Part shown: piece by piece, positions 1-63,352 of the stretch
Layout: every line of letters starts with the position of its first letter
How positions within the stretch are numbered: position 1 is the first letter of the stretch
DNA from: a virus
DNA length: 63,352 bases
Strand: one strand, 5' to 3'
IMG/VR virus record: IMGVR_UViG_3300008111_002165
Span: 1 to 63,352 of that record
Position numbers and translations under genes: made by a program
The notes under the pieces: model-generated
Told to the model about the DNA's origin: nothing
The model's database searches: none
The model's input: the letters and a program-made list of their open reading frames with translations, nothing else

Positions 1-1
1 A

Positions 2-1795
2 ATGCAACTCTTAAACGAAAACGAGATTTACGAAACGTGGTCTCCAATTATCGAGAGTAAGACCGGTATGACGGATCGTTCAAAGGTAGAGTGGTTATCT
101 AAATATTGCCACTTCCATTCATTAAACGAATCTGCCGGAGCTTATAACTCTCTAGGCGTATTAAACGGTATGGGTAACGTACTTCCTGCTGGTAACTACC
201 AAGGTGGTGCAGCTGGTGCGGGTCCTGCTGGTTTCTACTACAACAACACTTATGACGCTGGTCGTCCATATGTTGGTTCTGGTGATAAATTCCCATCATT
301 ACTTCCATTGGCTATTCAGGTAGCTGCTAAAACCGTTGGTTTTGACATCGTTCCTGTTATTCCTATGGCTGGTCCTACTGGAGTATTATCTTACCTAGAC
401 TACGTATATGCAGGTGGTTCATTAGCTGGTAGTTCAGCTGACTCTACTAGCAACTATGTAGCTAACACTCCTGACATGATTAAAATCCCTACGGCTATTG
501 CTTCTCCAGCAACTGGTCTTGTAGTAGGTGATAATTATGTAATCGGTGTTGGTCTTTCTTCTTCAGTTAACCTTGCAACAGGTGGTAACGCTGCAATCGG
601 TGTATTCATCGGTAACTCACGTATCGACGGTTTCCCTATTTTCAGAATCCTTGCTATTGGTAACGGCGACTCTATCGCTCAGGTAATTCCTGCTGCTGGT
701 ACTGCTGATATCTATGCAACTACATGGACTACTGGTACTGCTTTAACTGCAGTTAACGTTGGTTCTTTAGCTGCTTCTACTGCTGGTAACGCTGTATTAG
801 TTAAAACGTTAGAAGATCATATCCAAGGTTTCTCTGGAGCTGGTCCTGAAAACGATAACGATTGGCAAGGTCCATACGTAGACGGTACTAAAAACTACGA
901 TCCTATGTTAAGAGGAGTAGGTGAGACAACTTATTACAAGTCATTAGGTCTTTCTACTTTCACTAAGTTCGTAGAAGCTGGTACTTTCCAAGTTGCTGCT
1001 TCTGTTACTACTGAGCAAATCCAAGACCTTAACAAGCAGTTCGGTATCGACGTAGTTTCTATGATCGAGAACGCACTTGTTAATGAGGTTTCTCAAGCTA
1101 TTAACAAGCACATCTTATCTAGAGCTTATGCTCTTGGATGGTCTAACCACTCTCAGTTCTTAATCACTGAAAACACAAACCTTAACCTTAACTTAGTTAT
1201 TGGTGGTGCTGCTACTTATAATGTACCTAACTACATCGGTAAACAAGGTACTGCTGTAACAGGTGGTTCTAAACCAGGTGCGGTTGCTGGTCCTGCTTCA
1301 GGTACTTTTGAGAACTTATCAACAGTTCAAAGAAGACTTTACTCTCGTATCTTAGCTGCTGCTAACGTAGTTGCTAACAGAGGTCGTAGAGGTCCTGCTA
1401 ACTTCATCGTTACTAACTCTCAAATTGCGTCTGCTTTACAAGACATCAGTCAGTTCACATTCGCTCCGTTTACTAACACACTTACTCAAAACAACGGTAC
1501 ATTATACCCTGTAGGTTCACTTGCTGGTATGACTGTATATGTTGATCAAAACATGTCATTCGGTGACACTAGAGTATTGGTTGGTAGAAAAGGTGCTGAT
1601 GATGAGCCAGGTATGAAATTCATGCCTTACATGATGGCAGAATCAATCCAAACAATTTCTGAAGGTACAATGTCTCCTAAGATCGCGGTTAAATCTCGTT
1701 ACTCTTTAGTTGAGGCTGGTCACCACCCAGAAACAATGTATTTCGTATTCCACGTTAACACTGGAACTGCTACTGCTATCATCTATATCATCTAA
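2..1795 (+). CDS. Major capsid protein, T4 gp23-like
   Basis: This protein should form the hexamers of the phage head shell. The 597 residues resemble T4 gp23 in several places: a VEAGTFQVAASVTTEQIQDL segment near residue 325, followed by a GIDV...IENALVNEVSQAIN helix; GRRGPANFIVTNSQIASAL near residue 460; AGMTVYVDQN near 510; and a C-terminal PYMMAESIQTISEGTMSPKI stretch. An LNE|S site at residues 41-43 (nt 122-130) fits the (L/I)xE rule for the T4 prohead protease, so the first 43 residues are probably a cleaved propeptide, shorter than the 65 residues of T4. A Gly/Ala/Ser/Thr-rich region at about 60-300 could hold an inserted surface domain. Codon use is more GC-rich and regular than in neighbouring genes, as expected for a very highly expressed protein. 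The ATG lies one base inside the window, so a start further upstream cannot be excluded. A strong terminator follows. Confidence 0.93.
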   Translation: MQLLNENEIYETWSPIIESKTGMTDRSKVEWLSKYCHFHSLNESAGAYNSLGVLNGMGNVLPAGNYQGGAAGAGPAGFYYNNTYDAGRPYVGSGDKFPSLLPLAIQVAAKTVGFDIVPVIPMAGPTGVLSYLDYVYAGGSLAGSSADSTSNYVANTPDMIKIPTAIASPATGLVVGDNYVIGVGLSSSVNLATGGNAAIGVFIGNSRIDGFPIFRILAIGNGDSIAQVIPAAGTADIYATTWTTGTALTAVNVGSLAASTAGNAVLVKTLEDHIQGFSGAGPENDNDWQGPYVDGTKNYDPMLRGVGETTYYKSLGLSTFTKFVEAGTFQVAASVTTEQIQDLNKQFGIDVVSMIENALVNEVSQAINKHILSRAYALGWSNHSQFLITENTNLNLNLVIGGAATYNVPNYIGKQGTAVTGGSKPGAVAGPASGTFENLSTVQRRLYSRILAAANVVANRGRRGPANFIVTNSQIASALQDISQFTFAPFTNTLTQNNGTLYPVGSLAGMTVYVDQNMSFGDTRVLVGRKGADDEPGMKFMPYMMAESIQTISEGTMSPKIAVKSRYSLVEAGHHPETMYFVFHVNTGTATAIIYII

Positions 1796-1820
1796 TAGTA
1801 ACAGTATAAATACATACTTA

Positions 1821-1850
1821 AAAGGGTCTTCTTCGGAAGACCCTTTTTTA
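1821..1850 (+). terminator. Rho-independent terminator after the capsid gene
   Basis: A perfect 11-bp stem (1821-1831 with 1836-1846) is closed by a UUCG tetraloop on a C-G pair, an unusually stable loop. The stem runs into a run of T (1844-1849). It lies 26 bases after the capsid stop codon and would end the abundant capsid message before the next gene. Confidence 0.93.
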
Positions 1851-1891
1851 TTTCCGGGAGGTTTTTGGATATATAGAATAAAAGATAAATT

Positions 1892-2878
1892 ATGTTATTT
1901 GAAAATGCAAGTCAATTCCAAAAAGCAAAACAGGTTCTTTTAGAAAACGATAGGGATATTGATAAAACTGCTCGTATTTTGAAAAAATCTCCGATGTTTA
2001 GTGAAATATCAGAAGGTGAATTAATATGTCAGCTAGCGGAGCTAAACGAAGGATTAGGCGATACTATAATGAATTTTTTAAGTGGAGCTTTCGGTGGTGA
2101 TGTTAGTAAGTTAAAAACTGTACTTACTCAAATGAAAGAACAGGAACTTAAATACAACAGAGAAGAATATCAGATATATGACGAGTTCTATAATTTACTA
2201 CAAGACCAAAAAGCTCTAGATAAGGACAGAGAAAATCCAAACTATCAATCTCTTAGTAGAGATATTCAACAAGGTAGAAATGCTTTAAATTTAAGATTTA
2301 AAGAACTTACTAAAACTCACAATGAAATATTAAGTGCTTTCGAACAGAGAGTAAGGGATCTTACTAAGGATAGTAATAGAAAGAAAAAATATTTTAATGC
2401 ACAAAGAGCAGTAGACGTAGAAGAAACAAGAAGTGACAGATACGAAAAGACTAAGGCTATAACTGCAAGAAGTGTTAATAGAACAAAAGATTTAGAAGAT
2501 TTCTTTAGTGTTAATTTAGATGATCTTAAAAAAGAATCAGAAGAAGCAAAAAGAAAAGCTGAATACGAGGTTGAAAAACTTAAAAGAACAACAACTACTG
2601 GAAGTGACCCAAGAGTTGAAGATGATCCTGAACAAGAATTCAGAAAAAGATTCGATTTAATTAAATCCACTGAGGCTAAATATTTAACAAGAAGAAAAGC
2701 AATTTTTGATTTAGAAACCGAGATCTATAATATAATGATGAAAAATAATTCAACAATAACTAAGGAAAATCCTCATGGAGATCTTGGTGAAGAAAATAGA
2801 TCTAAACTTTATGATCTATATAATGAGATCGAAAAATATCTTGAAGAATTAGGGGAAAAAGAAAAAGTTAAGTCTTAA
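1892..2878 (+). CDS. Lysine-rich coiled-coil protein, probable processed head/core protein
   Basis: I recognise no enzyme family. The 328 residues are charged and mostly helical, with long coiled-coil-like stretches from about 70 to 260. Two sites near the N terminus fit the T4 prohead-protease rule: ISE|G at 39-41 and LNE|G at 51-53. Just after the second site comes GLGDTIMNFLSGAFGGD, an amphipathic motif with a counterpart in the next gene (GFLSSLFGG) and in the minus-strand gene ending at 11771 (FFSSLGGGF). A charged, coiled-coil protein directly behind the capsid gene, with such sites, suggests a scaffold-core or internal head protein. The start has no Shine-Dalgarno, only an A/T-rich leader with TATATA at 1870-1875. 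Function is inferred from context and motif, not from a named homologue. Confidence 0.7.
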   Translation: MLFENASQFQKAKQVLLENDRDIDKTARILKKSPMFSEISEGELICQLAELNEGLGDTIMNFLSGAFGGDVSKLKTVLTQMKEQELKYNREEYQIYDEFYNLLQDQKALDKDRENPNYQSLSRDIQQGRNALNLRFKELTKTHNEILSAFEQRVRDLTKDSNRKKKYFNAQRAVDVEETRSDRYEKTKAITARSVNRTKDLEDFFSVNLDDLKKESEEAKRKAEYEVEKLKRTTTTGSDPRVEDDPEQEFRKRFDLIKSTEAKYLTRRKAIFDLETEIYNIMMKNNSTITKENPHGDLGEENRSKLYDLYNEIEKYLEELGEKEKVKS

Positions 2879-2890
2879 AAAATTATTAAT

Positions 2891-3784
2891 ATGGAATTTA
2901 ATAAAAAATACATACAAAGACTAGAGGATTTCGATAGGATAGATGAAGGATTTTTATCTTCATTATTTGGTGGTGTTAAGGACTTTTTTACCTCAAAAAA
3001 AGGTAAGATAGAAAATATTATCAAAAAAATAAGAGAAGCTAGAAACGAAGAGGTTTCTAATGTTATTTCTATAGAAAAAGAAATAAATGGACTTGATAGA
3101 GATAATAGCCCTGAATATAGATTTACTGTTACCAATTTAAGAAGACAAAGTAGAACTTATTCAGCTCTAAAGGGACAGGAAATAAATGCACTAACCAAAG
3201 AAGCTAGATCAATTATAGACGATGAACCGAAGTTAGAAGCTTTTTTTGCTTCAGAAGTTGCTAAAGTTGAAGTGGAAACCAAAGAAAAATTAATGAAGAA
3301 CATAGGATCTATATCAGATTCTGGATTTTTAAATCAGATAAATTCAGAATTTGATGCTTTAGTTAGAGATGCTAATAGGAAGGCTTCTTTCTACGAGGAA
3401 ATAAAAGAAAGACCCTCTTATATGCCTACAATTGAGATTCCACCTAAAATGAGCGAGGATGTTTTGAATTTTCTAAACATGCAGCCAAAAGAGGCTTCAG
3501 CATTAACTAGATCCCTGGATCAGAATAATCTTAATAAATATTATACTCAAATAAGGGACTTCTTTTTTGAATTAGAGGATACCTATTCAAGAGCAATAGA
3601 TAATATTAAAAGAGACCGTAAGATAGCAGAAAGACAAGGGGAATCAGATACTTTAGCTACCTTAGATAGAAAGGAAATGAATGTAAAATATCATTTAAGA
3701 AAAAATATAGATCGAGTAAGAAGCAGGGTAAATACCATTGAAAGGGAAATGAAAAATAGAAGATATGCAGAATCGAATATTTAA
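2891..3784 (+). CDS. Coiled-coil protein, probable paralogue of the preceding head/core protein
   Basis: The 297 residues are again rich in Lys, Glu and Arg and mostly helical. IDE|G at residues 17-19 fits the prohead-protease rule, and the sequence after it, GFLSSLFGGVKDFF, resembles the post-cleavage motif of the upstream protein. Both proteins then show a similar pattern (ExEINGLDRDN here, KALDKDREN there, each followed by an Arg-rich helix), which suggests an old duplication. It follows the upstream gene after 12 bases and overlaps the next by 20, so the genes are probably co-transcribed. A role in the prohead core or as a packaged internal protein is inferred. No catalytic motif is visible. 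Confidence 0.68.
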   Translation: MEFNKKYIQRLEDFDRIDEGFLSSLFGGVKDFFTSKKGKIENIIKKIREARNEEVSNVISIEKEINGLDRDNSPEYRFTVTNLRRQSRTYSALKGQEINALTKEARSIIDDEPKLEAFFASEVAKVEVETKEKLMKNIGSISDSGFLNQINSEFDALVRDANRKASFYEEIKERPSYMPTIEIPPKMSEDVLNFLNMQPKEASALTRSLDQNNLNKYYTQIRDFFFELEDTYSRAIDNIKRDRKIAERQGESDTLATLDRKEMNVKYHLRKNIDRVRSRVNTIEREMKNRRYAESNI

Positions 3785-4052
3785 AATACACGAATTTGTT
3801 TTAGAGCAAGAAAACACTCAGCAAAAAACAAAAGAGCTCCAGGCTAAAACAGATGCAGAAAAACAAATAATGGATATAGATAAAAGGATATCTGATATAG
3901 ATCTTGCTATTGCTAATTTACAGAAAAGAGAGAAAGACGGAACACTAACTAAAAGTGAGTCTCTTAATCAACAATCAATAGAACTACAAAAGAAAGTTGC
4001 AGAATTTCAAAAAAAATCTGTAGCATATAAAAAGATGGAATCCATCAAATAA
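3765..4052 (+). CDS. Small coiled-coil protein with capsid-targeting-like leader
   Basis: This 95-residue protein is almost entirely a heptad-type coiled coil (residues 20-95, rich in Gln, Lys and Glu). Its N terminus, RIFKIHEFVLE|Q, has the spacing of the T4 internal-protein capsid-targeting sequence (MKTYQEFIAE|A), although Gln after the Glu is not the usual residue. The start lies inside the last 20 bases of the preceding gene, so translation is probably coupled. It may be a minor scaffold or core protein. No enzyme signature is seen. Confidence 0.6.
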   Translation: MQNRIFKIHEFVLEQENTQQKTKELQAKTDAEKQIMDIDKRISDIDLAIANLQKREKDGTLTKSESLNQQSIELQKKVAEFQKKSVAYKKMESIK

Positions 4053-4057
4053 TATGA

Positions 4058-4067
4058 TATATAAATA
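4058..4067 (+). promoter_or_regulatory. Candidate T4-late-type promoter (TATAAATA)
   Basis: TATATAAATA contains an exact match to the T4 late -10 element TATAAATA at 4060-4067, 14 bases before the ATG at 4081. If used, the leader would be only a few bases long. In such AT-rich DNA the match could be chance. TATATA motifs also occur before several other transcription units in the window. Confidence 0.3.
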
Positions 4068-4080
4068 AAAATCTTAAAAA

Positions 4081-4671
4081 ATGTACAATAAAAGATTAGA
4101 ATATAATCCTCTTTTTGAATCCCTTACAGAAACTGCTAGGAAATATTCAAGAATAAATGAGGAGGGAGAAACGCTTATAGATCAAGGATCTACTGGAGGT
4201 ACTGGTGCTTTTTTAAAACCAGGAACATCCGAATATAAAATAAAATATGCCACTGAATATGCTGTTAAGATATTTCAGTTAATATATGATGAGTATAATT
4301 ATTTTATAAATTCTATAACCGACGAAACTGTTAAAGCTAGATATGCAGCAGAGATGTTTGATTTTATTAAATTAAACTCACAAAAAGCTGATATAAATTT
4401 GGACATAATTTCTAAAGATATTATTACTAAATGGCAGATAATGAATGCTTCTACAGAGGTAAAAAAGATAGCAGAAAGCTCAGAGGATTTTAAAAAGGCT
4501 TACGATTCAATAAATAAAGGAGTTGCTAAGATATCTCAGTTACTGTCAGCTTATTCACAAAAATATGGGACAGAAATTAGAAATACTGCTTTAATTACAG
4601 CGGTTAAAGAGTTTATAACTAACGCATTAACTACTTTAGAAAAAGCTAAGCAGGAAACAAAAAAAGTATAA
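4081..4671 (+). CDS. Helical protein with prohead-protease-like sites, unknown function
   Basis: The 196 residues are mainly alpha-helical. Near the N terminus are LTE|T at residues 15-17 and INE|E at 25-27, both LxE/IxE but with a less favoured following residue. Next comes a short Gly/Thr/Ser linker (STGGTGAF), much like the GSTGGTGG linker in the next protein. The gene belongs to the run of processed-type proteins behind the capsid gene and is 12 bases from the next. I do not recognise the family; an internal head or core role is inferred from position only. Confidence 0.62.
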   Translation: MYNKRLEYNPLFESLTETARKYSRINEEGETLIDQGSTGGTGAFLKPGTSEYKIKYATEYAVKIFQLIYDEYNYFINSITDETVKARYAAEMFDFIKLNSQKADINLDIISKDIITKWQIMNASTEVKKIAESSEDFKKAYDSINKGVAKISQLLSAYSQKYGTEIRNTALITAVKEFITNALTTLEKAKQETKKV

Positions 4672-4683
4672 AAAAAATAAAAG

Positions 4684-6627
4684 ATGAAATATTTTAGCAA
4701 TAAATTTTCTTCCCTACTAGAAAACATGAAATCTGTATCTCCTCTAGAAGAGGCTAGGGGTAAAGATAGAACAGCATCCGGGGATAAGGTTGATAGAGTA
4801 AACAAAAAGAAAAAAAAATACGAGGATAAATTTTCAGATGCTAGCGGAAAATTTAAAACGAATGCTTTCATAAACGCTCTTGAGCTATTAAGAGATCAGA
4901 TAATGGCAGAAGTTAGCTCGATGATGAATACTGCTAGAAGTGGATCTGCTGGATATAAATACTACGAAACAAATTTAGATTCTATGAACTCCCTTAAAAA
5001 TAGAGTTCTAGATCTTTTAGTTAGTACGTACGACAAAGCTAAAAATGAGGGGGGTGAATTCGAAATAGGAAAGGATGAGGCTATAATAAGAACACTTAGA
5101 GATCAATACGTGGAAATAGCTACTGAGTACGAGGAACTTTCTAAAAAATGGTCAGACGACAAGAACAAAGATATAGAAGAAAGACCAGTAGATCAATCAA
5201 ACAGAGAGTTAGAAACTAAAATACAAGAAATTAAAGATCTATTTGACGAGGCTAAATTATATTTAACAAAATTAAATGTAAAAGGATCTACAGGAGGTAC
5301 AGGAGGTACAGGAGGTACAGGATCAACGGGTAAAATAGAAGTAGCAGAAACAATTGTACAAAGAAAAGCTGCTTATACAGGAAAAGAAGCAGAGACAATA
5401 AAGGCAGTTAAGTTACTAATTTATAATAAATATAAAAGTACAAAATTAGCAGAACAGCCAGATTGGAAAATTGTATATAAAAATCCTAGCAATCCTGGTC
5501 CTACTTTAAGAGCAAATACTGCAAACGTTATAAGGGGAGTTAAAGCAGGATTGGCTAAAAAATATACAACATTATCCGGAGATACTACAGGTAATATAAC
5601 CAAAGCATTCGTAGAGGTTCTAACAAGTCTGAAAGAGAGTATTTCTATAGACAATAATTATAAGATAGTAACTTTCTCTGATTTTATGAGAAACAGAGTT
5701 AATGAATCTGACGATTTTGATGTTGATGCTGCTATTTCTGCTATGAGTAAAGGAGGATCTGGATCATCTTCTGGTTCTAAATCTTCTGGTTCTAAATCTT
5801 CCGGCTCTAAATCTTCTTCTACCACTCCACCAAAAGCTGCAGTAGATCCCGAATATCCTCAAACTCCTTTTACTAAACAAGAAGAGGGAGATGAATTTAG
5901 AGCGTGGGTGATTAAAAATCACGCTGATTGGGCTAAAACTAACGATCTAAGTGCATCTGGCCCTAGAGACAACTCCTATATCAGAAAGGCATATAAAGAG
6001 TTCTCAGAGGATTTTAAAAAATCTAAAGAAGCTCCCCCTGCAGTCAAGAAAGAAACTGTGATGGATAATAAACAATTATCCGCACTTAATGATAAAATTA
6101 AAGCAACAGGCGGTAAAACAGAAATACGATTTACTACGGACACTAAAGATCCTTATATTATGTTCTACGCCGGAAAAGAGTACGGGTGGATATTTATCAA
6201 TTACAGGGTTGCATATTTCACTAGTTCAGGAAAAAAATTCACAGGAACATATGATACCAAGTCCAATAATGTAACATTTGACAACGGAAAAGCATTCGAT
6301 CTTACTAATTGGGTCACGACATGTAAAATAGGTAATCGATTAGCACCAGAAGAAGCTTCTACAGCTCAAGGTAAAAAAGCTTATGTTTCAAACTCAGGTG
6401 AGGGATATGTTAACGTAAGATCTAGTGCTATGGCTAATACTGGAGCTATTAACAATTTAATCTACAAGCACACAGATAAGAGCACACCTATTGGATTATT
6501 AATATCAAGTGTAGTAGCAAAAAGCTCTCAAATCGGGGATAAGACTTGGTACAAAATCCAATTCCCAACAAAAAGAGGTGTGTACGAATATGGGTACGTA
6601 AGAGCAGACACAGTAGATTTAAAATAA
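4684..6627 (+). CDS. Large internal-head-type protein with collagen-like linker and C-terminal SH3b domain
   Basis: The 647-residue protein is modular. PLEE|ARGK at 20-24 fits the prohead-protease rule, and RVNE|SDD near residue 335 is a second possible site. A helical region (about 40-200) is followed by a collagen-like GSTGGTGGTGGTGSTG linker at about 201-216, a helical domain and a Ser/Gly/Lys repeat tract at 357-378 built from SGSKS units. The last 90 residues look like a bacterial SH3 domain: YVNVRSSA, then GLLISS, WYKIQF and GYVRADTV. SH3b domains usually bind peptidoglycan or cell-wall peptides. A processed virion protein carrying one could be ejected or take part in wall contact, but no lytic catalytic domain is visible. 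Confidence 0.68.
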   Translation: MKYFSNKFSSLLENMKSVSPLEEARGKDRTASGDKVDRVNKKKKKYEDKFSDASGKFKTNAFINALELLRDQIMAEVSSMMNTARSGSAGYKYYETNLDSMNSLKNRVLDLLVSTYDKAKNEGGEFEIGKDEAIIRTLRDQYVEIATEYEELSKKWSDDKNKDIEERPVDQSNRELETKIQEIKDLFDEAKLYLTKLNVKGSTGGTGGTGGTGSTGKIEVAETIVQRKAAYTGKEAETIKAVKLLIYNKYKSTKLAEQPDWKIVYKNPSNPGPTLRANTANVIRGVKAGLAKKYTTLSGDTTGNITKAFVEVLTSLKESISIDNNYKIVTFSDFMRNRVNESDDFDVDAAISAMSKGGSGSSSGSKSSGSKSSGSKSSSTTPPKAAVDPEYPQTPFTKQEEGDEFRAWVIKNHADWAKTNDLSASGPRDNSYIRKAYKEFSEDFKKSKEAPPAVKKETVMDNKQLSALNDKIKATGGKTEIRFTTDTKDPYIMFYAGKEYGWIFINYRVAYFTSSGKKFTGTYDTKSNNVTFDNGKAFDLTNWVTTCKIGNRLAPEEASTAQGKKAYVSNSGEGYVNVRSSAMANTGAINNLIYKHTDKSTPIGLLISSVVAKSSQIGDKTWYKIQFPTKRGVYEYGYVRADTVDLK

Positions 6628-6672
6628 TCGAAATTTTTAATTAATTTAGGGGTATAATTATAAACATAGATT

Positions 6673-7209
6673 ATGCCCCTTATTATTGTAGAAGGATCCA
6701 GAAAATCCGGTAAATCATATCTTATATCAAAACAAACGGATCTTCCAGTTTTTAAATTTGATTTTAATTCAAATTTTTCTACCTGGGACTTTGGTAAGCA
6801 ATCTGAAGAGGTCCATTGGTTTGGGTTAGGCAAAGAGGTAATGCTTCACGAATTAAATTCATCCGGATTTCTAGATAAAATGATAGTCGACAGAGGAATA
6901 CTTACCAATTCTGTTTGGGGCGTTTTTCAAGGAAGAGTAACTAAAAAGCAAGCAGAAAAGGATATTATAAATTTTAACAAAAGAGGACTTTTTAGGAATA
7001 CTAAAATAATAGTTGTTCAAGGACAATGGTCAGAAAAAAGAACTAAAGATATATGGGATCAGGACGATTCTAGAGTAGAAGAAGAAAGATCCCTTTTCAC
7101 TGAGTTTTCTTTGCTTTTAAGAGACTTGGGAGTGGATGTAAAGGTTTTCAATAATAACTTCGATTTGGAGTCGGTAGTGAGGTTTAAACAAGAAATTAGA
7201 AGAATTTAA
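6673..7209 (+). CDS. Small P-loop kinase, deoxynucleoside/thymidylate-kinase-like
   Basis: At 178 residues this is a compact P-loop NTPase. The Walker A motif is EGSRKSGKS at residues 7-15. IVDRGILTNS near residue 72 resembles the DR(S/G) motif of the thymidylate kinase and deoxynucleoside kinase superfamily, where Asp-Arg contacts the acceptor nucleoside. A possible lid, QWSEKRTKD, follows at about 117-125. It would phosphorylate a nucleoside or nucleotide with ATP, a common phage function for dNTP supply, but a polynucleotide or other small-molecule kinase is also possible. It sits 2 bases ahead of the asparagine synthetase gene and is probably co-transcribed with it. Confidence 0.62.
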   Translation: MPLIIVEGSRKSGKSYLISKQTDLPVFKFDFNSNFSTWDFGKQSEEVHWFGLGKEVMLHELNSSGFLDKMIVDRGILTNSVWGVFQGRVTKKQAEKDIINFNKRGLFRNTKIIVVQGQWSEKRTKDIWDQDDSRVEEERSLFTEFSLLLRDLGVDVKVFNNNFDLESVVRFKQEIRRI

Positions 7210-7211
7210 AT

Positions 7212-8627
7212 ATGTGTGGTATATTAGTAGCAAAAAGAGCAAGTGAGGAAAGAATAATGTCTATTGCTCATAGAGGAATTGAACATAATGTAGTTTATAA
7301 GGATGACCTTTGTTTAGTACATCATAGACTTCCTATACAAACAGTAGACGGGGATTCTTGGTCACAGCCTATACAAATAGGTGAAGATAGATGGCTACTG
7401 TTTAACGGAGAGATTTTTAATTACGGAAATTACGAATCAGATACGGCTTATTTACAAAAATTGTTTTCAACATTCCAATTTGGAGGAATAGGTATACTAC
7501 AGGCTTTATATGATTCACACATAGTTTCATGGGATGGATTTTGGGCTATAGTTTTGGTTGACACTAAAAAAAGGGATATTTATGCTTTTACAGATCCCCT
7601 TGGAAAAAAATGTTTATATCGTAACGAAAAAGGGGAGATTTGTTCAGAGATAAAAGGATTATATGAAGAAAATGAAAGACCAAATTTTGATAGATCTTTC
7701 TTCTCCGGTGTTACTAAATTTGGTTATTTAGCTACAGAACAAACTCCTTTTATAGGTATAAAAAAGCTTGAACCTAATAGATTCTATCAATGGAATCTAG
7801 ACTCTCCTCATATTATTAATGTATCTGACCAATACTACGATTTTAACTTCTTCGACGCAGGGCTAAATACATATGATGACAGATGTGAATGGCTTTTTGA
7901 TAAGATGGAAAAATCTGTAGAAGCCAGATTATTATCTAAAAATTATCCAACATCTCTACTTTTATCAGGTGGATTGGATTCTTCAATAATTGCTGGTCTT
8001 TTACTAAAGCTTGGTGGAAATGTTGATTTTTATTCCATATCTAATGGTGAAGATGAAGAATATGTAAAAGCTTGTGAATACTACTGGGACGTAGAATCGA
8101 AAAGATTAAATTATAATATTGATATAGAATCTGATTCAGGTAAAAAAAATCTCATCGAAATATACAAAAAATGGAACGAATCTCCAGTTGATATGGGAAG
8201 TGTAGTTCCTCAGTATCATTTATTCGATGCAATAAAAAAAGGTTCTAATACAAGAATCGTTATATCTGGTGACGGAGCAGATGAATTATTTGGTGGATAT
8301 AGAAGAATAAATGAGTATGATTCACAGCATTCTGATATATTTCACGAATTAACTTATTATCATCTTCCCAGATTAGATAAGTTATCGATGGCACATACAT
8401 TAGAATTAAGAAGTCCTTTTTTAAATCACGATATAATTAGATTTGCTATAAGTCTTCCTTTCGAGGAAAGAAAAAATAAAAAGATATTAAAGGATACTTT
8501 TAAGGGATTAGTTCCAGATTCTGTAATAGAAAGAAGCAAACTAGCTTTAAAAAATAAGATGATCGTCGATGATCAGATTAAATACAGAAAAGAGGTAATA
8601 AGATTATTTCTCGGAATTCCCGTTTGA
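7212..8627 (+). CDS. asnB: Glutamine-hydrolysing asparagine synthetase
   Basis: This enzyme makes asparagine from aspartate, glutamine and ATP in the cytoplasm. The N terminus is MCGI, with Cys2 the glutaminase nucleophile, followed by HRG at 20-22, HHRLPI at about 37 and FNGEIFNY at about 65. The synthetase half has the PP-loop SGGLDSS at 252-258 and SGDGADELFGGYRR from 352, which bind ATP and form beta-aspartyl-AMP. All main motifs are intact. At 471 residues it is shorter than E. coli AsnB (554), mainly through a short C terminus. Its 3' end overlaps the convergent ligase-protease gene by 24 bases. In phages such enzymes may supply asparagine or amidate another carboxylate. The neighbouring ATP-grasp ligase and acidic protein make a protein-carboxylate target worth testing. 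Confidence 0.93.
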   Translation: MCGILVAKRASEERIMSIAHRGIEHNVVYKDDLCLVHHRLPIQTVDGDSWSQPIQIGEDRWLLFNGEIFNYGNYESDTAYLQKLFSTFQFGGIGILQALYDSHIVSWDGFWAIVLVDTKKRDIYAFTDPLGKKCLYRNEKGEICSEIKGLYEENERPNFDRSFFSGVTKFGYLATEQTPFIGIKKLEPNRFYQWNLDSPHIINVSDQYYDFNFFDAGLNTYDDRCEWLFDKMEKSVEARLLSKNYPTSLLLSGGLDSSIIAGLLLKLGGNVDFYSISNGEDEEYVKACEYYWDVESKRLNYNIDIESDSGKKNLIEIYKKWNESPVDMGSVVPQYHLFDAIKKGSNTRIVISGDGADELFGGYRRINEYDSQHSDIFHELTYYHLPRLDKLSMAHTLELRSPFLNHDIIRFAISLPFEERKNKKILKDTFKGLVPDSVIERSKLALKNKMIVDDQIKYRKEVIRLFLGIPV

Positions 8628-10103
8628 TTTAACTACCTTAACACCAGCTATAGGATCCCCTTTTGCATCTTTTGGTGAATATCCCTCAGGTCTGTCAGTT
8701 AAAACAAAATCCTCCGAAGGGTCTACAACTAATCCAGCGGAACTTAAAAAATCCCTATTTAGTAATAATGGGGTACTTTTTTCAGTTCTATCTACTAATG
8801 AGAACTTAACTTTCTTATATACAAGACCATTAAAATCTACATCGAGATTAACAACCGCTCTGTGGTGTATTTTTTCACCAACCTCAGCTTTTGATTGACC
8901 TACTATTTTATTTACAAATTCTTGATTACCTAGCTTCCAGTAAACTTTACCATCGGATTCTTCTATGCTGTCTGCATGTAAACTACAAGAAGTTGCTCCG
9001 TTACCTGTATCTAATTTACCTACAAACGTTCCTACTCCAGATATAGTTACCATTTCTCTAAATCCAGTAGTTTTCTTAGGTTTAACCCAGTTTTTCTTAT
9101 CTAAAAGAAAATCTACTACCATATCTGTTACGGGAATATCAGTTGTTTTTTCTATACCAGTAGTTCCAGGAGAGGCATTAACCTCTAGAACATAAGGTTT
9201 TTCCTCCGCTGATGTACTTTTTCCTTTTTCTACTATAATGTCTACACCACACCATAAACATCCGGTAGCTTTAGCAGATTCTATTGCTATTCTTTCTATT
9301 TCTTTGGAAAGCTTAACATTCTCTGTTTCACCCCCTAAAGAAAAATTAGTTCTAAAATCTCCCTCTATTTTTATTCTTTTCATTGCTGCTATGACTTTGT
9401 ATTCTCTACTTGCCATACCATCACTTTCTGCAACTACGTGTATTCTAAGATCGTAATCTGCATCTATTTTTTCTTGTAAAACTATTTCAGTCCCTGGTGC
9501 TAAGTGCCACAAAGCCTGTAAGGTAGAAACTAGAGATGGTCTAGAGTCTATCATAAATACACCTATTCCTTTAGTTCCTGATAGAAATTTACAAACAACT
9601 GGATAATTACCACCAACTTCTTCTACTGCTTTATCTATATCAGCTTCAGATGATATTAATGATGTTTTAGGAACAGGTATTTTAGCTAACTGTAATTTTC
9701 TTGTAGTCTGTAGTTTATCTTCACATATAATAACAGAATCATAGGAATTGACACATGGAAAACCTAGATCTTCCATCTTTTTAAAAAATCCCTTAGCTGC
9801 ATTGTTTTTTATAGAGGATCTTCTAGTTAATACTATGGTTCTATCCAGATGTATTTCTTGTTGTTTTCCTCCTCTGCTTGATATAAGAAAAGTTCCTTTT
9901 ATTGTTTTTTGAATAGATCCTTTTTCTGTATCTATTATTATACATCTAACTCCCTTCTCCTCACAGATTTTCATTATCTTATCTGTTGTTGGAGCATTTT
10001 TTAGACTTTTACCAAGTTTAGTAGTTAATATAACAACTGTTAAGGGTCTTTCCTTTCCTTTAACTCCCTTAAATACAAACTTTTCTAGTAATGAGTAATC
10101 CAT
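8604..10103 (-). CDS. RimK-like ATP-grasp ligase fused to RimB-type retropepsin-fold protease
   Basis: Numbering is from the in-frame ATG at 10124; I prefer the start at 10103 (MDYSLLEKF, residue 8), because the longer form begins only 5 bases from a terminator hairpin. The N-terminal ~340 residues are an ATP-grasp ligase of the RimK type: KFLSGTKGIGVF at 179-190 is the flexible nucleotide loop, VLQEKI at 215, DLRIHVVAE at 225, and VLEVNASPG at 312-320 holds the metal-binding Asn. RimK adds glutamates to a protein C terminus (ribosomal protein S6). The C-terminal part (358-475) matches the RimB/DUF785 putative ATP-dependent zinc protease, a retropepsin fold, with KLDTGNGATSCSLHA at 370-384 and LLLNRDFL at 453. 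One polypeptide therefore combines ligation with a protease fold. The upstream gene on the same strand encodes a polyacidic protein, an obvious candidate substrate. Confidence 0.85.
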   Translation of the reverse strand: MDYSLLEKFVFKGVKGKERPLTVVILTTKLGKSLKNAPTTDKIMKICEEKGVRCIIIDTEKGSIQKTIKGTFLISSRGGKQQEIHLDRTIVLTRRSSIKNNAAKGFFKKMEDLGFPCVNSYDSVIICEDKLQTTRKLQLAKIPVPKTSLISSEADIDKAVEEVGGNYPVVCKFLSGTKGIGVFMIDSRPSLVSTLQALWHLAPGTEIVLQEKIDADYDLRIHVVAESDGMASREYKVIAAMKRIKIEGDFRTNFSLGGETENVKLSKEIERIAIESAKATGCLWCGVDIIVEKGKSTSAEEKPYVLEVNASPGTTGIEKTTDIPVTDMVVDFLLDKKNWVKPKKTTGFREMVTISGVGTFVGKLDTGNGATSCSLHADSIEESDGKVYWKLGNQEFVNKIVGQSKAEVGEKIHHRAVVNLDVDFNGLVYKKVKFSLVDRTEKSTPLLLNRDFLSSAGLVVDPSEDFVLTDRPEGYSPKDAKGDPIAGVKVVKSNGNSEK

Positions 10104-10128
10104 AATGTATATATCGATAAACAAAGAA

Positions 10129-10153
10129 AAAGCCCGGAATCAATCTGGGCTTT
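10129..10153 (-). terminator. Terminator or attenuator between the acidic-protein gene and the ligase gene
   Basis: The inverted repeat AAAGCCCGG / CTGGGCTTT (10129-10137 with 10145-10153) gives 9 pairs including one G-T, with a 7-base loop. Read on the minus strand it follows the stop of the acidic-protein gene (10174) and ends in a T-run (TTTTTC), so it should end that transcript or reduce read-through into the ligase gene. Confidence 0.78.
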
Positions 10154-10173
10154 AAATATGTTTAATGGAAAAA

Positions 10174-10770
10174 TTATTTACCGAAGAAGTTATCGAATCG
10201 TATAACCTCTACTTCATTATTTTCTTCACCTTCTAATTCGGATTCATCCTCCTCTTCTGTGTCTTCTTCTTCTTCCTCCTCCTCTTCGTCTTCTAGGTCC
10301 ATGTCGTCCTCTTCATCGTCTTCGTCTTCTTCCTCGTCTCCTATATCCATGTCATCTTCCTCTTCATCCTCGTCTTCATCGTCTTCGTCCTCGTCTTCTT
10401 CTTCCTCGTCTTCATCCTCTTCCTCGTCTTCCATGTCATCTTCCTCTTCGTCCTCGTCTTCTTCTTCCTCGTCTCCTAGATCCATATCATCTTCCTCTTC
10501 ATCCTCGTCTTCATCCTCGTCCTCGTCTTCCATGTCATCTTCCTCTTCGTCCTCGTCCTCGTCTTCTAGGTCCATGTCATCTTCCTCTTCGTCCTCGTCC
10601 TCGTCCTCGTCCTCGTCTTCGTCTTCATCCTCGTCTTCTAGGTCCATGTCATCTTCCTCTTCGTCCTCGTCCTCGTCCTCGTCTTCATCCTCGTCCTCGT
10701 CTTCTAGGTCCATGTCATCTTCGTCCTCGTCTTCGTCCTCTAGGTCCATGTCATCTTCCTTTTTATCCAT
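10174..10770 (-). CDS. Extreme Asp/Glu repeat protein
   Basis: Of 198 residues, about 170 are almost only Asp and Glu, arranged in nine units that start with DDM (most often DDMDLED, also DDMEDE and DDMDIGD) followed by mixed D/E runs of varied length. The C terminus changes character: ELEGEENNEVEVIRFDNFFGK. The protein must be very acidic and disordered. T4 gp67 (PIP), a prohead-core protein, also ends in a long Asp/Glu tract, so a core or scaffold role is one option. Others are a DNA or histone-like decoy, a cation buffer in the head, or the acceptor for the RimK-like ligase encoded next. No LxE/IxE processing site is present. It lies 12 bases after the neighbouring small gene, so the two are probably in one minus-strand operon. 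Confidence 0.85.
   Translation of the reverse strand: MDKKEDDMDLEDEDEDEDDMDLEDEDEDEDEDEDEDEEEDDMDLEDEDEDEDEDEDEDEDEEEDDMDLEDEDEDEEEDDMEDEDEDEDEDEEEDDMDLGDEEEEDEDEEEDDMEDEEEDEDEEEEDEDEDDEDEDEEEDDMDIGDEEEDEDDEEDDMDLEDEEEEEEEEDTEEEDESELEGEENNEVEVIRFDNFFGK
10255..10765. repeat. Imperfect tandem repeat, pyrimidine-rich on the + strand
   Basis: The coding part of the acidic protein is built from TC(T/C/G) trinucleotides on the + strand, punctuated by nine TCCAT-containing unit boundaries (for example near 10297, 10346, 10431, 10481, 10531, 10571 and 10641). The strand bias is very strong over about 500 bases. Units differ in length by multiples of three, so slippage would keep the frame. Confidence 0.85.
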
Positions 10771-10782
10771 TTTTTATGTTTT

Positions 10783-11034
10783 TTATTCAGTTATTCCTAT
10801 TGAAGCAGCACTTCCTGATTCAGTAGCGCCATATCCTGGGTAATCTATTTTAGATGTTTTATTAAAAATAGCATCTTTATATCCCACATAATCGTATGCA
10901 GATTCGGGTGATATTTTATGTAACCCTGTTCTGTCTTCCTTACTAAGATTATCAGGATTCCAAGGATCGCTAACGACCTTCATAAAATCCTTATAGCTTA
11001 GGATCTCTCTTTTTTTTACGTTTTTCTGATTCAT
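10783..11034 (-). CDS. Small protein of unknown function
   Basis: This 83-residue protein has a basic N terminus (MNQKNVKKREILSYKDFMK) and a Gly/Ser/Ala-rich end. The SYKDFMK part recalls the SY.QF leader of the next upstream gene but lacks a Glu at a cleavage position. No domain is recognised. It lies 5 bases behind the stop of the upstream minus-strand gene (11040-11771) and 12 bases before the acidic-protein gene, so it is probably part of the same operon. Confidence 0.6.
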   Translation of the reverse strand: MNQKNVKKREILSYKDFMKVVSDPWNPDNLSKEDRTGLHKISPESAYDYVGYKDAIFNKTSKIDYPGYGATESGSAASIGITE

Positions 11035-11039
11035 CCTTT

Positions 11040-11771
11040 TTATTTATTAAATTGGAGAACACTGGATAAGCCAGATCTCATTGCTTGTGTATATATATCT
11101 GGATTTTTTTCACCAGCTGCTTCTATCTGTCCTTGAATTTTCTGTTTATCAGAAGTTGTAACATTACCACCAGATAAAACGTCTCCAAGTTTAAATCCAC
11201 ATATTTTATCGCTTATCATCTTCTCTATGTTATTCATGAAAGAAGTATTATTTATAGCGTTTGTTAAAGCCTCTCTTAATCCTGCTGCTATAGTTCCTCC
11301 CATTCCTTCAGTCATGTCTATTTTCATACCTAATCTAGGTAATAAATATTCTATTCCTCTTTCTTGTAATGTTTCAGATAAACCTTCTATAATAGCAGTA
11401 GCCCAATTTTTACATGATCCAGACCCGAAATATTTTCCTAGATCAGTAAAATGTACCTGCTCTATTACGTTTCTAATAACTTGGTAGAAAAAAGTTGGCT
11501 GTCCGTTCTCATCGAAAGGATCGATACCAAATTTTTGAGCTGCCCAATCTATTATATAATCTTTAAACGTGTCAGTAAAACCACCTCCTAAAGAGCTAAA
11601 AAATGAAGTAAATATATTTTCGTTAATTTCCTCCTCGTTTAAACCCTCTGATTGAAGTCTTAAATATTCGCTTTCTAACATATACATTTCATCTGTATAT
11701 TGGCTAATATCATATCCTCCTCTGTTAGATTTAGATTCCGATATAAATTGTGAATAACTTCTGATCACCAT
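11040..11771 (-). CDS. Internal head-type protein with T4-like capsid-targeting leader
   Basis: The N terminus, MVIRSYSQFISE|S, closely follows the T4 internal-protein leader MKTYQEFIAE|A: an aromatic residue, a spacer, F-(I/V)-x-E, then a small residue. In T4 this leader targets proteins into the prohead and is removed by the gp21 protease. A second run, LNEEEINENIF, followed by FFSSLGGGFTDTFKDY (residues ~55-72), resembles the post-cleavage motif of the coiled-coil proteins behind the capsid gene. The rest (about 75-243) looks globular, with GGTIAAGLREALTNAINN-type helices and three Cys, and no catalytic motif I can name. It probably enters the head and may be ejected with the DNA. Confidence 0.68.
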   Translation of the reverse strand: MVIRSYSQFISESKSNRGGYDISQYTDEMYMLESEYLRLQSEGLNEEEINENIFTSFFSSLGGGFTDTFKDYIIDWAAQKFGIDPFDENGQPTFFYQVIRNVIEQVHFTDLGKYFGSGSCKNWATAIIEGLSETLQERGIEYLLPRLGMKIDMTEGMGGTIAAGLREALTNAINNTSFMNNIEKMISDKICGFKLGDVLSGGNVTTSDKQKIQGQIEAAGEKNPDIYTQAMRSGLSSVLQFNK

Positions 11772-11790
11772 TTTGTTAATACTTTTATAC

Positions 11791-11797
11791 TATATAT
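11791..11797. promoter_or_regulatory. Divergent intergenic TATATAT box, candidate promoter
   Basis: The 37-base gap between the minus-strand gene ending at 11771 and the plus-strand start at 11809 holds TATATAT, palindromic in the middle and so possibly usable in both directions. Similar TATATA boxes lie before several other transcription units in the window. No -35-like partner is evident. Confidence 0.28.
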
Positions 11798-11808
11798 CTT
11801 TTTATCCT

Positions 11809-12237
11809 ATGGAATCTGATATATATGTAGAAATGAATAAAATATCCAAGATAGATAATTTTACATCTGATTTTAAATCTAAATATGGATTAGAAGCAGG
11901 TGGATCTTCTTATGTGGTAAAAAAAGATCTCTATGTGGAGGTAATATCGTCATATGAAATAGAAACAATAGGAGAGCCTAATATATTAAAACCTATATGG
12001 TCAAGAATAAAATTAATTAAGGACGATCTTCTGAGTGTAACTTCCCAAGGGGTTTTTTTAGAATTAAAAGATTTCGAGGGATTTTTAGAATGTAGACCAG
12101 AATCTTCTTCTAAGGATGGCGAGCCATCTTTCGATAAATTTGATAAGGAAAGTATATCTAAAATAGGAAAAGATATGATATCCTCTAATCCTATGACATT
12201 TGAGGAAAGAAAAAAACTTATAACGAATAGAATATGA
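11809..12237 (+). CDS. Unknown 142-residue protein
   Basis: I chose the ATG at 11809 (MESDIYVEMNKI). The reading frame also has an ATG at 11773, but that would add a leader overlapping the intergenic promoter region of the divergent gene. The protein has an alternating beta/alpha pattern (SSYVVKKDLYVEVISSYEIE, then a SRIKLIKDDLLSV segment) and an acidic C-terminal part. No family is recognised. Its TGA overlaps the ATG of the next gene (ATGA), so translation is coupled to a protein with a head-targeting leader, which hints at a head-related role. Confidence 0.6.
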   Translation: MESDIYVEMNKISKIDNFTSDFKSKYGLEAGGSSYVVKKDLYVEVISSYEIETIGEPNILKPIWSRIKLIKDDLLSVTSQGVFLELKDFEGFLECRPESSSKDGEPSFDKFDKESISKIGKDMISSNPMTFEERKKLITNRI

Positions 12238-12791
12238 GAAGGATATTTAATTTTAACCAATTTGTAAATGAAAGCAGTGCTGCCGGAAATATGGATAAAA
12301 CTTATAATATACCATTTAAGTATTCTTCCAATGATCCAAAAAATGGCTATAATAGCAAATCATTCGTTGATGACTTAAAATCTATTTTTATAGAAAAGCC
12401 AGAACTTAAAAAAGAAATAACCGAATTCATATCATCAACAATGAAAATTTCATCATTAGATGATCTTGCTAAAAAGACATTCTCTGAAATAATTAAGATT
12501 ATCCCTGAGATAGAAAGAATTATAGAAGCTGGCGAATATGAGCCTGAAACGAAAATGCCAGGAGGAGCTATTCTTTTTATAAGAAACAAGATTCTTAAAA
12601 ACGGAAGAGGAGCAGATTTTTATATCAACAGACACGGATCTAAAATAGAAGTTGTAACAGAAGACGAAGCTGGAGAAGAAAGAGTTTATCTTTTTAAGGC
12701 AGATAAATTTCCTTTTGATAGATTCGATTTTACAGATGAAGAAGTAGAGGAAACTAAATCTGTGATGGACGATTTAAAAGCTAATGCTTAA
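12234..12791 (+). CDS. Small protein with T4-like capsid-targeting leader
   Basis: The 185-residue protein opens with MRRIFNFNQFVNE|SSAAG. This has the layout of the T4 capsid-targeting sequence, with cleavage expected after Glu13 and a small residue following (V-N-E rather than the classical I/L-x-E). The remainder is mixed alpha/beta, ending in an acidic helix (TDEEVEETKSVMDDLKANA). A segment IEVVTEDEAGEERVYLFKAD looks like a beta-hairpin. No enzyme motif is seen. It is translationally coupled to the gene before it and overlaps the convergent gene by 11 bases. It is probably a packaged internal protein. Confidence 0.62.
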   Translation: MRRIFNFNQFVNESSAAGNMDKTYNIPFKYSSNDPKNGYNSKSFVDDLKSIFIEKPELKKEITEFISSTMKISSLDDLAKKTFSEIIKIIPEIERIIEAGEYEPETKMPGGAILFIRNKILKNGRGADFYINRHGSKIEVVTEDEAGEERVYLFKADKFPFDRFDFTDEEVEETKSVMDDLKANA

Positions 12792-13494
12792 ATCGAGTCA
12801 TTATAATATCTATAGATTTTTCCTTACTTAACTCTGTCCCGATTTCCATATCAATCTCATTGGATATGTCTGCTACTAATATACAGTCATACTGATCTGA
12901 AAAATCTCTTATGTTTCCTTTAAGAAATTTTTTTATTCCTTTAATATCACTAGTAGTTTCACATAGAGGATCCAATAACTCTGTCATTAATAAAGCTACG
13001 TTTTCTTTGTTTGCTATTTTAACTATAGAAAAAAACCAATTAAATATTCTCATGGTCCTTTCCTCTTTTTTTCTTATAACTAAAAATCCCTGGTCCCACA
13101 GATTGTATTTGGAACAATAACTTTCCACATCTACTAAAGAATTGTATTTCTCGTAAAAATGGCTATTCTCCTCTATGAATTTATCTATAACGCTTATAGA
13201 ATTCTTAGCAATCTCCTCTATCTCTCCTATAGAATCTAAATTTCTATCTAATATATTATAAAAATTATCATTCTCGTCTTCGGTCATTTTAGCTCTGGAT
13301 TTTTGGCTAAGCTCTGTATTTTTAACAAAGCTCTCTAAATCTTTTTTAATCGTCAATAGATGCTTGAAATTTTTTTCAAATCCATTTTCACCAAAGCTTC
13401 CTTTAACCTTCATTAGATATGCCATAAGCACGTAATACTTATATTCAAAATCTATAGGGGATTCTATAAACCAATAAGGCTTCATTTCTGCCAT
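12781..13494 (-). CDS. Unknown helical protein
   Basis: This 237-residue protein is predominantly helical and charged (KNTELSQKSRAKMTEDEN, IGEIEEIAKNSISVIDKFIE), with a C-terminal alpha/beta stretch (YDCILVADISNEIDMEIGTE). No signal peptide, membrane segment or known motif is visible. It stands alone on the minus strand, convergent with the preceding small gene and divergent from the glycan operon. Confidence 0.6.
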   Translation of the reverse strand: MAEMKPYWFIESPIDFEYKYYVLMAYLMKVKGSFGENGFEKNFKHLLTIKKDLESFVKNTELSQKSRAKMTEDENDNFYNILDRNLDSIGEIEEIAKNSISVIDKFIEENSHFYEKYNSLVDVESYCSKYNLWDQGFLVIRKKEERTMRIFNWFFSIVKIANKENVALLMTELLDPLCETTSDIKGIKKFLKGNIRDFSDQYDCILVADISNEIDMEIGTELSKEKSIDIIMTRFKH

Positions 13495-13648
13495 AAAATC
13501 ATTTTATGTTCTTTATTATATATAGAAAACAATTAAAATATCCCATTATAAAAAAATATTTCTTAAATACTGAAACTATCCTGCATACAGGGACTAAAAT
13601 TTTTACTCTGTAAATCCCAGGTTATGAATACTATCTTATCTTAATTCT
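13495..13648. promoter_or_regulatory. Divergent intergenic region before the glycan operon
   Basis: This 154-base AT-rich gap is the longest non-coding stretch in the window. It separates a minus-strand gene from a plus-strand operon of about 12.5 kb. TATATATAGAAAA lies at 13517-13529. I see no strong hairpin, tRNA or riboswitch-like structure. The promoter of the glycan operon should be here, but I cannot place it. Confidence 0.4.
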
Positions 13649-14272
13649 ATGAGCCCCCAGTTTTTAGTTATAGCATATTACACAGAAAGCACCTCTTACG
13701 AAGTTCTAGCAGAAAGTCTTAGGCAGTCTTTAAATCAATTTTCAATCCCCCATTATATAGAAGCAATAAACGATTTAGGATCATGGGAGAAAAACACACA
13801 TCATAAGGCATATTTTATCAAGAGTATATTAGAATCTAGAAATCAGGATATTCTTTATGTAGACGTAGATGCTAAATTTAAACAGTATCCAGAACTTATC
13901 CCATCCCTAGATTGTGACATAGCATATAGAACTCAGGACTTTAGATGGAGAGCTGATGAAGCATTGTCAGGTACACTATTCTTAAAAAATAATGACAAGG
14001 TAAAAAGATTTGTAGACAGATGGATACAATTAAACGAAGCAACACCGGCAGAAAGAATGAAACCTGAAACATGGGAGCAAAAAAATATGCAGAGGGCGCA
14101 AAGAGAAATGACAGATCTGAATTATTATAATCTTCCACCTGAATACACATTCATTTATGATCATATGAAGATGATGTATCCTGGTGTATCTCCTGTTATA
14201 GAACATTATCAGGAATCTAGAAACGTTCATCGTAAAATGAATTCAAACCCTAATTTCAGAATAAGAAGATAG
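13649..14272 (+). CDS. Glycosyltransferase-like protein (GT-A fold, DVD motif)
   Basis: The 207 residues show the layout of a small nucleotide-sugar-dependent transferase: FLVIAYYTESTSYEVLA at the N terminus, HKAYFIKSIL (about 52-61) and ILYVDVDAKF (about 68-77), whose Asp-x-Asp would bind the metal and sugar nucleotide. The segment DIAYRTQDFRW and later SGTLFLKNN match the acceptor-side pattern seen in phage GT-A proteins of this type. It is related to the genes at 15049 and 15684. It heads the glycan operon, and its stop is directly followed by the ATG of the next gene. Donor and acceptor cannot be told from the sequence. Confidence 0.75.
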   Translation: MSPQFLVIAYYTESTSYEVLAESLRQSLNQFSIPHYIEAINDLGSWEKNTHHKAYFIKSILESRNQDILYVDVDAKFKQYPELIPSLDCDIAYRTQDFRWRADEALSGTLFLKNNDKVKRFVDRWIQLNEATPAERMKPETWEQKNMQRAQREMTDLNYYNLPPEYTFIYDHMKMMYPGVSPVIEHYQESRNVHRKMNSNPNFRIRR

Positions 14273-15049
14273 ATGAAATTAGAATATGCAGTAGTTAGCT
14301 CTAACTCAAATCCTGAATACCTTGATTTTTGGCCTTATGTAGCTAGAGCATGGAAGAATTTAATAGGATTAGAACCTGTTCTTCTTTATATAGATAATGT
14401 GGAACCACCTTCTTGGGTTTATGAACACGGGAAGGTTTTTTATTTAGAATCAAGGAATGATTGGGATATTGCACAACAGGCACAATGTATTAGATTTTGG
14501 GCAGCAAACATTCTGGATAAGCCATTCATCATATCCGATATGGATATGCTTCCTATCTCAAAAGATTACTATATAAATCACGCTGAGTACATAGGAGATA
14601 CTGGTTACTATATAAATCACGCTGAGTACATAGGAGATACTGGATTAATATCCTATAGTTCAGATATCATTAAATATAGATGGTATAGGACCAATCCTCA
14701 ATATCCAATGTGTTATCTTGCGGGAGATCCAAAAAGTTTTTCAGATCTGCTAGATTTAAATGAAGAAAATCATTTAGATTTTCTTCTAAGATTAAAAAGA
14801 ATGAATCTGCGAAGTGGCACTGATCAGAAGTTTTTTTATAATCAGACTTTGAAAAAATCTGGATACTATATTAGGCATCTTGAAAGAGGCTGGATAGAAG
14901 AAAAATATGCTGCAGGAAGATTAGATAAGGTAATATGGCCTAAAAACGACTATAATGCACATGAATATATAGATTGTCATTTACCAAGATCGTACGGAAA
15001 TAATAAAATTATGTGCGATATATTATTTAACAAGTTGAATATCAATTAA
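14273..15049 (+). CDS. Glycosyltransferase-like protein (DMD motif) with internal tandem duplication
   Basis: The 258 residues begin LEYAVVSSNSNPEYLDFWP and carry FIISDMDMLPIS near residue 85, a DxD-type metal site of a GT-A glycosyltransferase. AQQAQCIRFWAA and CYLAGDPKSF match the pattern of this family. Just after the DxD site, 13 residues (YYINHAEYIGDTG) are present twice in a row, encoded by a perfect 39-base tandem repeat at 14566-14643. The frame is kept. The exact identity of the copies points to a very recent event or an assembly artefact. The donor sugar is unknown. Confidence 0.75.
   Translation: MKLEYAVVSSNSNPEYLDFWPYVARAWKNLIGLEPVLLYIDNVEPPSWVYEHGKVFYLESRNDWDIAQQAQCIRFWAANILDKPFIISDMDMLPISKDYYINHAEYIGDTGYYINHAEYIGDTGLISYSSDIIKYRWYRTNPQYPMCYLAGDPKSFSDLLDLNEENHLDFLLRLKRMNLRSGTDQKFFYNQTLKKSGYYIRHLERGWIEEKYAAGRLDKVIWPKNDYNAHEYIDCHLPRSYGNNKIMCDILFNKLNIN
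14566..14643 (+). repeat. Perfect 39-base tandem duplication
   Basis: Bases 14566-14604 and 14605-14643 are identical. The repeat encodes 13 residues of the glycosyltransferase beside its DxD motif and keeps the frame. No mismatches have accumulated, even at third codon positions. Confidence 0.97.
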
Positions 15050-15687
15050 TGAATCCTATTTTTATATCTTTCTATTCTGGTGATATCTATTATGAAAACT
15101 GCTCTAGAGCTCTTTATAATAAATGTAAATCCCTGGGGATAGAAATAGAGATAGAAAGGTCAGGAGGATATAGGGAATACTGGAAAAATACATTACATAA
15201 GCCATCTTTTATATACGATAAGTTAAATCTTTTAAAGAGGGATCTAGTTTGGATAGATGTTGATACTAATATATCTGAATATCATGAAGTATTTAAAAAA
15301 TGGGACTCTGATATATTATTTGCTAGTCATACTGGGGATCTCCAAGGTATCAAAGCATCCCCCCTTTGTATAAAATATAATGAAAGATCTTTAAGATTTT
15401 TGGAATCTTTAAAGGGTATATGTCTAGAAAAGATAGAATCTAATGATGTAGATTTTGATCATGATGTTCTTAAATATGATGTGCTTCCTAAATTTAAAGG
15501 TAAATTATGGGCAGATATTATGGGAAGTGAAGGATTTATAAATGAAGATTTCAGTGACGGAAGGGTTATAAGTAATGGTATATCTAGAGTTAGAGATAAA
15601 AATGTTTATACAAGAGATGTACTAAGAAAAAATATAAAAAGAACCAAAGAATTCGATTCATGTGTTTTAAAAGATTTTTTAATATGA
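15049..15687 (+). CDS. Glycosyltransferase-like protein (DVD motif)
   Basis: This 212-residue protein belongs to the same group as the next gene. NTLHKPSFIYDKL, LVWIDVDTNI and ILFASHTGDLQGIKASPLCI align with CCFKPSFIKSVI, IVWIDADTNL and LGLVSHNGSIDGFFASPLLL there. D-x-D (about residue 67) is the expected metal/nucleotide-sugar site. The start codon shares a base with the stop of the previous gene (TAATG), and the stop overlaps the next start (ATGA). Such tandem copies usually differ in donor or acceptor use. Activity is inferred from fold-level motifs only. Confidence 0.74.
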   Translation: MNPIFISFYSGDIYYENCSRALYNKCKSLGIEIEIERSGGYREYWKNTLHKPSFIYDKLNLLKRDLVWIDVDTNISEYHEVFKKWDSDILFASHTGDLQGIKASPLCIKYNERSLRFLESLKGICLEKIESNDVDFDHDVLKYDVLPKFKGKLWADIMGSEGFINEDFSDGRVISNGISRVRDKNVYTRDVLRKNIKRTKEFDSCVLKDFLI

Positions 15688-16526
15688 AGAAAGGTGTTAA
15701 AGTAACTAGACAATTGATAAACAGAGGATTTAATCCTCTTGTTAGAATTTTTAGTGGTGACCCGGAGGCAAAGAAAGAAAAAGAGGATAAAAAAAGTGAG
15801 GCGGAAGATAATACTATTTTAGATATGAATTTATTTAGACCAATAGAAAACCCGAGAGAAAGAGCTCATATAAAGGAATGGAAAAATATAAACGATAAGG
15901 ATACTATATTTGTTTCCTTTGTATCCGATCCTATCGATAGTGATTTTTATTCTTCTAAAATAGAAGGATTAGTAAAAAAATTAGATGAATTTGGATATGA
16001 TTATTTAATAAGACAATACCCAAGGGATCGTAGCTATCATCAAAATTGCTGCTTTAAACCATCTTTTATAAAAAGTGTAATTGAAGAATTTGATAAAAAT
16101 ATAGTTTGGATAGACGCTGATACCAACTTAAAAAAAGAATTAAAGCTTTTCTCCGATGTGGATTCTGAATTTGATTTAGGTTTGGTTTCTCATAACGGAA
16201 GTATAGATGGTTTTTTTGCTTCACCTCTTTTACTAAAAAATACAAAAAATACTAGGGAATTAATAGAATCGTGGGATGATCACTGTACAGAAAAAATAAA
16301 GTCTGGAGAATGTGAGCTAGATCACGACGCATTAAAACATGAGGTCATAGGTAAACACAGGGATTCTATTAAAATAAGGCTATTTGATAATCAGTATAAT
16401 CAGGGAGATATTTTAGAGAATGTAAACTCTAGAGTTCCTTTAAAAAATCAGGTCCATATACACATGAATAGGATAAATGCTAGAAGACCTTTTAATTATA
16501 CTAATAAAGATTTTAATATAATATGA
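15684..16526 (+). CDS. Glycosyltransferase-like protein, tandem paralogue of the preceding gene
   Basis: I start at the ATG of the ATGA overlap at 15684 (MKKGVKVTRQ), not at an in-frame ATG 24 bases upstream inside the previous gene. The ~280 residues add a basic and then acidic leader of about 65 residues to the same catalytic pattern: FVSFVSDP, CCFKPSFIKS, IVWIDADTNL (DxD near residue 145), ASPLLLKNT and ELDHDALKHEV. The paralogy with the previous gene covers the whole core, so the pair arose by duplication. A GT-A role is inferred. Confidence 0.74.
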   Translation: MKKGVKVTRQLINRGFNPLVRIFSGDPEAKKEKEDKKSEAEDNTILDMNLFRPIENPRERAHIKEWKNINDKDTIFVSFVSDPIDSDFYSSKIEGLVKKLDEFGYDYLIRQYPRDRSYHQNCCFKPSFIKSVIEEFDKNIVWIDADTNLKKELKLFSDVDSEFDLGLVSHNGSIDGFFASPLLLKNTKNTRELIESWDDHCTEKIKSGECELDHDALKHEVIGKHRDSIKIRLFDNQYNQGDILENVNSRVPLKNQVHIHMNRINARRPFNYTNKDFNII

Positions 16527-17374
16527 AAAAATTAAAAGCAACATGGGCGCCATTCCCGCCCGAATATTCTTCTTGCTCTAGTTTAAAACCTAAAACTTTT
16601 GAATGGTCTAACAACGAGGGTATAGCAAATGTTTGGATAGACAATAATATATTAAATCATAAAGGTGGAAAGAATGGAAATTTTGGATGGTTTTGTGAAT
16701 CGTCTGAGATATTACCTGACTTAAAAAGGAACTTAATAAATAATCACGTAGTTCTTAAAAATTATTTTCAGAACATATTTACTTGTGATTCTGAGATAAT
16801 ATCTAAAGATCCTTCGTTTTTTATATTTAATCCGCCAGGATCTAATCTTCCTTGGACTAAACCTGAACAATACTCTTTACATAATAAGAGTAAAATTTGT
16901 TCTATGGTATGTAGTTCTAAAGACATGACTACTGGACATAAGCTAAGATTAAATGTAGCATCAAGAATCAAAGAAAAAATAGATCTTTTTGGAGGAGCAC
17001 ACGGAAGCCCTAGATCAGGAAGCGGAATAGGTCCTTCAGGAGATTGGTGGAGATCTAGAGACGAATCTCTAGCTCCTTATATGTTTTCTGTTGTTTTCGA
17101 GAACGCTTCTTATGATAATTACTACACAGAAAAAATAACAGATTGTTTTGCTAACGGTACTGTTCCTATTTATTGGGGAGATCCTAAAATAGGTGAATCA
17201 TTTGATATGGGAGGTATTATACTATGGGATGATAGTTTTGATCCTTCGGTACTAAATTCGGATCTTTATAATAGTATGATAGGATCAGTTAGAAATAATC
17301 TGTATAAAGTTAGTATTATAAAATCAGCTGACGATTTCTTATTTAATAATATAGAAAATAAATGCCTAAGATAA
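16523..17374 (+). CDS. GT10-family alpha-1,3/4-fucosyltransferase-like protein
   Basis: The C-terminal half contains the GT10 signature: FSVVFENASYDNYYTEK at about 188-204, followed by ITDCFANGTVPIYWG at 205-219. In bacterial and animal enzymes this region binds GDP-fucose, with the Glu-Asn and Tyr-x-Thr-Glu-Lys residues conserved. An upstream IDLFGGAHGSPRSG segment fits the motif before it (lysine/glycine-rich loop). At 283 residues it is shorter than the Helicobacter enzymes (about 425), which have long C-terminal repeats. Genes for both GDP-fucose synthesis enzymes lie 4-6 kb downstream in the same operon, which strongly supports a fucose donor. It would add L-fucose to a growing glycan in the infected cell. 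Confidence 0.85.
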   Translation: MKKLKATWAPFPPEYSSCSSLKPKTFEWSNNEGIANVWIDNNILNHKGGKNGNFGWFCESSEILPDLKRNLINNHVVLKNYFQNIFTCDSEIISKDPSFFIFNPPGSNLPWTKPEQYSLHNKSKICSMVCSSKDMTTGHKLRLNVASRIKEKIDLFGGAHGSPRSGSGIGPSGDWWRSRDESLAPYMFSVVFENASYDNYYTEKITDCFANGTVPIYWGDPKIGESFDMGGIILWDDSFDPSVLNSDLYNSMIGSVRNNLYKVSIIKSADDFLFNNIENKCLR

Positions 17375-18084
17375 ATCTAATTTCTGCATCTAGAGAAAGA
17401 CCCTTAAGAATGGCTAAAACCATACTTAAGTGGTATAATTGTTCTAGTGATCCTAGCAATATTGAATTTATAATATCGATAGATAATAGCGATCCTTGTT
17501 TAGAAAAATACAAAAAGATAATAAAAAATAATACAAAAACAGAAAACGATATAAAAATAAGACTATTAGTAAATGATAATAAAAATACAGTACAAGCTAT
17601 AAATTCTGCGAAGGATTACATAAACGGGGATATAATTTTTATAATATCCGACGATACTGATTGTTTTGATGGATGGGACACAGAAATAATTAATGTTTGT
17701 CCAAAAGGAGGATATTATATAATTAAAACAAATGATGGAATGGGCAAGGATCTAATCACTATGCCTATATTTTCTAGAGAATATCTAGATTCTAAAGATT
17801 ATATTTATTATCCCGAATACGAGCATATGTTTTGTGATACTGATTTAACATGCGTTTCTTATCTTGAGGGGAGTGTAATAGAAGCGAATGATATTACATT
17901 TAATCATTTACATTATACAAGGGGATATCATAAGAAGGATAATAACGATCTAAAAAATCAGCTAACTTTTTATACAGGAATGGAAATCTTTAAAAACAGA
18001 TTAAGTATAAATTTCGGGGTATCTGAGGATTATACAAAAGGAGAGATACCTAAAAATATTATAGATTTCGTAAATAGTTATTAA
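17362..18084 (+). CDS. GT2-like glycosyltransferase
   Basis: The protein begins with the GT2-like nucleotide-binding strand, KINLISASRERPLRMAKTI, followed by FIISIDNSDP, VNDNKNTVQAINSAK and the metal site GDIIFIISDDTDCFDGWD (near 90-107), the usual order in family 2 glycosyltransferases. C-terminal His-rich segments (FNHLHYTRGYHKKD) may contribute to catalysis. The 240 residues overlap the preceding fucosyltransferase gene by 13 bases. The donor is unknown. A 32-base gap rich in AAAT repeats separates it from the next gene. Confidence 0.78.
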   Translation: MPKINLISASRERPLRMAKTILKWYNCSSDPSNIEFIISIDNSDPCLEKYKKIIKNNTKTENDIKIRLLVNDNKNTVQAINSAKDYINGDIIFIISDDTDCFDGWDTEIINVCPKGGYYIIKTNDGMGKDLITMPIFSREYLDSKDYIYYPEYEHMFCDTDLTCVSYLEGSVIEANDITFNHLHYTRGYHKKDNNDLKNQLTFYTGMEIFKNRLSINFGVSEDYTKGEIPKNIIDFVNSY

Positions 18085-18116
18085 TAAATAAAAATAAATA
18101 AATAAATAAAAACAAA

Positions 18117-18692
18117 ATGCAAAATTCAGGAGGAGCTTTTAACGAGGATTACTATATGGAATCCAAATTTCTAGATATAAAAGAAAAATATAATCTAGAT
18201 ACTGTAATCGAAACTGGAACTTATCATGGTATAACTACAGAATGGTTTGCAAAAAACTTCGTAAATGTTTACACTGTAGAGTGTAATGAGGTATATTACG
18301 AAAAAGCAAAGGAAAAAATAGGATCATATCCTAATATAAGTAGTCATTTGCAAGACAGTCCGGTTTTTTTGAAAGAGGTTTTACCTTTAGTAAATGATTC
18401 TAAGACTATAATTTTTCTAGATGCACACTGGTACACTAATCCGGTTCTTAATGAGTTAGTAGCTATAAAAGAATCTGGTAAGAAACCTATACTTGCTATA
18501 CATGATTTTATGGTCCCTGATCATCCAGAATTTGGTTATGACATATATACAGAGCAGGGAATTGTGTATAACTGGGAATGGATTGAAAAATACATAGAGG
18601 ATATTTACGGACCAAAAGGATACACAAAAGAATACAACACAGAAGCTGTTGGAGCTATGAGAGGCTGTATATTTCTTTATCCTAAAAAATAA
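18117..18692 (+). CDS. SAM-dependent methyltransferase-like protein
   Basis: The 191 residues carry a class I methyltransferase core: TVIETGTYHGITTEWFA (about 29-45) is motif I for SAM binding, VYTVECNEVYYEKAKE supplies the acidic residue at the end of strand 2, and TIIFLDAHWY (about 99-108) is the post-core Asp motif typical of small sugar O-methyltransferases. Three methyltransferase genes lie in a row here, suggesting several methylation steps on the glycan built by neighbouring transferases. Substrate is not predictable. Confidence 0.78.
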   Translation: MQNSGGAFNEDYYMESKFLDIKEKYNLDTVIETGTYHGITTEWFAKNFVNVYTVECNEVYYEKAKEKIGSYPNISSHLQDSPVFLKEVLPLVNDSKTIIFLDAHWYTNPVLNELVAIKESGKKPILAIHDFMVPDHPEFGYDIYTEQGIVYNWEWIEKYIEDIYGPKGYTKEYNTEAVGAMRGCIFLYPKK

Positions 18693-18696
18693 AAAA

Positions 18697-19383
18697 ATGA
18701 TTGATTTAAATAAGCATCGCGCTCAAATATATAGTCAAAGTGGAGAGGATGGTATCATACAAAAAATATTCGAGACATTAAACATAAATACTGGATGGTA
18801 TTGTGAATTTGGCGCAGGCGATGGAAACTGGATACCTAATACAAAAAAACTTAGGGAAGAGGGATGGAAAGGTGTATTGATAGAAGGCGATGCTGAATCT
18901 TTTAAAAATTTAAAAGATAATCTAGGAAATAATCCTGATGTTGAGCTAATAAATTCTTATGTGTCTTGTGAAGAGAGTGAATCTTTAGATTATATACTTA
19001 GTAATACTAATATACCTCTTGATATAGATTTATTATCAATTGATGTAGATGGTAACGATTTATGGATATGGAAATCTTTAAAAAAATATTCTCCTAAAGT
19101 AGTTGTTATAGAATATAATCCATCCAAAGATCCTACAGAAAGCTACACTATAGAATATGATAAAAATCACAGATTTAATTCCGATAGCTACTACGGGGCA
19201 ACTCCAGGGGCATTAAATAAAATTGCTGAAGAGAAGGGTTATTTTTTAGTAGCTTCTACACCAAGAACTAATCTTTTTTATTGCAGAAAAGAATTTGCTA
19301 ATAATTTTAAAAAAATGGAACTAGCTGAAGTTGATAAAGGAATAGGTTGGCCAATTAGCAAGAAAGAAATGATTAAATATTAA
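18697..19383 (+). CDS. FkbM-like SAM-dependent methyltransferase
   Basis: The N-terminal YSQSGEDGIIQKIFE and WYCEFGAGDGNWIPNT (about 35-50) match the FkbM-like group, in which the SAM-binding loop follows a QxGED motif. GVLIEGDAESFKNLK gives the ribose-binding acidic residue and DIDLLSIDVDGND (about 108-120) the catalytic-side Asp cluster. Such enzymes O-methylate sugars or polyketides. The 228 residues are full length for the family. It lies 4 bases after the previous methyltransferase gene. Confidence 0.82.
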   Translation: MIDLNKHRAQIYSQSGEDGIIQKIFETLNINTGWYCEFGAGDGNWIPNTKKLREEGWKGVLIEGDAESFKNLKDNLGNNPDVELINSYVSCEESESLDYILSNTNIPLDIDLLSIDVDGNDLWIWKSLKKYSPKVVVIEYNPSKDPTESYTIEYDKNHRFNSDSYYGATPGALNKIAEEKGYFLVASTPRTNLFYCRKEFANNFKKMELAEVDKGIGWPISKKEMIKY

Positions 19384-19394
19384 ATAATAAAAAA

Positions 19395-20081
19395 ATGAAA
19401 GAAAAAGTATCACTACAAACCTTAGGATCTGTATATAGAACAGACAAGGTTTCACACGGGTTTTGTCAGGCATATGACGATAAATTTAATGTAATAAGAG
19501 ACAGTGTAAAGGATGTTCTAGAGATAGGCGTTTTTTTCGGTGCTAGTATTTTAATGTGGAGAGATTATTTTGAAAATGCAGAAATACACGGTTTAGATAC
19601 ATTTGAGGGGCTACAGGGTAACGGACACGTATTTAAGGATGCAGATAAATTCTATAAGGAATGGGAAAATGATACAGATCTAAAAAGAAGAATAACTCTA
19701 TATAAATACGATCAGGGTAAGGAGAATGATTTAATATCTTTTACCACCGAGATGGAGAAAAAAGGTATCTCGTTTGATATCATAATAGATGACGCATCGC
19801 ATTTAATGAGAGATCAACAATTAACTTTTAAACATATGTTCCCTTTAATAAAAAAGGGAGGATATTATGTTATAGAGGATGTACACAGTTCTTTTGGTGG
19901 ATACGACGTTTTAGGTGATATGTCTAATACTACATTAACAATGATCAATAATTATGTTGAAAATAATGAATTATTTTCCATCTATACTGATTTAGAACCT
20001 ATAAAAAAATCAATTAAAAACATGGAATTATTTACCACTAGTAAGGAAAGAAGCATGACATGTATAATTGAAAAAAAATAG
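19395..20081 (+). CDS. SAM-dependent methyltransferase, MycE-type C-terminal domain
   Basis: The sequence has TDKVSHGFCQAYDDKF, the TDK...H..Y...F pattern seen before the SAM loop in macrolide-sugar O-methyltransferases of the MycE/OleY type. It continues with VLEIGVFFGASILMW (motif I), EIHGLDTFEG, FDIIIDDASHLMRDQ (metal and catalytic Asp-Asp-x-x-His) and GGYYVIEDVHSSF. The metal-ligand positions appear complete. It should methylate a sugar hydroxyl, probably Mg-dependent. 228 residues. Confidence 0.82.
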   Translation: MKEKVSLQTLGSVYRTDKVSHGFCQAYDDKFNVIRDSVKDVLEIGVFFGASILMWRDYFENAEIHGLDTFEGLQGNGHVFKDADKFYKEWENDTDLKRRITLYKYDQGKENDLISFTTEMEKKGISFDIIIDDASHLMRDQQLTFKHMFPLIKKGGYYVIEDVHSSFGGYDVLGDMSNTTLTMINNYVENNELFSIYTDLEPIKKSIKNMELFTTSKERSMTCIIEKK

Positions 20082-20082
20082 T

Positions 20083-20769
20083 ATGAGTAAAAGATGTATT
20101 TTAAATTTTTCTAATGATCGATATGTTAGAGGGCAGGATAGATTAATAGATTCATTAAAAACAGTAGGATATAGAGGTGGTTTATTAACTGAGACTAATG
20201 TGGAAGATATTCCTTTTAAATCCCACGCTGAAATAAACTACGGCTTTAAAGCTGGAATGATAAAAAAGGCATTAAATCTTGGTTATGAATCTATACTTTG
20301 GATAGATGCTGCTGTTTATGCAGCTAAGGATGTTACTCCTATATTTGATTACATAGACAATAATGGATATTTTGTTTTCCAATATGGTCAACAAGCATCT
20401 GTTACTTCAGGAGAATGGTGTGCAGATGTCGCTTTAGAACCATTAGGAATAACTAGAGAAGAATCCTACAAAATACCACATGCCTATGCTACTTTATTTG
20501 GATTGAATTTAAAAAAGCATTCTGAATTTTTTAAAGAATATTTAAGATTAGCAGAGGAAGGAACAGCTTTTACTGCACCTTGGCACAACCACGATGGTGA
20601 GGCATCAATAGATCCTAGAGTAAATGGACACAGACACGATCAAACTGTTATGTCTGTATTAATGTGGAAAATGGGAATGAGAAACTGGATAGGAGAGTCT
20701 GAAAGATTGGAATGGTATAGACACTACAAGGAACCAGGAAATGCAATATTATTACAGCACCCCATATAA
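20083..20769 (+). CDS. Glycosyltransferase-like protein (GT-A-like)
   Basis: The first ATG after the previous stop (20083, one base later) gives 228 residues. CILNFSNDRYVRGQDRLI, GFKAGMIKKALNLGYESILWIDAAVY and a long His/Asp-rich C-terminal segment (APWHNHDGEASIDPRVNGHRHD) are present. The ILWIDAA site takes the place of the DxD found in the paralogues, with Ala instead of the second Asp, so metal binding may differ or be lost. HDQTVMSVLMWKMGM near residue 185 is like the acceptor-side motif of phage and fungal GT-A enzymes. Function is inferred from fold pattern and context. Confidence 0.68.
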   Translation: MSKRCILNFSNDRYVRGQDRLIDSLKTVGYRGGLLTETNVEDIPFKSHAEINYGFKAGMIKKALNLGYESILWIDAAVYAAKDVTPIFDYIDNNGYFVFQYGQQASVTSGEWCADVALEPLGITREESYKIPHAYATLFGLNLKKHSEFFKEYLRLAEEGTAFTAPWHNHDGEASIDPRVNGHRHDQTVMSVLMWKMGMRNWIGESERLEWYRHYKEPGNAILLQHPI

Positions 20770-20771
20770 TA

Positions 20772-22442
20772 ATGGAATATAAAATAGGAGATATAATATC
20801 CGTACCTAAACATGGGGATTTAGAAATAAATAAGGAGGTATTATATCTATTTGAAGGATTTCTAAAATATGATACGAAATATTGTATTATTTTAATAAAG
20901 GGATACTCAGAGGGATATCCTTACCTTCTAAATTTAGATATTAAAATATTCTTACATTTATGTTATACTCATGACTATAAAAAATATAAGGAATTTTTTA
21001 AATCCCTATATAATGATTTCCCTTGTAATGAAAGTGCATGTATACTACAATTAATATCTCATAGAATATTTGAAACTGAGGGATATACCAAAGAATTAGA
21101 AAAAAATTTATCAGATAGCATATATTTTTTCGAAAACAATGAATGGCATAAATGGCGAATAAGCGGAAAATTTTTTCTCGGACTATACTCAGGTGACGAA
21201 ACAATAATCTTTAAAAATTTTATAGACTGTTTAAACACAGAAAAACTTTTTATAGATATGGACTGCTATCAAGATAAAATTGGCTATATAGTGTCTTGGT
21301 TAAGATGTAAACAACCAGAGAAATCTAAGATTTATTTGGAAAAATTATATGATAAACTAGAAGAATTTGGATACCATTACAGCCAAGCTCTTGATCCTTT
21401 GATTAAATATCATAATACTAAAGAACTAGAGGAACATTTAGAGGGTTATGACTCTTACAATTTATGGAATCATGTAAATAATAAAAAAAATAATATGAAA
21501 TATCAAAGAGTTTGTATTTTAGGATCAACAGGTTTAGTTGGATCTAATTTATATAGGAAATACCTGGAAAAATATCCGGGTGCTGTTATTCTTGCTCCTA
21601 AAAGATATAATTTAGATCTTGAGAACAGAGAACAAGTAATAGGATATTTCATAAAGAATAAGCCAGATCTTGTATTTATGTGCGCTGCAAAGGTTGGGGG
21701 AATAAAAGCTAATAATGATTATAAGGCTGATTTTATAACTACCAATCTTAAAATACAGACAAATGTTATAGAAGCCTGTCACTTGTCCAAAGTGGATAAA
21801 TTAGTTTTTCTTGGATCCTCCTGCATATATCCTAAAAATTCCGAAATTCCTATCAAGGAGGAATATCTTATGACAGGACATTTAGAGACAACCAACGATG
21901 CCTATGCAATAGCCAAGATTTCTGGAATTAAAATGTGTCAGTCTTATAGACAACAATACGGGGATGATTACATATCTGTAATGCCTTGTAATTTATATGG
22001 GCCTGGAGATAATTTTAATCTCGACTCAAGTCATGTTCTTCCTGCTCTAATTAGAAAATTTCACGAAGCAAAAGAAGCAGATTCAAGTTATGTTGAGGTA
22101 TGGGGAACAGGAAAACCTATGAGGGAATTTTTATATGTTGACGATTTAGCCGAAGCATTAATTCATTTATCTGAGAATTATTCATCTGAAGATATTATAA
22201 ATGTAGGATCGGGAAATGATATTTCAATATCTGATCTTTCTTTATTAATATCTGAAGTGGTAGGGTACAAGGGAAAAATAAAATTTAATTACAAATATCC
22301 TGATGGTACATACAGAAAAGTTATGGATGTTTCTAAAATTTTTGAAACAGGATGGAGACCTTCTCATACAATAGAAGAGGGGATTAAAAAAACTTACGAA
22401 TATTATAAAAATACAATATGTCGATTAGAAAAGCGATTATAA
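20772..22442 (+). CDS. fcl: GDP-L-fucose synthase with a novel N-terminal domain
   Basis: Residues 242-556 are a full GDP-L-fucose synthase (GDP-4-keto-6-deoxymannose epimerase/reductase). LGSTGLVGSNL at ~249 is the Rossmann NADPH loop, GSSCIYP at ~348 carries the catalytic Ser, and YAIAKISG holds the Tyr-x-x-x-Lys pair. The preceding 241 residues are unlike any fcl I know: helical and rich in Tyr, Phe and Lys, with no named domain. Met242 (ATG at 21495) is preceded by an A-run and AATAAT leader like those before many genes here, so a separate 315-residue Fcl may also be translated from inside the gene. The enzyme completes GDP-fucose synthesis for the GT10 transferase. The gene ends inside the start of gmd. 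Confidence 0.9.
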   Translation: MEYKIGDIISVPKHGDLEINKEVLYLFEGFLKYDTKYCIILIKGYSEGYPYLLNLDIKIFLHLCYTHDYKKYKEFFKSLYNDFPCNESACILQLISHRIFETEGYTKELEKNLSDSIYFFENNEWHKWRISGKFFLGLYSGDETIIFKNFIDCLNTEKLFIDMDCYQDKIGYIVSWLRCKQPEKSKIYLEKLYDKLEEFGYHYSQALDPLIKYHNTKELEEHLEGYDSYNLWNHVNNKKNNMKYQRVCILGSTGLVGSNLYRKYLEKYPGAVILAPKRYNLDLENREQVIGYFIKNKPDLVFMCAAKVGGIKANNDYKADFITTNLKIQTNVIEACHLSKVDKLVFLGSSCIYPKNSEIPIKEEYLMTGHLETTNDAYAIAKISGIKMCQSYRQQYGDDYISVMPCNLYGPGDNFNLDSSHVLPALIRKFHEAKEADSSYVEVWGTGKPMREFLYVDDLAEALIHLSENYSSEDIINVGSGNDISISDLSLLISEVVGYKGKIKFNYKYPDGTYRKVMDVSKIFETGWRPSHTIEEGIKKTYEYYKNTICRLEKRL

Positions 22443-23440
22443 CAGGAGTTAATGGACAAGATGGATCCTATTTAGCTGAACTACTTCTTAATAAAGGATA
22501 TGAAGTACATGGTACAATAAGAAGATCATCATCTTTTAATACTTGGAGAATAGACCATCTCCGAAATAACGATAGATTTAAATGGCACTATGCGGACGTA
22601 ACTGATCCAGTTTCTATTAGTAATCTAATTTCTAGTATTAAGCCAGACGAGTTTTATAATCTAGCTGCACAGAGCCACGTTAAGATTTCTTTTGAAATTC
22701 CTTATTATACTGGTCAAGTAGATGCAATAGGTACTTTGAATGTATTGGAATCTATAAGAACTCATTCTCCACATACTAAACTTTATCAGGCTTCAACTTC
22801 GGAGTTATATGGAATGGTTCAAGAAACACCACAAACAGAGAGAACCCCATTTTACCCAAGAAGTCCTTATGGAGTTGCTAAACTTTATGGATTTTGGATA
22901 ATAAAAAACTATAGGGAAGCATACGACATATTTGCTTGTAATGGTATTCTTTTCAATCATACATCTCCTAGAAGAGGTGAAAATTTTGTAGAGAAGAAAA
23001 TAGTTGATGGATTAGTAGATATTAAACTTGGTAAATCTGATATTTTAAAATTAGGTAATCTAAATTCTTCAAGAGACATAGGACACGCCAAAGAATATGT
23101 TGAGGGTATGTGGAGAATGCTACAGCAAGAAACTCCTAGGGATTTTGTTTTAGCTACTGGGGTTTCTTATACAATAAGAGAAATTGTAGAAATGACATCA
23201 ATTAAATTAGATATGGAAATTGAATTCATTGGAGAAGGCGTTGAAGAAATTGGTGTAGTAAAAGAAACTGGTAAAAAAATAATAGAAGTAGATAGCAAAT
23301 ATTTTAGACCATCTGAGGTTGATTTATTAATAGGAGATGCTAGCGATGCTAAAAAAGTATTAGGATGGGAACCAAAACTTTCTCTTTCCCATATAATAGA
23401 TGAAATGATAGAAGATAAAATAAAATCCTATGGATTATAA
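22418..23440 (+). CDS. gmd: GDP-mannose 4,6-dehydratase
   Basis: This enzyme converts GDP-mannose to GDP-4-keto-6-deoxymannose, the first step to GDP-L-fucose. ITGVNGQDGSYLAELL at 8-23 is the Gly-rich NADP loop, FYNLAAQSHV at 79-88 is a hallmark of the family, STSELYG at 126-132 holds the catalytic Thr and Glu, and YGVAKLYG at 151-158 the Tyr and Lys. At 340 residues it is close to the usual length. The gene overlaps fcl by 25 bases. Together they form a complete two-step route from host GDP-mannose. Confidence 0.96.
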   Translation: MSIRKAIITGVNGQDGSYLAELLLNKGYEVHGTIRRSSSFNTWRIDHLRNNDRFKWHYADVTDPVSISNLISSIKPDEFYNLAAQSHVKISFEIPYYTGQVDAIGTLNVLESIRTHSPHTKLYQASTSELYGMVQETPQTERTPFYPRSPYGVAKLYGFWIIKNYREAYDIFACNGILFNHTSPRRGENFVEKKIVDGLVDIKLGKSDILKLGNLNSSRDIGHAKEYVEGMWRMLQQETPRDFVLATGVSYTIREIVEMTSIKLDMEIEFIGEGVEEIGVVKETGKKIIEVDSKYFRPSEVDLLIGDASDAKKVLGWEPKLSLSHIIDEMIEDKIKSYGL

Positions 23441-24005
23441 ATTATTAATAGAGAAAGAGATAGAAGCTCTAAAAAAAATACCAATACAGAGAGTAAGTAA
23501 TTTAGTTTCTCAGATAAGAAGGTATATCGGTCACGGAAGAATAATAACTTCTGGTATGGGAAAAGCTGGACATATCGCACATACCTTTGCCACTACTTTA
23601 TCCTCAACAGGAACACCTTCTTTTTTCTTACATCCATCTGAAGCCCAGCACGGTGATTTGGGAATAGTTCAACCAGGTGACGTAATTATAGTTTTTAGTA
23701 ATTCAGGTAAAACTAGAGAGGTTTTAGAACTTATTGATCTTGTACATAATTTAGAGTATGGTAATTACATATATGCTATAGTCGGAACCAAAACCGAGGA
23801 TATCTCTATAAAATGCGCAGACTATATTGAATTTGGTCCTGTTGAGGAGATATGTCCTATGGGATTAACTCCAACAACTTCTAAAACTTGTATGTCTGTG
23901 ATATCTGATTTAATAGTTATTGGATTAATGGATAAGAATTTTACCAAAAAAGAATACTCAAAATTACATCATGGAGGATATCTCGGTCAAAGATCAAAAA
24001 ACTAG
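23430..24005 (+). CDS. D-arabinose 5-phosphate isomerase, SIS-domain only (KpsF/KdsD/GutQ type)
   Basis: The 191 residues form one SIS domain: IITSGMGKAGHIAHTFA at 38-54 with the conserved Lys45, FLHPSEAQHGDLG at 66-78, VFSNSGKTREV at 88-98, and EEICPMGLTPTTS at 139-151. The C-terminal HHGGYLGQRS at 180-189 matches the end of the KdsD SIS domain. It would convert ribulose 5-phosphate to arabinose 5-phosphate, the precursor of Kdo. The two CBS domains of E. coli KdsD (328 residues) are absent; SIS-only versions are known. The next gene encodes the following pathway enzyme, which makes the assignment firm. Confidence 0.9.
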   Translation: MDYKLLIEKEIEALKKIPIQRVSNLVSQIRRYIGHGRIITSGMGKAGHIAHTFATTLSSTGTPSFFLHPSEAQHGDLGIVQPGDVIIVFSNSGKTREVLELIDLVHNLEYGNYIYAIVGTKTEDISIKCADYIEFGPVEEICPMGLTPTTSKTCMSVISDLIVIGLMDKNFTKKEYSKLHHGGYLGQRSKN

Positions 24006-24774
24006 AATTCTTATAGGAGGTCCTTGCGTTATACAAAGCTGGGACACTTGCTTTGAGATTGCTACTGAAGTTAGGAGATGTGGATTACTACATAACTATC
24101 ATACTATATTTAAAGCGAGTTTTGATAAAGCCAATAGAACATCATCAGGGGGATTTAGAGGAATTGGTATAGATAAAGGTCTAGAAATTTTAAAAAAAAT
24201 AAATTCTAGATTAAATATGCAGATAATAACAGATGTACACGAGACACATCATGTTGAAAAAGTAGCTTCTGTTGTTGATTATTTACAGATACCTGCTTTC
24301 CTTTGTAGACAAACTGATTTAATAGAAGAGTGTGCTAAAACAGGTCTACCTGTACTTATTAAAAAGGGACAATTTCTTTCCCCTGAATCGTGTAAATTTA
24401 TAGAAGATAAATTTTATAAATCAGGAGGGAAGGAGCTATTAATAGGAGAAAGAGGTAATAGCTTTGGTTACAATGATTTAATAGTAGATGCCACTTCTAT
24501 ATCAAGATTAAAGAAATCGTGTACAAGATCTAAAATAATAATGGATTGTACACACAGTTTACAGAGGCCTAATGGTATTAGCGGAAAAACTGAAGGTAGA
24601 GGAGATCTGATAGAGGATATGGTTAGATTTGGTGCAGTAATGGATGCGGATGGATTGTTTATAGAAACACATCCCTATCCACATCTTTCTCCATCTGACT
24701 CCGAAAATATGCTAGAACTTTCAAATCTAGAAAGTATAATAGGTAAAGCTAGAAAGATTTATGATGCAAGATAA
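23971..24774 (+). CDS. kdsA: 3-deoxy-D-manno-octulosonate 8-phosphate synthase (Kdo8P synthase), metal-dependent type
   Basis: Kdo8P synthase joins arabinose 5-phosphate and phosphoenolpyruvate. IGGPCVIQS at 15-23, FKASFDKANRTS at 47-58, LQIPAFLCRQTDL at 105-117, GERGNSFGYN at 159-168 and DCTHSLQRPNG at 192-202 are family hallmarks. Cys19 (GPC) is the metal ligand of the metal-dependent class, such as Aquifex, whereas the E. coli class has Asn there; His195 and a Glu in FIETHPYP complete the likely site. At 267 residues it is full length. It overlaps the isomerase gene by 35 bases, so the two enzymes are made together. KdsB and KdsC are not in the window, so completion would need host enzymes or genes elsewhere. 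Confidence 0.94.
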   Translation: MEDISVKDQKTRILIGGPCVIQSWDTCFEIATEVRRCGLLHNYHTIFKASFDKANRTSSGGFRGIGIDKGLEILKKINSRLNMQIITDVHETHHVEKVASVVDYLQIPAFLCRQTDLIEECAKTGLPVLIKKGQFLSPESCKFIEDKFYKSGGKELLIGERGNSFGYNDLIVDATSISRLKKSCTRSKIIMDCTHSLQRPNGISGKTEGRGDLIEDMVRFGAVMDADGLFIETHPYPHLSPSDSENMLELSNLESIIGKARKIYDAR

Positions 24775-25471
24775 ATTATTAGATATAGTTATAGTTAGCT
24801 ACGCAAAAGACGACTATTGTAAGGAGCTAACAAAGAATTGTATTTTTTCCTTATTATATTCTGAAGATAATGCAGTAGATGATTTTAATATAATAGTAGT
24901 TGAATCCGAGCCAGGTGTTAACTGGGATTGGATGTCAATAAATGTAAAAACATATGAATCCCCTCTTCCTTACGGATATCACAAGTTTTTAAACTTTGGT
25001 AGAAAGAAAGGAAATTCACCATGGGTTGCTCTGTGTAATAATGACCTTGAATTTACAAAAGACTGGTTTAGTAGAATACTTGAAGCATCTTCAACAGTAC
25101 CTGAAGCTCTTTCTTTTTCTCCCTTATGTCCTATGACACAGACTCTTTATGGAATAAATGAAAACATGGGTCTTATTGAAGGATATGAAATAAGAAAACA
25201 AATTTCTGGATGGTGTATAATACAAAAAAGGGAAATTTACGAAAGGATAGGAGATTTGGATGAAAGATTTCAGCACTGGTATTGTGACAATGATTATTCT
25301 ATGGAGTTGTTTACGAATAACATAAAACACGTATTAGTTACTAATTCTGTTGTTATACACCACGATAACAACATAGGTAAAACAACAGAAAGGGTAGTTA
25401 AAGATTATGATCAGATGTATAAGATGACTAGCGGATCTTATCCACTATTTAAAGAAAAATGGAACTTATAA
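24761..25471 (+). CDS. GT2-family glycosyltransferase
   Basis: The order LLDIVIVSYAKDDYCKEL, NIIVVESEPG, FLNFGRKKGNSPWVALCNNDLEF (near 70-92; NDLEF marks the nucleotide-sugar site) and LDERFQHWYCDNDYSMEL is the pattern of GT2 transferases related to rhamnosyltransferases. SGWCIIQKREIYERIG near 150 matches the acceptor loop of the same group. The 236 residues are a normal length for a single-domain enzyme. It overlaps kdsA by 14 bases. The sugar is unknown. Confidence 0.82.
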   Translation: MMQDKLLDIVIVSYAKDDYCKELTKNCIFSLLYSEDNAVDDFNIIVVESEPGVNWDWMSINVKTYESPLPYGYHKFLNFGRKKGNSPWVALCNNDLEFTKDWFSRILEASSTVPEALSFSPLCPMTQTLYGINENMGLIEGYEIRKQISGWCIIQKREIYERIGDLDERFQHWYCDNDYSMELFTNNIKHVLVTNSVVIHHDNNIGKTTERVVKDYDQMYKMTSGSYPLFKEKWNL

Positions 25472-26103
25472 AAAATTTAATTATGACTAGATACGATATA
25501 ATAAACAGAATTATAGAAAATAAGGGATATAAGAATTATCTCGAAATAGGGGTAAGAGATGGTCAATGCTTCAAAGAAATATGTTGTGAAAACAAAATAG
25601 GAGTTGATCCTGCTCCAGTTTCTTTTCACACAACGCATATAATGACTTCAGATTCTTTCTTTGAATCATTAGATTCTGACCATAAATTTGATATTATTTT
25701 TATAGATGGACTTCATTTAGATCACCAGGTAGATAAAGATATTGAGAATTCTTTAAATCATTTAGCAGAGGGAGGTACTATACTTTTACATGACTGTAAT
25801 CCACCTACTAGATATCACGCTGCGGAATCGCCAGTTTTTACTGCTCCTGCTAACGGCGAATGGAACGGTACAGTATATCTTTCTTTAATAAAGCTAAGAC
25901 TTTATAAAAACAATTTAAAATTAGTAACAGTTAACACTGATTGGGGAGTTGGTATATTAACTAGAGAGTTGAGTGAAACAATAAATGCCTTTCCTAATGA
26001 TGCAATTTCTTGGGAATTTTTTCACGAAAACAGAAATGAGATATTAGATCTAGTAACCCCTGAAGAATTTGAAAAAAATTACCCTATTTATAAAACAGTT
26101 TAA
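25459..26103 (+). CDS. SAM-dependent methyltransferase (Methyltransf_24-like)
   Basis: YKNYLEIGVRDGQCF (about 24-38) is the SAM-binding loop, NKIGVDPAPV the strand-2 acidic position, FDIIFIDGLHLDHQVDKDI (about 78-96) the metal/catalytic motif of small sugar methyltransferases, and GGTILLHDCNPP the following strand. An internal ATG at 25483 (MTRYDII) lies after a stretch typical of starts here and may be the true start; the longer form overlaps the previous gene by 13 bases. It closes the glycan operon, after which a 38-base gap follows. Confidence 0.82.
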   Translation: MELIKNLIMTRYDIINRIIENKGYKNYLEIGVRDGQCFKEICCENKIGVDPAPVSFHTTHIMTSDSFFESLDSDHKFDIIFIDGLHLDHQVDKDIENSLNHLAEGGTILLHDCNPPTRYHAAESPVFTAPANGEWNGTVYLSLIKLRLYKNNLKLVTVNTDWGVGILTRELSETINAFPNDAISWEFFHENRNEILDLVTPEEFEKNYPIYKTV

Positions 26104-26141
26104 TTTTGAAATTATTTATGATAAAAATTCTATAAAATATT

Positions 26142-26402
26142 ATGAGCATAGAGAAAGGCTATAAGATGGTATTTTCTAAAGAAAAAGGTAAAGCTTTAGT
26201 AGAAATAACAAGACATAAAGCCTCTCATATGGATAATATACTCATAGTAAATAGCACAGGGAGTACAAGATACGAAGACACATGGATAATTGAGAAAGAC
26301 CTAGAAGCCTGGATCTCTTCCATAAAAAAGGAAGGATTTATAAATATAAAAATAGTGGAAGATGTGGAATCTCCTAAAAAAACTAATCAAAAGAAAAAAT
26401 AA
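26142..26402 (+). CDS. Small unknown protein, lysine-rich C terminus
   Basis: This 86-residue protein has a beta-rich core (ALVEITRHKASHMDNILIVN) and a Lys/Asn/Gln-rich tail. No family is recognised. It is followed after 4 bases by the next gene. Confidence 0.55.
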   Translation: MSIEKGYKMVFSKEKGKALVEITRHKASHMDNILIVNSTGSTRYEDTWIIEKDLEAWISSIKKEGFINIKIVEDVESPKKTNQKKK

Positions 26403-26406
26403 TAAC

Positions 26407-26985
26407 ATGGAAAACATTGAAGAAATTGATGTAGAAATCCTTGATAGAGAACTCAAGCCTTTTCTTTATAAATGGACAAAGGGCGATAATGCTGGAAACG
26501 TTTGTGAATATGAGAGTATTTTTAAGGACCCTACGACCGGTATAGTTTGGATAAATTTTAAAGGTGGTACTAGAATAAATTACTCATTGGTGAATGAATA
26601 TATGATGCAGATAGATTCTTCTTCTATTGTGCAATCTGCTCCAGTAATAGAACATCAGGTCCCTGTTAAAAATGTTATGCTATCTGAAGGAAAGACAAAG
26701 ATCAAAGTTTCTGATAATCCTATAGTTTCTCTTTTAGAAAAACAAAAACCTAATTGGGTTGAGGTTGGTATAAATTTAAAACTCAATTTACCAACAAAAA
26801 ATCTATACAATGTTCTTAACTCTTCATTTGAAGATGCGGAAGATGAAATAATAGAATTTGTTGTTAGGGATTTGGATATTGAAATAATAAAAGAAAGTCT
26901 AAGGATAAATATAAAAGATATATATAAATCGAATGGAACTTTACGAAAAAGCGGAACAAGTAGTAATACAAAAGACGAAGAATAG
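26407..26985 (+). CDS. Unknown 192-residue acidic protein
   Basis: I start at ATG 26407 (MENIEEIDVEIL), right after the previous stop; a longer in-frame start would overlap that gene. FKDPTTGIVWINFKGGTRINYSLVNEYM looks like a beta-sheet domain near residues 42-70, and a VSLLEKQKPNWVEVGINLKLNLP segment follows. Later helices are acidic. The 3' end overlaps the Nudix gene by 53 bases, a longer overlap than usual here. Function unknown. Confidence 0.55.
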   Translation: MENIEEIDVEILDRELKPFLYKWTKGDNAGNVCEYESIFKDPTTGIVWINFKGGTRINYSLVNEYMMQIDSSSIVQSAPVIEHQVPVKNVMLSEGKTKIKVSDNPIVSLLEKQKPNWVEVGINLKLNLPTKNLYNVLNSSFEDAEDEIIEFVVRDLDIEIIKESLRINIKDIYKSNGTLRKSGTSSNTKDEE

Positions 26986-27496
26986 GGAGGTCGTTGAAAT
27001 AGACGGACACCTTTTTGTCAGACAAATAAATCCGGGCGTTATTATAATGCCTTATACTCTTAATGATGAAGGCCTTCCTAATAAGATAGGTATAATATCA
27101 GAGGTATTAGATCAAAGACCTGGAGGGATGGCAAAAACTTTAATAACTGGATCACAGGAAGATAAAGACGACAACATATATCAAACTGCAGTTAGAGAAA
27201 TGAGTGAGGAGTCTGGATTTTTAGTAGAGGATCTTAAAAGATGGAAATTCTTAGGAAGTCTTTACACATCTAAAATGGTATTAAACTCTAATCCATGTTT
27301 TGCTGTTAATATAACAGGTATGGTATCAGGAGATAAAGAAACTGATGGATCTAAGTCAGAGAAAGACAGTAAATTCGAATTAGTTAGCGTAGATGAAGCT
27401 CTAAATCTAGAGGATAGCTTAGTTAGTACTTTATTTATAAAAACATTTAAAGATATTTTTAACCAAAAAGAAGAAGAGAATGAATCTACCGAATAG
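26933..27496 (+). CDS. Nudix hydrolase
   Basis: Nudix hydrolases cleave nucleoside diphosphates linked to another group. GSQEDKDDNIYQTAVREMSE continues into ESGF (residues ~77-100) and fits the Nudix box G-x5-E-x7-REUxEExGU, except that one residue is inserted before REM and Asp replaces the first Glu. The REMSEESG core that binds metal is intact. FVRQINPGVIIMPYT upstream and VDEALNLEDSLVSTL downstream fit the rest of the fold. The substrate is unknown; phage versions often act on NAD-related or sugar-nucleotide compounds. 187 residues. Confidence 0.8.
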   Translation: MELYEKAEQVVIQKTKNREVVEIDGHLFVRQINPGVIIMPYTLNDEGLPNKIGIISEVLDQRPGGMAKTLITGSQEDKDDNIYQTAVREMSEESGFLVEDLKRWKFLGSLYTSKMVLNSNPCFAVNITGMVSGDKETDGSKSEKDSKFELVSVDEALNLEDSLVSTLFIKTFKDIFNQKEEENESTE

Positions 27497-27647
27497 AAAA
27501 GAAAGAAGAAAGATCGCTAAACAAAATGGTCTTCTGGGAAAGAAATCTTCAAATGCAGAAGAAGTTAGAGAAAGATCTAAAGCTATGGGAAATCTTATTC
27601 ATTTAAGAAATCTTACAGAGCAAAGAAATAGAAAAAAAGATAATTGA
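27480..27647 (+). CDS. Short basic protein (55 residues)
   Basis: The ATG lies inside the last 17 bases of the Nudix gene, in another frame, and the ORF runs to TGA at 27645-27647. The product is very basic (MNLPNRKERRKIAKQNGLLG, later RERSKAMGNL, ending EQRNRKKDN) and could bind nucleic acid. It fills a gap that would otherwise be empty and ends 6 bases before the next start. Its size makes the call tentative. Confidence 0.5.
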   Translation: MNLPNRKERRKIAKQNGLLGKKSSNAEEVRERSKAMGNLIHLRNLTEQRNRKKDN

Positions 27648-27653
27648 TTTATA

Positions 27654-27977
27654 GTGTCGGTTAAATCATTTATAATCTCAAAAGCTGATAAGTTAAAAAA
27701 TTTCGATTACGGGGATTGCTCTGGACTACATACAATAGATGTTAATATGTGGTTTAAATCGAATAGCTTAACTCCTTCCTCTATGAACGAAATAAGACAA
27801 TATATTTTCGAGGAGTGGCTACATAAAAAAATATGCAGTTCTAAAACAAAATTAACATCCGGATTTAATTTAGTTATAGTATATGATAACCCTACTGACC
27901 CTTTTATAGATCTTTTAAGAGGTAAAATATTAGAAATATTAGAATACGAATTTTGCGACGTTATTTTAGTTGACTAA
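27654..27977 (+). CDS. Unknown small protein, GTG start
   Basis: The 107 residues start at GTG 27654 and show an alpha/beta pattern (LNIWF-like strand, RQYIFEEWLHKKI helix, NLVIVYDNPTDPF strand) with DVILVD at the C terminus. No motif is recognised. It sits directly ahead of the baseplate block and may be a small tail assembly factor. Confidence 0.55.
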   Translation: MSVKSFIISKADKLKNFDYGDCSGLHTIDVNMWFKSNSLTPSSMNEIRQYIFEEWLHKKICSSKTKLTSGFNLVIVYDNPTDPFIDLLRGKILEILEYEFCDVILVD

Positions 27978-27998
27978 TAAAAAATAGGTATATATTAT

Positions 27999-29885
27999 AT
28001 GACTGGAGTATCTGATGTAGGAAAGGCTGTTAATTCCATGAGAACCTTTACGGAGGGAGGAAAAACTGTTAGTGCGGTACAAACTTTTAAAGGAAGTGCA
28101 TTCATATATTCCAATGCAGCTGATAAAACGTTTGCTACATATGAACTTTCTGAGTTAAAGTATCTTCCTAAGAGTTTATTTTATGATGCAGCAACTTCTG
28201 ATGGTGTTTATAGGGGTCTTTTTGCTTATTATGTATTAGGAGTAAATAATGGAAGAGTTAATTATGCTACTTCTGAGCTAAGCGCAGGATTAGCTAAAAT
28301 AACTCCGCAGGAGTCTAGAAACCCCACAGCAAAACAAATAATTGATGCTGTTACTAGGGGAACTAAAGGACCTGCTTACCTTGATCCTAGTAGCCCTTAC
28401 AGAGGACAAATATATAATGTTAAGGATTTTATATTTTGTAAATACTATGGAATCATTCCAAATAATAGAATGATAACACTCAGAAGATTTGCACATCCTG
28501 TTTTAGATTCCCTTAAAATTTTAGCAAATGGGACAAAAAGAGGTGATTTTGTAGTAGAAGGAAAAAAAGACCAAAAGTCTGTAAAATACGTATCCCAAGA
28601 CATACCAACTTTAGGAAAATTACAAGATTCCGAGGCAAGATTAAATACTTCATTACCTGTTGCTCAGATTGTAACTTTTTTTGGTGGGGAAACAGGAAAT
28701 TCCCTTAATTCTATATTAGGAATAGATACTGGTTTAAATTTTACCATGGAGACTCAAGAGGCTCTTAAGAATGAACAAACTGGCGATCCGGGGTTAATGA
28801 ACACACCTTATGGTGACTTAATAAAATCCGCTATAACAAGCGGATCAAGAAACGAAATAAATGACACTGAGATTGAATCTTATGATAAATTTGTACAAAC
28901 ACTTTTAAATCCAGATAAACAATTAAATAAATTAGAAAGAGCTCTTCTAGACGAAGCAGTAACTGCGGAAGGTCCATTATCTAAAAAAATATTTGTTAAT
29001 GTAAATACTGTAAATCAGGTAAATACGAGAAAGCAAGGATTTAATGGTGGAACGAATGGCTTCACTCTGTATTTTCATTATACATTAAATTCTGCAGGAC
29101 AAGTAAATTCTAAGCTTTTGTTTTTAGATTTAATGTCTAATATATTATCTGTGGGAGCGGACTATGGACAATTTTTAACTCCAGAGATTAGAATAGAACA
29201 GACATCTTTAGGTCTAGGATTCCCTGGAGGACCAAAAAAATATGCTCAATCTATAACAGATCCTATGCAATACATAAGGGAAGCAATAGGACAGCTTCTT
29301 TCTGAGGGTGAAGTAAATAAAAGACTAGATGCTGAAAAAAGCGTAAAAGAAGAGATGGAGCAGGTAGTAAACGATCTTAAAAAGTTTGGTAATGATCCAA
29401 CTAAAGGTGTTGCTGCAGATTCTAAGCTATATAAATCTTTGTCAGTAATGATCTCGGATTTATTTCTCAAAAAAATATACTATAGTCCTTTAATGCTAAG
29501 CGGTTATCCAACTGGAGAGTGGCATGTTACAATAGGAAATCCTTTGAATCCTATTGCGATGATGGGAAATTTGGTGTGTAAAAACGTAAAGATAGAATTT
29601 AACGACACATTAGGACCTGACGATTTTCCAACAGAAATGAAAGCTAGTGTAACTTTAGAGCCTGGAAGACAGAGACACAGGGGTGATTGGGAATCTATGT
29701 TTAACAGAGGTAATGGAAGATTGTATTTAGGTCAGCTTGTTTCTAGTAAAGAAAGTACCAATGCTTGGGTTAATACTCAAGGTGTATTCCCTAACGACAC
29801 AGATGGTAAAAATATATACGATATTGTTAACGATAATATAGATCCTTTAACAGGAAGAAGAAGTACTGAAGGTACAATACAATAA
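27999..29885 (+). CDS. Virion structural protein, probable baseplate or tail protein
   Basis: This 628-residue protein opens the baseplate cluster. A C-terminal region (LSGYPTGEWHVTIGNPLNPI, then KIEFNDTLGPDDFPTEMKAS and TLEPGRQRHRGDWESMF) is of a kind that I have seen in large tail-associated phage proteins, but I cannot assign it to a numbered T4 gene. It has no signal peptide or catalytic motif. It is followed after 14 bases by the LysM-like baseplate gene. A short TATATA box (27989-27994) lies just before its start. Confidence 0.68.
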   Translation: MTGVSDVGKAVNSMRTFTEGGKTVSAVQTFKGSAFIYSNAADKTFATYELSELKYLPKSLFYDAATSDGVYRGLFAYYVLGVNNGRVNYATSELSAGLAKITPQESRNPTAKQIIDAVTRGTKGPAYLDPSSPYRGQIYNVKDFIFCKYYGIIPNNRMITLRRFAHPVLDSLKILANGTKRGDFVVEGKKDQKSVKYVSQDIPTLGKLQDSEARLNTSLPVAQIVTFFGGETGNSLNSILGIDTGLNFTMETQEALKNEQTGDPGLMNTPYGDLIKSAITSGSRNEINDTEIESYDKFVQTLLNPDKQLNKLERALLDEAVTAEGPLSKKIFVNVNTVNQVNTRKQGFNGGTNGFTLYFHYTLNSAGQVNSKLLFLDLMSNILSVGADYGQFLTPEIRIEQTSLGLGFPGGPKKYAQSITDPMQYIREAIGQLLSEGEVNKRLDAEKSVKEEMEQVVNDLKKFGNDPTKGVAADSKLYKSLSVMISDLFLKKIYYSPLMLSGYPTGEWHVTIGNPLNPIAMMGNLVCKNVKIEFNDTLGPDDFPTEMKASVTLEPGRQRHRGDWESMFNRGNGRLYLGQLVSSKESTNAWVNTQGVFPNDTDGKNIYDIVNDNIDPLTGRRSTEGTIQ

Positions 29886-29899
29886 AATAAAAATAAGAT

Positions 29900-30505
29900 A
29901 TGTTAGGAATAGATGTAATAGAACGCAAACCATTTTTTACTAATCCTAATACACAGGAGAGATCTGTAGATCTTTTAGTTCCATCTTGGTCTCCTAAAAA
30001 TATACGATATACCCTAAAATCTATAGCAGTTGTAGACGAAGAGACTGAGGCTAGAGCTGACTTATTATCTATGCTATATCTTTATGATCAATCTAGTATG
30101 GGAACTATGCTTAAATTGAATAATATATCTAATCCATTAAGTCTTAAATTAGGAGAGATACTCTTTATACCAGGGGAACAAATGATTAATGATCTATTTG
30201 ATAGTGGTAAGAGTATAACAAACCAAAAGCAAAAAGCCAGATCTTTTAGAAAAGAACTTCAGGAAAAGATCTCACAAGTAAGCAAGGATAGACTCGAATA
30301 TTTAAATTCTAAAAACATATCAAATCTTGCAGAAACACCTCTCCCTCCTAATCTTCTAAGAGAAGGACAACAACAAATATTAGTAACTGAGGGGAAATTA
30401 ATATTTGGTCCTGACATAGGGCAATGTAAATCTAGATCAAAAAAGAATGTATCTGTTACTGATATAAAAACTAAACTTGCACAGAAAAATATTTTTAAAA
30501 GATAA
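29900..30505 (+). CDS. LysM-like baseplate wedge protein (gp53-like)
   Basis: Within the 201 residues, a segment at about 50-95 (ADLLSMLYLYDQSSMGTML, LNNISNPLSLKLGEILFIPG) has the LysM pattern, ending in the typical L.PG-type IPG. T4 gp53 has a LysM-like core and joins wedges in the baseplate, and this gene has the right context and size (T4 gp53 is 196 residues). The C-terminal half is basic and helical. The link to gp53 rests on the LysM-like segment, length and neighbours. Confidence 0.66.
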   Translation: MLGIDVIERKPFFTNPNTQERSVDLLVPSWSPKNIRYTLKSIAVVDEETEARADLLSMLYLYDQSSMGTMLKLNNISNPLSLKLGEILFIPGEQMINDLFDSGKSITNQKQKARSFRKELQEKISQVSKDRLEYLNSKNISNLAETPLPPNLLREGQQQILVTEGKLIFGPDIGQCKSRSKKNVSVTDIKTKLAQKNIFKR

Positions 30506-30510
30506 GATAA

Positions 30511-32127
30511 ATGCCAGCAGAAATAAACGTAAGGAAAGCCATACTTCAATATAGGGACCCTAATATATTTTTGGATGAATTAGCTGTGGTCGATACTTCT
30601 ACACAAAAAGGTGATCTAGAACTAAATGACCAGAAGGCAGATAATGTCCAGAAAAAATATTTTGGTACTGTTAAACCTTTAGTAAGAATAAACACCGAGA
30701 TAATAAATGGAATAAAATATTTTAAATTAGATCTAACAGGATTTAAACCAACACTTATACTTAGATTTGAAACAATAGATGAGAAGTTTATTTTCACTTC
30801 TTTTCCTAAAGACGGAGATATAGTTTCCGTTTATATAAGACCATTTGGTGAAATGTTTAAACCAATTAGGATGGATTTTATAATAAATGAGGTGATATCA
30901 CCTTTTAATAATGGACCTTATATCGATTACACACCATCTAGTGGTAAGTATCAATCATACACTATAATGGCAGAGGTTAGAATTCCTAAATTATATAAAC
31001 ATGTTTCTAAAACATTCAAAGGAAGCAGCGCGGACGCTTTATTAAAAGTTGCTGAGGACCTTGGATTAGGATATGCTTCTAATGAGGTAAAAATGAATGA
31101 TTCAATGAATTGGGTTTCTCCCAATCTTGATTATGAAACATTAATAAGACACATAGTAAATAGCTCTTGGCTTGGTGAAGAAGATTATTTTGATTGTTGG
31201 ATAGATCAATATTATAACATAAATCTAGTTAATTTAAAAAAACAATTCGACGAAAACAATCCCAAAATAGAGAATATGAGGGTTGCTTATGGATCAGATT
31301 CATTTGGTGACATTTTTCCTGGGGGAACAAAACCAGTTGAGGTTGAATTCCCTTTAATGCTAACAAACTCAACTCAGTTTAGTAAATCCCCTCTTTTTAT
31401 AAAAGATATATCAATAGAGCAAAATGCTGGTAGTATAAATAAAGATCTTGGATATTTTCAAAAGGTCCAGTTCTACGATTCTAAACTTGTTTCAGATAAG
31501 CCTAAAAACAAATTTGTTGAATATGATATAGAATCTATTACTAATAAAAATTTAGGTTCTAGAGACGTAATAAACAAAGGTAGACTTGGTGAAAATTCTT
31601 ACAAAGAGGAGATAAAAAAGACTTATGTTGGTACTATGTATTTTGAGAATGTACATGGTAATTTTCAACAAGCTTCTGTTCAGAATATACTAAACAGAAA
31701 TGATAGTTATAAAATAGTATTGAACGTAAAAAATAGGGCATGGACACCATTTCTATACAGAGGACAAACTTTTCCTGTATATATTGTAACAGAAGGTGCT
31801 CCTAGTATTGGAGCATCCACCAGTTATAGCACTAAAGTAGGAGAGCAATCTATGCTTGGTAATAAAGGCGAGAAAAGAAATATAAATATGTTTCTCTCGG
31901 GTAATTATGTTGTTTTAGGATTTACAATAGAATATGATGAGAGTGGAATATATCAAACTATGATGCTTGGTAAAAAACAATGGGCATTAAACCCAGGATT
32001 AGCTTCAGAACCATTATCATTAAATACAAAAGAATTTGAGGCAGAATTTGATGATTTCGTTGATAATGTGTCTAGTATAGTTCAAGAAAATACCCAGATA
32101 ATTAAAAATGATATCTATAGTAAATAA
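30511..32127 (+). CDS. Baseplate hub protein (gp27/gpD-like)
   Basis: The 538 residues resemble the hub proteins that form the trimer linking tube and spike. TFKGSSADALLKVAEDLGLG near residue 170, NWVSPNLDYETLIRHIVNSS near 200 and a Trp-rich DYFDCWIDQYYNINLVNL are characteristic of gp27/phage D late-control proteins, where the first domain is followed by a structurally paired domain. The C-terminal RGQTFPVYIVTEG and GNYVVLGFTIEYDESGIYQT match the second barrel. It lies 5 bases after the LysM-like gene, and the spike gene is close downstream. Confidence 0.8.
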   Translation: MPAEINVRKAILQYRDPNIFLDELAVVDTSTQKGDLELNDQKADNVQKKYFGTVKPLVRINTEIINGIKYFKLDLTGFKPTLILRFETIDEKFIFTSFPKDGDIVSVYIRPFGEMFKPIRMDFIINEVISPFNNGPYIDYTPSSGKYQSYTIMAEVRIPKLYKHVSKTFKGSSADALLKVAEDLGLGYASNEVKMNDSMNWVSPNLDYETLIRHIVNSSWLGEEDYFDCWIDQYYNINLVNLKKQFDENNPKIENMRVAYGSDSFGDIFPGGTKPVEVEFPLMLTNSTQFSKSPLFIKDISIEQNAGSINKDLGYFQKVQFYDSKLVSDKPKNKFVEYDIESITNKNLGSRDVINKGRLGENSYKEEIKKTYVGTMYFENVHGNFQQASVQNILNRNDSYKIVLNVKNRAWTPFLYRGQTFPVYIVTEGAPSIGASTSYSTKVGEQSMLGNKGEKRNINMFLSGNYVVLGFTIEYDESGIYQTMMLGKKQWALNPGLASEPLSLNTKEFEAEFDDFVDNVSSIVQENTQIIKNDIYSK

Positions 32128-32136
32128 TTAAACAAA

Positions 32137-34692
32137 ATGGCAGATTATTTTAGTGGCGATAGTTTTGGAGGAGCATTAGGTAACCAAGTTCTTCCTGATG
32201 GTGATGCCTTAAAAAGAAAAATAGACGCGCAGAGAGAAACTTGGTTAAAGGGTATATCAACTACTAAGCACGGTAAAAAAGAAGATCCAACATATCTTCA
32301 TTTTAGATTTATATTCGACTTTGGTGAAACATCATTTTTGGATGAGGAAACTTTTTTAGCACCTTCTCCTCTTTTTAGAAATGCTCAGGACGAACCGGGG
32401 GGATCAAACAATCAAGAAATAACTGATATAGCTGGAAGAATAAGAGGAGAGAAACCAGGAGACAAGGAAAAATCTTATAATATTATAACGGATCCTGCAT
32501 ACCAGCAATCTTTATTAATGATAGATGCTGCTAATAGGGGTAATTTTTATACAGGTACAGATTTCTTTTATGGTAGTAAATTTTTTATAAAAAGTAGGGC
32601 AGAGCAAGGAGCTTTTAATATGAACGGAGGAGGAGTAGGTTATATGGGGGCTCAAGAATTTCTTGGGCAGAGATCTGTAAAAAGAAAACAAATGCTAAAA
32701 GCATTTAAAAAAGGCCTAAAGTTTGTTAACGAGAAATGTCCATATTATTTTCAATCTGTAACCGGATTAGATACTCTACTTAAAATAGATATAAAAAATT
32801 TACATAAGGAGGCAGGAAAGCCTTATAGAATGGGGACTTTAACAATAGATTGCTTAGAGTCCATAGACATGAGAATGTTTTCTCTTTCAGAACTTTATAG
32901 GAAAGCTATATATGATTATACTTACCATAGAGTAATGCTACCTGAAAATTTAAGGAAGTTTAGAATGTGGCTTGTAGTATCTGAGATAAGAAATATACAG
33001 CTATCTTATGGAATTAATGATATATTAAATCCTTTCTCTATTCCGTCTGTAGCGCAAGGGGCTAATTTTTTAGATAGTTTCAATTCACAAACTGGTCTTT
33101 TAAATAATACGGAGGGACTTTTACAAAAAAGTACTTCAAAAGATTCTAATTTATATCCATCAGATAAATTTGGATCATATACATTAGGACCATACGCTTT
33201 CATTTATCAATTTGATCAATGTGAATTTGATTTTGATGATTCTTATCCGTCTTATGGTACCCTAGATAATAAAGGAGGATCGGCAGTTAACAGTAAATTT
33301 AAAATTCACGTAGGTAGGGTTAAAGATTATAAAATTCAATTTAATGCTTTAGCTGATGTAATGCAAAAGGATGACAATGTAAAGAATATGGTTCTTTCGG
33401 ATGTCTGGGGATCAAGAAAAAGTCCTTATGATGATTATGATTATGCTGGATCAGCTGGTATAGAAAAGGCAACATTTGACGACAAAGCGGATCCTAAGGA
33501 ATATTTTACACAACTTGCATCTAATTTTATAACTAATAGTGTTGCAGATCTTAAAGAACAGGGTGTTACTATAAATGGTGTTAATCTAAGTGCTACTTCA
33601 TTACAAGGAGCTTTACTTGGAAATATTTATGGATTCGGTGGAATTAGCCCAGCTTCTGCATTAAGGAGTGCGTATTCGGTAGTAAGTAATATACAAAATT
33701 TTAGTGAAAACGGAATACCAAACCCTTTTGCTGATAATAGTCCACAAGCTAGAGGACTAGGAGGTCCTATTGAAAGGGAAGAGAAGGGACTTTATAGAAA
33801 CATAACAGAAGATATAAATGAATATAAAGGTAGTGTAACTGTCATACAAAACTTAGGTACTGCATATAATGGATCTAGCGCTACCCCTCCAGGATTAGAC
33901 GAGGATGTTTATCCAACAAATCCTGGAACTTCTTTAGGACTTCCTGATAGGGAATATCCTAAGCCTGGAGGTGACGAATATAAGAATGTACCAGGATCTG
34001 ATCTAGGTGTTCCTGGAAGGGTTTATCCTTTAATTAAAGGAGATGTATATCCTACTAATCCTGGGACATCACTAGGATTACCCGACCGACAATATCCAGA
34101 ACCAGGAGGAGATGAATACACAACTAATCCAGGATCAAGCTTGGGTGTTCCTGATAGGGTTTATCCTGAACTTAACGATGACGTTTATCCTGAAAATAAT
34201 CCAGAATATCCAACAATATCTGATGATGTTTATACAACTCCACCACAGCCGGATACACAGAATATAGGCGATGTTTATTCAGGAGAAGATAATCAATATC
34301 CGGAAGTTACTGAAAATCAATATGAGATACCATCTTCTACTGAAGTCAATAATATAGGTGATGTTTACGAAGAGGATAAAAATGAATACTCACAAATAAA
34401 CGAGAAGGTGTACGAGGATAGGATTAATCTAGAAAGTGCGCCTTTAGGCGAAGTATATGATAAGAATAAGGCTGTTTACGGACAGATAAATGATGATGAA
34501 TACAAAGATTCTGGCTCTTTTAAAGAGGGATTAAATGAGGATGTTTATAAAACTGTACCTGGTAGAGATCTAGGAGCTCCTGGGAGAAATTACAATTCTT
34601 TAAATAGCGACGAATATAAAACAGAAAACTCGCCAGTTAATGTTTCTAGAATAGGTAGAATTTATCCTTCGGCTAATAATGAAAACAATTAA
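32137..34692 (+). CDS. Large tail structural protein with C-terminal Tyr/Pro/Gly repeats
   Basis: Residues 1-580 form an apparently globular region (FRFIFDFGETSFLDEETFLA, KGLKFVNEKCPYYFQSVTGL) that I cannot assign to a family, although context says tail or baseplate. Residues 588-851 change completely into irregular repeats of about 20-25 residues containing DVYPTNPGTSLGLPDR or EYP. and DEY-type variants, decaying toward the end into shorter DVY/EY units. The repeats suggest a flexible spring, a cap or a binding surface. The protein lies between the hub and the spike genes. Confidence 0.68.
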   Translation: MADYFSGDSFGGALGNQVLPDGDALKRKIDAQRETWLKGISTTKHGKKEDPTYLHFRFIFDFGETSFLDEETFLAPSPLFRNAQDEPGGSNNQEITDIAGRIRGEKPGDKEKSYNIITDPAYQQSLLMIDAANRGNFYTGTDFFYGSKFFIKSRAEQGAFNMNGGGVGYMGAQEFLGQRSVKRKQMLKAFKKGLKFVNEKCPYYFQSVTGLDTLLKIDIKNLHKEAGKPYRMGTLTIDCLESIDMRMFSLSELYRKAIYDYTYHRVMLPENLRKFRMWLVVSEIRNIQLSYGINDILNPFSIPSVAQGANFLDSFNSQTGLLNNTEGLLQKSTSKDSNLYPSDKFGSYTLGPYAFIYQFDQCEFDFDDSYPSYGTLDNKGGSAVNSKFKIHVGRVKDYKIQFNALADVMQKDDNVKNMVLSDVWGSRKSPYDDYDYAGSAGIEKATFDDKADPKEYFTQLASNFITNSVADLKEQGVTINGVNLSATSLQGALLGNIYGFGGISPASALRSAYSVVSNIQNFSENGIPNPFADNSPQARGLGGPIEREEKGLYRNITEDINEYKGSVTVIQNLGTAYNGSSATPPGLDEDVYPTNPGTSLGLPDREYPKPGGDEYKNVPGSDLGVPGRVYPLIKGDVYPTNPGTSLGLPDRQYPEPGGDEYTTNPGSSLGVPDRVYPELNDDVYPENNPEYPTISDDVYTTPPQPDTQNIGDVYSGEDNQYPEVTENQYEIPSSTEVNNIGDVYEEDKNEYSQINEKVYEDRINLESAPLGEVYDKNKAVYGQINDDEYKDSGSFKEGLNEDVYKTVPGRDLGAPGRNYNSLNSDEYKTENSPVNVSRIGRIYPSANNENN
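33899..34680 (+). repeat. Degenerate coding repeats, DVYPTNPG... type
   Basis: The 3' third of the 851-residue gene is a series of units of about 60-75 bases. Two full units are nearly identical in protein (YPTNPGTSLGLPDR at about 33908 and 34052) and others match the GSxLGVPxRVYP variant; later ones keep only a VY or EY step every 10-20 residues. This suggests past duplications followed by drift. Confidence 0.8.
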
Positions 34693-34714
34693 GGTAATCC
34701 TTATATAATTAAAA

Positions 34715-35641
34715 ATGGGATTAGTAGACAGAAATAAATTAGAAAGACCTAATATTGAGATCTCTCATTATTTAGGTGTTGTTGTAGATAACAAGGATCC
34801 AGAATTCAAAGGTAGAGCTAAGATTAGAGTCTTTGGGGTTTTTGATCCAGATATACTAGACGAGGATCTTCCTTGGGCACATCAAAGATTTGAACAGAGT
34901 TATGGATTAGGAGGAGGATCTGGTAGAATGTCTGTTCCTAAATTAGGATCGGTAGTTCACGTTCAATTTAATAATGGTAATTATTATAGTCCAGAATACA
35001 AAGCTGTACAGGAACTTGCTCCAGATTTAATTGAAGAGATAAGTGCTAGTTATGATGGAGCTCATTCTATTATTTATGATGGGATAGAGAGACTTAAAAT
35101 GTATTATACTGTAGAGAAAGGTCTTGTAATAGATTTAAAAGAATCTAAAATTATAATAAGAAATGATAACTCTATACTAATAACTCATGCTGATGACACA
35201 TCATCTATAGAATTAAAAGGCGGAAAGATAACTAAGTATGCGGATCAAGAAATAGAGAATACTGCTATAACAAGAATTAAACATAGTTCTGAAGAAGTTT
35301 GGATGGACGGAAAAACAACCAACTTGGGTCATTCTCCTTTGTTCTCTGCTGTATGTGCAGAACCTCTTTGGGACTTTCTTAAAAAATTAGCAATATCTAT
35401 AGACAGTAAACTTCCAGCTACCCCAGGGGTTAATTCAACTTTAGCATCTAGCTTTGAACAGCTTGCTACAAGTCAGACTGTTAGAGTAACAAGAGAAAAT
35501 TCCCCTGATTTTCCTGTTGTTCCAATAAATAATGATTCTCCGGTAGGTATACCTAATCCGACAGGAGCAGGTGTAACAGGAGCAGGTGTAACAGGATCTG
35601 CTACAGGACCTACTGGAGCTACAGGAATAACAGGAGTTTAG
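34715..35641 (+). CDS. Baseplate central spike protein (gp5-like OB fold), without lysozyme domain
   Basis: The N terminus (ISHYLGVVVDNKDPEFKGRAKIRVFGV) is the OB-fold start of gp5/VgrG spike proteins, with LPWAHQRF, GRMSVPKLGSVVHVQFNNGN and SPEYKAVQ following in the expected order. The next part (about 110-215) is beta-rich and repeats hydrophobic steps (LVIDLKESKIIIRND, SIELKGGKITKY) like a beta-helix. No lysozyme domain is present, unlike T4 gp5. The C terminus is collagen-like: GAGVTGAGVTGSATGPTGAT. 308 residues. The spike punctures the outer membrane during tail contraction. Confidence 0.85.
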   Translation: MGLVDRNKLERPNIEISHYLGVVVDNKDPEFKGRAKIRVFGVFDPDILDEDLPWAHQRFEQSYGLGGGSGRMSVPKLGSVVHVQFNNGNYYSPEYKAVQELAPDLIEEISASYDGAHSIIYDGIERLKMYYTVEKGLVIDLKESKIIIRNDNSILITHADDTSSIELKGGKITKYADQEIENTAITRIKHSSEEVWMDGKTTNLGHSPLFSAVCAEPLWDFLKKLAISIDSKLPATPGVNSTLASSFEQLATSQTVRVTRENSPDFPVVPINNDSPVGIPNPTGAGVTGAGVTGSATGPTGATGITGV

Positions 35642-35642
35642 T

Positions 35643-38600
35643 ATGGCAGAGGAAATAGGATCTAGAATAGATGAATTATTAGGAAAGGATTTTTCTCAAA
35701 TGTCTACTGATGAGATATTAAATATAATATCAGGTGGACAAGATTTTAATATACCTTATGAGGATTTACAATCTAAAGAGGGATTTAATAAGGAATTAGA
35801 AAAAAGTCAAAAGGAAGTAGATAACATAATAGATAGCTTAAAACCTCAAGGTCCTCCTATATCATTAAAAAAAATAGAGGACCTATCTTGTAAATATGAG
35901 GGAGACGATTTATATAGTAGAATCATTTTAGAATCTATAAAAAAAGAGGATAAAAAATTATACGAGGAGCTTGTAAATTCTGATGAGTATAAGAAAAATA
36001 TATCCGTAACAGAAAAGGATCTAGGAGTAAGTGTAGGAAATAGGGATCTTGGTTTTTCTAAAAAAATACCTTCATCAGGAATAACTAAATATCTGAAAGG
36101 AAAAAACCAGGATTTATTAGAAAAAATAAATGAAAAAATATTTGATAATATAGATCCTCTAATCTTAGGAAAACCTTCTAACTCTGGTTCAAGAAAGAAA
36201 AGAAAAATGAAAGTTCTAGGTTTTGATATACCCCTAGAATTTATAATGAATAAAACACAAATAGTCCATGTAAAGATAGGAGGAGACGATCTAAGCATAG
36301 ACGGAGCATTAGAAAAAATAAACGGTTTATTAAAAGACCAGAATGCAAATACTAATCCTTGTGATGGAGTTGAAAATTCAAGCTCTGAAAGGATAGACGG
36401 ATTTGATGCTAATTTTTTTCCTGATGGTGATGATCCAATTATAGATGATGATTGTTTACCCGGAGTACCAGAAGATCCTATAACTGGAGATCCTATATTA
36501 ACTAAGTCTTCGTTCGAAGATATATTAGACGAATTTTGTGATCCGCCAACATACGAATTCAATAGAGAAACTTTACCAGATCCAGTACCATCTCCGGTAG
36601 ATGTTAATGCAATAGATTCTTGTATATCATCAGCTCTAGATAAAAGTAAAAAGCTTGAGGAGGACATAAAATTATTAGCTAGATGGCAAAATTTAGAAAG
36701 AAGTCTAGAGGAAATTTTATATCATTATGAGGGGATATACGAATATCAGAAATCTTTATATGAGAATTGGATTGCTAGAGTTCCTAAAAATGATGGTGGT
36801 GATCCTAGCGATTTTGGTTTAGGGATCGAAATATTAACTTATAACGATGAAATAAAAGCGTATAAGAAAGAATTAATCGATCAGAATACTAAATATAGTA
36901 ACGACAAAAAGATCTTCTTAGAGAACAACAATATATTTACAGAGGATCTTTTTTTATTGAACGTTTATGATACAGAATTAAGCGATCCGGATTTAGAGAT
37001 TCTTTTTAATAATCAAATAAATGCCAACAAATCTCCTATAACTTACGAAGAGTCCACTGCATCTTGGCCAGTTTCCGAAGGAATAATAAAATTTAAGGAA
37101 AATGTAGAGGATATAAGAATAATAATTATAGAAAGGAATTTTATAGGAATATTAGAAAATAAAATAAAAGAAACGGAGGATTTATTAAATGCCTCTATTT
37201 CTACTCTGGAAGAAAGAAAGCAAGCTCCTGTTACCATAGGAGATGTTGAAAAATCTTTTATTCCAACCAATACTGCAACAACTGATTTATATGGTCAAGG
37301 AAATTCATCACTAGATATAAACGAAAGAGTATTTAAAAGCAGTGCACAAAATCTAGCTACCGGTCTTTCTTACACATACGATTCCTATGGGTACGATTTT
37401 TTAGAAGCATTAAAAAAATTCTCAATAAGATACCAAACTAAATTCGTAAAGTCACTAAGTGAATTACAATTCGAGCTATCGTTCGTATCTGATTACGGCT
37501 TTCCTTTACCTTATAAAAAAGTTAAAAAACCGGGAAAGATTACTTTCTCCGGATCATCTGCTGAGCCTTTATCAGAGGTAGATGAACCAGATGCTGAAAA
37601 AATAAAAATAGGAAATGAATATTCTGGCAATGGTGGAATATTGGGAGGTACTAAAGCTGACTATTTAACATCATATCAGTATATAAAGATAAACAATATA
37701 AAGACAGGATTTCCTGATGTTGCTAAGTTCTATGATTTTATAGAAAAAATAATTAAAACAAATGACTCTAAGCAATCTATAATAGATAAAATAGTAGAGG
37801 ATAGAGGAATATTATACGGGCAACTCATAGAAAAATCTTCTTCTAATTGGCTTTTCTTTACCGCAGAAGAAAGAGGAGATAATGATGCTAGAGATCCTTC
37901 AAAAAACAGACCTTCAAGTTTCACACAAGACGGAGAACCAACACCAGTTTTTACAGATTTCTATAGTAATTTTAAACCTAAGTGGGATGAAAAATATAGA
38001 CAAAGCAAATCGCAGTATATAGACCCTGCTATAAAAGATATAAGAGATAAAGCAATAAAGGCTGGAGAGGGATTAGCAAAAACACTACCTGCTTCTGATG
38101 TAATAGGTATTAGAATATATGAAAATTATTTAGATGTAAAAAATAAGTACGAGCAGATAAGGGATACTATGCTTCTTGCTTCACAAAAGGTTAGTGAGAT
38201 AAACGATTCTGTAAGCCCGGAGAATGTTAAAAAAAGATTTTCTGATGTTAAATGTGCAGGAGTAAATAATGAGCCAGACGAGGATGATCCTGAGAATTGC
38301 CCCCCTATTTGTTGTGGCGAGCCTGGTTCTGATTTTAAAACAAAAAATTATTTATTATCATCTCCTCCTAGCTCTGATTGTCCAACCATTTTTCAAAGGT
38401 GCTGGTGGAAACAATTTTGTAAGGATGTAACAAAAGTTGGTCTTTTGCCATACCCTAACGGTCTTCCTCCAATTGAAGATACTAAATACTTTTTATCCCA
38501 GGGTCCTTCAGTAAGATTGGGATTAAAATATTGGCCCGTGGGATATCTTCCGCCATCTTTTATACCTATACCTTTTCCTAATCCTATAGACGGAAATCCT

Positions 38601-40733
38601 TATATAAGGATACCGCTTCCTATGATATGGACTATAGTACCTCCTATATTAATACCCCTTCCTTTTAATTTGGGATTGCTGGTTATATTCATTCCTTTTA
38701 TAGGAGGGTTTATGCCAACCCCGATTGTCTACATAAAAGAGTTTTTAACGGGGAGTTCTTTTTTCCTTACCGGATTAAGAGGACCCAGATTTATTCCTAG
38801 AAAATCTGATCCTGTTATAAAAGATCCTTTTGAAAAAATTAAGCAAGCTCTATCTTTTGGTATACCTGATAAATTGATACCGCTTCCTGGATTTGGATTA
38901 GATAACCAGGATTCTAAACAAAGGGTTTTAGAAGGGATAAGGAGTAATTTATCAAAAATATTTGATAGTGTTCCTCCTCCTGGTGATATACAGAAAATTA
39001 GAGAACAACAACAAAAGGAAAGAGAACTTAAAAAATCAATAAGGGATAAAGAGAGGGATTATAAAAACAAGAGCGCATTGCTTGATATTCCTAAGCCAGA
39101 TTTAACAGAAGAAAAAAAACAGCTAGATCTTTTAGTAAATCAAAGAAAGGAATCATTAAAAACTGTAATAAAAAACTATCTAGATAAAAGTATACCAGAT
39201 CCTAAATCTATATACTTTCCTAAGGATAAGGATAAATTAAAAATTGATATACCTGGTATAATAAGATCCCTTAGAATATTAAAGGAGATGAAAGCAAGTT
39301 TAGTTCCTATAGATTGCCCCAACTTTATAAACTTTAAAGATGAGATGAGAGAGGTACTTAAACTTATGAAAATAGTTTGTCCACCTAAATATTTCTTAGA
39401 AAATTTTGAAGTTGCTAATTCAAGCAAGATATTCCTAAGAAGAGATAGGGATCCTAGACTTATGTCAGATGACGAATTTAATGATCTTGTTAAACTGATA
39501 AGAGGTGCGTCTTTAATAATAACCAAGATAATTTTATGGGGTAATAGATTCTCTGTTATTAAAAAAGTAAGGGATGGTGCATTTTCAATAGTTGAAAGTA
39601 GTGAATTTGAAGGAATTTTTAAATTCCCAGAGATAAAGATAACGAATTCTGCGCCTAGAACATTAAAATTTTTAAGAAAAAAAAATCCCATTATAGAGGC
39701 TATTAAATTTAGAATAATGGAGGGTCTTTCTACAATAGAATATAGGAAAGAAGATTTTTCTAGATATGTTAGATATGAAGGAGAAAATCCTATATTGGTT
39801 ATAAGAGTAAAAGATTTAAAGAAATTGGTTTCTAAAAAACTTGGACTTAGCAGAATAGGCCCTTTTGATCCAGTTAGACCACTAGATGAGGAAGATCCTT
39901 TAATTTCTAATTTTCCGTATCCTAAAGGACCACTTTCATGCTTAAGTGCTCTTAACGGAGGATTTGGTAATGCTGTTGCTGCTTTTGAAATGCCTACGGT
40001 TTTTCCACTTAAGCAAGATCAACTAACACAAACCCCAGGCCTTGGTGGAATTATACAAGTAACTATACCAGGATCTAAAATAAAATCGTTTCTAATAGAG
40101 GCTCTAATAAAAAGTCTAGATAATGGTTCATTGGAAGCAGCTATGCCTGAAATAAAAGATGTTGATTCACCTAAATTTTTAAATCTTAATCCTGAGGATA
40201 TTCAAAAGATGTCTAAAAATTTAGTATTAGATCTAGTAAATCCAGAATCTCCTGAAGTTCCAGCATTCTTAAATATTTTAAACGTTCCAGTATTTCCCCC
40301 TGCTAGACCAACTGATATGATAGAGCAGGCTCTAATAGGGTTAGGTGCTCCTCCTCCTGCTAGAATAGTATATAGCTTATTCTGGGAATATTATAAAAGT
40401 TTACCTAAAACTCCACTGGGAGATAAATTAGTATTCCCTAAGGTTTCTGCTTCTGCAGAACTACTTTCAAAAATACCTTGGCCATTAGCTGTACTATTAG
40501 GAAGAAACTTATTAAACATTTTAAATCCTATAATAATGAGCGACGATCATCCTGCTTGGAGAAGAATGAGCTTAAGAAACACTTATTATGTTGTTTATAT
40601 AGATGAATTCTTAAGAAGCGCAGCTGATGTTTCAGGATTGTTTAAATTTTTCTTAGGCTCTGCAGATCCTGTGTATCCTATCCCCGAATTGCCATCTGAA
40701 TTAAAAAAAGCTTTTAATTTGAAAAAATATTAA
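35643..40733 (+). CDS. Very large virion protein (1696 residues) with a hydrophobic Pro-rich segment
   Basis: I do not recognise this protein. Residues 1-900 are helical and charged, with coiled-coil stretches (for example 330-540). At about 950-1050 there is a striking non-polar run with many Pro and Ile: LPPSFIPIPFPNP, IRIPLPMIWTIVPPILIPLP, LLVIFIPFIGG. Cys residues cluster just before it (CPPICCGEPG, CPTIFQRCWWKQFC, near 885-930). A charged helical part (1120-1200) and a C-terminal globular region follow. Size and place after the spike gene suggest tape measure, hub partner or ejected protein. The hydrophobic run could insert into a membrane. Confidence 0.65.
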   Translation: MAEEIGSRIDELLGKDFSQMSTDEILNIISGGQDFNIPYEDLQSKEGFNKELEKSQKEVDNIIDSLKPQGPPISLKKIEDLSCKYEGDDLYSRIILESIKKEDKKLYEELVNSDEYKKNISVTEKDLGVSVGNRDLGFSKKIPSSGITKYLKGKNQDLLEKINEKIFDNIDPLILGKPSNSGSRKKRKMKVLGFDIPLEFIMNKTQIVHVKIGGDDLSIDGALEKINGLLKDQNANTNPCDGVENSSSERIDGFDANFFPDGDDPIIDDDCLPGVPEDPITGDPILTKSSFEDILDEFCDPPTYEFNRETLPDPVPSPVDVNAIDSCISSALDKSKKLEEDIKLLARWQNLERSLEEILYHYEGIYEYQKSLYENWIARVPKNDGGDPSDFGLGIEILTYNDEIKAYKKELIDQNTKYSNDKKIFLENNNIFTEDLFLLNVYDTELSDPDLEILFNNQINANKSPITYEESTASWPVSEGIIKFKENVEDIRIIIIERNFIGILENKIKETEDLLNASISTLEERKQAPVTIGDVEKSFIPTNTATTDLYGQGNSSLDINERVFKSSAQNLATGLSYTYDSYGYDFLEALKKFSIRYQTKFVKSLSELQFELSFVSDYGFPLPYKKVKKPGKITFSGSSAEPLSEVDEPDAEKIKIGNEYSGNGGILGGTKADYLTSYQYIKINNIKTGFPDVAKFYDFIEKIIKTNDSKQSIIDKIVEDRGILYGQLIEKSSSNWLFFTAEERGDNDARDPSKNRPSSFTQDGEPTPVFTDFYSNFKPKWDEKYRQSKSQYIDPAIKDIRDKAIKAGEGLAKTLPASDVIGIRIYENYLDVKNKYEQIRDTMLLASQKVSEINDSVSPENVKKRFSDVKCAGVNNEPDEDDPENCPPICCGEPGSDFKTKNYLLSSPPSSDCPTIFQRCWWKQFCKDVTKVGLLPYPNGLPPIEDTKYFLSQGPSVRLGLKYWPVGYLPPSFIPIPFPNPIDGNPYIRIPLPMIWTIVPPILIPLPFNLGLLVIFIPFIGGFMPTPIVYIKEFLTGSSFFLTGLRGPRFIPRKSDPVIKDPFEKIKQALSFGIPDKLIPLPGFGLDNQDSKQRVLEGIRSNLSKIFDSVPPPGDIQKIREQQQKERELKKSIRDKERDYKNKSALLDIPKPDLTEEKKQLDLLVNQRKESLKTVIKNYLDKSIPDPKSIYFPKDKDKLKIDIPGIIRSLRILKEMKASLVPIDCPNFINFKDEMREVLKLMKIVCPPKYFLENFEVANSSKIFLRRDRDPRLMSDDEFNDLVKLIRGASLIITKIILWGNRFSVIKKVRDGAFSIVESSEFEGIFKFPEIKITNSAPRTLKFLRKKNPIIEAIKFRIMEGLSTIEYRKEDFSRYVRYEGENPILVIRVKDLKKLVSKKLGLSRIGPFDPVRPLDEEDPLISNFPYPKGPLSCLSALNGGFGNAVAAFEMPTVFPLKQDQLTQTPGLGGIIQVTIPGSKIKSFLIEALIKSLDNGSLEAAMPEIKDVDSPKFLNLNPEDIQKMSKNLVLDLVNPESPEVPAFLNILNVPVFPPARPTDMIEQALIGLGAPPPARIVYSLFWEYYKSLPKTPLGDKLVFPKVSASAELLSKIPWPLAVLLGRNLLNILNPIIMSDDHPAWRRMSLRNTYYVVYIDEFLRSAADVSGLFKFFLGSADPVYPIPELPSELKKAFNLKKY

Positions 40734-40789
40734 TTTCTTGGAAATTTTAATCCAATTTTATAGTATAAACCAATACAAACCCAAATAAC

Positions 40790-41899
40790 ATGAAAAATAA
40801 AAATTTTAGTTTTTTCGAATATGACACAGAAGAAAGGGAAAAACTAGCTTCACTTTACGGAAATACATTTCCTGACGACTCAGCGAAAATATCGGGTAAA
40901 GATTTGCAAAACAATTCAGTAGAAAAAATTACAGTAACATCTGTTGATCCTGATAAAGGAATAGCTTTAGGAGAGACCACTTTTGGTCAAACTATTGTAA
41001 TAGACACGAAGAAGGAAGAAAAGAATATGAGAAAGCTTGGATATCCTTCGATAGAGATGAATCCAGGTCACGTATTAGATGTTGTGATAACTAAGGATTC
41101 TTCTGGATCTTTCAATGGATCTGTTTCTGCTGGATATGAAAAAGCACTTAAAAGAGAATTACATAGATCAATAAAAGAAGAGGACTGCGCTTTCAAGGTT
41201 AAAGTTAAGAATGTTTGTAACGGAGGATTCATGGTTGATCTATCTGGAATTGAATGTTTCCTTCCTGGAAGTCTAGCTGCAGCAAACAGAATTATGAATT
41301 TTGCAGATTATGTAGGTAAAGAACTAAACGTGATGGTTGAAGTCTACGATCAGAAAAGAGATATTTTTGTTGTATCATTTAAGAAATATTTAAGAAAAAT
41401 TATAGATCGTGCAGTTCAAGATCTTTCTTTCTCTAATAAATATCAAGGTAATGTTACAGGACTATCAGGTAATGGAGTATTTGTAGAATGGGATGATATC
41501 TATACAGGAATCATACCTATGGACGATACAAACAGAGGAAATCTAGAAAAATATAAAGCTGGTGATAGCATCGAATTTTATGTAATGGATATTAAAAATC
41601 CACAAAGAATAAATTTATCAGTTACCCAACCAAACGAGAAGATGAAAAATATCCAAGAAATGAAGGATACTTCTTCTGAAGTTTTGGGGGAAAATACCGA
41701 TTTGAAAATATATAAAGGAGAGGTTACTAAAATTAAAACTTTCGGTATTTTCATAAAGATGGAAAATGGTCTAACTGGTCTTATCGAAAAAGAAAAATTA
41801 GTAAACTCTATTAAAGAATACGAGGTTGGAGAATCGGTTGATTTTTCGATCTTAAGCGTGGATAGTTCCACACTTAAAATACAATTAATAGAGAAATAA
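40790..41899 (+). CDS. S1-domain RNA-binding protein
   Basis: The 369 residues contain several S1/OB-like repeats. Residues about 132-205 (FKVKVKNVCNGGFMVDLSGI, then ECFLPGSLA), 213-282 (YQGNVTGLSGNGVFVEWDDI then YTGIIPMDD) and 304-369 (YKGEVTKIKTFGIFIKMENG then LTGLIEKEKL) each show the G.V..I...G.FV......GL.P pattern; the N-terminal 45-120 may be a fourth, degenerate copy. This layout resembles ribosomal protein S1, which carries mRNA to the ribosome. Because the genes here lack Shine-Dalgarno sequences, an S1-like factor could favour phage messages. It lies among tail genes, so another role (virion RNA binding or regulation) is also possible. Confidence 0.85.
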   Translation: MKNKNFSFFEYDTEEREKLASLYGNTFPDDSAKISGKDLQNNSVEKITVTSVDPDKGIALGETTFGQTIVIDTKKEEKNMRKLGYPSIEMNPGHVLDVVITKDSSGSFNGSVSAGYEKALKRELHRSIKEEDCAFKVKVKNVCNGGFMVDLSGIECFLPGSLAAANRIMNFADYVGKELNVMVEVYDQKRDIFVVSFKKYLRKIIDRAVQDLSFSNKYQGNVTGLSGNGVFVEWDDIYTGIIPMDDTNRGNLEKYKAGDSIEFYVMDIKNPQRINLSVTQPNEKMKNIQEMKDTSSEVLGENTDLKIYKGEVTKIKTFGIFIKMENGLTGLIEKEKLVNSIKEYEVGESVDFSILSVDSSTLKIQLIEK

Positions 41900-41902
41900 A
41901 AA

Positions 41903-43345
41903 TTGGCTAATCTACTTACTAATGATTTTTTCTACTCAGTTAAGCTTGGTTTCGAATTTGAGTTTTATAGTAACTTAAATAGGAATGAAATATGCGAGGG
42001 CCTAGGAAAGGTATTAGGAAAGAAAATACTTCTTTTTAATAAGTATCATTCTAATTTTAAACCAAACAAGGATATTTTTAAATTAGAGCCGGATTATTCA
42101 GGAGGATCCAAGATGGTAGAATTCATCACGGGTCCTCTTCCTTATTTCGAGGCTATAGTTATTTTAATAAAAACCTTAAAATGGATAGATGAGAATGGGT
42201 ATACGGATAAGAAGTGTGCTTTTCAGTTTGGTGTTAGCATAGATACATCAATATATCCAGAAGTTCCTAAAATGACGGAACTAAATATTCTTAAATTTAT
42301 TCTTGGATTTGATGAGAATGTTATCTATAAAAGATTCCCTGATAGAATGGGATCTTTATATGCTAAATCTATAAAAAGAATTATTCCATCAAATAAGTTC
42401 GTAGATCCTAGCAATATTGGATTTATTGATAAAAATCTATTTGAAGTTCCTCTTGAAAAAAATATGGGGATAAATTTCTTAAAACTTCCCGAAGGATATT
42501 TCGAGGTTAGATATCTTGGTGGGAAAGATTACCAGAAAAGATATTCTGCTATTAAGGAAATAATAGACTATATAATTACCTATACTGTTGGAGTACTACA
42601 ATTCAATACAGGATTTACTGATAACGATCTTAAGACTCTTAAAATGTTCCTTAATGAGATATACAAAAACTCATCTACATTTATAGATCCGGACGCTTTT
42701 CAGAAGAATTATCCACACATGAATATAATGGTGGATTTAAGGTCTGATCCACAAATACTTAGATCTTTTTTCCTAAATATAAGGGAAGTACTTTACGATT
42801 TAATAGTTGAGAATAGCATAAAAGAAGGAGTAATTAATTATGATAGCTCCTTAGGTAAATTCCAGCTAAAAGACGTAAAAACAACTAGAGCCTATCTTTT
42901 AAAGGATTATGACATATTAGAAGGGGAAATAGCTGGTAATGTATTTAATTGTAGATTGTTTAATTGTAAAATAAACGATTCAACCCTAGAAGATTGTGAT
43001 TTAATAACAAATAATGAAATAAGTAGATCTAAGATTATGACTTCGGATCTTTATTTTACTAACACTGTCCATGATAGCTATATAGATAATAAAGACAAGG
43101 AAATTAATTGTGAGGTTTTCGGCGGAATAATTAGATCGGGATTTATAGGTAAGCTTGCTACTATATCTCCTGAGACAGAAATAGTTAAAGATGGAGACGA
43201 CGATAAAAAATTAAAAGGAAGTTCTAAGAAAAGACCTTTCCCTAATAGAAACGAAGGGGATTCGCCTTCTACTCCAGCTAGATTTTCTGATAATAATTCT
43301 AAACCTTCAGGAATACCTGGGGTAAACTTTAAATCAAATAATTAA
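41903..43345 (+). CDS. Amidoligase-like protein with C-terminal beta-helix-like region, TTG start
   Basis: The TTG at 41903, 3 bases after the previous stop, gives MANLLTNDFF. Residues 14-120 fit the amidoligase (glutamine-synthetase-like) pattern: KLGFEFEFYS, with the acidic pair of the E-x-E metal site, a D at 64 in LEPDYSGGS, VEFITGPLP at 72-80, where related enzymes have E-(I/V)-(I/V)-S-P-L, and CAFQFGVSID at 105-114 where they have C-G-x-H-V. The His of that last motif is not seen, so activity is uncertain. Residues 345-416 have short steps (VFNCRLFNCKINDSTLEDCD) like pentapeptide beta-helices, and the tail is basic and disordered. It may ligate an amino group to a carboxylate or be a structural derivative. 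Confidence 0.58.
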   Translation: MANLLTNDFFYSVKLGFEFEFYSNLNRNEICEGLGKVLGKKILLFNKYHSNFKPNKDIFKLEPDYSGGSKMVEFITGPLPYFEAIVILIKTLKWIDENGYTDKKCAFQFGVSIDTSIYPEVPKMTELNILKFILGFDENVIYKRFPDRMGSLYAKSIKRIIPSNKFVDPSNIGFIDKNLFEVPLEKNMGINFLKLPEGYFEVRYLGGKDYQKRYSAIKEIIDYIITYTVGVLQFNTGFTDNDLKTLKMFLNEIYKNSSTFIDPDAFQKNYPHMNIMVDLRSDPQILRSFFLNIREVLYDLIVENSIKEGVINYDSSLGKFQLKDVKTTRAYLLKDYDILEGEIAGNVFNCRLFNCKINDSTLEDCDLITNNEISRSKIMTSDLYFTNTVHDSYIDNKDKEINCEVFGGIIRSGFIGKLATISPETEIVKDGDDDKKLKGSSKKRPFPNRNEGDSPSTPARFSDNNSKPSGIPGVNFKSNN

Positions 43346-43350
43346 TAGAT

Positions 43351-44130
43351 ATGACCGAAGCAGACTTAATCCAAGAAATAAAGGATGACATATCTCATTC
43401 TTGTGCTTTGCCTTATAATCTAAACGAGCAGGAAATTAAGAGGATAATAAAAAGAGCTAGAGCTTATTTTTATGATAATTATCAATATGCTGTAGAGGAT
43501 AGGATATTTGTATTAGGAAGAGAATTATTCTCGACGCCATCATTTAGAGCTACTAGACAAATACAGCTTCCTCAATGTGTTAGATCTATTTACGAGGTTA
43601 GAGAAGTAAACGGAGCTGGATTGATAGGAACCCCTGATAAAGATTTTGGTGATTCTAAACTACTAGGGTCGGAACTTATGTTATCTCCTTTTGCAGGGGA
43701 TAATTTAGTGTATAGAACTGTTTTATATTCTTTCTTCGATTTAGCAAAGGCATATTTATTAGAAACTTATGCTTTTAACTATAACAAAAACACAAAAAAA
43801 CTAACTATAAACGGTAGAGATCCTAATAGAACATATCAAACAGATGGTGGTAGCTCAAGTTCATTATACAGCGGAACTGATGTGGGGATAAGGGCTTATA
43901 TAGATATACCAGAAGAAAGCTTATATGATGATGAATTATTTGTAAGGTTCTGCTTAGCTGAAGCTAAAATAAATATAGGTAGATTGTTAGGTACTTTTGA
44001 ATATAATCTTCCTGGTGGTGTTAGAGTTAACTATAATAATATTCAAACTATAGGATCAACTGAAAAAACTGAAATAATTCAGATGATAAAAGACGAGAAC
44101 ACTCCTTCATACTTCTTACAGTGGAATTAA
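43351..44130 (+). CDS. Virion structural protein, possible neck or connector protein
   Basis: This 259-residue protein has an N-terminal helix pair (LIQEIKDDISHSCALP, NEQEIKRIIKRARAYFYDN) and a central beta-rich part. Near the C terminus, LFVRFCLAEAKINIGRLLGT followed by LPGGVRVNYNNIQTIGSTEK is of a type found in phage connector and neck proteins (inference, family not identified). A stop at 44130 precedes a 108-base gap. Confidence 0.55.
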   Translation: MTEADLIQEIKDDISHSCALPYNLNEQEIKRIIKRARAYFYDNYQYAVEDRIFVLGRELFSTPSFRATRQIQLPQCVRSIYEVREVNGAGLIGTPDKDFGDSKLLGSELMLSPFAGDNLVYRTVLYSFFDLAKAYLLETYAFNYNKNTKKLTINGRDPNRTYQTDGGSSSSLYSGTDVGIRAYIDIPEESLYDDELFVRFCLAEAKINIGRLLGTFEYNLPGGVRVNYNNIQTIGSTEKTEIIQMIKDENTPSYFLQWN

Positions 44131-44238
44131 AAAAAATAATATTCTGTAGAATATATTTTCCATTTTCGGTCTATAATATTAAATAATAAAATCCGGTAAA
44201 ATAAGTGGGTATTTTTTTATTGGAATATATAGATCAAC
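44131..44238. promoter_or_regulatory. Intergenic region with weak hairpin and candidate promoter
   Basis: A 6-bp A/T-rich stem (44139-44144 with 44149-44154) followed by TTTT may end transcription of the upstream gene weakly. Further along are TATAATATTAAATAAT near 44172 and TATATAGA at 44226-44233, 6 bases before the gp25-like start. The gene block for the wedge proteins starts here, so a promoter is plausible. No sigma factor consensus can be fixed. Confidence 0.35.
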
Positions 44239-44610
44239 ATGGCAAGATTAAGTGAAATTTATCCGAGGGGACCTCAAGATCCTAATTATAAGGAAGGGTT
44301 TCTTCACACTAATGATGATGTGGAAATCTTGATAGGGATGATTAAAAATTGTATGCTCTCGAGGCCAGGTGAGGTTTTAGGAGATCCTTATTTTGGTATA
44401 GATCTAGAGGGATTAATATTTGATCTCGAGGTTGACGAATCAACGCTATCAAGAGCAATAGATATTCACTTAGCCACATATGTTCCTATGGCCTTTAGTA
44501 TTTTCGACGTGAAATACACAATAGGATTTTTAAGAGGAGAAACAAGAGATGCCTGTGTAATAGATTTTGCAATAAAGGGTAATCCTATATTAGGAATTAA
44601 AATATTATAA
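44239..44610 (+). CDS. Baseplate wedge protein, gp25/GPW family
   Basis: At 123 residues it is near the length of T4 gp25 (132). The order DDVEILIGMIKNCMLSRPGE, VLGDPYFGIDLEGLIFD and LSRAIDIHLATYVP matches the gp25 pattern of R-x-G-x-(x)-P-x-F-G-x-x-L followed by an amphipathic helix. gp25 links the wedge to the tail tube and sheath and has a lysozyme-like fold without activity. It lies directly before the gp6-like gene, as it does in many contractile tail systems. Confidence 0.9.
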   Translation: MARLSEIYPRGPQDPNYKEGFLHTNDDVEILIGMIKNCMLSRPGEVLGDPYFGIDLEGLIFDLEVDESTLSRAIDIHLATYVPMAFSIFDVKYTIGFLRGETRDACVIDFAIKGNPILGIKIL

Positions 44611-44612
44611 AT

Positions 44613-46310
44613 ATGGATTTATTATCGAAAAGTAACGCTAAAATATCCGACCTTCTAACCCAAACTTTTGAGTTAATACAGGCAAGATATGGGATGTCTA
44701 ACCAATTATTTACTGTAGCTTCTGTATGGGGTCAGATAATATTTGTACTTGACAATCTTTCACAATTTGTTTTATTTTTTATTGAAGATTCCATAACGGA
44801 ATTAAATATTAATACCGCAACTAGAGAATCATCCGTATACGGTCTTGCTACTCTTGCTGGCCATAATCCAACAAGAAGTATATCAGCAAAAGGAGAGGTA
44901 CTTATAAAATGGAATGGTAGGGGCGCAGAAAATATAGGAGGTGGCGCGGTTTTAATTCCAAAAAACTCTGAAATAAAATGTGTCAACAATGGAAAAACAT
45001 ATCTATTGAAATTTCCACAAGAATATACTAGATTAAATTTAGATGGGTCTTCCAATTTACTTTGTTCTATAATAGAAGGAACAATAAGTACTAATCAATA
45101 TACTGGATCTGGAGATATTTTACAGAGCTTTAATATATCTTCCAGAGGTACTTCTGGAATAGAAAACTTCGAGGTTGACGTAAAAATAAACGGAGTGGAG
45201 TGGAAAAGATACGAATCTTTATACGACATACCTAGAAATGGTAGAGGCTATATAGTCAGAAGCTCTATAATATCTGGTATAGACATTTTCTTTGGTAATA
45301 CAAATTTTGGTCTTCCTCCAGCACCTGGCTCTATTATACAAGTAAATTATTTAGAATCTGCTGGATCTAGTGGAAATATTATAGTAGAGGATTCTTCACA
45401 GATAATATTTAATTTCGATTCGGAGGGTACAGATCTTTTTGGTAATGGTGTAACTCTTTCTGAAGTTTTAAGCGTTAGCTGTACAGTTATTCCACAATTA
45501 GGAGCTAATCAAGAATCTATAGATTTAACTAGATTAATAGCACCTAAAACTTCAAGAAGTTTTGTCTTGGCCAATCCGACTAATTACATAACTTATTTTG
45601 AAAAATTTGGTCAGTTTTCTATAATAGAAGCATTTACAACTTTTGATGATCAATACATAGATGACGACAATATAATATACCTTATCTTAGTTCCTGATAT
45701 ACAGATAACACTAAAAAGTAATGAAACATATTTTGATATACCAGTATCAAGATTTAAATTAACTAATGCACAAAGAAATAGTATTTACGCTTTGTTAGAC
45801 GAAAGTGGACAGAAAATAGTTACAACTGAGGTTAAAATACTAGATCCTGTAATAAAAAAATATGTAATAAACATAGCTATTACTATATTTGAAGGTAATG
45901 ATCCCGATACCATAAAATCGCAGATAGTAAACACTATGAGTGACTATTTCTTAAATATAAGAAGAAGGGATAAGATACCTAGATCAGATTTAATTGCAGC
46001 TGTTGAGGCTATACAGGGTGTAGATTCAGTTTCTTTATATTTTGTAGGGGAAGAAAACGAAGCAGCTAAAGCACAAAGTCCAAATTCACCAGAGATAGGA
46101 TTTGATGAATTTGGTGATATAGTTATAGGAAAAGATGAGATAGTTATAATATCGGGGGGATGGGAAGATAGGAATGGAATATATTATGATCTAGGAGCTG
46201 GTATGACAACTCTTTCTTCTATAAACATAGATATTAGATCTATAGTAGCTAATACTTATAATTCCAAAGTAAATAGCATATTAAAAAGTTCTTTAAATAC
46301 AGGAAATTAA
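44613..46310 (+). CDS. Baseplate wedge protein, gp6/phage J-like
   Basis: The 565 residues follow the gp6/BplJ layout. An N-terminal helical region (residues 1-70; SNQLFTVASVWGQI, LNINTATRESSVYGLATLAG) precedes a beta-rich region with GGAVLIPKNSEIKCVNNGKT near residue 110, which matches the core of J-like proteins (I..G..V...d..G..f.t). The C-terminal helix-rich part (PRSDLIAAVEAIQGVDSVSL near 455) is also typical. gp6 dimers form the ring of the baseplate that opens on triggering. It follows gp25-like after 2 bases. Confidence 0.88.
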   Translation: MDLLSKSNAKISDLLTQTFELIQARYGMSNQLFTVASVWGQIIFVLDNLSQFVLFFIEDSITELNINTATRESSVYGLATLAGHNPTRSISAKGEVLIKWNGRGAENIGGGAVLIPKNSEIKCVNNGKTYLLKFPQEYTRLNLDGSSNLLCSIIEGTISTNQYTGSGDILQSFNISSRGTSGIENFEVDVKINGVEWKRYESLYDIPRNGRGYIVRSSIISGIDIFFGNTNFGLPPAPGSIIQVNYLESAGSSGNIIVEDSSQIIFNFDSEGTDLFGNGVTLSEVLSVSCTVIPQLGANQESIDLTRLIAPKTSRSFVLANPTNYITYFEKFGQFSIIEAFTTFDDQYIDDDNIIYLILVPDIQITLKSNETYFDIPVSRFKLTNAQRNSIYALLDESGQKIVTTEVKILDPVIKKYVINIAITIFEGNDPDTIKSQIVNTMSDYFLNIRRRDKIPRSDLIAAVEAIQGVDSVSLYFVGEENEAAKAQSPNSPEIGFDEFGDIVIGKDEIVIISGGWEDRNGIYYDLGAGMTTLSSINIDIRSIVANTYNSKVNSILKSSLNTGN

Positions 46311-46311
46311 A

Positions 46312-46557
46312 ATGGATAAAAAAAGCTGGTACGAATTTATAAATACCCAAAACGACGATAGATCTAATTTGGGATTTGATTATGAAGGTAAAATATTCGA
46401 AAAAACACTTTCTAATCCTGTATTAGACGGAGATTCTAATAGGATGGATATTTTAGCTAGTATGGAAAAAGTTGTTTATAACTGGTTCGAAGCAGCTAAG
46501 TATATAAAGAACTATTTTAATTATACCGTTCCAAAAGATAATAAATACGTAAGATAA
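46312..46557 (+). CDS. Small unknown protein between wedge genes
   Basis: This 81-residue protein is placed between the gp6-like and gp7-position genes with one-base gaps on both sides. It has a helical C-terminal part (MDILASMEKVVYNWFEAAKY) and ends in a basic tail. A small wedge adaptor is possible; no family is recognised. Confidence 0.6.
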   Translation: MDKKSWYEFINTQNDDRSNLGFDYEGKIFEKTLSNPVLDGDSNRMDILASMEKVVYNWFEAAKYIKNYFNYTVPKDNKYVR

Positions 46558-46558
46558 G

Positions 46559-49500
46559 ATGAATTTTCAAAATCTTTTATTTTTTGATAAAAAAGGTGAT
46601 CAATATAATTTTGTATGGAATGGTAATTATTGGGAGGGTGCAATACTTTTCCCTATTGTTTCTGAGAAGCTTTTTGAGGTCCAACATATATTTATAATAG
46701 AAAAATTTCTAAACCCTCTATCTGAAATAAAATATGGTTTTCCACATTCATATGGTGTTAGTCCAGGTCCTTCCGTATGGAGAACAAGATGGGAATCAGA
46801 TTATGATGGAAGTACTAATGTTTCTTCTATCATATACACATATGAATTGGGAGTGGATGGAAATCTTGATGCTCCTGTATTAGTTAAAGCGAATAACGTA
46901 GAATTTTACCCAGAGATAGTTCCTGGTGACGTTGTAGCATCTCCTAGCGGATTGGTTGTTAGTAGTGATATCAGTCCATCTTCTATGCAGATAAACATAG
47001 CTTTAAATTCTGATAGCGAAGGAATATATGATAGGAGATTAATAATAGAGGATTATACAGATCCTAATAATCCAGTAACTATATTAAAAGTAGAACTACA
47101 TGGTGAGGTTGAAGGAGAAGATAGCAGATTGTCTGTTACTCTCTCCAATTTCGGAAGATCTTTTAATCCAGATGATGCTTTAATAGTAAGAGAAAGTGAT
47201 ATAAAAGAAGAGTTTCCTGACTACGAAATAATAAACAAAAAAAGAAAGGAGCTTTTATTAGCAGGAGAGAGTATTTTCCCTTATTTAGGATCATATAAAT
47301 CTCTTTTTAATGCTATAAAATTCTTTGGTTATTATGATCTAAGAGTTAAAGAATATTGGCTTAATATAAAAACTGACGAAGCAGATACCCTTACCCCACT
47401 ACAACAAAACCAAAAAATATTAAATCAATTAAGCCAGCCTAATATAGAGGGACTTAATAAATTGGAACTAATAAGTAGTTTAATAAAGGATGAGAACCAG
47501 GGAAAGTTTAAGCAGGTAGAAATATACGGTAAGAAAAAAGACGGTACGTTTGGTTTAAAAAAACAATTCGAAAGTCTTTTCCCGTCCAAGTCTTATAAGA
47601 AAACTGCTTTATTTGGATTATTCTATGATATAAATAGAGTAGTAGAAGATCAGGAGGAGGATCAGTACGGATATCCAATAGTTGAAGATGCTTTTGCTTT
47701 TAGTCCAGAAGAGGTACTAATAAAACTTTTTGGATTAAAGCAAAGACTTAAAAGAGACTACCTTCCCTTAAATGCTAGGATAATAGATATTACAGGAGAG
47801 GGTGTATATTTTAATTTATATAAAACAAGAGGATGGACTGATGTTGTAGATATCACTGAAATAAAAGGGGGTATAAAAGTAGGTTTTAATGTTTATCCCG
47901 AAAGAGGATACGTAGAAGATCTTAGACCTTTCTATACAAAACCAAATCAGAGCGGTCTTTTATATCCAAATATAAATGGAGTAGAAGAGGGAATAAGCTA
48001 TTACGGAAACACAGTAGATCCTTATTCATATTTTCAAGAATATCCTATCTCCACTATACCATCATTAGAAAATGCAGTAAATCTTTTCTATCAGGACATT
48101 ACAAATGGAGAAATGCCTAAATTTTTAGGTGACGGAGATTATGATCCTCCTGGATATAAACTTTTCTCTGATGGTAGTGATTATGTTTTTCCCGCTGGAT
48201 GTCCAGTTATTATAAAAAATGATACCTTTAATCTATCTTGGGAAGAATTGAGTGGAAGCTGGAACTCTTTAGATCCAACAATAACTAGAACAGACTTACA
48301 AATAGCTAGCTATTCAAGCACTACATCTCCTAATCCTGGGGGTAGCTTACAAACAGTTTATAGCACTTCATTATTTACTTTGCCAACCACATTCCCTGTG
48401 GGAATTAATATTAATATAGGCACAGGAAATAATTGGTTCGACACAACTTTTCCAGATGTTATTTTTGTAAGGGTTGAGTCAGTAGATTCGCCAGGAAATT
48501 TAGTTCTTGGATATTGTAGTGCTGGAGACTATAATACATTAACAGGAAACCTCTATATACAGATGATTTATACTAGAGGAGCTGGAGAATATTCAAATTG
48601 GAAAGTGAGTCCTACTAATTTAGGGTTCAGTTCATACGTATTTGATTATTATGAGAACTTTATACAGAGTAATGGATTCTATTCATGGAATAGATTACCT
48701 TATTTAGATTTTTATGAGATAGAATGGACTATTTATAAAGACGATGACGATAAGCCTTACTACTATCAAACAAGAGGAGGATTACCAGAATTGGAAACTA
48801 TAGTTCATTTCTTACCTTACTCTGGTGAATATAATATAAAATGTAGGGTTTGGGATACATTGAATTCTATATCATTAGGTATAAAAAGGGGCGTAGTAAA
48901 AGTAGATAAGAGAGGAATAGAATTAAATACATTAACTAGATTCAGGGAATCTGAAAGTTATGATTGGGATAATATGCCTTTGAAATGGGAAAGCTATCCT
49001 TCACAATGGATATTCCCAGTAGAAAACACAAATAAAATACTAAGCATATCTGATTTTATACAGAATTACCCAGAGTATTCTAATAATTTTAATGAGGGAC
49101 AGCAATGTGAGGTATTAACCAAATTACCAGAGGTAAAATCTACCGTTACGTTTGATGTCGGAGTTCAACAAATTGACATAGCAACAATAGTTAGTAACTA
49201 TATTGGAGGAGGATATGATTTAGCTGAAGTTACAACATTAACTCCCCATGGATACTCGTCGGGGAATACTGTTTGGATATATGATTCTTTAGGATCTTCA
49301 TTAGGTCAATATCCTATTACAGTAACAGGAACTAACACATTCCAAATACCGGAGATTATTATAACAGCAATAACTGGAGGATATGTTTATGGAACAGGTA
49401 ATATTAAATTTTATGCTGATGCTGTTTTAATAGCAGACTGTAATTTCCAAGGAGATTTAAACTCAACTACTAGCTTAGCATATAGTATAATTAATTCGTC

Positions 49501-52500
49501 TCCTCTAGATCCTAAGTATAAGGTTATAAATTTAGTGGATTCTGTTACTACTAATTATAAAACTTTTACAGTTCAAGCACCTAATAATTCTGGAAGTCTT
49601 TGGAACGGTAAACAATTTATAGTTCAGACAACTGGATCTCTTTTAATAACTACTCCAATTAACACCTTCTCTGGCGGATTAAATGAAAGGGAGGAGTATG
49701 TTTATTATGACTTCAATTTATTACCTAAGAAGGAAATGAGATATTGGGGAACTAAAAGCTTATCGTGGGAAACTTTTGAAGATTTTTCTTTCGAAAAAGC
49801 TTATGCCCATACTTGGGATATGTACGATTATCATAATGATTGGCTAGGAGGGTTTAATCTATATTCATTACAATATGGAGATAGGGTTAAGGTTACTGAA
49901 GATTCTAATGGATTAGTATTTGGTGAGACTGATTCTCCCGGAAATAATTATTTAGATCTTAAGGAAGCTGCGGATCAGTTAAACAATTCTATAGACGAAA
50001 ATATAAAAAGGTTTGATTATGTTGTAAGAGGATTTTCAGAGCTTTCTAATAATTTTTATCCTAACGCTAATCCCATATCTCCAGATCTTAGTACAAATCC
50101 AGGACCTAAAAATATACAATCTAAATTTTATAAAGTTCCTACTTATTCGCCTGTACTATTTGAACCTACAGGAATAGCTTGGGATGCTGATGGTGATATA
50201 TGGGTAACCGGTGAGGATGTCATAAAATTCGATGGTGTTAATTACACAAATTATGATTCAAGTAACAGTGTAATGCCTGGAGTATCTCTTCTTACTAATT
50301 GTATAAAAATAGATAGAAATGATATAAAATGGATAGGATTAGAAAACAATCTTGTACCTCTAGTTAAAATAAACGAGAAAGATCCATCAGATAGTTTTGC
50401 ATATTCTGTTAATGATTTTGTAGATAATGGAGGAAATCCAATATCTCCTATAACACCTTCTAGTATAAATTGTATAGAAATAAATCCGCAGAGAGGGGAC
50501 ATATTTGCAGGATTTACTTGCAACTCTTCACCTTCTTATGACGGATTACTTTTCTATGATTCTAGTGCAAAATCTTGGAATCTTTATACAACTTCTAATT
50601 CTGATATACCTTCCGATAATATAAGAGATCTTAAATTACAATATTACTCGATAAACAAGTGGTACTTATGGATAGCAACAGATAACGGAATTTCTAGATT
50701 TGATGGGGTTAATTTTAAAAACTATAATATAGGTAACTCAGGTATTCCTTCAAATAATGTTTATTCTATTGAATTAGATAAGCTAAATCATAAATGGATA
50801 GGAACTTCCGATGGTTTAGTTTATTGGGATGATATAAGATGGGCGGTTTGGAACAATGCTACTAATCCTGAACTAAATTTAGGATCTGTAAAAAGCATAA
50901 TAGAAACAGGAAACAGTAATATATGGTTTACTATAGATTCTAGTTCTTCCCCTTCTAATACAGAGCTTTATTATTTCGATGGATACTATTTTACTAAAGT
51001 TTTATATAGAAATGATGGAACTACTCTTATAAATCCTGTTGATTGTAATTTTGGTAAGATATCATTATCCGCACCATGGAAAACTATTAAAAATGGGGAA
51101 ACAACTTTCCCTAAGAATCTTTTAATTCTAACAAAGGATGGAGAGATAGGTAAAATAGATTATATAATACCTCATATACAGGCGACATCTAAGGATCCTG
51201 GTACTAATGGATGGGATTTTATTTATCATGATACTTCTAGTCCTCTTCCGTCAGTAGAATATATTTTTGATTCTGGTATAGGCACATCACAATTAGGTTT
51301 TAACTTTATAGTTGGCCCTTATTATGATAATATAACTTTAAATTCAGATTACACCAGACCTATCATGCCTAATGTTGATAGATATTCTTGGTATAAGCCT
51401 ATTTGGCAGCGCTACAGCATCGATCGATTGAAAGACCAATTTCCATCTTTGAATATAGACGATGTCTTCTTATACGCTCCCTTAAGAGATATTTTAAACG
51501 GCAAAGCCAATAAAGAACCTTACTGGAAAAACTCCCAAATAGAGAGAATAGCTAAGAAAAAATCTAGGGATCTTTTTGATAATTTCGAATGGGTTATAAC
51601 ACTAGGTAATAGCAATCCTGACCAGGGTGTCAAGGTTACAGTAGACAACGAGGGTGACATAATAGCTATTGGAGACTTTACTGGTACTATATTTATGGGT
51701 GAGGTTAATAATATAGGTACTCAGGATCTATATCTAACATCATTAGACCAAGGAGTTTATATAGCTAAATATAATAAAGGCGGAGTTATACAATGGGCTA
51801 GATCTATAGCATCAACATCACCTCAAGGCCCTATTTATGCTAGATCTGTTATAACAGATACGAATGGAAACATATATGTAGTTAGCGATAATAATCTTAC
51901 TGGATTTATACAAATAGATAAGTTTAATTTTGATGGTGTTTTATTAAATTCTTTGAATATACCTATTACACCAGATCAATACATAGGCGATATTAAAGTA
52001 GATAAGTATGAAAATATTTATATATGTGGAGGATTCCAAGGAAATCTAATCCTTGGCTCGTCATCTTTAATATCAACCGGACAAGATTCTGGATTCTTAG
52101 CTAAATTAGATCCTTCTATGACTTTTGTTTGGGCTAAGCAATTTACGAATACCACGTATTCTAAAGCATATGAGATAGGAATACTAAAAGAAGAATACCT
52201 TTATTTAACTGGGGTATTTGATTCTCAGATAGATTTAGGACCTATACAATTAACCGGTGTGGGTAATCCTGATATGTTTATAGCTAAATTCTATACAGGA
52301 GACGGGGAATGCTTATGGGCTAATAGTATTGGATACGATTCTTCCACATCTTTTGGCTCTTCATCAATATGTTTAGATCCTAATGGACACGTATTAATTA
52401 GTGGTTCATATGAAGGAACTATAAAAATAGAGGACCAGACATTATCTTCATTCCCTGGAACAACTGATATATTTGTAATAAAACTGTTGTCCACTGGAAA

Positions 52501-53335
52501 ATTGATTTGGATGAAAATGTGCGGAGGATTGGGGGGTGATACTGCTCACGATATAGAAAGTGATTCTGAGGAAAATGTTTATATAACAGGATCATACACT
52601 TCACCAGCGTATTTTTCTCCGGAGGAAATAGAATCAAGAGGGGGAACAGACATATATTTAACTAAATTCAATAAGGATGGATTATTAGTAGATATAGTAA
52701 CAGCTGGAGGTATTAACAATGATTCAGGAGCTGATCTAGTTTTGGATAAAGAAGAAAATATTTATATAACTGGTTATTTTGAAGGGGAATCTGAATTTTC
52801 ACCTTATGTTATTTTATCCCCACCTGGAGGAAATCTAGATGCTTTCTTAGGAAAAATACCAAAGGAAAGATTCAAAGGTGGTAATAAGATAGGATCAGTA
52901 CAATCTTGGCTTGGGTCTCACGCATGGTCTTGGAAGGAGGAAAAATTCTATAGAGATGAATTTGAAATACCTTTAGCAACCACTATATTTATAAATCCGA
53001 TAGATTCTTTAATCCCTGGAAAGAAAGACCACATATGGACTTTAAGCGATACAGAAACTGGTGAAGTTATAGTTAAAATAAGAAAGTCCCCATATTTTAT
53101 ATGGACATTCTTAAATCCTGGATTCTATTCTATCGCTTGTGAACTTCAGGATGCAAATGGTAACATTTACGAAACATCACATTCTGGTAAAATAAGAGTT
53201 ATAGATCATAAGGAAGCTTTTGCTGGAGATCTTAAACCAGAGGTTGTTAATCCTAATGATTACTTACTAAGAACAATATATTACGATAGAAAAGAATTAG
53301 GGTTTCCACCTCTATCTAGGTTCGATATAGATTAA
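46559..53335 (+). CDS. Giant baseplate/tail protein (2258 residues) with two beta-propellers and Ig-like domains
   Basis: It occupies the gp7 position after gp6. Residues 1-500 are the likely baseplate part. A PKD-like Ig domain lies at about 735-780 (SGEYNIKCRVWDT) and another at about 2155-2220 (PGFYSIACELQDA). Residues ~1200-1500 are reg_prop propeller blades of the type found in two-component sensors of Bacteroidota: DADGDIWVTG, ISRFDGVNFKNYN, HKWIGTSDGLVYWDD. Residues ~1690-2100 are SBBP-type blades: DNEGDIIAIGDFTG, KYENIYICGGFQG, EENVYITGSYTSP, EENIYITGYFEG. The combination of wedge and propellers suggests a receptor-contacting arm, with a host-derived domain supply. At 6.8 kb it is the largest gene in the window. 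Confidence 0.85.
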   Translation: MNFQNLLFFDKKGDQYNFVWNGNYWEGAILFPIVSEKLFEVQHIFIIEKFLNPLSEIKYGFPHSYGVSPGPSVWRTRWESDYDGSTNVSSIIYTYELGVDGNLDAPVLVKANNVEFYPEIVPGDVVASPSGLVVSSDISPSSMQINIALNSDSEGIYDRRLIIEDYTDPNNPVTILKVELHGEVEGEDSRLSVTLSNFGRSFNPDDALIVRESDIKEEFPDYEIINKKRKELLLAGESIFPYLGSYKSLFNAIKFFGYYDLRVKEYWLNIKTDEADTLTPLQQNQKILNQLSQPNIEGLNKLELISSLIKDENQGKFKQVEIYGKKKDGTFGLKKQFESLFPSKSYKKTALFGLFYDINRVVEDQEEDQYGYPIVEDAFAFSPEEVLIKLFGLKQRLKRDYLPLNARIIDITGEGVYFNLYKTRGWTDVVDITEIKGGIKVGFNVYPERGYVEDLRPFYTKPNQSGLLYPNINGVEEGISYYGNTVDPYSYFQEYPISTIPSLENAVNLFYQDITNGEMPKFLGDGDYDPPGYKLFSDGSDYVFPAGCPVIIKNDTFNLSWEELSGSWNSLDPTITRTDLQIASYSSTTSPNPGGSLQTVYSTSLFTLPTTFPVGININIGTGNNWFDTTFPDVIFVRVESVDSPGNLVLGYCSAGDYNTLTGNLYIQMIYTRGAGEYSNWKVSPTNLGFSSYVFDYYENFIQSNGFYSWNRLPYLDFYEIEWTIYKDDDDKPYYYQTRGGLPELETIVHFLPYSGEYNIKCRVWDTLNSISLGIKRGVVKVDKRGIELNTLTRFRESESYDWDNMPLKWESYPSQWIFPVENTNKILSISDFIQNYPEYSNNFNEGQQCEVLTKLPEVKSTVTFDVGVQQIDIATIVSNYIGGGYDLAEVTTLTPHGYSSGNTVWIYDSLGSSLGQYPITVTGTNTFQIPEIIITAITGGYVYGTGNIKFYADAVLIADCNFQGDLNSTTSLAYSIINSSPLDPKYKVINLVDSVTTNYKTFTVQAPNNSGSLWNGKQFIVQTTGSLLITTPINTFSGGLNEREEYVYYDFNLLPKKEMRYWGTKSLSWETFEDFSFEKAYAHTWDMYDYHNDWLGGFNLYSLQYGDRVKVTEDSNGLVFGETDSPGNNYLDLKEAADQLNNSIDENIKRFDYVVRGFSELSNNFYPNANPISPDLSTNPGPKNIQSKFYKVPTYSPVLFEPTGIAWDADGDIWVTGEDVIKFDGVNYTNYDSSNSVMPGVSLLTNCIKIDRNDIKWIGLENNLVPLVKINEKDPSDSFAYSVNDFVDNGGNPISPITPSSINCIEINPQRGDIFAGFTCNSSPSYDGLLFYDSSAKSWNLYTTSNSDIPSDNIRDLKLQYYSINKWYLWIATDNGISRFDGVNFKNYNIGNSGIPSNNVYSIELDKLNHKWIGTSDGLVYWDDIRWAVWNNATNPELNLGSVKSIIETGNSNIWFTIDSSSSPSNTELYYFDGYYFTKVLYRNDGTTLINPVDCNFGKISLSAPWKTIKNGETTFPKNLLILTKDGEIGKIDYIIPHIQATSKDPGTNGWDFIYHDTSSPLPSVEYIFDSGIGTSQLGFNFIVGPYYDNITLNSDYTRPIMPNVDRYSWYKPIWQRYSIDRLKDQFPSLNIDDVFLYAPLRDILNGKANKEPYWKNSQIERIAKKKSRDLFDNFEWVITLGNSNPDQGVKVTVDNEGDIIAIGDFTGTIFMGEVNNIGTQDLYLTSLDQGVYIAKYNKGGVIQWARSIASTSPQGPIYARSVITDTNGNIYVVSDNNLTGFIQIDKFNFDGVLLNSLNIPITPDQYIGDIKVDKYENIYICGGFQGNLILGSSSLISTGQDSGFLAKLDPSMTFVWAKQFTNTTYSKAYEIGILKEEYLYLTGVFDSQIDLGPIQLTGVGNPDMFIAKFYTGDGECLWANSIGYDSSTSFGSSSICLDPNGHVLISGSYEGTIKIEDQTLSSFPGTTDIFVIKLLSTGKLIWMKMCGGLGGDTAHDIESDSEENVYITGSYTSPAYFSPEEIESRGGTDIYLTKFNKDGLLVDIVTAGGINNDSGADLVLDKEENIYITGYFEGESEFSPYVILSPPGGNLDAFLGKIPKERFKGGNKIGSVQSWLGSHAWSWKEEKFYRDEFEIPLATTIFINPIDSLIPGKKDHIWTLSDTETGEVIVKIRKSPYFIWTFLNPGFYSIACELQDANGNIYETSHSGKIRVIDHKEAFAGDLKPEVVNPNDYLLRTIYYDRKELGFPPLSRFDID

Positions 53336-53349
53336 TTCCTATTCATCTT

Positions 53350-54024
53350 CTATGTTGTATACTCCTTGTACACATCTAATATTTCAGGAACTATAGGGTG
53401 TCTGTGATTTTTCTTAAGAGTAATAACTTTAACCCCCGGAACTCTTGCAGAAAGAGTATTCATAAAATCTAGTCCAGATTCCTTTTTGTTCTTTAGATCT
53501 ATCTGTGAAGTATCACCACATATTATTATTTTAGAACCTATACCAAGTCTTCCTAGTACCATTTCCATCTGACTCATAGTTACGTTTTGTGCCTCGTCAA
53601 CAATTACACAAGAATTAACTAATGTTCTACCTCTCATGAAAGGAAATGGAAGTATTTCTATTATTCCTTCACTTAGTAATTTTTCAATCTTGGTTTTTTC
53701 GTAGACCATTTCTAGATTTGCATAAATAGGAGCTAACCACGGATCCATCTTTTCTTTAAGATCCCCTGGAAGGAATCCTATATCCTCTTTTGCTACTGTC
53801 GGTCTAGTAATAACTAGCTTTTCAATCTCCCTATTAAATAGCATATCTAAAGCTATTTGTACCGCTAGCAAGGTTTTACCTGATCCTGCTGCACCCTTAA
53901 GAACATTTACCGGATTTTCTAAAATAATAGCTTTAGCATCCTTTTGCTCCTCATTTAAATTGATTTTAAATTTGATGGGATTTTTGGGTTTTCTTTTTTG
54001 AGTCCAATTGCTTCCTGTAACCAT
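53350..54024 (-). CDS. phoH: PhoH-like ATPase
   Basis: I start at ATG 54024 (MVTGSNWTQ), as the 9 upstream codons read MFLKIKKNL from an A-rich leader. The product is about 224 residues. ATPase motifs are NVLKGAAGSGKTLLAVQIAL (Walker A), VITRPTVAKEDIGFLPGDL (the PhoH motif), NSCVIVDEAQNVTMSQMEM (Walker B, DEAQ) and KIIICGDTSQID (sensor). PhoH proteins bind RNA and have ATP-dependent helicase or nuclease-related roles; they are very common in phages and their exact function is unsettled. It is alone on the minus strand between baseplate and fibre genes. Confidence 0.93.
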   Translation of the reverse strand: MVTGSNWTQKRKPKNPIKFKINLNEEQKDAKAIILENPVNVLKGAAGSGKTLLAVQIALDMLFNREIEKLVITRPTVAKEDIGFLPGDLKEKMDPWLAPIYANLEMVYEKTKIEKLLSEGIIEILPFPFMRGRTLVNSCVIVDEAQNVTMSQMEMVLGRLGIGSKIIICGDTSQIDLKNKKESGLDFMNTLSARVPGVKVITLKKNHRHPIVPEILDVYKEYTT

Positions 54025-54051
54025 AAGATTTTTTTTTATTTTGAGAAACAT

Positions 54052-54136
54052 ATTCGATGTTTCTCGGTTTAATAATTAACCCTGTCTTTTCTTAAAGTAT
54101 TAAATACAGGATATATATCAAAAAAAGGAAAATCAA
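54052..54136. promoter_or_regulatory. Divergent intergenic region before the fibre genes
   Basis: It separates phoH (minus) from the fibre operon (plus). It contains GTATTAAATAC near 54097 and TATATAT at 54112-54118, 19 bases before the ATG at 54137. A purine-rich AAAAGGAAAA just before the start is the nearest thing to a Shine-Dalgarno in this part. A promoter for the fibre block is likely here. Confidence 0.4.
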
Positions 54137-55054
54137 ATGGCAATTACAATTACAGAAATTCTCGGAACCGATTCTATATCCGGGTCTAGGTTAACTATCA
54201 ATGCTAACTTTTTATTGCTTGAGAATGCTTATAACGATTTAGAAAATTCTTTTAATATAAACGTATTAACTGGATCGTTAGACGTATCTTCTGCATCTAG
54301 TGGGCAAATTAAAGCCAAATCGTTAATGGCTAATAGCTTGGTGATGCCAGCATCTGGATCACCGCTTATACAAATATACGGAACAGGAGCAAGTGGAGGA
54401 TCTATTATATCTTCCAATACTATAGCAGGAGCTACAGGTATTTTTTCTAATGTTTTACAATCCAATACATTTGGTGCTTCTGGATCAGCAACTTTCGGAG
54501 CAACTGCAACATTCCAAAGTGTTCTTAATGTAGAGGGAAGAGTTAGTATAGGGGCTTCTGGTAATTTTGTTAATACAAATAGAAAAGCAACAGTTGGTTC
54601 GACAACAGCATTTCCTTCTGCTCCTGGAGCAGGTGTTACTGGAACATATTCCACACCTTATCAATTAACTTTAACCGAAAATGTTATCTATATACAATCA
54701 GACTATGTTTCAAGTGCGCCGGCTGATGCTGGATTTGCCAGTGGATTTTTCTTTTATGCAACAACAGGTTCTGGAGCAACTGCTTCTGATATCCCTGCTG
54801 GCTATACAGTAACGCTAATAGATACTGCCACAACTCCTGGAATAATTTCTACTGGAGTAACTGGACCTTCGCCTTACTATTATACAGGATTTTCAACAGG
54901 AGACGGATCTTATTCAGATCCTAATATACAAACACCAGGGGATCAATATAAGTCTTCTGTTACTCTTATGTGGGAACCTAGAATAGATCAAGGACAGCCA
55001 ACTCAAAAAGGTTCTTGGGTCGTTGTAAACTGTACACAAGGATTCACATACTAA
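54137..55054 (+). CDS. Fibre or head-decoration-like structural protein, Gly/Ser/Thr/Ala-rich
   Basis: The 305 residues begin MAITITEILGTDSISGSRLT, then a beta-rich low-complexity stretch with many Ala, Gly, Ser and Thr (GASGSATFGATATFQSVLNV, GAGVTGTYS) and a C-terminal domain with WEPRIDQGQPTQKGSWVVV. Long low-complexity beta regions with a terminal domain are typical of fibre or surface-decorating proteins. No signature fixes a specific role. It is followed after 15 bases by the next fibre-type gene. Confidence 0.6.
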   Translation: MAITITEILGTDSISGSRLTINANFLLLENAYNDLENSFNINVLTGSLDVSSASSGQIKAKSLMANSLVMPASGSPLIQIYGTGASGGSIISSNTIAGATGIFSNVLQSNTFGASGSATFGATATFQSVLNVEGRVSIGASGNFVNTNRKATVGSTTAFPSAPGAGVTGTYSTPYQLTLTENVIYIQSDYVSSAPADAGFASGFFFYATTGSGATASDIPAGYTVTLIDTATTPGIISTGVTGPSPYYYTGFSTGDGSYSDPNIQTPGDQYKSSVTLMWEPRIDQGQPTQKGSWVVVNCTQGFTY

Positions 55055-55069
55055 TTAAGTATTAAATAA

Positions 55070-57253
55070 ATGGCAAAGACACCCTATATAAGACCCATAT
55101 CAGTTCAAGGAGGTACTTTTTATACCTTTTCTTCTGCTGCAGAAGATTTAACTTTAACTTTTAATAACTCTCTTAAGAAGTTTACGTTCTCTAAATATGC
55201 ACTTTTAAAACTTCCTGAGTTTGGTAGTCCAATTTACGGAGAAAATGCTTTAAGATTTAATGCTATAGATAGTACATTTTTAGACGCAGCAGAAGGAGAT
55301 TTTATACTTACTAACCCAAATAATTTAAGTCCATCTCCTGAGATATCTTTTCAAAATTATTGTTTGAATCTAGAATCTACCGTTATATCTGATCCAAATT
55401 ATAATCCAGAACTTAAAAGAAATGTTTCTGAAAGAATATTTTGGAAATGGATAAAAGAGTTAAGTGGTGTAAGATATAGAGCTGCTAATACTAATGAAGT
55501 AGTTGCTTCTTTAAACCAATCAACAACAACAACTAAAGACGGTTACCCATACTCAGATAAAAGATGGGTTGAGGAGGATACTCTTCTTACTGGTAACGGA
55601 AGTCCAAATCCAAGATACGAAAGAGTAGTACAATATATTGGCGATATAGATGTCGTAAACTCTGTTCAAAATTCAGAGAACGCATATTCTGAAGTTTATA
55701 TACATGTACCAACTGGAGATGGAGGAACTCCTTATGTCTTGTTTAAGACAGTAGCAGATGAGAATTATTATCCAGACAGAACATGGACTCATTTACCTCC
55801 AGATCCAACAGATACTGAATATTTACAAGGAAGAGATTCAGCTTCTGGTCTATATGGCCCTAATGGTTTACCTAAACTTGCTATATTTGACCAGGATTCA
55901 TTAGGAGATCCTGGAGTTAGTGGAACTTCAGCTACTGGATCTTTTTCTAATAATTGGTATTCCCCTAGAGACGAGGCCAATTCATATTTTACTGACCCAA
56001 CTTTTTTTGATTCTACTAATTATACATTAGAAAAATATTTAGCTGCTTCTGGACCTACTGGATATACTGTTACTTATAAAAGAAGTAATCTTGATGGGGT
56101 ACAAATAGATTTTGATCCATCTTCTTATAAGGCAATACAGAATTATGTTGGTATTTCTACAATAGAGGAATGGAACGGAACCCCCACTACAACTTCTTTT
56201 GATTTTAATGCAGTTTTGGTTTATTATGATGTTTATGATCCTAATAATCCAACAGATTCTGAAACGAATCTTTATGGTATACTTTTCTTAAATGATCCTG
56301 AGCCTGTATCTACCAATGCAGCTAAATTACCTTCGTTTAAGAAATTTAAACCAGACCCAATTACTAAATTAAATGGTAATTCTTACGGATTTAAAATAAA
56401 TCTTAAGTTTGATACTGATGTAGAGAGTACAGGAGTAGAGCAAGCGATAAACGATTATTCTTCGTTTTCACTTTCTATCTTCATGGACGCAGCTACAGTT
56501 CTACAAGATGCAGCCAAAAATCTAAATGATAGAACATTACAGATTGCTGCAATGCAGGAGGAAATTGCAGGACTTAAAGATTTAATAATTAATACTGACG
56601 ATAGCACTGAGATAAAAAATAGATTAGACGTAATAGAATCTTCATTACAAGCAAATCAAGCTCTTTTTGATAATACTCAAGACATATTAAATCTAATAGA
56701 ACAGAATACTGATACAATAAATAATATATTACAAAATCAAACTTCTGTTAATCTATCTTATAATCTAGATCTTTTAAAAGATGGTAGCGGTACATCTGTT
56801 GATAGGAGCGTACCTAATATATTAAAGGTAAATGTAACTCAGCAGGATTATAATATAGGAACAAGTTCATTATTTACTATAAATCCTGTTGCAGGTAATA
56901 CAGTTCCTTTATCAATCTATACTAATTATTTAAAACATAAAAATAATGGAGTATCTATAACTGCTAATAATGATATAGTTATAAGAATAGATGACACTAT
57001 AAATAAATGGGAGAAAGGTCAGGTATTAAGATTTATTATAGGAGACGATATAGATCTTGGTAATTATTCTTTAGTTATTCTTACCGATGCTCTAGGTGAA
57101 TATCCTAAATCTAACCCTTCTGGAGTTCCTTACTCTTCCGTTGTAGCTGGATTCCTAAATATACAATTCTCTAGTTCTAATTATAAACCTATATTTGATA
57201 TAGTTTGTATAGATGCTAAAAATTTAATATTTGAAATAGATCAAATAAGATAA
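55070..57253 (+). CDS. Tail fibre-type structural protein with central coiled coil
   Basis: The 727 residues have a beta-rich N-terminal half, then a coiled coil at about 475-560 (ALQDAAKNLNDRTLQIAAMQ-like heptads through NDLIEQNTDTINNILQNQ), and a C-terminal beta domain (KWEKGQVLRFIIGDDIDLG, GVPYSSVVAGFLNIQF) that may be the foot. A trimeric fibre or adaptor is inferred. The next gene starts 4 bases after the stop. Confidence 0.62.
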   Translation: MAKTPYIRPISVQGGTFYTFSSAAEDLTLTFNNSLKKFTFSKYALLKLPEFGSPIYGENALRFNAIDSTFLDAAEGDFILTNPNNLSPSPEISFQNYCLNLESTVISDPNYNPELKRNVSERIFWKWIKELSGVRYRAANTNEVVASLNQSTTTTKDGYPYSDKRWVEEDTLLTGNGSPNPRYERVVQYIGDIDVVNSVQNSENAYSEVYIHVPTGDGGTPYVLFKTVADENYYPDRTWTHLPPDPTDTEYLQGRDSASGLYGPNGLPKLAIFDQDSLGDPGVSGTSATGSFSNNWYSPRDEANSYFTDPTFFDSTNYTLEKYLAASGPTGYTVTYKRSNLDGVQIDFDPSSYKAIQNYVGISTIEEWNGTPTTTSFDFNAVLVYYDVYDPNNPTDSETNLYGILFLNDPEPVSTNAAKLPSFKKFKPDPITKLNGNSYGFKINLKFDTDVESTGVEQAINDYSSFSLSIFMDAATVLQDAAKNLNDRTLQIAAMQEEIAGLKDLIINTDDSTEIKNRLDVIESSLQANQALFDNTQDILNLIEQNTDTINNILQNQTSVNLSYNLDLLKDGSGTSVDRSVPNILKVNVTQQDYNIGTSSLFTINPVAGNTVPLSIYTNYLKHKNNGVSITANNDIVIRIDDTINKWEKGQVLRFIIGDDIDLGNYSLVILTDALGEYPKSNPSGVPYSSVVAGFLNIQFSSSNYKPIFDIVCIDAKNLIFEIDQIR

Positions 57254-57257
57254 AAAA

Positions 57258-60200
57258 ATGTCGAATACGAAAAACTCATTTTCATCCTTAATAGCACAAT
57301 TTCTTAGACTTCAAAAGAACTCTCTAGAGATTATTAATAAACTTAATGACTTAACAACATCCCCTAAGGATACTGTAGAGATAGAATTTTTAAAAGATGA
57401 TAACACATCCGAAAATATACAGGTTCCTTCTTTCGGATTTTTAAAGTCTGAGATAAACAGATTAGATCAAAACATTAAATCTTTATCTGGTCTTGAGGAT
57501 AATAGAGCAAACGTAAGAAATGCGGATGGAACTGTTGCTAAAATATATCAGGCTAAAGTTCTAAAGGATCCTTCTTCCCCGTCTAGCTTACAAGTACCTT
57601 CAACTTTTCAGGCAAGGAATAACTGGTTTTTTGAATCGTTTCTTAACCCTCTTCTTTATGTTGAGATAGACGTAGAGAATCAAATACCTGAAAATTCGGA
57701 AAATGTTTACGTAAAAAGAATAATCGCAAACACACAATCTGATGTACAAAAACAGTACTTTGATAATAATCTAAAGGGAAGAAACGATATAACTGATGCT
57801 GATCTTATAGGAGCTTTAGAAAGCCAAGGAATACAATATTTTATAGACGAGCAAATAAATAACCTTGAATTAAGGACTATAAGATATACTGGATCTTTTG
57901 GAGTTCTTAGAATATTCGACGAAGAGGTACAAAATACTGAGAGTGGTACAACAACTACTGTAACAGTAAGAAAGTATAAGTTGAACACAATAAGATACAA
58001 CGATACCTTAGCAGATACAGAAAATTCAAGAACATTATCAAAAGGAGATTTATTAATAACTGCTGGAGGTACTAAGTATGAGGTATCTGCAATAGATGTT
58101 ACAAATCAAACTGTTGTATTAAAAAGAATATTTGGATTTGAACCTGTACAAATAGGAGATTCATCATTGACAATATATTCTAATGTATTATCTAACAGAC
58201 AAGTAGAAGTAAATGTTGGATTTGATGAAAGACAGGGAATTTTTATTAAATCTATAGATGGAGACTTTAATGTTGCTTCTAGTAAATATAGTCCAGGTAT
58301 ATGCTTTTGGTCTAATGAATTACAAATTACAACTAGTGATGGTGTAAAAAATTTAGAATCCTTTTACAATTCTCAAGTATCCGACTTTGGAAAAATATTT
58401 ATTGCTTCAGCTAAGGAGAATACTATTCCTTCTATTTATGGTCAAACACCTTCTGCTCCAGTAGTTTCCCCTGGTAATTTTAAAGTTGTTAAAATAAATG
58501 CTCAGGTAACAGATTCTAAAGAAAGCACATCTTTTAAAGACAAGATTAAAATAAAAACTTCTCTTAAGAATGAGATAGATTCTATAGATAGAGCAATAGA
58601 TCAGACTAGAAAACAACTATCAGAGTTAACAACTACATCTGTAAAGAAAACGCCTAATGCTGAGTTTAAAAAATTAAACGACAAAATAGCTTCTTTAACT
58701 AAAGATAAAGGTACAAAAACTGGATTATTATCAACAACAATAACAGAAATAAACAATCTTGTTATAACTATACCAGAATTAACAGAAGCACCTAAATATA
58801 GAGTAAGAGGATTTTGGCCAATACCCGAGCCAATAATAGATGCTAAAACTGGAGAGCAAAATATAATACAATTTAATGTTAGATACAGATATCTTTCATT
58901 AACTGGTAACCCGAATGGCGTAGACCAAATCGATTATATAGACAATAACGGTGTACAAAAAACTGGCCAATTTACAAACTGGGTTCAATTTAAAAGCGAT
59001 GTAAGAAAGAAAGTATATGACACTGATACTGGAACCTACATTTGGCAAATAGAGGACGTTAGCGACGCTAATACGGTAAATATAAATCAATTAGACATAG
59101 CTATAACAAAAGGCGAGAAGGTAGAAATACAAGTACAGTCGATATCCGAAGCAGGATGGCCAACTAATCCTTTAACATCTGATTGGTCTACATCTGCTGT
59201 AGTTGAATTCCCACCAGATTTAGTTGTTCAGGTTGATAACACATCTTTTGCAGCACAGAACAATACTGATAAAGCAGTAGTTAAAGTTCAAGAGGATTTA
59301 CAAGCAAAAGGATTAGATCAGCATTTATCTACACAATTTACATCTGGAGATAAATTCTTTGCACATAACTCATCAGTAATTGCATCAGGATTTTTCGATG
59401 CTACAGGTAAAGCTTTAGATCTTTTTCAAAAGATAACACAAATAGACAACGAACTTCAATCTCTTAGAGCACTTATTGCTAAAGCTAAAGGAACTCTTGG
59501 CGTTTATGTTAGAAGTGGAAACACATCAAATAAGATAAATCCTGGAAGTACAATAAATTTATTTGCAGGGTATTACGATCAACTTATAGATTTATCTAAT
59601 CCTAGCAACAAAGGAAAAATATCTACCGTGGTATATTATTTAGAGCTTAGAAATGAAGCTGCTACTCCTCTCGAGTTATCCTCTTTAATTCCAGGAGGAC
59701 AGGGAGTAAAAGCACCTAACTCTATAGTTGGACAATCAGATTACAATAATAATAGAAAGTATGGAGAAACACCGGTACAATTATCAGGTATAGTTAACGG
59801 TGATGTAAATGTATCCTCTCCAGGATCTTTCATACAAGCATCTGGATATCAGAGCGCTAATGCCTATTCTCAATTTGTTTATACGAGATATAAGAGTGTG
59901 GGTCTAGATGAGAATTTATATTTCGATCCACCTACTTCTTTATCATGGAACATCAGTAATGGTACCTCAGGATTACCTATAAATAATGATGGGATACTTA
60001 TGCCATTTGATCCTACTACAACTCCTTTAGGCTCTGTTAATGCTAATATATGGAACGGAAATTATTCTACAGGAACTCCAACCGGTAATGGTAATCTTAA
60101 TGAATTTTGTATTCATATAAGTCACCCTGATATAAACGATGGAGGAAGTAGTCCTTTTGCAACTTTAATAAGACCTCCAGTTCTTCCTACAGGACCAATG

Positions 60201-60737
60201 GATTATCCATCTTTTAGACATGCTTTAGGATTTGAAACAGATACTAACATAACATCATCAATAACAAGTTCACAGACAGCATCATATCAGCAATTACAAT
60301 ATTATCCAGCAAATAGCTCTTCATCTTTTGGTACTGATGATGACGCATATCCGAACAAACTAGGATTTATAGATACTGATGAGTTTTTATGTGGTAAATT
60401 TTCTTGCGGATCTTATCTGTTCTTAGCACCGACTAATCACACAGCTATACAAATAGAAGGATCTACTCAATTAGCTAAAAAGACATTAGAATTTGGAGAG
60501 GAGAATGCAATAACAGTTCCTTTAGTTTTTCAAATGAGAGCTCAAGATAAGCTTGGATTTGTTGGAGGCTGGAGATCTGCAGGTAACTTGAAAAATATTA
60601 CCTATACTAAAAAAATAGGTATAGATATACAGGTAAAAAATGAGGATCTTTTCTCTTTCGATGTTCTAGTAACAGGAAGTTACACTAAGACCTCTTTAAT
60701 TTCACCTGCTTATTCTCAAAGTAAGAAAACTATTTAA
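57258..60737 (+). CDS. Large tail fibre-type structural protein (1159 residues)
   Basis: The N-terminal helix (LIAQFLRLQKNSLEIINKLN) looks like an attachment helix. A charged coiled coil lies at about 430-500 (KNEIDSIDRAIDQTRKQLSE, KKLNDKIASLTKDKGTK), followed by an Ig/fibronectin-like section (DTGTYIWQIEDVS, VEIQVQSISEAGWPTNP) and a C-terminal beta domain with Ser/Thr/Asn-rich loops. No enzyme motif. Position and composition suggest a long fibre or adhesin, possibly connecting with the last gene in the window. Confidence 0.62.
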   Translation: MSNTKNSFSSLIAQFLRLQKNSLEIINKLNDLTTSPKDTVEIEFLKDDNTSENIQVPSFGFLKSEINRLDQNIKSLSGLEDNRANVRNADGTVAKIYQAKVLKDPSSPSSLQVPSTFQARNNWFFESFLNPLLYVEIDVENQIPENSENVYVKRIIANTQSDVQKQYFDNNLKGRNDITDADLIGALESQGIQYFIDEQINNLELRTIRYTGSFGVLRIFDEEVQNTESGTTTTVTVRKYKLNTIRYNDTLADTENSRTLSKGDLLITAGGTKYEVSAIDVTNQTVVLKRIFGFEPVQIGDSSLTIYSNVLSNRQVEVNVGFDERQGIFIKSIDGDFNVASSKYSPGICFWSNELQITTSDGVKNLESFYNSQVSDFGKIFIASAKENTIPSIYGQTPSAPVVSPGNFKVVKINAQVTDSKESTSFKDKIKIKTSLKNEIDSIDRAIDQTRKQLSELTTTSVKKTPNAEFKKLNDKIASLTKDKGTKTGLLSTTITEINNLVITIPELTEAPKYRVRGFWPIPEPIIDAKTGEQNIIQFNVRYRYLSLTGNPNGVDQIDYIDNNGVQKTGQFTNWVQFKSDVRKKVYDTDTGTYIWQIEDVSDANTVNINQLDIAITKGEKVEIQVQSISEAGWPTNPLTSDWSTSAVVEFPPDLVVQVDNTSFAAQNNTDKAVVKVQEDLQAKGLDQHLSTQFTSGDKFFAHNSSVIASGFFDATGKALDLFQKITQIDNELQSLRALIAKAKGTLGVYVRSGNTSNKINPGSTINLFAGYYDQLIDLSNPSNKGKISTVVYYLELRNEAATPLELSSLIPGGQGVKAPNSIVGQSDYNNNRKYGETPVQLSGIVNGDVNVSSPGSFIQASGYQSANAYSQFVYTRYKSVGLDENLYFDPPTSLSWNISNGTSGLPINNDGILMPFDPTTTPLGSVNANIWNGNYSTGTPTGNGNLNEFCIHISHPDINDGGSSPFATLIRPPVLPTGPMDYPSFRHALGFETDTNITSSITSSQTASYQQLQYYPANSSSSFGTDDDAYPNKLGFIDTDEFLCGKFSCGSYLFLAPTNHTAIQIEGSTQLAKKTLEFGEENAITVPLVFQMRAQDKLGFVGGWRSAGNLKNITYTKKIGIDIQVKNEDLFSFDVLVTGSYTKTSLISPAYSQSKKTI

Positions 60738-60740
60738 TAA

Positions 60741-63352
60741 GTGGCAAGAAAGATAATTAAACAGAACTCGTCTTTCGGGGTTCTTAGAGCAAATCCAAGA
60801 ATATCCGGGAATGTTAAGTTAACAGTTGACTCTAAAAGTGATATATGGCTTAATTCTATAGATTCTAATGAAGAGATGGCTAATAGTTCATATAAAGCTT
60901 TTAGAATATCACCTGATACTACTTACGATAAGGATTTATATAGATTTTTTGACGATGGAAAAACCCCCCCGCAATTTGTTTTTGGAATGGTTGGCGAGGG
61001 AGATCCTGTACAAAATCAAATAAAAAATCTAGAAAGTAGCTATAACTTTTTTTATAGCTCTGGTGTATCTCCTTTAATATCTGATAGGTATGATGAGGAT
61101 TTTTCATATTTAGCACCCCTTTGGTTAGGCGAAGATATACCGGACCATTTTGTTATATTTAAGGTTAATGATCCTATAGATTATTCATATCAGATTCCTG
61201 TATCATCTTTGGAACCTGGAAAAACCTATAAGGTTCTACAGGATCCTTCAGTAAATACACAAGATCCTTTTTATCTTCCATATGAAGTATCTAGTGGATC
61301 ACAAACATTTACTGACGGTAATATATTTACAGCAACAGCTTTTACATTTAATGTTATACAGGGGCAGGGAAATGTTATACTACTCGATCCATCATACAAC
61401 ATAAATAATGTAGAAAATACTGCAGATCATTTCTACGATAAGATACTACCAAAGTCTACAGTTGTAGCTAGTTTTGATCTAACAGAGAATTCTAAAATAG
61501 GAAAATATTTAAGAAAAATAAAATCTAATCCTGGATACACTGACAGTCTTATAGATGTAAGATTTGAGGAAAATCAGCTTACTACATTTAATGGAGTAAA
61601 TTATTCGGTAGGTATATTTGATAAGAAGGGGGATTTTTTATTAGATTATTATGAGGATCCACAGACTCAAATAGGATTTGAGGATTTCATAACAAATGGA
61701 TTTAGAAATAATGGTATAATAAGCTACAAGCTATTAAATCTTGAATTTTTATTTAATGATAATGATTCGGAAAATTATACTATAAACAGATATTTTGGCC
61801 TTTATGTTAATGCACCGGAGTTAGCTAGCTTTAAATTAGACGGTAATTCTTTATATAGAGATCAAGGAAATTCCGGAAATACTCCAGTGCCTGAAAAAAA
61901 CAATAAAGGATACTACTACGAAGAAACACCTTACTTCCAATATAATGATAACGGTGTAAGATTATTTATTGATAATGATAAAGTAAACGGGGTAATACCT
62001 AATTCCGACGATGTAAATGTAAGTGAGAACACTAAGCTATTTTGGATAAAAGACAAGAAGGATAATTTTCATTCATTAAAAAGAGATGTTAATTATTCTA
62101 ACGTGTCTCCTAAACCAATATATTCGGCCTATGGTATAAACGGATATGAAAACGAAATAGTTATACAGGATACTTCAATAGACCTTTCCATACTTACAGG
62201 AAAAGATGAAGGAACAAAGAAGCAATATCCTGCGGTTACTACTGGAGAAAAAGGTAGGGGATATTCAGTTATTAGAATAGGAAAAGAATTAAACAATTCA
62301 TCAGAGAATGCTTTTGTATTTTATAACCCATTAGGTTATTATGGATTGCCTGGAGGTAAATACGATATAATAAAAGCATCGGATCTTTCATTTTCTATAG
62401 ATGAGTGGGGTCCAGGAAGCTTTTATGCTCAGGATAATGTTTATTATTATCATCCCTTTGGTACTAATGAGGATATAGCTAAATCCCTTACAGGTATTTT
62501 TAACAGCTTTAACTATAATTCTTTTGAGGCATTTCAATCTGGCGACGAGGTAGTTATAAGAACTAAAGCTACTGGATTACAAGAGAATGAAAAATATCAT
62601 CTAGACTTTTTTAAAGATTTTACCACTTTACAAAGAATGCCAGATTCTGAAAGAGGTACTGTTTTTATAAACGAAAAAGATGTATGTGATATAAACAGAA
62701 ATCAATCTTTTATAGGAGGATCTAATTATTCGAGAACTAGAGTAAAAGTAAAAATAGAGGACGCGAATAAAATAAATATTGGTTCTACATACATAGAAAC
62801 TATTAAGAATACTTCAACTGATTCATTCTCAAATATACCAGAATATTCTAATAAATCAGCTTCAGTTGTAATAGGGAAATATAGATTTATAGATCAGTAT
62901 TCTAAGGATAAAAATGGGGATATTATAGGATTAAAGGATTTTGAAACCCATGCAACTATAGAGATAGGAAACTTTACTGAATCTATAGCATTTGGATCAT
63001 CTGGAAGTATATCTGCTTTTGAAACATACAACATTCCTCTTGGAATATTCTCATTCTATGGGCTAAGAGAAATAGATATGGATTTTTGGTATAGCCAATA
63101 TGGATATACACCAACAAAAGAATACTATAAACATCTTGACACTCAACCAGATGGAACAACTAAAATAGTTCCAGGAAAAACTTATTATGTTTCTTCTGGA
63201 GCAACAATAAAATATCCAACTTCAGGATCACCTATAAATACTATATCTGGTCCGGATTTCTTCATAGGTGTTCCAGGAGAGGAAGAGTACGAATTACTAG
63301 TTTCTTCTTCGACTGCAGAATCTAATGTTTTTCCTACCCTATCATCTAGAGG
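60741..63352 (+). CDS. Fibre-type structural protein, 3' end outside the window, GTG start
   Basis: The reading frame opens at GTG 60741, 3 bases after the previous stop, and stays open to the window edge, giving at least 870 residues starting ARKIIKQNSSFGVLRANPRI. It is Asn/Tyr/Ser-rich and beta-type with repeated YNDNG-like turns (LFIDNDKVNGVIPNSDDV; YSVGIFDKKGDFLLDYYED). RANPRISGNVKLTVDSKSD at the start resembles the N termini of large virion surface proteins. The gene is incomplete here. Confidence 0.7.
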   Translation, partial: MARKIIKQNSSFGVLRANPRISGNVKLTVDSKSDIWLNSIDSNEEMANSSYKAFRISPDTTYDKDLYRFFDDGKTPPQFVFGMVGEGDPVQNQIKNLESSYNFFYSSGVSPLISDRYDEDFSYLAPLWLGEDIPDHFVIFKVNDPIDYSYQIPVSSLEPGKTYKVLQDPSVNTQDPFYLPYEVSSGSQTFTDGNIFTATAFTFNVIQGQGNVILLDPSYNINNVENTADHFYDKILPKSTVVASFDLTENSKIGKYLRKIKSNPGYTDSLIDVRFEENQLTTFNGVNYSVGIFDKKGDFLLDYYEDPQTQIGFEDFITNGFRNNGIISYKLLNLEFLFNDNDSENYTINRYFGLYVNAPELASFKLDGNSLYRDQGNSGNTPVPEKNNKGYYYEETPYFQYNDNGVRLFIDNDKVNGVIPNSDDVNVSENTKLFWIKDKKDNFHSLKRDVNYSNVSPKPIYSAYGINGYENEIVIQDTSIDLSILTGKDEGTKKQYPAVTTGEKGRGYSVIRIGKELNNSSENAFVFYNPLGYYGLPGGKYDIIKASDLSFSIDEWGPGSFYAQDNVYYYHPFGTNEDIAKSLTGIFNSFNYNSFEAFQSGDEVVIRTKATGLQENEKYHLDFFKDFTTLQRMPDSERGTVFINEKDVCDINRNQSFIGGSNYSRTRVKVKIEDANKINIGSTYIETIKNTSTDSFSNIPEYSNKSASVVIGKYRFIDQYSKDKNGDIIGLKDFETHATIEIGNFTESIAFGSSGSISAFETYNIPLGIFSFYGLREIDMDFWYSQYGYTPTKEYYKHLDTQPDGTTKIVPGKTYYVSSGATIKYPTSGSPINTISGPDFFIGVPGEEEYELLVSSSTAESNVFPTLSSR

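Follow-up and report, generated by a model that had tools for sequence, protein, structure and literature searches.

The analysed window, a stretch of 63,352 nucleotides (IMG/VR record IMGVR_UViG_3300008111_002165), is part of the genome of a T4-superfamily (T4-like) phage and encodes a RimK-type glutamate ligase fused to a RimB-type protease, next to a polyacidic protein. On computational evidence, we give about an even chance to the reading that this fusion is an internal-head glutamylase/deglutamylase, which in most relatives is loaded by a capsid-targeting signal (CTS) and in the clade of the window is linked to the head through the acidic partner. So far, RimK/RimB glutamylation has mainly been described for bacterial ribosomes, and in the open-access full texts searched we found no report of a phage that loads a RimK/RimB-type enzyme into its head. 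What places the enzyme best, namely the CTS, its setting among head genes and the detection of a homologue in virions by proteomics, had been missed in the preliminary description of this DNA. The features of the window are listed in Table 1.

Table 1. Positions of the features of the window (aa, amino acids; an arrow marks a cleavage position)
Feature	Position	Strand	Basis or remark
Major capsid protein, Gp23 family	2..1795	+	E=6e-40; first gene of window
Small P-loop-kinase-like protein	6673..7209	+	GxRKSGKS
Asparagine-synthase-like amidotransferase	7212..8627	+	MCGIL, SGGLDSS intact
RimK-RimB fusion enzyme, 499 aa, ligase then protease	8604..10103	-	Profile matches, alignment, model
RimB/RloA-type retropepsin domain, residues about 340-467	8703..9086	-	Profile and sequence/structure matches
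RimK-type ATP-grasp domain, residues about 128-331	9111..9722	-	Profile and alignment
GATATATA box	10108..10115	-	4 nt ahead of enzyme ATG
Terminator-like hairpin and T run	10127..10150	-	Between acidic and enzyme genes; by eye
Polyacidic protein, 198 aa as read	10174..10770	-	81% D+E
C-terminal motif VIRFDNFFGK of acidic protein	10177..10206	-	Conserved
83-aa protein, N-terminal ILSYKDF motif	10783..11034	-	
243-aa protein, starts MVIRSYSQFISES	11040..11771	-	Same-strand cassette; CTS-like start, cleavage-site-like ISE↓S
Sugar-nucleotide genes (GDP-mannose dehydratase, epimerases)	about 20772..23440		Between head and later structural genes

Ligase and protease domains in a single chain

The reading of a RimK-like ligase and a RimB-type protease in a single polypeptide, already made in the preliminary description, was borne out, and both catalytic residue sets are intact. 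By conservation, the enzyme starts at the ATG at 10103 and not at the TTG at 10124. It matches PF08443 (RimK) with E=2.4e-37 and TIGR00768 with 150.6 bits, above the curated cut-off of 143.4. The match to PF05618 (Zn_protease, E=1.1e-5) reached 25.8 bits on one sequence (hmmscan) and 30.1 bits when the neighbouring pieces were summed, at a cut-off of 27, and the C-terminal domain has sequence matches to the retropepsins 9g59, 9g58 and 2pma. Across 34 aligned phage sequences, the ATP-grasp residues K172, R220, R243, R251, N253, D288, E307 and N309 were invariant (34/34), and the RimK catalytic and metal motifs DFRxN, GVDI and EVNxSPG are present in the enzyme. For the retropepsin half, D365 was found in all 34 sequences, K363 in 33 and both R415 and R439 in 32, with DTG or DSG in 32/34. 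The module proposed earlier had hinged on the essential residues of the ATP-grasp/retropepsin pair, and these are present in the alignment. The residues equivalent to RloA K46, D48, R114 and R137, which serve poly-Glu binding or catalysis (PMC12239564), are conserved; in this correspondence the two arginines were taken from the alignment and the lysine from its position relative to DTG. The divergent relatives L079 and L081 have the retropepsin DTG without its TG, and their proteases are possibly inactive with the ligase retained.

Structure prediction, which had been suggested as a check, gave an AlphaFold2 model from the 34 phage sequences with a pLDDT of 85.7. Its best match in the PDB was RimK (7qys, E=2e-23, TM 0.86), and the C-terminal domain matched a single-domain model from a virus with an rmsd of 1.5 A. 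The one fusion protein is probably capable of both the addition and the trimming of glutamate tails on proteins.

The ribosomal protein S6:glutamate ligase RimK (7qys, 5zct, 4iwx) has the fold, the ATP and Mg2+/Glu-site residues and a TIGR00768 score above the cut-off in common with the phage enzyme, whereas the latter is fused to a protease, phage-borne and about 27% identical. The RimB/RloA retropepsins (9g58, 9g59, 2pma) share with the phage domain the catalytic Asp and the basic residues that contact poly-Glu. However, the phage domain is low in sequence similarity, has the marginal PF05618 score and is part of a fusion. A bacterial RimBK hybrid with an active protease is known from Desulfotalea psychrophila (DP2392, PMC11957791), and there too both domains are in one chain. 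In 14/14 Bacteroidota hybrids found the protease is N-terminal, whereas it is C-terminal in the phage family, and the cellular hybrids found have DSG where the phage family has DTG. Since the domain order is reversed, the phage RimK-RimB is probably an independent fusion. A cellular origin was rejected, as a scan of genome contigs gave one weak unrelated ATP-grasp and the Bacteroidota hybrids are in the opposite order. The RimK-like proteins of cyanophages and an OM43 phage (phrog_2599, Melnitz, S-RIM32) have the ATP-grasp in common with the window enzyme, but in the proteins examined a retropepsin half was not seen. The Melnitz protein starts with KFSQFITE↓E, and in the cyanophage S-RIM32 gp23 is followed at 0.6 kb by a RimK that has no protease part. 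A PHROGs search assigned the enzyme only to a RimK family and left the acidic gene and two genes upstream without a match.

The enzyme gene lies in the head gene region

The best annotated matches of the Gp23 protein are Lak phages of Prevotella and phages of Tenacibaculum, Flavobacterium, Sphingomonas and Chryseobacterium, which points to a host among the Bacteroidota. Known phages gave no nucleotide-level match to the window. The context past the window start was supplied by G011, a 98%-identical contig of 153 kb; there, a prohead protease of family S77 is followed by the capsid gene just beyond the window start. At 7 kb from the capsid gene, the window has a same-strand cassette of the 243-aa, 83-aa, polyacidic and RimK-RimB genes in this order, and the position of the Gp23 gene places the cassette within the head gene region. 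In 12 of the 16 contigs in which both genes were found, contigs that are related to one another, the enzyme lies less than 9 kb from the capsid gene, where about 2 were expected by chance. In L062, the capsid gene comes first, then two genes that encode 189 and 703 aa, one that encodes 169 aa and finally the enzyme gene.

The GATATATA box ahead of the enzyme recurs in G011, a near-identical genome; of 33 copies counted there, 27 are at most 60 nt upstream of gene starts. The genes preceded by it include the prohead protease, an 866-aa gene ahead of the protease gene, several CTS genes and the RimK-RimB enzyme. The 866-aa gene is called portal by position only, next to the prohead protease and without a profile match. 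The box stands only 4-25 nt ahead of many start codons, and it is possibly a late promoter that yields nearly leaderless mRNAs. Hairpins similar to that between the acidic and the enzyme gene were seen by eye in most near relatives.

On its other side the enzyme gene converges with the asparagine-synthase-like gene, whose type of amidotransferase releases Glu as a by-product. In the acid-associated loci that were read, this gene and that of the P-loop-kinase-like protein are neighbours of the enzyme gene; the acid-lacking loci read completely (L053, L055, L062, L070) showed neither of them in that place. The sugar-nucleotide genes farther on perhaps serve virion or surface glycosylation.

Relatives of the enzyme carry a capsid-targeting signal

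In T4, the CTS brings proteins to the core of the prohead, after which the maturation protease removes it (PMC7697877, PMC9958956); the N-terminus of IPII/IPIII in the T4 record reads MKTYQEFIAE↓A. A T4-style CTS with a prohead-protease site (MMNLKYFSDFVNE↓A) opens 29 of the 40 distinct enzyme relatives that have no acidic neighbour. As controls, a CTS followed by [LIV]xE↓A was expected 0.68 times from shuffled N-termini and occurred in 4 of 537 internal windows. By eye, most of the other 11 relatives seem to have looser versions of the signal (e.g. L074, L107). The CTS-bearing enzymes span freshwater-type contigs (L053, L062, L070) to Mosig-like ones (L082-L108). The T4 internal head proteins IPI-III and Alt have the same type of N-terminal targeting as the enzyme relatives and, in a CTS-like form, intact copies of the acidic partner, whereas the window enzyme itself has no signal. 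We know of no internal head protein that acts as a glutamylase.

The acid-associated enzymes (12 tree rows and 9 distinct sequences, which are overlapping sets) do not have the CTS, and the N-terminus of the window enzyme is without both the CTS and the prohead-protease site. The packaging of the window enzyme would therefore have to be judged by analogy with its relatives.

A homologue in the phage YerA41 offers evidence from virions. YerA41_066 is 32-34% identical to the window enzyme and is annotated as a structural protein, and the YerA41 'ribosomal protein modification protein' (g112, the middle gene) was particle-associated by LC-MS/MS (PMC7354516). We took YerA41_066 to be g112, because in both cases the pair of ribonucleotide reductase genes lies ahead, at a distance of a single gene. 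The YerA41 virion lists also hold many replication enzymes, and the homologue may possibly be in the particles by contamination or passive inclusion.

These data bear on the idea that the enzyme is a cytoplasmic auxiliary which modifies host S6 late in infection and is unpackaged in this clade, its linkage to the acidic gene being incidental. S6 is a known substrate of RimK and RimB (PMC11957791, PMC7343187), and the missing CTS of the window enzyme would fit. However, the capsid-gene neighbourhood, the upstream box common to the enzyme and structural genes, the CTS on the relatives and the detection of the YerA41 homologue in virions all speak for a place in the head, and we regard this idea as improbable.

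The polyacidic protein and its linkage to the enzyme

The upstream gene, described before as coding for almost only Asp and Glu, encodes a real conserved protein. Its terminal motifs and frame are kept in 11/11 near contigs, and the conserved ends and frame rule out a repeat artefact. Intact relatives have 152-277 aa with MxKKILSFEEF at the N-terminus and VIRFDNFF at the C-terminus; the N-terminal motif varies between ILSFEEF and IFSFDEF, and the short aromatic C-terminal motif between VIRFDNFF, NPAFNRFF and IETFDEYF. Between the conserved ends, the core is of low complexity, variable and fast-evolving. Directly after the N-terminal motif, the usual prohead-protease cleavage site is not clearly recognisable. 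The window copy starts with MDKKEDDMD and lacks this motif together with 37 N-terminal codons of L001/L011 (in-frame gap, 10740-10770), which may be a natural deletion or a repeat that collapsed during assembly. A search of annotated phages for the acidic protein, limited by the low-complexity filter, gave no match.

In 11/11 near IMG/VR contigs, with enzymes 82-100% identical, the acidic gene is adjacent to and co-directional with the enzyme gene. It also adjoins the enzyme in every complete locus of a group with 55-58% identity, where the L043 locus is cut off at the contig end and L041/L042 have the three-gene cassette inverted with the acidic-enzyme linkage kept. At 30-46% identity (L053-L109, all examined) the enzyme is kept, but a strongly acidic gene was not found nearby. 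The linkage that had been expected in related phages therefore holds for the near relatives and the 55-58% group and is absent beyond, and a role of the acidic protein as universal or obligatory substrate of the family was ruled out by the relatives that have the enzyme without the acidic neighbour.

The acid-associated enzymes form one branch of the tree with a support of 100/100, and the acidic neighbours of these CTS-less enzymes carry the ILSFEEF/IFSFDEF N-terminus. Since the acid group is a single branch, the enzyme's signal was lost on the very branch on which a CTS-like acidic neighbour was gained. This apparent swap of the signal is suggestive; it is one evolutionary event (n=1) and not a statistical association.

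A small acidic head protein is also known from T4, where gp67, a core protein of the prohead (PMC9958956), has a D+E content of 43% and is acidic in its C-terminal half. The polyacidic protein could be such a core protein that is unrelated to the enzyme, as it is likewise very acidic and located in the head region near the capsid gene and has targeting-like ends. Sequence homology to gp67 was not detected, and the acidic tract is C-terminal in gp67 but central in the window protein. In addition, the linkage to the enzyme survives the inversion of the cassette (L041), and the appearance of the acidic gene coincides with the loss of the enzyme's CTS, so that we find a gp67-like protein without relation to the enzyme unlikely.

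Substrate or carrier

The preliminary description had proposed the acidic protein as acceptor of the glutamates. RimK normally extends an acceptor with a Glu-ending C-terminus. The acidic protein ends instead with VIRFDNFFN/GK. It may be an acceptor, but it is not a general one. The third gene of the interval, which had been overlooked, encodes the 83-aa protein, and this is the best local candidate acceptor because its C-terminal Glu is conserved in 6 of 8 near loci. For the 243-aa protein encoded upstream of it, the structure model was poor (pLDDT 54.5).

One alternative, which extends the model proposed earlier, takes the acidic or the 83-aa protein as the substrate, a head-core protein with adjustable poly-Glu tails. 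RimB needs at least 4 consecutive Glu and is blocked by Asp (PMC11957791). In all 19 acidic proteins examined, the core contains one or more runs that reach this recognition minimum of 4 Glu, and together with the strict adjacency within the clade and the C-terminal Glu of the 83-aa protein this agrees with a substrate. However, relatives keep the enzyme without the acidic neighbour, the C-terminus of the acidic protein is aromatic, Asn or Lys rather than Glu, and in most acidic stretches the Glu is mixed with Asp, which would block RimB. Compared with shuffled cores the Glu runs are mostly equal, shorter in several near relatives and longer in L045-L048; selection for long Glu runs is thus not supported in general. 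We consider a substrate of this kind rather doubtful. As RimB is blocked by Asp, a core in which Asp, Glu and Ser are mixed would mainly be bound and less readily be cut. This agrees better with a carrier than with a substrate, although trimming would also be possible given the runs of at least 4 Glu.

Our preferred reading, the internal-head enzyme, would work as follows. In most T4-like relatives, the enzyme's own CTS would load it into the prohead core, where the prohead protease would free it, and it would probably be injected with the DNA like T4 Alt and the internal proteins. The ATP-grasp half would add Glu to a protein C-terminus and the retropepsin half would cut poly-Glu, so that the tail length could be tuned on a host protein after injection, with S6 as the known target and the alternative already raised in the preliminary description, or on a head protein. 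In the window clade, the enzyme would have lost its CTS and an adjacent CTS-bearing polyacidic protein would have appeared; its acidic core would dock on the basic poly-Glu-binding sites of the enzyme, bring it into the head and possibly be trimmed, too. We infer the packaging of the window enzyme, the docking, the injection and the target. Adjacency of the acidic and enzyme genes is no proof of binding, which counts against this reading.

The fuller proposition, that T4-like phages package and inject a poly-glutamate writer-eraser and that one lineage has swapped the enzyme's signal for a polyacidic carrier mimicking its product, is tentative, and we would not expect all of it to hold. If true, this would represent a system that loads proteins into phage heads by means of a carrier, and a natural case of a cargo's targeting signal that moved onto a partner. 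C-terminal glutamylation would then join the ADP-ribosylation of T4 as a protein modification delivered with the phage DNA.

CTS-like starts are not confined to the enzyme. In the two long relatives they were found in 14 of 134 proteins (G009) and in 9 of 138 (G011), compared to about 2.6 in shuffles and 1-2 at internal positions; examples are MKKIYNFKEFVNE↓S, MRIMNFSQFLNE↓N and MKHVFSFNEFVNE↓A. In G009 and G011 (L016-L031), more than 20 proteins without an assigned function start in this way, and their N-termini suggest a large unexplored internal-head cargo.
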